From a virus: a stretch of 20,603 bases of DNA. Made by a program: the position numbers and the translations under genes. The notes beneath the pieces were generated by a model. It worked only from the letters and a program-made list of their open reading frames with translations. It did no database searches and had not been told where the DNA came from. Of the stretch, positions 1 through 20,603 are shown in pieces. The DNA lies in the IMG/VR virus record IMGVR_UViG_3300025872_000390, positions 1 to 20,603 of that record; one strand, given 5' to 3'. Numbering within the stretch: position 1 is the first letter of the stretch; each line of letters opens with the position of its first letter.

Positions 1-342
1 GCAACAAAAAGTTCCTGGGTACCACTTGGAACGACTACTAAAAGATTATGGTGGTGGCAACTTGGATTGGAAGGTACCGCAGCCGATTCATCATATGCTG
101 CGAACAGTACCATTCATTTAGATTTGGGGGTCGGAGATGGAACTGACCCGGGAACAGATATGATTCTTAGAGATTTTCCTATTCGTGTTGGGTCCGCTGC
201 AGAAACGTACAGTAGTATGCCTATTACCGTAGGATGTGAATGGTCAGTTCCGGCAGGAAGTTCACTATATGTACGTGCAATTAACGCCGCGACGAACGAA
301 ACGGGTGGATATACAGTCATCGCCTATGGAATGGGCGGATAA
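1..342 (+). CDS. Putative virion/fibre protein, 5' end missing
   Basis: The reading frame is open from the first base of the window to the TAA at 340-342, so this is the C-terminal 113 residues of a longer protein. An in-frame TTG at 67 could be a start but has no convincing ribosome binding site, and the frame upstream of it (with a WWW run) reads like real protein. The visible part is rich in small and beta-prone residues (G, T, S, V) and ends in a VIAYGMGG tail. A stretch like WSVPAGSSLYVRA is typical of beta-sandwich surface or fibre domains in phage virion proteins. I do not recognise a specific family. It heads a run of seven small genes of similar style, which supports a structural role. 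The assignment is inference from composition and context. Confidence 0.6.
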   Translation, partial: ATKSSWVPLGTTTKRLWWWQLGLEGTAADSSYAANSTIHLDLGVGDGTDPGTDMILRDFPIRVGSAAETYSSMPITVGCEWSVPAGSSLYVRAINAATNETGGYTVIAYGMGG

Positions 343-361
343 ATAATAAAGAGGATTACTT

Positions 362-709
362 ATGGCAATAACAGAAGCATATGCAGGGTCGGCGGCAATC
401 GGAGTAACGGAATATTCCGCACCAAATAACGCAAACTATTCGTCAGGGTCACCGATTACCGATGACGGAGTATATCAAGTATTCTTGGATACGTCAGATA
501 TGGTGGCAACAGACCAATTACAAGTTCGTATTTATGAAAAATGTCGGTCTACCGATACCCAACGTGTTATTTATGAAGCTATATTAACTGGAACGATGAC
601 GGATACATGGGTCAGCCCATCGTTGATACTCTTACATGGTTGGGATGTTACTTTGGATGCGTTGGTAGGAACTATCACGGTAAATTGGTCAATCCGTAAG
701 GTAGCATAA
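362..709 (+). CDS. Small probable virion protein, beta-rich, 115 aa
   Basis: This ORF starts at ATG 362, about nine bases after a GAGGA ribosome binding site. It encodes 115 residues without a signal peptide, membrane segment or cysteine-rich region; the single Cys is in the EKCRSTDTQ stretch. The pattern of alternating hydrophobic and polar residues (for example VYQVFLDTSDM, DQLQVRIYEK and TITVNWSIRK) predicts a compact beta fold. Short proteins of this look are frequent next to fibre and decoration genes in marine-type phages, but I cannot name the family. It lies 19 bases after the preceding structural gene and is followed within one base by the next gene, so all are probably one transcript. 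The function is unknown; a virion component is the likeliest guess. Confidence 0.6.
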   Translation: MAITEAYAGSAAIGVTEYSAPNNANYSSGSPITDDGVYQVFLDTSDMVATDQLQVRIYEKCRSTDTQRVIYEAILTGTMTDTWVSPSLILLHGWDVTLDALVGTITVNWSIRKVA

Positions 710-710
710 T

Positions 711-908
711 ATGTCAACCTGGGTATACCAACCGCTTGTTCCGGCTACAGCACAAGTACAATCTGCAGCCGGAACAACTGGCCAAATTAAAGTCTGGACT
801 GGTGCAGCTTGGGTAGCAAAACCTGTAAAGGTTTGGAATGGCGCATCGTGGGTCACAAAACCAGTAAAATATTATAATGGGGCTACGTGGGTAGTTACTC
901 CATACTAG
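711..908 (+). CDS. Small Trp-repeat protein (three 13-residue repeats)
   Basis: This 65-residue ORF begins one base after the preceding stop codon. After a 25-residue leader, the rest is three consecutive 13-residue repeats (residues 26-38, 39-51, 52-64) of the form (I/V)K(V/Y)(W/Y)(T/N)GA(A/S/T)WVxxP. Each contains a GAxWV core with a conserved Trp. Repeats built on NGxxWV are common in phage tail-fibre and surface proteins, where they probably form short beta-hairpins that may bind carbohydrate or act as spacers. That role is inference here. The repeats are clear in protein and partly diverged in DNA, so the duplications are not very recent. No signal peptide or membrane segment is present. 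It is probably co-transcribed with the flanking structural genes. Confidence 0.65.
   Translation: MSTWVYQPLVPATAQVQSAAGTTGQIKVWTGAAWVAKPVKVWNGASWVTKPVKYYNGATWVVTPY
786..902 (+). repeat. Three tandem 39-bp coding repeats
   Basis: Three in-frame 39-base units at 786-824, 825-863 and 864-902 encode the 13-residue Trp repeats that make up the C-terminal 60% of the small ORF at 711-908. The units differ at many wobble positions but keep the codons for the GA-x-WV core. Confidence 0.7.
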
Positions 909-915
909 TCAAACT

Positions 916-932
916 GATATTTATAGTAGTAT
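916..932 (+). promoter_or_regulatory. Possible promoter-like leader element
   Basis: GATATTTATAGT at 916-927 precedes the gene at 950 by about 25 bases. A very similar GATATTTATTATAGT occurs at 4894-4908 before the gp26-like gene. Both end in TATAGT, a plausible -10 box without a matching -35. They may be phage-specific promoters; the reverse complement of part of the first is TATAAATA, the T4 late motif, but on the wrong strand. Confidence 0.25.
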
Positions 933-949
933 CTCTTTAAGGACAATCT

Positions 950-1720
950 ATGGGACTTTTGGAACAAATACAAAGTGGAGCGTTATTTACTCGACAAACC
1001 GTAACGTTGAGTAATAGTCCACCTTCATCAAGTACCACATCATTCGGTTCAAGTTATGTTTTACTTGGAGTGACTGCAAATAATCCATGCCGTATCAGAC
1101 TTTATTCGGATAGTGCTAGTGTTGCAATCGACGACCTTAGATTAAGTTCATCGTTAGACATTAGTGCATCAGTAGGATTGACATTTGATGGAACATTAGA
1201 CACGGATTTAACTTTTACATTTGACCCACCCGTAATCGGGTCAACGTTTGTTGATAGTAAAACGTGGTATAATATAAGTGGATCTAACGGTACAAATGTA
1301 AATTTTACGTATTATCCTATTGAACAATTTACCGACCGTCATACCATTACTATTCAACAGTATGCGTTAGCAAACAATATTATTCATGAAGGTACATTTA
1401 CTGCACCAAAAGCATTCATTTTAATGAGTGCAAGTGCGGATACGGTTAGTAGAATTCGATTATATTCGGTCGAGTCTGATGTTCCCCTTTCCGAAAAAGT
1501 GCGAACAGTGGGTACACTACCTGACAATAACTCTAAACTAATTTCAGATTTATTATTTGATAGCGCATCATATTCGTATATATTATCACCCGTTCTTGAA
1601 GCATACAATTTGAATAATTCGTATACCGGAACAAACACATACTCGTATATAATACAAAATAGAACCGGAACAGATACACCAATTACTGCGTCATTTTATA
1701 TTTACCCACTAGAAACTTAA
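950..1720 (+). CDS. Probable virion protein with an internal domain duplication, 256 aa
   Basis: Translation starts at ATG 950 behind an AAGGA site at 939-943. The protein has two related halves. The first carries RIRLYS at residues 48-53 and ends in a YYPIE stretch. The second carries RIRLYS at 168-173 and ends in YIYPLE at the extreme C-terminus. Between these anchors both halves have the same order of beta-prone segments (a hydrophobic strand before RIRLYS, an acidic D-rich loop, an FDPP/ILSPV-like strand, then an N/T/S-rich strand). This suggests a tandem duplication of a roughly 100-residue beta domain. I recognise RIRLYS-type domains from phage proteins of unknown function but cannot name the family. 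Its position just before the collagen-like genes suggests a role on the particle surface or fibre. The function is unproven. Confidence 0.6.
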   Translation: MGLLEQIQSGALFTRQTVTLSNSPPSSSTTSFGSSYVLLGVTANNPCRIRLYSDSASVAIDDLRLSSSLDISASVGLTFDGTLDTDLTFTFDPPVIGSTFVDSKTWYNISGSNGTNVNFTYYPIEQFTDRHTITIQQYALANNIIHEGTFTAPKAFILMSASADTVSRIRLYSVESDVPLSEKVRTVGTLPDNNSKLISDLLFDSASYSYILSPVLEAYNLNNSYTGTNTYSYIIQNRTGTDTPITASFYIYPLET

Positions 1721-1721
1721 T

Positions 1722-1964
1722 ATGAGATATTATCCATTTGGGTCTGGGTCACACACATATTTTCCGGCAACTTCATCATTTGCTGCGTATACAATTGATG
1801 CACTCAGTTATGTAACCGCACTGTCAGCTTCGTACGCAATTCAAGGTCCAAGCGGGTCACAAGGTCCATCGGGTCAGTGTATTCAGCAATCTGGAAGTCA
1901 AGGTCCACAAGGACCATCTGGTAGTCAAGGTCCGATTGGTGAAATCGGTAGACCTGGAGAATAA
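1722..1964 (+). CDS. Collagen-like short fibre protein, 80 aa
   Basis: The ATG follows the preceding TAA by one base and no good ribosome binding site is visible, so translation is probably coupled. Residues 1-41 form a non-collagenous head rich in A, S, Y and T, with an ALSASYA stretch like the alanine-serine repeats that precede trimeric stalks in phage fibres. Residues 42-79 are collagen-like Gly-X-Y triplets (GPS, GSQ, GPS, then GSQ GPQ GPS GSQ GPI GEI GRP) with one interruption around residues 54-57. Collagen-like triplets are known from many phage tail-fibre proteins, where they trimerise. One Cys (53) lies at the interruption. There is no C-terminal trimerisation domain, so it may rely on its two neighbours, which share the same design. 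Confidence 0.7.
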   Translation: MRYYPFGSGSHTYFPATSSFAAYTIDALSYVTALSASYAIQGPSGSQGPSGQCIQQSGSQGPQGPSGSQGPIGEIGRPGE

Positions 1965-2131
1965 TTTATGAAATTTTATCCGCACGGTGGGACGGCAAAC
2001 ATAATATCATATTTGCAAAGTGCAAGCCTTGCAGTATCAGCCTCACATTTATATAATCCAAATAAACCCATTCTTAGTGCATCTCTCGCATTAAGCGCAG
2101 ACATTATATATCAAGGTCCACAAGGACCATC
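1899..2131 (+). repeat. Identical 20-base direct repeat in two collagen-like genes
   Basis: The same 20 bases occur at 1899-1918 and 2112-2131 in the collagen stalks of two adjacent genes, in the same reading frame (QGPQGPS). Each copy contains the small inverted repeat GGTCC-ACAA-GGACC. Exact identity at wobble positions suggests recent duplication or exchange between neighbours. Confidence 0.6.
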
Positions 2132-2363
2132 GGGATCAAATCAGACCGTAACCGGCCCCCAAGGAGTAACAGGTCCAGCAGGTTCAACCGGTCCACGTGG
2201 ATTTGGAAGTTATACGGGAAGTTTGACAACTGCTACTTGTTGTACACCGTTTGATACGTACTGTGTTGGTACTGATTTATATACTTATGATAACAATTGT
2301 GTTGGTAGTTTATCATGTACTGATTATATCGTTTGTGGTGGGTCTAACTCAAATTGTACATAA
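1968..2363 (+). CDS. Collagen-like protein with cysteine-rich C-terminus, 131 aa
   Basis: The start at ATG 1968 lies about ten bases after a GGAG at 1955-1958. The layout is: residues 1-48, an N-terminal head with repeated SASLA/LSASLALSA motifs resembling those of the preceding protein; residues 50-79, a short collagen-like stretch (GPQ GPS, a break, then GPQ GVT GPA GST GPR GFG); residues 90-131, a cysteine-rich tail with Cys at 91, 92, 99, 111, 117, 123 and 130. Seven cysteines in 40 residues is unusual for a virion protein assembled in the reducing cytoplasm. It suggests either disulfide locking after lysis or metal binding. The gene is a paralogue of both neighbours by head and stalk. 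Specific function is not recognised; a fibre or capsid-surface adhesin is the best guess. Confidence 0.65.
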   Translation: MKFYPHGGTANIISYLQSASLAVSASHLYNPNKPILSASLALSADIIYQGPQGPSGSNQTVTGPQGVTGPAGSTGPRGFGSYTGSLTTATCCTPFDTYCVGTDLYTYDNNCVGSLSCTDYIVCGGSNSNCT

Positions 2364-2366
2364 AAT

Positions 2367-2753
2367 ATGTCATTTTATTTTCCATTTAATATTTCCGGTG
2401 TATCTTCCGGATCGATTGTAACTAGTTCTGTTTCTCAGCAATCCGTTACGTCAAGTTTCACCGCTTCTGTTGGCGGTATCGCACAATCTGCCGTTTATGC
2501 GGCAACAATAGGTACTATTGGTCCTAGTGGATCACGAGGAACAGATGCCTCTGGATGTGTTGGTACTCTTCAAGGGCCAACTGGGTCACAAGGACCAACG
2601 GGGACACGGGGGCAGGCAATATATGATTGTCCTGCTGGATATGTTGCGTGTACTGAATTAACACCACCTGTGGGATATAGCATTGTTTGCATTCCGTTAC
2701 CTACACCATGCACGGGTACGACGATTATTTGTCCATCATCATACACACCTTGA
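2367..2753 (+). CDS. Collagen-like protein with cysteine-rich C-terminus, 128 aa
   Basis: This third member of the set starts three bases after the previous stop, with no obvious ribosome binding site, which suggests translational coupling. Residues 1-50 form a Ser/Thr/Val/Ala-rich head opening with MSFYFPF, parallel to the MRYYPFG and MKFYPHG openings of the two preceding proteins. Residues 52-82 hold interrupted Gly-X-Y triplets (GPS GSR, then GPT GSQ GPT GTR G). Residues 83-128 form a Cys/Pro-rich tail with Cys at 88, 95, 108, 115 and 122, plus Cys64 inside the stalk. The Cys pattern is not obviously the same as that of the neighbour, so the tips may be diversified versions of a shared scaffold. 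It is the last gene before a roughly 50-base gap and the replication-type helicase pair. Confidence 0.65.
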   Translation: MSFYFPFNISGVSSGSIVTSSVSQQSVTSSFTASVGGIAQSAVYAATIGTIGPSGSRGTDASGCVGTLQGPTGSQGPTGTRGQAIYDCPAGYVACTELTPPVGYSIVCIPLPTPCTGTTIICPSSYTP

Positions 2754-2803
2754 CAAATAGTAAATAAACCTTTAAGTTTCACTAAACATTACAGGCAGGT
2801 AAT

Positions 2804-3025
2804 ATGACAAATACGGTTCCAGCACCATTAGCGCTACGAAATTTAATTGAAAGTAATAATCAATTATTAAAAATCTATCAATCAGAGTTGACTGCTAAAG
2901 TTGCACAAGCCAACGAAGAAATGATGAGAATGTTAGGACTTGACCCAAATGACGGATGGCGATTAGACCTAGATACATTTACTTACGTTAAGGTCGAAAA
3001 AACAAATGATACACCAGTCAGCTGA
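2804..3025 (+). CDS. Small conserved-looking protein, 73 aa, upstream of the helicase
   Basis: ATG 2804 follows a purine-rich GGCAGG stretch. The protein is predicted largely helical at the N-terminus (residues 8-45, with LRNLIESNNQLLKIY and VAQANEEMM), possibly a short coiled coil, followed by LGLDPNDGWRLDLDTFTYVKVE. This DGWRLD-type ending recurs in small uncharacterised phage proteins as I remember them, but I know no function. The last 20 bases overlap the start of the helicase gene in another frame, indicating translational coupling and a likely linked job, for example a helicase accessory or a regulator. That last point is inference. Confidence 0.6.
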   Translation: MTNTVPAPLALRNLIESNNQLLKIYQSELTAKVAQANEEMMRMLGLDPNDGWRLDLDTFTYVKVEKTNDTPVS

Positions 3026-4895
3026 ACAGGCAATACTCACGTTTGGAAAGTTTAAAGGTTATTCACTTGCTCACGTATACTACAACAATCAGTCATACCT
3101 TCAATGGATGACACAAACCGTTGGTATACCTGAAGTCTGGAAAGAAGCGGCACAAATGACGCTGAAAGGTGAGGATATTTCCCACCTTAAAATCGCAAAG
3201 ACGAATAACCCGACTTCCACATTTACACCACAAGTTTCGACAGACACCACAGTTTCTATTCATTTAAAGGATAGTAAAACTGCGGTTGTTGTCATGCCAT
3301 ATAATCCCAACTTGATGGCGAAGTTCAAGTATGAAGTCGATGGACGAAAGTGGAATGGAGAAGAGAAGTGGTGGGAGTTTCCAGCCGTCCATCTCCCCAA
3401 GGCGTTTAATGTCTTTGGACAAAATAATATCAAGTGTGATGAGAAGGTATTGAAACTCTTGGAGAAGTTAAAAGACCGCCGTGAAGATTTGGATGAGATT
3501 CGGGTCAAAGAAGATGTGGAGTTTGACATTAAAGGGATGCAACTCCAACTATATCCATACCAGAAAGTCGGTGTTAAATTCGTGGAACGGGCAGACGGTC
3601 GGTGTCTCATCGCAGATGCGCCTGGTCTGGGAAAGACTGCACAAGCAATTGGATTCGCACAACATAAGAATTTAAAAACAATCATCGTCTGTCCACTCTC
3701 CGTTGTGGTGAATTGGCAACGTGAAATTAAAAAATTTACCGGAAAGGAGAGTACTGTATGGGATAGTAAAAACTATTATGGAAAGCTTAGCAATCAGTTT
3801 CATATTGTTCATTATGATGCCGTTGGTAAGGTGGTCGGTGATTTACGGAAGCAAGACTTTGACCTCCTTGTTTGTGACGAAGCAACCTACCTCAAAAACC
3901 GACAAACCATCCGAGCCAAAAGTATCCTAGGGTCATATAAAGAACGACGGAAATATCCAGGCATCAAAACGAAGTACTGTATCTTCCTGACAGGTACTCC
4001 GGTGATGTCCCGTCCTATTGAAGCATTTGCATTGTTGAATTTCCTCGACAAAGACCGTTTCAATAATTTTTTCCATTTCACCCAACGGTACGGCGGGTGG
4101 AAGGGTGAGGCACCACGTAACCTTCAAGACCTCCACGACCGTACAAAAGATTTGGTCATCCGCCGTAAGAAAGAACAAATCTTGACCGAACTTCCCGCAA
4201 AGCAACGAAATGACCTGTATGTGGAATTGACGAAGGATGAACAGAAGCAATATAAGGAAATGTTACGAGAAGTGTTTGGTCGGTGGAAGGTTGAGAAACC
4301 TACTATTGGTCACATGCCGAAAATCCAAGAGTTCTTGATTGAAAAGAAGATGCCACGGTTGGTGGAAATGGTGGACGAGTTCTTGGACAACGATAAACCT
4401 ATTCTTATTTTCAGCAACTACCTCGCTCCACTGAAGTTCCTCCAAGAACACTATGGGGAGAAGTCGGCTATACTGACGGGTGAAATGAATAGTAAGGAAC
4501 GTCAGAAATCTATTGACCGGTTGACCAGTGGAGAAGCTAAAGTAGGACTATTCAGTTTGATGGCTGCCGGTATGGGTATTGACGGACTACAGAAACAGAT
4601 AGATACCGTCGTATTTCTTAATATGGACTGGACACCCGCAAACCACGAACAAGCAGAAGACCGTACCCATCGTATCGGCCAAACTAGTCAGGTGCAAGTC
4701 TATTATATGGTATGTGTAGATACTATTGACGAATATATGCGGGATATCCTTAAAGATAAACAAAGGGTCGCAGATTTGGTGGTGGACGGGGCATTGGTCA
4801 CACCCGAACGTTCTAAGTCGTATTTTAAGGAGTTTGTGTCCAAAATCAGTCAGGTTTATAAAGAGGATATTTCCACCAAAAACGTAGACGATTGA
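3006..4895 (+). CDS. SNF2-family helicase/annealing translocase (UvsW-position)
   Basis: The 629-residue protein has the motifs of a superfamily 2, SNF2-like ATPase: Q-type LYPYQKVGVKF at 182-192, Walker A DAPGLGKT at 204-211, Walker B DEAT at 291-294 (usually DEAH/DEAQ), motif III LTGTP at 328-332, and motif VI QAEDRTHRIGQ at 549-559. Residues 10-35 (TFGKFKGYSLAHV, then YLQWM) resemble the small C-terminal domain found in ExoX-type nucleases. Residues about 95-135 resemble the segment before the motor in SMARCAL1-like enzymes. Such enzymes remodel or reanneal branched DNA and regress forks; in T4 the comparable job is done by UvsW. The gene sits immediately upstream of a gp26-like gene, which matches the T4 order uvsW...26 as I recall it. 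The ATG overlaps the preceding gene by 20 bases. Confident for the family, less so for exact function. Confidence 0.9.
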   Translation: MIHQSAEQAILTFGKFKGYSLAHVYYNNQSYLQWMTQTVGIPEVWKEAAQMTLKGEDISHLKIAKTNNPTSTFTPQVSTDTTVSIHLKDSKTAVVVMPYNPNLMAKFKYEVDGRKWNGEEKWWEFPAVHLPKAFNVFGQNNIKCDEKVLKLLEKLKDRREDLDEIRVKEDVEFDIKGMQLQLYPYQKVGVKFVERADGRCLIADAPGLGKTAQAIGFAQHKNLKTIIVCPLSVVVNWQREIKKFTGKESTVWDSKNYYGKLSNQFHIVHYDAVGKVVGDLRKQDFDLLVCDEATYLKNRQTIRAKSILGSYKERRKYPGIKTKYCIFLTGTPVMSRPIEAFALLNFLDKDRFNNFFHFTQRYGGWKGEAPRNLQDLHDRTKDLVIRRKKEQILTELPAKQRNDLYVELTKDEQKQYKEMLREVFGRWKVEKPTIGHMPKIQEFLIEKKMPRLVEMVDEFLDNDKPILIFSNYLAPLKFLQEHYGEKSAILTGEMNSKERQKSIDRLTSGEAKVGLFSLMAAGMGIDGLQKQIDTVVFLNMDWTPANHEQAEDRTHRIGQTSQVQVYYMVCVDTIDEYMRDILKDKQRVADLVVDGALVTPERSKSYFKEFVSKISQVYKEDISTKNVDD

Positions 4896-4908
4896 TATTT
4901 ATTATAGT
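4894..4908 (+). promoter_or_regulatory. Possible promoter-like leader element before the gp26-like gene
   Basis: GATATTTATTATAGT just before or around the end of the helicase gene repeats, with a short insertion, the element at 916-927. TATAGT at 4903-4908 could be a -10 box about 30 bases upstream of the start codon at 4939. No -35 consensus is present, so a phage-modified polymerase would be required. Confidence 0.25.
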
Positions 4909-4925
4909 GGTAAAACCAAATAGTT

Positions 4926-4938
4926 AAAGGAGTTATTT
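4926..4938 (+). promoter_or_regulatory. Strong ribosome binding site for the gp26-like gene
   Basis: AAAGGAG at 4926-4932 lies six bases before ATG 4939 and fixes the start of the gp26-like gene. It is the best Shine-Dalgarno match in this half of the window, fitting strong translation of a chaperone or hub component. Confidence 0.7.
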
Positions 4939-5691
4939 ATGGCAGAATACAATTTCCCGACAGAAACGATAGATTTGCCAAGTGGTGGAAAGCTCTATCC
5001 GGAAGGGAGTCCGTTACGGAGTGGGAAGATTGACGTTAAGTATATGACCGCAAAGGAAGAAGATATCTTGACCTCAACCAACCTTATCCAAAAGGGGACG
5101 GTATTAGACAAGTTGTTGGAAAGTTTAATTGTTACAAAGGGCGTCAAACCTGAAGATTTGTTAGCAGGTGACTTGAATGCGGTAATGGTCGCTTCTCGTA
5201 TCTTAGCATATGGTAAAGACTACGAAGTTCAATTACCATGTAATTCGTGTGGGAAACGATTTGATTATACGATAGATTTAACAAAGTTGGATACGACCAA
5301 CCCAGAGGTAAATTCAAATAACGGAGAATTTACAGTCAACCTCCCAACAGGAATCCAAGTATCATTTCGCTTGTTGACACGAAAGGATGAAAAAGCTATC
5401 GAACAAGAAGTTGAAGCAATAAAGAAAATAGATAATACCGTACAAGGAGATACACCGACTAGATTAAGTTATATGATTACTGCGGTCAACGGTAATCGGG
5501 ATAAGAAAGTCATTCGGGAATTTTCGGAGTCTATGATTATTCGAGATTTACGAGCATTTCGTGAAGAAGTGAAAAAGGTTACACCTGATGTGAATTTTGA
5601 CTTAACCGTTACGTGTACGTTGTGTGAAACTTCAGTCAAAGCGAGGATGCCCTTCGGGGCGAGCTTTTTTTGGCCTGACCTCCGAGCATAA
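4939..5691 (+). CDS. 26: T4 gp26-like baseplate hub/assembly protein with Cys4 motif
   Basis: The 250-residue protein matches the T4 gp26 baseplate family as I remember it: a start like IDLPSGGKLYPEGSPLRSG (11-29), then KYMTAKEEDILTSTNLI (34-50), and GDLNAVMVASRILAYGKDY (77-95). It carries two CxxC pairs, C101-C104 and C226-C229, that could form one zinc ribbon across the intervening domain. In T4, gp26 works with gp51 in hub assembly. Here the next ORF, in the +1 frame, overlaps the 3' end, and both sit directly before the tape-measure candidate. That is the place where many tailed phages keep a frameshifted pair of tail-assembly chaperones. The C-terminus FFWPDLRA is encoded just at a run of seven T. 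The start is set by the AAAGGAG site at 4926. Confidence 0.85.
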   Translation: MAEYNFPTETIDLPSGGKLYPEGSPLRSGKIDVKYMTAKEEDILTSTNLIQKGTVLDKLLESLIVTKGVKPEDLLAGDLNAVMVASRILAYGKDYEVQLPCNSCGKRFDYTIDLTKLDTTNPEVNSNNGEFTVNLPTGIQVSFRLLTRKDEKAIEQEVEAIKKIDNTVQGDTPTRLSYMITAVNGNRDKKVIREFSESMIIRDLRAFREEVKKVTPDVNFDLTVTCTLCETSVKARMPFGASFFWPDLRA

Positions 5692-5875
5692 AGTAGAAGT
5701 TCACAAACTGTTGTTTATGTTGTCATATTATAGTAATGGTGCGTTTACATTCCAAGATGTCTATAATATGCCGGTTTATTTACGAACTTTTTACACAAAA
5801 CAATTGGAAGATGCTAAGAAACAGGAAGTAGAAGCATCTAAACCAAAATCTCGACCAAAATCTAATAAGAGATAA
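5624..5875 (+). CDS. Short ORF in gp51 position, probably made as a frameshift extension of the gp26-like protein
   Basis: The frame is open from GTG 5624 to TAA 5875, overlapping the gp26-like gene by 68 bases. The overlap reads as a frame shadow of that gene, and no ribosome binding site precedes GTG 5624 or the internal ATG 5717. That makes independent initiation doubtful. The part beyond the overlap (EHKVEVHKLLFMLSYYSNG, then a VYLRTFYTKQLEDAKK stretch) looks like genuine protein: helical, with a basic Lys/Arg/Pro-rich tail (KPKSRPKSNKR). The simplest reading is that these roughly 67 residues are added to the gp26-like protein by slippage on the T run at 5665-5671, as in the lambda G/GT pair. 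The position between gp26 and the tape-measure candidate is where T4 has gene 51; similarity to gp51 itself is not evident to me. Confidence 0.6.
   Translation: MKLQSKRGCPSGRAFFGLTSEHKVEVHKLLFMLSYYSNGAFTFQDVYNMPVYLRTFYTKQLEDAKKQEVEASKPKSRPKSNKR
5665..5671 (+). other. Candidate programmed frameshift site (run of seven T)
   Basis: In the gp26 frame the sequence reads AGC TTT TTT TGG. The ORF ending at 5875 is open through this point one base to the right (GCT TTT TTT GGC). A +1 slip of tRNA-Phe on TTT at 5668-5670 to 5669-5671, or a -2 slip, would join them into a protein of 311 or 312 residues. A G-rich, Shine-Dalgarno-like GGGGCGAG at 5657-5663 ends just before the run. A -1 slip would meet TGA almost at once. 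No efficiency can be judged from sequence alone. Confidence 0.5.
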
Positions 5876-5877
5876 TT

Positions 5878-7359
5878 ATGGCAGACCCGACCGTTGATTT
5901 TCGATCATTTAATAGTAAAGTTGATGATTTAATTACTGCGCTAAATAAGAATACCGAAGCTTTAGACCAAAAAGGTACTGGTGCTGGCGGTACGGGTGAC
6001 GCAGATAAAATGACCGACGGACAAAAAAAGGTCATTGGTGCGCTACAAAAACTTAGTACAGCAGTATTTGATATAACAGAAGAACTTACAAATTCAGGTC
6101 GTGCGTTAGCAAGGACTATCGGAACGACACTTACAGATGGTATACGATTAGAATCACAAGCGAGAGCTAATTTTGCGTCACAAGTTTTTCGATATGGTGT
6201 AAACTTCGCCGCAACTGTCGAACAAATCCAAGCGGTACAAAAATCTGCGGCAGACGCCTTTGTTAACGTCCCAGAAGGATTTCAATTAAGTTCCGATGCG
6301 ACAGCAGAATTCGCGTCAGGTTTAAAAAGAATATTTGGTGGTGAATTTGAACTAACATCTAACACTTTAAGAAATTTTGGAGCGTTAGGACTAACAAGTT
6401 TGGAAAGTATTGAACAGTTTAAGAATTCTACTGGTCGTGCTGGGTTTTCTACTCAACAATATGAACGTATTATCAATAGAAATATTCCTTCCTTATTAAT
6501 ATTTGGTCAAAGTGCCGCAAGGTCAGCGATTAATCTTGATAGAATAGGTATAAGTTTAGAGCAGTACCGAGCAGTACAACAAGGAGTTGTTACTAATTTA
6601 GAAGGCACATTAGACACTGTTAATCAATTAAATCAATTAGGCGCAACTATTGATTTTAGTTCATTCGTTAGAATATCTGAATTAGAAGGACCGGAAGCAG
6701 CCTTTAGATACCTAGACCAAAATATACCAGATGCATTATTGAAAACCAGTACAAGTTTCCGCGCATTAACAGAACAATTACCAGGAGTTAAGGTAGAAGA
6801 TTTGTTACGTGGTGGTATGGAACCGGCGGTTGCAACGTTAGAACAACAATTATTAGACATATCGGGACCAGATGGTGCCCTAGCAGGATTTGCTAGTGCA
6901 TTAGGTACCACAACACAAGCAATACAAAAATCTACAGGCAATACTGCTTTACCACTTCTTGGGGCAGCCGGTGGAGCATTGGGCGCCTCTCTTGCAGGAA
7001 CGTTAGGATTATCCGCTACTTTCGCGGCCACCGGTGGAGCTATTTTACTACCATTATTAGCAATGGGAGCAGCAAGCTTATTTGCCGGGGACGATGTGGT
7101 GTCATCATACGGAGATAGAACCTTAGTAACTCCAAAAGGAAACATCGCATTAAATAATAATGATACGGTTATCGCAGGTACTAATTTGATGCCACGGGGG
7201 TCTGTACAAATGGCGGACAACTCCGCATTAATGAGTAAGATTGATAGATTTATTGATACGGTCAGCAGTGCGACTACCACGATTAACGTTGATGGTACAC
7301 AAAGAACGGTTCCTCGTATGAGTTTGGTTGGTGTATACTCACGTAATGAGAGAGCATAA
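5878..7359 (+). CDS. Probable tail tape-measure protein, 493 aa
   Basis: The start at ATG 5878 lies two bases after the previous stop. Residues 8-30 and 45-130 are helix-rich. Residues 357-403 form a long hydrophobic Gly/Ala-rich segment (roughly 357-380 and 385-403), the kind of membrane-active region found in tape-measure proteins. It is followed by a YGDRTLVTPKG and ALNNNDTVIAGTNL stretch (411-437) that I remember from C-terminal parts of tape-measure proteins in large phages. Position right after the gp26/frameshift pair is the usual place. If correct, a length of 493 residues at about 0.15 nm per residue would imply a short tail of roughly 70-75 nm, shorter than that of T4. That figure is an estimate from general knowledge. 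Another tail-tube interior protein remains possible. Confidence 0.6.
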   Translation: MADPTVDFRSFNSKVDDLITALNKNTEALDQKGTGAGGTGDADKMTDGQKKVIGALQKLSTAVFDITEELTNSGRALARTIGTTLTDGIRLESQARANFASQVFRYGVNFAATVEQIQAVQKSAADAFVNVPEGFQLSSDATAEFASGLKRIFGGEFELTSNTLRNFGALGLTSLESIEQFKNSTGRAGFSTQQYERIINRNIPSLLIFGQSAARSAINLDRIGISLEQYRAVQQGVVTNLEGTLDTVNQLNQLGATIDFSSFVRISELEGPEAAFRYLDQNIPDALLKTSTSFRALTEQLPGVKVEDLLRGGMEPAVATLEQQLLDISGPDGALAGFASALGTTTQAIQKSTGNTALPLLGAAGGALGASLAGTLGLSATFAATGGAILLPLLAMGAASLFAGDDVVSSYGDRTLVTPKGNIALNNNDTVIAGTNLMPRGSVQMADNSALMSKIDRFIDTVSSATTTINVDGTQRTVPRMSLVGVYSRNERA

Positions 7360-7361
7360 GT

Positions 7362-9041
7362 ATGGCAACTTTGGCAGAACTTTTTAACGCATCGTCTAAG
7401 GAAATTTACGGACGGTTTTCTCCACAAACACCGAACAGTAATCAACCATTTGTTTCGGTCAAACCAGACACCGAGGCATCCAGAAGTCGTATCAAAAATG
7501 ATATTCGACTTTTTCCAGTAGGAGTATCGGTCAGCAGAGATTATACCCGGGTTAGTAAATTTCTAACTTCAGGTGATGGAGTATTGTTCACCGCAAAACA
7601 AGCGTTGTTGCAATCTGCTAATACATTTGCAAACACAAAAATTTATAATCCAATATCGCCGTTGTTGAATACGGTACCGGGTGTTCATGCCAACCGATTT
7701 ATTTCTACAGATGCATATGTCCAACGTATTCCTGGAGTTTTGCAGAACAGTACGTTAGCTAGTTATAGTAAAGCTACTATTCCGAAAACTTCATCTGGAT
7801 TTTCATCCATTAGAAATACGTTAGTAACCTTACGTGACCTCGTTAGTGGAGAACTTAGAAGAAGAGCGAACACGGCAGTTTCAAATTTCACAGACCAAGT
7901 ATATAATACTTCCAGACCGGAATTCGTGGTATTTGGTAATCCACTTGTAGATTATAATCCTCGAATTAATCTTCCACCGGCACTGAGTACTAGAACAAGC
8001 AAAAATACGTCAGCGGTACTTTCTATTAATTCAATTACTCAGAAAGTCACACAAAGCTTGGTAAGACAAACAGTAAACAACATTAGAAGTTTAAACAGTA
8101 TTAATAATATTAAGAGAGCATTCAGTCCACGAAATATTATTAAAACGTTTAGTAGAGAACGTATACGAAGTACATTGTCTGCGGCTGGACAAATTGTACG
8201 CACGTCTATTCCTGCCATTCAACAACCACCATTAACTTCATTTATTGAAGCAGCAAAGGATTTTAAGCAAAAGCAATTACTAAATACATCTGATAGACTA
8301 AACACAAAATATTTTGGTGGTAACCGGATATCTGATTGGGCAACAGAGCCGAATACAGTTGTATCGTATAATAATGGACAACCTGTAATTGGTGAAAGGT
8401 CGGTCAGTAAATTATACGATACCTTAAACACAGGAATAGGAAACAACTTAGCAGTTGATGCTACTAATAAAATTAATTATGGAAGTATTGCAGGAACGGG
8501 CTCAGACATTATCAATTTTTTCTTTAGTATTCCAGATAAAGAAAAAATCCAATTTAGAGCATTTATTTCATCAATTAAAGAAACAGTAAAACCAGAATTC
8601 TCAGACCAACGATACGTTGGGCGTACTGAACGATTTGTTACATATGGCGGAGTGAAACGTAGTGTATCATTAGAATTTAATATTGTTGCGTTCTCTACCA
8701 ACGAAATAGATGATATGTGGACTCGCGTAAATTACCTAACAGGATTAGCATTTCCAGCCGGGGCATCTCGTAGTGGATTTATGACACCACCGTTATTTAA
8801 ACTTACGGCTGGTAAAATCTATGATTTACAACCGTGTTATATTGATTCATTAGATTATGATATGCTTGACCAAAGCATAACATTTGATATTGATAAACAA
8901 GTGTCACAAGTTATCAATGTAAGAATGAACTTGATATTACTTGAAAAGCGTACTAAGTTCTACAATAGTCCATTCTATAAGATTACCGAAGAACTTTCTG
9001 AAACACAAAATAAAAATAACGCCGGCTTACTTGCGAGATAA
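7362..9041 (+). CDS. Baseplate or tail-tube initiator/cap protein candidate, 559 aa
   Basis: The ATG follows a GAGAGAG purine tract and lies two bases after the tape-measure stop. The N-terminal 115 residues include DIRLFPVGVSVSRDYTRVSKF (48-68) and a PGVHANRF stretch, a pattern seen in uncharacterised tail proteins of large phages. The middle (about 120-340) is basic and Ser/Asn/Arg-rich and probably flexible. The C-terminal 180 residues look like a folded domain: FFFSIPDKEKIQFRAFISS, RYVGRTERFVTYGGVKRS, a LEFNIVAFS strand, then MWTRVNYLTGLAFPAG and MTPPLFKLTAGKIYD. This resembles tube-initiator/cap modules (the T4 gp48/gp54 role) in contractile tails. The assignment rests on position between tape measure and LysM/hub genes plus family memory, so function is tentative. 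Confidence 0.6.
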   Translation: MATLAELFNASSKEIYGRFSPQTPNSNQPFVSVKPDTEASRSRIKNDIRLFPVGVSVSRDYTRVSKFLTSGDGVLFTAKQALLQSANTFANTKIYNPISPLLNTVPGVHANRFISTDAYVQRIPGVLQNSTLASYSKATIPKTSSGFSSIRNTLVTLRDLVSGELRRRANTAVSNFTDQVYNTSRPEFVVFGNPLVDYNPRINLPPALSTRTSKNTSAVLSINSITQKVTQSLVRQTVNNIRSLNSINNIKRAFSPRNIIKTFSRERIRSTLSAAGQIVRTSIPAIQQPPLTSFIEAAKDFKQKQLLNTSDRLNTKYFGGNRISDWATEPNTVVSYNNGQPVIGERSVSKLYDTLNTGIGNNLAVDATNKINYGSIAGTGSDIINFFFSIPDKEKIQFRAFISSIKETVKPEFSDQRYVGRTERFVTYGGVKRSVSLEFNIVAFSTNEIDDMWTRVNYLTGLAFPAGASRSGFMTPPLFKLTAGKIYDLQPCYIDSLDYDMLDQSITFDIDKQVSQVINVRMNLILLEKRTKFYNSPFYKITEELSETQNKNNAGLLAR

Positions 9042-9044
9042 CGT

Positions 9045-9302
9045 ATGGACCGATATATTATTCCTCTTCAAGTAGATACAACAAAAGATGTTCCATATTA
9101 TAAAACTGATATCGTTACACCGATTCCATCGGAAGATATTCCATACTACTATGTGACGCAAGAAGGTGATAGGTTAGACACTATCTCTTCATTATTTTAC
9201 GATACTCCAAACAATTGGTGGGTACTTGCTAAAGCAAATAATTTAGCAAATGGTACGATAGCGATACCTGCCGGAACCAAGTTATTTATACCTAATATAT
9301 GA
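9045..9302 (+). CDS. LysM-like baseplate protein (gp53/gpX type), 85 aa
   Basis: The 85-residue protein ends in a LysM-like fold: YYVTQEGDRLDTISSLFYD, then NWWVLAKANNL and IPAGTKLFIPN. This is the same signature as in small baseplate proteins of contractile tails such as P2 gpX and the LysM part of T4 gp53. In virions these LysM-like domains help hold hub and wedges together; peptidoglycan binding is possible but not required. The stop codon overlaps the start of the next gene in an ATGA arrangement (9299-9302), so it is translationally coupled to the M23 hub protein. No strong ribosome binding site is seen before ATG 9045. Family call is good; exact structural position in the particle is inferred. 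Confidence 0.8.
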   Translation: MDRYIIPLQVDTTKDVPYYKTDIVTPIPSEDIPYYYVTQEGDRLDTISSLFYDTPNNWWVLAKANNLANGTIAIPAGTKLFIPNI

Positions 9303-12300
9303 CAATACGTTTTGATTCGTTACCGATAGCAACACCTCGACTAGTAATTACCAGTCCATTTGGGCAACGGTCGTTATATGACGCAGAAGAACCTCATAAC
9401 GCGGTAGATATTCGGGGAGCAGAACGTACTCCGTTATTGGCCGTAAGCGATGGTGTTGTGCATCGGATAGTAACCGATGGTAGATGTGGTACCGGGATTG
9501 TATTGGTACACAATGAAGTGGGGGCACCTATGAGATATGGACGACCCCCACAGTATACTACCACATATTGTCATATGGAAGAAAATTCTATATCAGAATT
9601 TAATCTTCAAGAAGGTGTATCGGTTAAAGCAGGACAACCAATTGGTAGAGTGGGAAAAACAGGACGAACATACGGCGCACATTTACATTTTATACTTAAA
9701 CAAGTTAATGGAAATCCTGATGCTCCAGGAGATACGTTTAGAGTTCCTGATACTCCTATAGACCCCACTCAATATTTAATTGCCGTTGACCGACGCGCCG
9801 CGGTTGCTGCATTGGCACAAGCAACCATACCATCACCATCTACGAGTGGTATGTCTCCTTATATATCTTCGTTTGAATCATTCCATCCTAACATTCAATA
9901 TGAATTGAATCGTAGACAGTTAGCAACGGAAACGGCCAATAGTCACATGCCGTTCATCAAATTAACATCATTATTAAAGGTCGATAAAGAAAATTTGAGT
10001 GGGGCGACGGAAGCATGGTGTCCCACATTAGGTATACATGGGCAATCTAATGAAACATTTGATAACATTTATTTTCCACAAGGAAATAATAGTATTGTAG
10101 CGTATGCTACAACAAAACGTGATGGACGATTTATTAGAGTTCCAGTATTGGTGCAGAATGCCGAAACTGACGCAAATAATATTCCAGTACCCGGTATTAC
10201 AAGTGTAACTACAGAACGTAGTACCTCTGGGCCGATGGGGGTCCGTGGTGGATTGTTTAAAGCAAACATAACGATAGTAGCATATTCGGTTGGTCAAGTA
10301 AACGCATTACTTACATACTTTTTACGACAATCCACGAACGTATTACTTGAATTTGGCCGGGTATCAAGTAGTACTACTGAATCTAGTATAACCCCCTTCA
10401 ATTGGAATCGGGATAAAGATGTTATTTCCGCAGAAGTCGTAAAGCTTATCACCGACCAAGCAGAACAGAAAAAATTTATAGATGAAACGGTGCACGGAAA
10501 TTATGGCAACTACGAGGCACTCATTGGTTATGTTGCTAATTTTAATTTTAAATACACAAAAAATAATACATATGAGATAACACTAACAGTGCATTCCTCT
10601 CAACAGTTTGAAGTCCCCACAATACATACAGGTGCTAAGGCTACTTGTACGTCGATTGGTGATGGTTGTAAAACATTTGATATTAAAGAATATTTTGATG
10701 AATCATATTCATGGAAAGTGAATTCATTTAAAAAATTAATGGAGAGTGTTGAAAGTGGTCCGTTAAGAGAAAAATGGCAATCGCATGTAATACCGTTACG
10801 ACAATCGGAAACTAATAACAACCAAGCACAGTCGGGGACGCATAACGCCGAAACTAATACTCGCGGAGGATATTTAATTTCGTGGGAATTCTTTGTTAAC
10901 GTACTATTAAATGATGAACAACAAGGAGTGGCTAGTGTTTTACCGCTCGATTCGTTTGGATTGTATGGAATAGGGTTTATTAAATCAGCATTACCCCGAC
11001 CAGTAACTAATACCGTCGAAGCGGATGATAGTAAACTAATTTCAAGTGAAGTAGGATATCATCCGTATTTACGCTCGGTCAATCCTGGAGTAATGGTCAT
11101 CTATAATCCAGTTGCGAATGGAGAAGCAGATGCTCAAGCAACTACCCAAGATGTTACAAACGTATTGACGAACAACAACGTTGTACTGGAAGATTCTGGA
11201 ATTTCACAAAGTATAAGAACGTCCGTTGTTGGAGCATTTACTAATTTAAGTGGGGATAATTTATTACCGGGGTCATCCTTACTAACGAAAGGTATATGGT
11301 TGAACAGCAACATAATTATGGAAGCGTTTACATCCGCAGACTCCATAACAGCCGCAATGAACTATCTTTTAAGTAAAATGAATTCCGCAACGGAAGGATA
11401 CTGGAACTTACAATTGTTATCAAACGATAATACAAATCCAGGATTGCATGTGATTGATATGGGATTATCAAAAAATAAGCCAAACCAATCGTTACGGCCA
11501 TTACCGATTAATATCACATCGGTGTCAAATATTAGAGATTCACTTACAAATAAAAAGCAACTTATATCAAGTTATTATGGAGATGTAGGTACAGGAACAC
11601 CAAAATACACGTATGTATTCAATAGAAAACTACAAACGGGTACGAGTGATGATGTGGGAAGCGATTTATTAGATATTAACGTTGAGTTTGGAATGCCTAC
11701 GATGATATCTGTACAAGCAATTGCTGGGGTCGGTGGCGTTGCTCAAAAGAGCGCATGGCAATCAATCGATATTGAAGGTCTTAATAAATTAAAATTATTA
11801 CCTGATTTGTATGTAAAATGTCCACCCAACACACCCGAATCCGGATCGGCAACGTGTCCAGATGACCCTATTCTTCGTTTGGAAACTCAGTTAAGATTTG
11901 CACAGCAAGATGTTGCTACAGCAGAAGCACAACAACGTTTGGCTGGTTCTGAAGCTGCTTATAGAACCGCTACTGTTAGAGTCAACCAAACAACTGAAGA
12001 ACGGGCAAACATACAAAACGAACTAGCAGGCATCAGACTCAATAATCCAAATCTATTACCAATCATCAGAGAATATAATCATTTAGGTAATGCATTGAAG
12101 TTTATCGAATTTAATCCATCACAAATGGTAATGAAATTAAACGCAGATGCAGACAATAAACGTGGAAAAGTACACGCATTCAGTAGTTCTAACTTGACAA
12201 AAACATTAGTTGATTTAACTTTACCTGGTATTGGTGGTATTTACTTGTGGCAATCATTTTTGGTAGACCGTATCCCAAGTATACTAAATCAGGGGTATTA

Positions 12301-12391
12301 TGTAGTAGTAAAAGTTGCTCACGAATTTACTGTGGACCGTGGGTGGATTACTAAGATACAAGGCCGATTCCGTTATCTACCTGAGGAATAA
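9299..12391 (+). CDS. Baseplate hub protein with N-terminal M23 metallopeptidase domain, 1030 aa
   Basis: Residues about 14-165 are an M23 (lysostaphin-type) endopeptidase with all expected active-site residues: H33 and D37 in HNAVD, H92 in the TTYCHM strand, and H128/H130 in GAHLHF. Such enzymes are zinc-dependent and cut peptide bridges in peptidoglycan; in a tail hub this would open the wall during injection. Residues about 210-420 (TLGIHGQSNETFDN; GPMGVRGGLFKANITIVAYS; NALLTYFLRQSTNVLLEFG) resemble hub/spike scaffolds of large phages. A coiled coil spans about 858-915, after a Cys838-Cys853-type pair. The last 60 residues (LPGIGGIYLWQSFLVDRIP to QGRFRYLPEE) look like the conserved end of hub proteins. 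It starts inside the LysM gene stop (ATGA). Hub plus lysin in one chain is a functional analogue of T4 gp5/gp27. Confidence 0.8.
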   Translation: MTIRFDSLPIATPRLVITSPFGQRSLYDAEEPHNAVDIRGAERTPLLAVSDGVVHRIVTDGRCGTGIVLVHNEVGAPMRYGRPPQYTTTYCHMEENSISEFNLQEGVSVKAGQPIGRVGKTGRTYGAHLHFILKQVNGNPDAPGDTFRVPDTPIDPTQYLIAVDRRAAVAALAQATIPSPSTSGMSPYISSFESFHPNIQYELNRRQLATETANSHMPFIKLTSLLKVDKENLSGATEAWCPTLGIHGQSNETFDNIYFPQGNNSIVAYATTKRDGRFIRVPVLVQNAETDANNIPVPGITSVTTERSTSGPMGVRGGLFKANITIVAYSVGQVNALLTYFLRQSTNVLLEFGRVSSSTTESSITPFNWNRDKDVISAEVVKLITDQAEQKKFIDETVHGNYGNYEALIGYVANFNFKYTKNNTYEITLTVHSSQQFEVPTIHTGAKATCTSIGDGCKTFDIKEYFDESYSWKVNSFKKLMESVESGPLREKWQSHVIPLRQSETNNNQAQSGTHNAETNTRGGYLISWEFFVNVLLNDEQQGVASVLPLDSFGLYGIGFIKSALPRPVTNTVEADDSKLISSEVGYHPYLRSVNPGVMVIYNPVANGEADAQATTQDVTNVLTNNNVVLEDSGISQSIRTSVVGAFTNLSGDNLLPGSSLLTKGIWLNSNIIMEAFTSADSITAAMNYLLSKMNSATEGYWNLQLLSNDNTNPGLHVIDMGLSKNKPNQSLRPLPINITSVSNIRDSLTNKKQLISSYYGDVGTGTPKYTYVFNRKLQTGTSDDVGSDLLDINVEFGMPTMISVQAIAGVGGVAQKSAWQSIDIEGLNKLKLLPDLYVKCPPNTPESGSATCPDDPILRLETQLRFAQQDVATAEAQQRLAGSEAAYRTATVRVNQTTEERANIQNELAGIRLNNPNLLPIIREYNHLGNALKFIEFNPSQMVMKLNADADNKRGKVHAFSSSNLTKTLVDLTLPGIGGIYLWQSFLVDRIPSILNQGYYVVVKVAHEFTVDRGWITKIQGRFRYLPEE

Positions 12392-12396
12392 CTACT

Positions 12397-12738
12397 ATGT
12401 TTGATGCTCCATTAAGTAACAGACCAAAAATTACAAACCAAGACATATTAGCTGGATTTGTTATGCGATACTTTGTTCAGTATGTTCCCACGAAAAAAAT
12501 TATTGAAATAGATAAAAAACAATATGACGTATTTAAAAATAACCCATTTTACCAACCACTTGAAATGAAATGGATTATTGGTGGATATGACAAAGATACT
12601 ACCGCTACGGATGGACAAATTGTGTATGGGGCTGGACATAAGAACCAAGTGTCATTAGATTTCTACGATAAGAAGATGCCGGGTCTTAAACATATGATAC
12701 GAAATCCACTCGAATACTTCAGCGGAAAGGTTTTATAA
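12397..12738 (+). CDS. Small baseplate-associated protein of unknown function, 113 aa
   Basis: ATG 12397 lies about nine bases after GAGGA at 12384-12388. The protein is compact and charged, with VMRYFVQYVPTKKIIEID (22-39), QYDVFKNNPFYQ, LEMKWIIGGY and a GAGHKNQVSLDFYDKKMP ending segment. I remember proteins of this shape (an RYFVQ(Y/R) opening, a W-x-I-x-G core and a G-x-x-x-N segment) next to hub genes in marine myoviruses, always without assigned function. No membrane segment or signal peptide is present. It is AT-rich like the preceding tail genes, while the next gene, starting at the very next base, has clearly different codon use. It is thus the last member of the tail block. Its operon with the hub gene suggests a hub or wedge accessory. 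Confidence 0.6.
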   Translation: MFDAPLSNRPKITNQDILAGFVMRYFVQYVPTKKIIEIDKKQYDVFKNNPFYQPLEMKWIIGGYDKDTTATDGQIVYGAGHKNQVSLDFYDKKMPGLKHMIRNPLEYFSGKVL

Positions 12739-14013
12739 ATGGTAATTAATGGTTATGAACAATTGACACACCTACACAACCGCCTTCGGGAAGAGACTGC
12801 GTATGTTTATCCCGTGGCGGTTGACGCATTTCTGCATTCTTCGCAAAATCGTGTGGCGTCACTCCATTTCCTTTTCGACGATGGAACCTCGTATACCGTA
12901 TCGGTCAATCATCCCGACGCCCCACACTTCCAGATAGACCTTAGTGATGCTTATAAGTTGGTCACCCTTCATAAAAAAGAATTACAACATCTGACCAACG
13001 CACAGAACGTAGTTGATTTGGCATCGATGTTACATCTCAATTATGATGTGATTCCGTTGTATCGGGAATATTATACGATGGCGATTCACCAGATTAAAAA
13101 TCAGTTTAAGTTCAAGAACCTCCATTATAGTGTCCCACTAACTTCGTGGGTGGAAACCGCGGAGGCGTTCTTACAACACTGTAAGCATATGTACGACCGA
13201 TGCCAGTCCACTGAACAGACATCTGCGTTTGAATTCATCAATCAGATTACGATTCCTACATTGACCCAGATTGAGCAAGCTGGATTGTGGACCACCGACA
13301 ATCAGTTCGTCTATTCTGATTATAACATTTATACCTCCACGGGTCGTCCAAGTAATGCATTCGGTGGAATCAACTTTGCCGCTCTCAATAAGAATGATGG
13401 TACCCGTGAGAAGTTTGTCAGTCGGTTTGGAGAGAACGGAACCCTTGTCCAGTTTGACTATGAAGCGTTCCATCTTCGTCTTGCAGCAGACCTGATTGGA
13501 TACAAACTCCCCGAAAGTTCTGTTCACGAATTCCTTGCAAAGCAGTATTACGGAACCGACCAAATCACCGAAGAGCAGTATGAGGAATCTAAGGCTCGGA
13601 CTTTCGGTCTAATGTATGGATATAGCGACGATACGGGTGGTGTAGAGTTCTTCCAAAAGCTCAAAGAGTATTCGTCCGATTTGTGGGAGAAATACCGTCA
13701 GAATGGATTTGTATTGTCAGGAACGGGTCGCAAAGTGATGGTTGTAGACTCGACCAGTAACAAGGTATTCAACTATATGATGCAATTGACGGAAACAGAA
13801 GAAGCGATTGTACGGGTTCATAATGTCTGTAAGTATCTGGAATCGTTCAACTCTAAAGTCATTCTGTATACTTATGATGCTATTCTCTTGGATGTATTGA
13901 ATGATGAATTGGATATTATGGAAAATGTGGCACAAATATTGAGTATGGGTGGATACCCCGTCCGTCAGTATCGTGGTCACAATTACAATGGAATGAGTTT
14001 ATATAAAATATAG
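12739..14013 (+). CDS. Family A (Pol I-like) DNA polymerase, short and divergent, 424 aa
   Basis: The C-terminal 240 residues hold the Pol I palm and fingers. TGRPSN (201-206) matches the TGRLSS element. Motif A is DYEAFHLR (D240). Motif B is K285-ARTFG-LMYG (K285, F289, Y293, equivalent to E. coli K758, F762, Y766). Q349 matches Q849. Motif C is TYDA (D380). Both metal-binding aspartates are present, but E710 is His245, R754 is Tyr281, and HDE is Tyr-Asp-Ala. Residues 1-110 look like a shrunken 3'-5' exonuclease domain without the acidic DxE residues (AVDAFL at 27-32). It should be the replicative polymerase, replacing the family B enzyme of T4. AAAGG at 12726-12730 is the ribosome binding site. 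Codon use matches the replication genes rather than the tail genes before it. Activity is inferred. Confidence 0.85.
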   Translation: MVINGYEQLTHLHNRLREETAYVYPVAVDAFLHSSQNRVASLHFLFDDGTSYTVSVNHPDAPHFQIDLSDAYKLVTLHKKELQHLTNAQNVVDLASMLHLNYDVIPLYREYYTMAIHQIKNQFKFKNLHYSVPLTSWVETAEAFLQHCKHMYDRCQSTEQTSAFEFINQITIPTLTQIEQAGLWTTDNQFVYSDYNIYTSTGRPSNAFGGINFAALNKNDGTREKFVSRFGENGTLVQFDYEAFHLRLAADLIGYKLPESSVHEFLAKQYYGTDQITEEQYEESKARTFGLMYGYSDDTGGVEFFQKLKEYSSDLWEKYRQNGFVLSGTGRKVMVVDSTSNKVFNYMMQLTETEEAIVRVHNVCKYLESFNSKVILYTYDAILLDVLNDELDIMENVAQILSMGGYPVRQYRGHNYNGMSLYKI

Positions 14014-14068
14014 TGTTATTGAAGTTAATTTGATACTTATTAGGAGTGGTACACCTAACGAGTCTCCT

Positions 14069-14482
14069 ATGAACAATTACACAACAGAAACACAATTGTT
14101 ATGTACTTTCATCCCAGCAGACAGCTTACAAGAAAGTATTGAAAACATAAAAAAGTCCTATATTTTAGCGTTCAATAACGTATATGTGTTGGAAAATGTA
14201 GATGATGCAAATCAACTCATATTAACCTACAATATCGTTGTTGGTTCGTTGAAGTCACCATACGCTCCACCACCATCCACCATATCGGTTCACAGAAAGA
14301 AGCAAACGAATACGATATATACTATTAATGCATTAAACGCATTAATTGCAAGTAAAAACGGTGGGAAGATTGACAAGTCCTATAAGATTGATTGGGATGA
14401 ATTAAAGAATTCTATTTTAGTTACCGCACACGGTCAATTAAAAATAGTTAAAACCAAAATAAAAGAAATATTAAGCTTCTAA
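14069..14482 (+). CDS. Conserved-looking protein of unknown function, about 137 aa
   Basis: The frame is open from TTG 14030, but ATG 14069 is the better start because protein-like sequence begins there (NNYTTETQLLCTF). An AGGAG at 14042-14046 is 22 bases upstream of the ATG and could pair with CTCCT at 14064-14068, so initiation may be controlled by RNA structure. Notable segments are YILAFNNVYVLENVDDANQL, TYNIVVG, STISVHRKKQTNTIYTINAL and KIDWDELKNSILVT. I recall similar HRKK-x-TNTxYTINALN proteins in T4-like phages of marine bacteria, with no assigned role. It is AT-rich, unlike the polymerase upstream and SSB downstream, and sits between two replication genes. The mix of basic and hydrophobic segments without membrane spans suggests a small cytosolic protein, perhaps a replication or transcription cofactor (inference). 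Confidence 0.65.
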   Translation: MNNYTTETQLLCTFIPADSLQESIENIKKSYILAFNNVYVLENVDDANQLILTYNIVVGSLKSPYAPPPSTISVHRKKQTNTIYTINALNALIASKNGGKIDKSYKIDWDELKNSILVTAHGQLKIVKTKIKEILSF

Positions 14483-14492
14483 AAAGTAGGAC

Positions 14493-14521
14493 TTGACAAA
14501 CTAAACAAACCGTAGTATACT
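14493..14521 (+). promoter_or_regulatory. Consensus sigma70-type promoter for the SSB gene
   Basis: TTGACA at 14493-14498 is followed after exactly 17 bases by TATACT at 14516-14521. This is a near-perfect host-type promoter, in a 100-base gap, about 62 bases upstream of the SSB start codon. It is the only such strong match I found in the window, so SSB is probably expressed independently and strongly. Confidence 0.75.
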
Positions 14522-14544
14522 TCTTCCTACTTGGGGTATACTAC
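14512..14544 (+). promoter_or_regulatory. Perfect 9-bp inverted repeat over the SSB promoter
   Basis: GTAGTATAC at 14512-14520 and GTATACTAC at 14536-14544 are exact reverse complements separated by 15 bases. The left arm covers the -10 box and the right arm lies in the expected 5' leader. It may be a repressor operator with two palindromic half-boxes (each contains GTATAC) or an RNA hairpin in the leader; gp32 of T4 regulates its own translation through its mRNA leader. Confidence 0.55.
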
Positions 14545-14582
14545 AATAAACACCCTTAAACATTTTAAACGAGGTAAACAGT

Positions 14583-15371
14583 ATGGCACTAGACATCAAC
14601 GCATTAAAGAGTAAGCTCAACAGTTTCAAGCGTACCGGCGGTGGGGACCGTGATACCGCTATCTGGAAGCCGAAGGAAGGAAAGACCGTCATCCGTATCG
14701 TCCCGTGGAAGGATAACCCCGAGAATCCCTTTATTGAACTCTACTTCCACTATCTAGGCAACAAGACCCATCTCTCGCCGCTCTCGTATGGCAATCGTGA
14801 CCCGATTGCGGAGTTTGCTGATGCACTCCGTTCTGACCAGTCACGTGACCCGAAGGAGCGTTACGCTGAGGCTCGTCCGTTCATGCCGAAGCTCCGTACT
14901 TATATCCCTGTCATCGTTCGTGGTGAAGAGGATAAGGGTGTTCGGTTCTATTCGTTCGGTAAGACGGTGTATCAGGAACTTCTCTCTTACATCTCTGACC
15001 CCGATTACGGCGATATTACCGACCCTAAGACTGGTCGTGACATTGTAGTTGAGTATATCCCGAAGGAGAAGAGCGATACCAATTTCGCTAAGACTTCGGT
15101 GAAGGTCAAGCCGTCTCAGACTCCGCTTTCGACTGACGCTGCTCAGATGAAGGTCTGGTTGTCAGAACAGCCCGATATTAAGGAGCTGTATACTGAGCCG
15201 ACCTATAATGAGTTGAAGGTCACGCTCGAGAAGTATCTTGACCCTGATAATTCTGTTATCACCCCTGCCCGTGAAGCCGAGGCTCCGAAGCCGGTCGCTA
15301 CCACGGCAGCAGCTCCGAAGGAGAACGTCAAGAACGCTGTTGATGCGTTTGACGAGTTGTTCAACGATTAA
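14583..15371 (+). CDS. 32: gp32-like single-stranded DNA-binding protein, 262 aa
   Basis: ATG 14583 follows GAGG at 14571-14574. The protein has the gp32 layout: a basic N-terminal arm (MALDINALKSKLNSFKRTGG), a core opening with IWKPKEGKTVIRIVPW and continuing FIELYFHYLGNKTHLSPLSYG, and an Ala/Pro/Lys-rich linker leading to an acidic end (DAFDELFND). The arm serves cooperative binding and the acidic tail usually recruits replication partners. The zinc-binding Cys/His set of T4 gp32 is missing: there is no Cys in the core, as in some distant phage homologues. It has its own strong promoter, an inverted repeat in the leader and a terminator-like hairpin downstream, so it is probably a single-gene transcript made in quantity. 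Codon use is strongly biased to AAG, CGT and GC-rich codons. Confidence 0.85.
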   Translation: MALDINALKSKLNSFKRTGGGDRDTAIWKPKEGKTVIRIVPWKDNPENPFIELYFHYLGNKTHLSPLSYGNRDPIAEFADALRSDQSRDPKERYAEARPFMPKLRTYIPVIVRGEEDKGVRFYSFGKTVYQELLSYISDPDYGDITDPKTGRDIVVEYIPKEKSDTNFAKTSVKVKPSQTPLSTDAAQMKVWLSEQPDIKELYTEPTYNELKVTLEKYLDPDNSVITPAREAEAPKPVATTAAAPKENVKNAVDAFDELFND

Positions 15372-15381
15372 TTAACCAAAG

Positions 15382-15431
15382 ACACGTAGCGTGCTAGGTA
15401 GCCTCACAACTACCTAGCGCCTGCGTGTTTT
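15382..15431 (+). terminator. Rho-independent terminator after the SSB gene
   Basis: The arms 15382-15401 and 15410-15428 pair almost completely: CTAGGTAG with CTACCTAG next to an 8-base loop, and ACACG with CGTGT at the base, with a few mismatches between. A short TTTT run at 15428-15431 follows. It lies 11 bases after the SSB stop codon and would end or reduce transcription into recA. Confidence 0.8.
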
Positions 15432-15450
15432 GTTACATATAAGGAATCAT

Positions 15451-16611
15451 ATGGCAAAAGAAACCAAAACAAAAAAGACTAGTCCATCAGCAGACCGTGA
15501 TGAACTGGCACAAGTTATCGCAGATAGCTTGAATAAGTTGTACAAGGATGGACAAGTTGCATACTTCCTTGATGGTGAGGAAGAAACTCCTACGGATTTG
15601 ACTGATTTCATTTCCACTGGTAATACGATGTTGGATATCGCAATCAGTAATCGTCCACACGGTGGTATTGCCGCTGGTCGTATTACTGAATTGACTGGAC
15701 TAGAAGCATCTGGTAAGTCACTCGTTGGTGCATCATTGATTGCGACTACACAGAAGCGCGGTGGTGTTGCGGTCTTGATTGATACCGAAAACGCAGTGAA
15801 CGATGAGTTCTTCTCCGCAGTTGGTGTGGATATGAAGAAGCTCGTATATGTTCAACACGATACCGTTGAGGATATTTTTGACTCTATCGTGAACATTATT
15901 GAAAAGGTACGTGCGTCTGCGAAGAAGGATAAGTTGGTCACGATTGTGGTTGACTCCGTTGCTGCCGCATCCACCAAGACGGAAATGGCTGCAGACTTTA
16001 ATAAGGATGGTTACGCAACTGCGAAGTCCATCATTATCAGTAAGGCAATGAGAAAGATTACCAACCTTCTTGGTCGTGAGAAGATTGCTCTCGTATTCAC
16101 CAATCAGCTCCGTTTGAAGATGAACGCTCCTGCGTTCTCTGACCCATACACCACTTCTGGTGGTAAGGCAATCGGATTCCACGCATCCACTCGTATCCGT
16201 CTGTCCCAGATTGGGAAGTTGAAGGATTCGGCTGGCAACATTATTGGTATCACCACGAAGGCGGTTATCACCAAGAACCGTTTGGGTCCGCCGTATCGTG
16301 AAGCTGAATTCAACATTTACTTCAATCGCGGTATTGACGATTACAGTAGTTGGTTGGATGTCTTGAAGGAGAACGGTATTATCAAGCAAGCAGGTGCGTG
16401 GTATTCTTATGAGGATGAGAAGTTCCAAGGTAAGGAATTTCCAGCGTTCCTCGAAGCTGACCAAACACGTAAGAATGACTTGTACGATAAGATTTGTGAA
16501 GCACTCATTATGAAGTATGAGAAGGACTTTGACCCGTCTGCGGTCAACAAGGAGTCCGCAGAAGATGAGGACGAAGTATCACCATCTAAAAAGCAATTAC
16601 TAAATGACTGA
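15451..16611 (+). CDS. recA: RecA-like recombinase, 386 aa
   Basis: I start the gene at ATG 15451, behind AAGGA at 15441-15445; the in-frame TTG at 15430 lies inside the terminator T run. The Walker A motif is GLEASGKS (83-90), followed by VLIDTENAV with the position of RecA E96 (about 108-115), Walker B VTIVVDS (D168), and the L2 region FTNQLRLKMN with PYTTSGGKAIGFHAS (216-246). These match bacterial RecA better than T4 UvsX. It forms filaments on ssDNA for strand exchange in recombination-dependent replication and repair. The C-terminus is acidic (ESAEDEDEVSP), as in RecA, where it tempers DNA binding. The last 8 bases overlap the next gene, so nuclease and recombinase are coupled. Confidence in the family is high. 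A dedicated promoter is not evident after the upstream terminator. Confidence 0.92.
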   Translation: MAKETKTKKTSPSADRDELAQVIADSLNKLYKDGQVAYFLDGEEETPTDLTDFISTGNTMLDIAISNRPHGGIAAGRITELTGLEASGKSLVGASLIATTQKRGGVAVLIDTENAVNDEFFSAVGVDMKKLVYVQHDTVEDIFDSIVNIIEKVRASAKKDKLVTIVVDSVAAASTKTEMAADFNKDGYATAKSIIISKAMRKITNLLGREKIALVFTNQLRLKMNAPAFSDPYTTSGGKAIGFHASTRIRLSQIGKLKDSAGNIIGITTKAVITKNRLGPPYREAEFNIYFNRGIDDYSSWLDVLKENGIIKQAGAWYSYEDEKFQGKEFPAFLEADQTRKNDLYDKICEALIMKYEKDFDPSAVNKESAEDEDEVSPSKKQLLND

Positions 16612-17644
16612 TTTATTGAAGGTGTTTGATAGTATGCAGTTTGACAATAAGGACATTGGATTCAACTCCCGTGTCCTTATTGTTGACGCACTCAACACAT
16701 TTATGCGGAGTTATGCCGCTATTCCCACCCTGGATGAAGATGGTAATCATATCGGGGGAATGGCTGGATTTATGAAATCTTTGGGGTTTGCTATTCGTAG
16801 TTTCAAACCTACCAGAGTTGTATTGGTATTTGACGGGAAGGGTGGGTCACAACGTCGAAGGAAGATTTATAAGGAATATAAGGCAAATCGGAAACCGCCG
16901 ACTCGTCTGAATCGTTCGTATGATATGACCACCGATGAACAAGAACGGGAGAATATGAAGTGGCAGTTGGTGTCACTCGTAGAAATGGTGGAATGTTTAC
17001 CAGTTTCCATTCTTGCTCTGGATAATATTGAAGCAGACGATACTATCGCATATATGTCGGAATTGGTCACAAAGAATGGTGGTACATCCATCATCTATTC
17101 AACAGACAAGGATTTCTTACAGATGGTAAGTGATAGTGTCAAACTATACAACCCTGTCAAGAAGAAAACGTTTGATGTAGATGTTGTATTGGAAACCTAC
17201 GGCGTTCACCCATCCAACTTTGTATTTTATCGGTCACTTCTTGGAGACAAGAGTGATAACATTGATGGAATCAAGGGAGCTGGGGAAAAAACTGTATTGA
17301 AGTATATTCCAGAATTGGCTGACCCGAATGTTGAAGTTAATTTGGATTTAATTGAACAAAAATATGCTGATATTAAAAAGAAGCCGAAGTTAGTAGAAAA
17401 CATTTTAGATAATACCAGTATAGTAAATAGAAATTTGGAATTAATGAATTTGCACGATGTGAATATTAATATTGATGCAAAGATGAAAATATTACATAAA
17501 TACGAAGAAGGATGTCCACCAATTCGTAAAGCGGACTTGACAAGACTGATGGTTCGTACTAAGATTATTAGTAGTATTCAGAATTACGATGAATGGATTA
17601 CATTTACTTTTACGCCTTTAGCGAGATATCATGGTAGACCATAA
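16604..17644 (+). CDS. 5'-3' exonuclease / flap endonuclease (FEN, T4 RNase H-type), 346 aa
   Basis: The PIN-like nuclease core has the acidic metal ligands of the FEN/T4 RNase H/Pol I 5' nuclease family: D28 in VLIVDALN, D77 in VLVFDGKGG, E143-D145-D146 in NIEADDTIAY, D168 and D170 in YSTDKDF, and D215/D218 in GDKSDNI. These are followed by the helix-hairpin-helix-like GIKGAGEKTVLKY (222-234). The RRRKIYKEYKANR segment (84-96) forms the helical arch. It removes RNA primers and flaps on the lagging strand, a need left open by a polymerase without a 5' nuclease. The ATG overlaps recA and the stop overlaps the helicase gene by 14 bases. The last 100 codons are clearly more AT-rich than the first 220, as if of separate origin. 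Confidence 0.9.
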   Translation: MTDLLKVFDSMQFDNKDIGFNSRVLIVDALNTFMRSYAAIPTLDEDGNHIGGMAGFMKSLGFAIRSFKPTRVVLVFDGKGGSQRRRKIYKEYKANRKPPTRLNRSYDMTTDEQERENMKWQLVSLVEMVECLPVSILALDNIEADDTIAYMSELVTKNGGTSIIYSTDKDFLQMVSDSVKLYNPVKKKTFDVDVVLETYGVHPSNFVFYRSLLGDKSDNIDGIKGAGEKTVLKYIPELADPNVEVNLDLIEQKYADIKKKPKLVENILDNTSIVNRNLELMNLHDVNINIDAKMKILHKYEEGCPPIRKADLTRLMVRTKIISSIQNYDEWITFTFTPLARYHGRP

Positions 17645-19013
17645 GAACTACGACAAGAATGTAGACACGTTGGCTAAGTTCGGCCCGAGTTTCCAGGCGA
17701 AAGCTGTGGCAGCTATGTTGAACTCACCCGACTTCCTTGCACAATCCTATGACGTTATCAACCCAAACTTCTTTGAGTTGGATGCGAATCGTTGGATTGT
17801 GCAGACAGCCTTGGATTATTTTGATGAATACAAGACGTTACCAACGTTGGAAGTATTCAAGGTCGAGATGAACAAGGAAGTCAAGGACGATACGCTTCGT
17901 ACTGGTATCGTCGAATCGTTACGTGGTATTTTCCAGAAGATGAAGGACAACGATTTGGACTACGTTCAGGATAGTTTCTTGGATTTCGCTAAGAATCAAA
18001 CGTTGAAGTCTGCTATCATTCGTTCCGTTGACCTGCTTCAGATTGGTCAATATGGTGAAATCAAAGTATTGGTGGACAATGCTCTTCGGAGTGGTCAACC
18101 CAAGACCGTTGGTCACGATTGGAAGAAGGATGTTGAGAAGCGACTGACGAAGGATGCTCGTAATACGATTCCTACGGGGTGGGATGCACTTGATACACTT
18201 ATCGGTGGTGGATTGGCTGGTGGTGAGTTGGGTGTGGTCATCGCTCCGTCTGGTGTCGGTAAGAGTTGGGCACTTGCAACGATTGGAGCAAACGCTCTTA
18301 GAGCTGGAAAGAAGGTTGTTCATTATACGTTGGAATTGAACGAGAACTACGTTGGGTTGCGTTACGATACTATTTATACTGGTATTGAGCCGGGGAAGAT
18401 TCCAGAACATCCTGATATGATTAAGGATTTGGTGGAAACGATTAAGGGTGAAATTATCATTAAGTATTATCCCGCTCGTACTATTACTTCCCACACGATT
18501 CAAGCCCACGTACAGCAGATGGCATCGTTGGGATTCAAACCCGACCTTATTATCGTAGACTATGCAGACTTGATGAGTGCGAATGCCCGAACGGATGCAC
18601 GTTATCAAGAGTTGGGTGCAGTTTATGAGGAACTTCGTGGATTGGCTGGTGAACTCCAAGTTCCGATTTGGACGGCTTCACAGACCCAGAGAAGTGCCTT
18701 GCAGGATGAAGTCATTCAGGCGGACAAGATTGCAGAGTCTTATAGTAAGATTATGACAGCCGACTTGGTACTCTCAATCTCTCGTAAGTTAGAAGATAAG
18801 GTTCATAAGACGGGTCGCGCCCATATCATTAAGAACCGATTCGGGTCTGATGGTCAAACGTTCCCGATGATTATTGACGCAAGTGTAGGAAAGATAGAGA
18901 TTTACGACGAATCCTCCGCAAAGGGGATTATGTTGAAGAAGCAGATGGAAAATGGTGAAACGGTTACGAAACAAAACCTCGCAAAGAAGTTATTGGAGAT
19001 GGATTTGGATTAA
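17631..19013 (+). CDS. DnaB/gp41-type replicative DNA helicase, 460 aa
   Basis: The protein has an N-terminal helical domain (about 1-160), a linker, and a RecA-like helicase core. Landmarks: TGWDALDTLIGGGLAGGEL (182-200), Walker A APSGVGKS (205-212), HYTLELNE with catalytic E235, Walker B LIIVDYADLM with D310, the glutamine switch TASQTQRSA (348-356), and the arginine-finger region IIKNRFGSDG (R403). The spacing fits DnaB and T4 gp41. It should form a hexamer that unwinds the fork 5' to 3'. The ATG at 17631 lies inside the nuclease gene end. No primase domain is fused and no primase gene is visible here, so priming depends on a gene outside the window or on the host. A loader (T4 gp59-like) is also not seen. 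Confidence 0.92.
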   Translation: MVDHKNYDKNVDTLAKFGPSFQAKAVAAMLNSPDFLAQSYDVINPNFFELDANRWIVQTALDYFDEYKTLPTLEVFKVEMNKEVKDDTLRTGIVESLRGIFQKMKDNDLDYVQDSFLDFAKNQTLKSAIIRSVDLLQIGQYGEIKVLVDNALRSGQPKTVGHDWKKDVEKRLTKDARNTIPTGWDALDTLIGGGLAGGELGVVIAPSGVGKSWALATIGANALRAGKKVVHYTLELNENYVGLRYDTIYTGIEPGKIPEHPDMIKDLVETIKGEIIIKYYPARTITSHTIQAHVQQMASLGFKPDLIIVDYADLMSANARTDARYQELGAVYEELRGLAGELQVPIWTASQTQRSALQDEVIQADKIAESYSKIMTADLVLSISRKLEDKVHKTGRAHIIKNRFGSDGQTFPMIIDASVGKIEIYDESSAKGIMLKKQMENGETVTKQNLAKKLLEMDLD

Positions 19014-19102
19014 AAAATATCGTTGGGTAATCACCGAATTTTTCACGTAACACCGTAGTATTTATTTAACCCCATACCCCTAACGATTTGGAGCAAGAAG
19101 TT
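19014..19102. other. 89-base leader before the ribonucleotide reductase
   Basis: The gap is AT-rich with a GGAG at 19090-19093 that serves the reductase. It contains ACCGTAGTAT at 19052-19061, identical to ten bases around the SSB promoter (14509-14518). I see no TTGACA-type element and no convincing terminator; a weak long-distance pairing between ATCGTT (19019-19024) and AACGAT (19082-19087) is probably chance. Confidence 0.4.
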
Positions 19103-20603
19103 ATGCAGTTAGAATCTAAGATTTTGTCAGAAATCACAACGTTTATGAAGTATGCGAAGTACCTTCCGAAGAAGCAACGCCGTGAAACGTGGAAGGAACT
19201 CGTTGATAGAAATAAGGCTATGCACTTGGAAAAGTTTCCCAAGTTAGCAAAGGAAATTGAAGCAGCATATGAATTCGTATATGATAAGAAGGTGCTCCCA
19301 TCCATGCGTTCACTCCAATTCGCAGGGAAGCCAATTCAAATCAATAACGCACGTTTATACAATTGCTGTTTCCTTCCAATCAATCATACAGACGCATTTA
19401 GTGAAGTAATGTTCTTGTTGCTTTCTGGAACGGGTGTTGGGTATTCCGTACAGAAGAATCATATTGAACAACTTCCACCTGTGAACAAGCCAACCAAGAC
19501 TCGTCGTTACCTCGTCGGTGATAGTATTGAAGGGTGGGCAGATGCGGTCAAGGTGATGATTGAAGCATATATGAAGGGTAAGTCACTTCCAGAATATGAC
19601 TTCTCTGATATCCGTCCGAAGGGTGCATTATTGCTCACCTCTGGTGGAAAGGCACCTGGTCCTGAACCATTGAAGGATTGCTTACACAATATCCAAAAGA
19701 TTCTTGACCGTAAGCAAAATGGTCAATTCCTATCCACGATTGAAGTTCACGATATTCTTTGCTTCATCGCTGATGCAGTTCTTTCTGGTGGTATTCGTCG
19801 TTCCGCAATGATTTCATTGTTTGATTTGGACGATGATGATATGTTGACTTGTAAGTTCGGCAACTGGTGGGAAACGAACCCGCAACGTGGTCGTGCAAAC
19901 AACTCAGCAGTTATCGTTCGTCACAAGATTGAAAAGGAAGTATTCTTGGAACTCTGGAAGAAGATTGAAATGAGTGGTTCTGGTGAACCTGGTTTCTTCT
20001 TCACGAATGATGCAAATTGGGGATTGAACCCGTGTGCAGAAATTTCTCTCCGTCCATTCCAATTCTGTAACTTGACCACCATCAATGCTGGTGACATCAA
20101 GGACCAAGATGATTTCAACGCACGTGCGAAGGCAGCAGCATTCATTGGAACGTTGCAAGCCAGTTACACCAACTTCCACTACCTGAGAGATATATGGAAA
20201 AAGACGACAGAAAAGGAAGCACTCATCGGAGTCTCAATGACTGGAATAGCTTCTGGTCCAGTCTTAGAACTCAGTATGAAGGAGGCGGCAAATGTAGTGA
20301 AGGAGGAAAATGCGCGTGTGGCGGAACTTATCGGGACAAACAAGGCAGCACGTACTACTACTGTCAAACCCGAAGGCACCTCGTCATTAGTCCTCGGAAC
20401 CTCTTCGGGAATTCACGCATGGCATAATGATTTCTACATTCGTCGTGTCCGTGTTGGAAAGAACGAAAGTATCTACCAATACTTGATTGAGAATCACCCA
20501 GAAATCGTGGAAGATGAATTCTTCAAGCCGAAGCAACAGGCAGTTATCTCTGTTCCACAAAAGGCACCAAAGGGTGCAATCACTCGTCAAGAATCTGCAC
20601 TTG
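19103..20603 (+). CDS. nrdJ: Class II (adenosylcobalamin-dependent) ribonucleotide reductase, 3' end missing
   Basis: The frame is open from ATG 19103, behind GGAG at 19090-19093, to the window end: 500 codons without a stop. NPCAEIS places the thiyl-radical Cys at C311 with N309 and E313. C322 in FCNLT follows exactly 11 residues later, the same spacing as C408 and C419 in the Lactobacillus leichmannii enzyme. The N-terminal partner of the redox pair is C88 or C89 (YNCCF). KPEGTSS (422-428) is the phosphate-binding loop. No ATP-cone is seen at the N-terminus. It converts ribonucleotides to deoxyribonucleotides with a B12 cofactor, needs no oxygen and no NrdB partner, and would feed the adjacent replication genes. 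The C88-to-C311 spacing is about 65 residues shorter than in the Lactobacillus enzyme, as I recall it. Confidence 0.9.
   Translation, partial: MQLESKILSEITTFMKYAKYLPKKQRRETWKELVDRNKAMHLEKFPKLAKEIEAAYEFVYDKKVLPSMRSLQFAGKPIQINNARLYNCCFLPINHTDAFSEVMFLLLSGTGVGYSVQKNHIEQLPPVNKPTKTRRYLVGDSIEGWADAVKVMIEAYMKGKSLPEYDFSDIRPKGALLLTSGGKAPGPEPLKDCLHNIQKILDRKQNGQFLSTIEVHDILCFIADAVLSGGIRRSAMISLFDLDDDDMLTCKFGNWWETNPQRGRANNSAVIVRHKIEKEVFLELWKKIEMSGSGEPGFFFTNDANWGLNPCAEISLRPFQFCNLTTINAGDIKDQDDFNARAKAAAFIGTLQASYTNFHYLRDIWKKTTEKEALIGVSMTGIASGPVLELSMKEAANVVKEENARVAELIGTNKAARTTTVKPEGTSSLVLGTSSGIHAWHNDFYIRRVRVGKNESIYQYLIENHPEIVEDEFFKPKQQAVISVPQKAPKGAITRQESAL

Follow-up and report, generated by a model that had tools for sequence, protein, structure and literature searches.

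Reduced, divergent family A DNA polymerases have already been described in phages. The divPolA1 group was named from 14 phages, in which the polymerase has a truncated thumb and an inactivated exonuclease and is encoded alongside a regular polymerase, and its replication neighbourhood was read as involvement in replication (Yutin et al. 2024, PMC11348598). The main text of that paper makes no mention of E710, R754, a steric gate, ribonucleotides or an obligate companion gene. The divPolA2 proteins of barbaviruses are similarly thumbless, exonuclease-less divergent PolAs found beside another polymerase (PMC11348598). Full-length PolAs of ∼890–925 aa are encoded by SPO1-like Herelleviridae (SBSphiC, LysYB1, EalM-132), in an operon slot preceding genes for a gp32-like single-strand DNA-binding protein (SSB), RecA and a 5'-3' exonuclease. 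Among family A polymerases, E710, an active-site glutamate that helps to exclude ribonucleotides, is regarded as almost universal, and the thumb is considered fundamental to the way in which these enzymes hold DNA.

We have analysed a complete IMG/VR phage record of 20,603 bases, here termed the window, whose 424-aa ORF at 12739-14013 (+) encodes a family A polymerase (Pfam DNA_pol_A, 1.3e-9). This polymerase belongs to divPolA1 (PMC11348598), a clade that has already been named. With the described proteins it shares the truncated thumb, the inactivated exonuclease, retention of the palm aspartates and the downstream replication genes; the window adds a new member of the family, from a different lineage whose closest kin encode PolB. 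The divPolA1 of Flavobacterium phage immuto, 29% identical to that of the window (tblastn 3e-45), falls in the same clade. Novelty at the family level is modest. New here are a fixed histidine at the E710 position, the probable derivation of the gene from an SPO1-like operon and an obligate companion of 137 aa without a known fold; as far as searchable, neither the fixed histidine nor the companion has been described.

Domain losses and active-site register

The features of the polymerase gene are as follows.

12739-14013, + strand: divPolA1, reduced family A DNA polymerase of 424 aa (Pfam DNA_pol_A; AlphaFold2 and Foldseek to Klenow; clade member)
12739-13128, + strand: remnant of the 3'-5' exonuclease domain, ∼residues 1-130, without catalytic carboxylates (homologue conservation, fold, PMC11348598)
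13285-13320, + strand: site of the missing thumb, residues 183-194 (10-31 residues versus 112-202 in full-length controls)
13345-13347, + strand: R203, equivalent to Pol I R668, kept (alignment, 120/120)
13456-13479, + strand: motif A, DYEAFHLR, with D240 (D705) kept and H245 (13471-13473; E710) replaced
13579-13620, + strand: motif B, YEESKARTFGLMYG, with Y281, K285, F289 and Y293 (alignments; position 754 varies within the clade)
13783-13794, + strand: Q349 (Q849) kept, plus E352 (alignments, conservation)
13873-13881, + strand: motif C, YDA (Pol I H881-D882-E883; alignments; YDA or YDS clade-wide)

The Pfam match spans just part of the protein length. Structure prediction, suggested as a check in the original prediction, produced an AlphaFold2 model (pLDDT 91, pTM 0.89, 49 homologues) with Klenow as its top PDB match along the whole chain (Foldseek; TM 0.80 on query length, E 9e-19). 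The fold of the exonuclease remnant is retained in this model, which aligns along the entire Klenow fragment, and the N-terminus thereby differs from the unrelated globular domain of divPolA2 (PMC11348598). A search for an invariant acidic residue within residues 1-130 of the 49 homologues detected none; global hhalign is unreliable before residue 150, and this part was judged without it. Between the Klenow positions bracketing the thumb, only 10-12 residues are present in the window polymerase and its kin and 23-31 in other homologues, compared with 112-202 in full-length canonical controls. Thus, the thumb is essentially absent and the proofreading domain is predicted to be non-working, while the exonuclease-palm-fingers fold and the register of motifs A, B and C remain those of Klenow and T7 gp5, from which the protein further differs by E710H, R754Y, H881Y and E883A. 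The missing thumb, which the original prediction overlooked, is a larger anomaly than the residue changes and could abolish useful DNA binding.

The register was determined by profile-profile alignment and by mixed alignments containing ten canonical family A enzymes in total, in which one cut-off row was left out. A single unambiguous register relative to E. coli Pol I was obtained across the three motifs: D240 corresponds to D705, H245 to E710 and R247 to R712 in motif A, with H263 equivalent to H734; Y281, K285, F289 and Y293 correspond to R754, K758, F762 and Y766 in motif B; and R203, Q349 and Y379-D380-A381 correspond to R668, Q849 and H881-D882-E883. The residues originally read from the sequence are thereby confirmed, namely histidine in place of E710, tyrosine in place of R754 with K758, F762 and Y766 kept, YDA in place of HDE, and retention of D240, D380, Q349 and R203. 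A register error at 710 and 754, considered there as a source of misreading, is excluded as all alignments agree. The description of the replaced residues as near-invariant holds for E710 and R754, both retained in 10/10 canonical enzymes, but does not extend to E883, because motif C is HDE in three of the ten, HDS in five and HDQ in two, leaving Ser or Gln in 7/10. In the phage Tt72 polymerase the E883 position is Ser, with S616A retaining 76% activity, and the E710-equivalent mutant E389A retains 35% activity (PMC9324360). Loss of E883 is common and mild. An additional residue, E352, is nearly invariant and peculiar to the divPolA1 clade, the aligned canonical enzymes having Ala, Gly or Ser. 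With respect to the gate, T7-type RNA polymerases have glycine at this position; histidine is bulky by contrast, and the sugar gate may be kept in divPolA1.

Conservation and origin of the clade

Homologues were obtained from IMG/VR (at least 590 confirmed stretches), two MAG contigs and phage records of three kinds (Flavobacterium phage immuto, Microcystis phage Mel-JY01 and an uncultured phage of 484 kb). In a first set of 120 homologues of 400-455 aa (52 at <90% identity, lowest pair 22%), D240, H245, K285, F289, Y293, Q349, E352 and the YDA of motif C are invariant, the last in a set biased for motif C as loci were gathered partly with a pattern containing LYTYDA; Y281 is present in 111/120. 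A second set, gathered via companion gene X, contained 54 polymerases, 42 of them non-redundant. Histidine occupies position 710 in all 53 that are readable there; of the 54 motif C sequences, 34 are YDS and 20 YDA, and position 754 is Tyr in 34, Val in 10, Arg in 5, Ile in 3 and Gln in 1. Over the clade as a whole, 754 is mostly Tyr, also Val, Ile, Thr or Gln and sometimes Arg.

On a palm-fingers tree divPolA1 is monophyletic, occupying one side of a branch with an SH-aLRT of 100. This tree requires one change at position 710, seven at 754 and thirteen at 883, so that E710H, with a single origin, is the only one of the three replacements that truly defines the clade. The suggestion that His, Tyr and YDA are all fixed within a clade is thus upheld for H710 and rejected for the other two, as more than half of the polymerases found through the companion gene have YDS and Val, Ile, Gln and Arg occur at 754. 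A large natural clade with a fixed H710, a missing thumb and strong purifying selection renders the requirements for E710 and for the thumb directly testable.

The reduced size and unusual residues could be taken to indicate a degenerating relic of a replaced polymerase, the condition that had been named as refuting the original prediction. Among close homologues dN/dS is 0.08-0.11, indicative of purifying selection on a copy that is not degenerating, and the gene is intact in 120 homologues with the histidine fixed; decay is therefore rejected as scarcely credible. A catalytically dead subunit of a replication or recombination complex, with a structural or DNA-binding function, would be consistent with loss of the thumb and exonuclease and, in most members, of the triphosphate-binding residue R754. 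R668, D705, Y766, N845, Q849 and D882 are, however, invariant or nearly so in the clade and K758 and F762 almost so; D705, D882, Y766 and Q849 occur in every readable member, and only a few members deviate at K758 or F762. Some of these residues ought to disappear from a dead enzyme, making such a role improbable.

Full-length neighbours on the tree are suggestive of origin. SPO1-like PolAs, together with that of Listeria phage LIS04, lie near divPolA1, although this placement depends on branches with an SH-aLRT of 92%, a stem of 1.4 changes and a small number of canonical rows. In addition to their shared operon slot, they are already without E883, motif C being HDS. They differ in that the thumb and the exonuclease carboxylates (D-x-E) are in place and E710, R754 and H881 are present. 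The gene at the position of X was compared as a possible relative of X, and no homology was found. Combined, these observations suggest that divPolA1 is likely a reduced SPO1-like PolA from a PolA-SSB-RecA-FEN operon, and the simplest history would be that an SPO1-type PolA was reduced once bulk replication had passed to another polymerase.

Operon, second polymerases and companion protein X

Proceeding along the window, tail and baseplate genes are followed by a 113-aa ORF, the polymerase, X and a series of replication genes.

14069-14482, + strand: companion protein X, 137 aa, basic (an upstream TTG start at 14030 is possible)
14583-15371, + strand: gp32-like single-strand DNA-binding protein (Pfam gp32, 2.6e-13)
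15430-16611, + strand: UvsX/RecA recombinase
16604-17644, + strand: 5'-3' (flap) exonuclease
17631-19013, + strand: DnaB-like replicative helicase

The contig then ends within a B12-dependent (class II) ribonucleotide reductase gene, of which the beginning is present (19088-20602, +). The order divPolA1-X-gp32-UvsX-5'-3' exonuclease-DnaB is kept in relatives wherever contigs reach; in some, other genes amounting to a few kb stand before X or gp32. In this respect it differs from the variable neighbourhood of divPolA2 (PMC11348598).

The window, a 20.6-kb fragment, contains no second regular DNA polymerase in that stretch. Sixteen large relatives were scanned, and 15 of them encode a full PolA, PolB or PolC in addition to divPolA1; the sole record with none is G010, a partial contig. 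PolB is present in 12/16, including G011, G012 and G013, whose divPolA1 proteins are 74-78% identical to that of the window; the 484-kb phage has PolC besides PolB. A regular full PolA with E710 and R754 occurs in three more (immuto, G005 and G007). Of the mechanistically distinct replicative clade put forward in the original prediction, the distinct clade is borne out, being monophyletic, under purifying selection and with His at 710 throughout, while the term replicative is unsupported because the thumb and proofreading are missing and another full polymerase is present in nearly all of these relatives.

The relatives' gene content also bears on whether divPolA1 could be a PolA descendant that acts like a primase or extends RNA primers, an altered gate admitting rNTPs so that RNA or mixed primers are made. 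Replacement of the gate residue across the clade and the missing thumb are compatible with this, as is a motif C of YDA or YDS, which resembles the HDS carried by T7-type RNA polymerases. HDS is, however, present in ordinary SPO1-like DNA polymerases too, and the residue at the gate is bulky rather than Gly. In addition, DnaG is annotated in immuto and several other relatives carry DnaG-like ORFs (TOPRIM/Zn-ribbon, ∼300-330 aa), so that in these genomes divPolA1 does not stand in for a missing primase. The presence of DnaG-like genes in the same genomes weakens the idea, and we consider it quite improbable.

Protein X (pI 8.9) is strongly conserved, with the motif HRKK-T-N-T-x-Y-T-I-N, in which an invariant HR-K is followed by N-T-x-Y-T-I-N, and its model is confident (pLDDT 92). 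X is present in exactly the six of 50,697 phage records that hold divPolA1. Conversely, 80 loci were found via X, of which 54 contain divPolA1 and the remaining 26 have too little upstream DNA; divPolA1 is thus present in 54/54 loci with enough upstream sequence, and no locus with ≥5.5 kb upstream is without it. Comparison of X with Pfam, PHROGs and the PDB, by sequence or fold, gave nothing credible and no processivity factor or thumb. BFVD yielded one unnamed phage homologue followed by weak Rep-like matches at E ∼0.1, which are not relied on. The 113-aa gene adjoining the 5' side of the polymerase (12397-12738, +), near the baseplate genes, is equally clade-restricted (5/50,697 phage records), and co-occurrence of X and divPolA1 alone therefore does not show interaction. 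The strict companion does provide a concrete partner to assay.

These observations bear on the possibility that divPolA1 is a true replisome polymerase, of one strand for example, in two parts, with X or another phage protein providing a thumb or processivity in trans. Its first place in a conserved replication operon, read as replication by Yutin et al. (PMC11348598), the strict co-occurrence with X, and the basic, strongly conserved nature of X are all consistent with this. The second polymerases speak against it, co-occurrence with X may only mark the lineage, since the upstream gene is equally restricted, and X matches neither processivity factor nor thumb; we therefore regard a replisome polymerase as unlikely. 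The more specific proposal of a two-subunit polymerase, in which X, as a new fold, would supply DNA grip and processivity to a thumbless H710 core, is doubtful, but would if true constitute a natural test of the need for the thumb and E710. A search of the relatives for a T4 gp45-type clamp gave nothing above the curated cut-off, which remote clamps could escape.

Proposed role of divPolA1

An accessory, non-proofreading polymerase for gap filling, recombination or lesions is the most likely role of divPolA1 judging from its sequence and surroundings. The ancestor would have been an SPO1-type phage PolA, full-length and replicative, of which palm, fingers and the two catalytic aspartates were retained while thumb and 3'-5' exonuclease activity were lost; E710 would have been replaced by His once, at the clade base. 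Bulk phage replication would fall to a different polymerase, which in the closest relatives is of family B, and divPolA1 would have kept its place in the operon with the SSB, UvsX, flap exonuclease and helicase genes, in an accessory capacity. There it would extend DNA by short stretches, adding dNTPs distributively at gaps, recombination intermediates or lesions. It would not proofread and its intrinsic processivity would be low, with partners (companion X and gp32) and other residues replacing the contacts of the thumb and R754. H710 would probably still act as a bulky sugar gate and keep the contact to Y766. We give this account, taken as a whole, about an even chance of being correct; the many replication genes around divPolA1 could equally well point to a central replication role, the view to which Yutin et al. 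lean.

Other features of the window and its relatives were observed. Amid the tail genes, three ORFs at 1722-2753 (+) encode collagen-like GPSGSQGP/GPQGPSG repeats, two of them with Cys-rich ends, and a SNF2-type helicase at 3006-4895 (+) carries an ExoX-like C-terminal segment at its N-terminus. A 1030-aa baseplate-region protein (9299-12391, +) has an N-terminal M23 peptidase domain and is likely a tail lysin. In Flavobacterium phage immuto (L156, 9608-27972), a full 7-deazaguanine DNA modification set, consisting of FolE, QueD, QueE, QueC, a QueF-like protein and DpdA, is located near its regular PolA.
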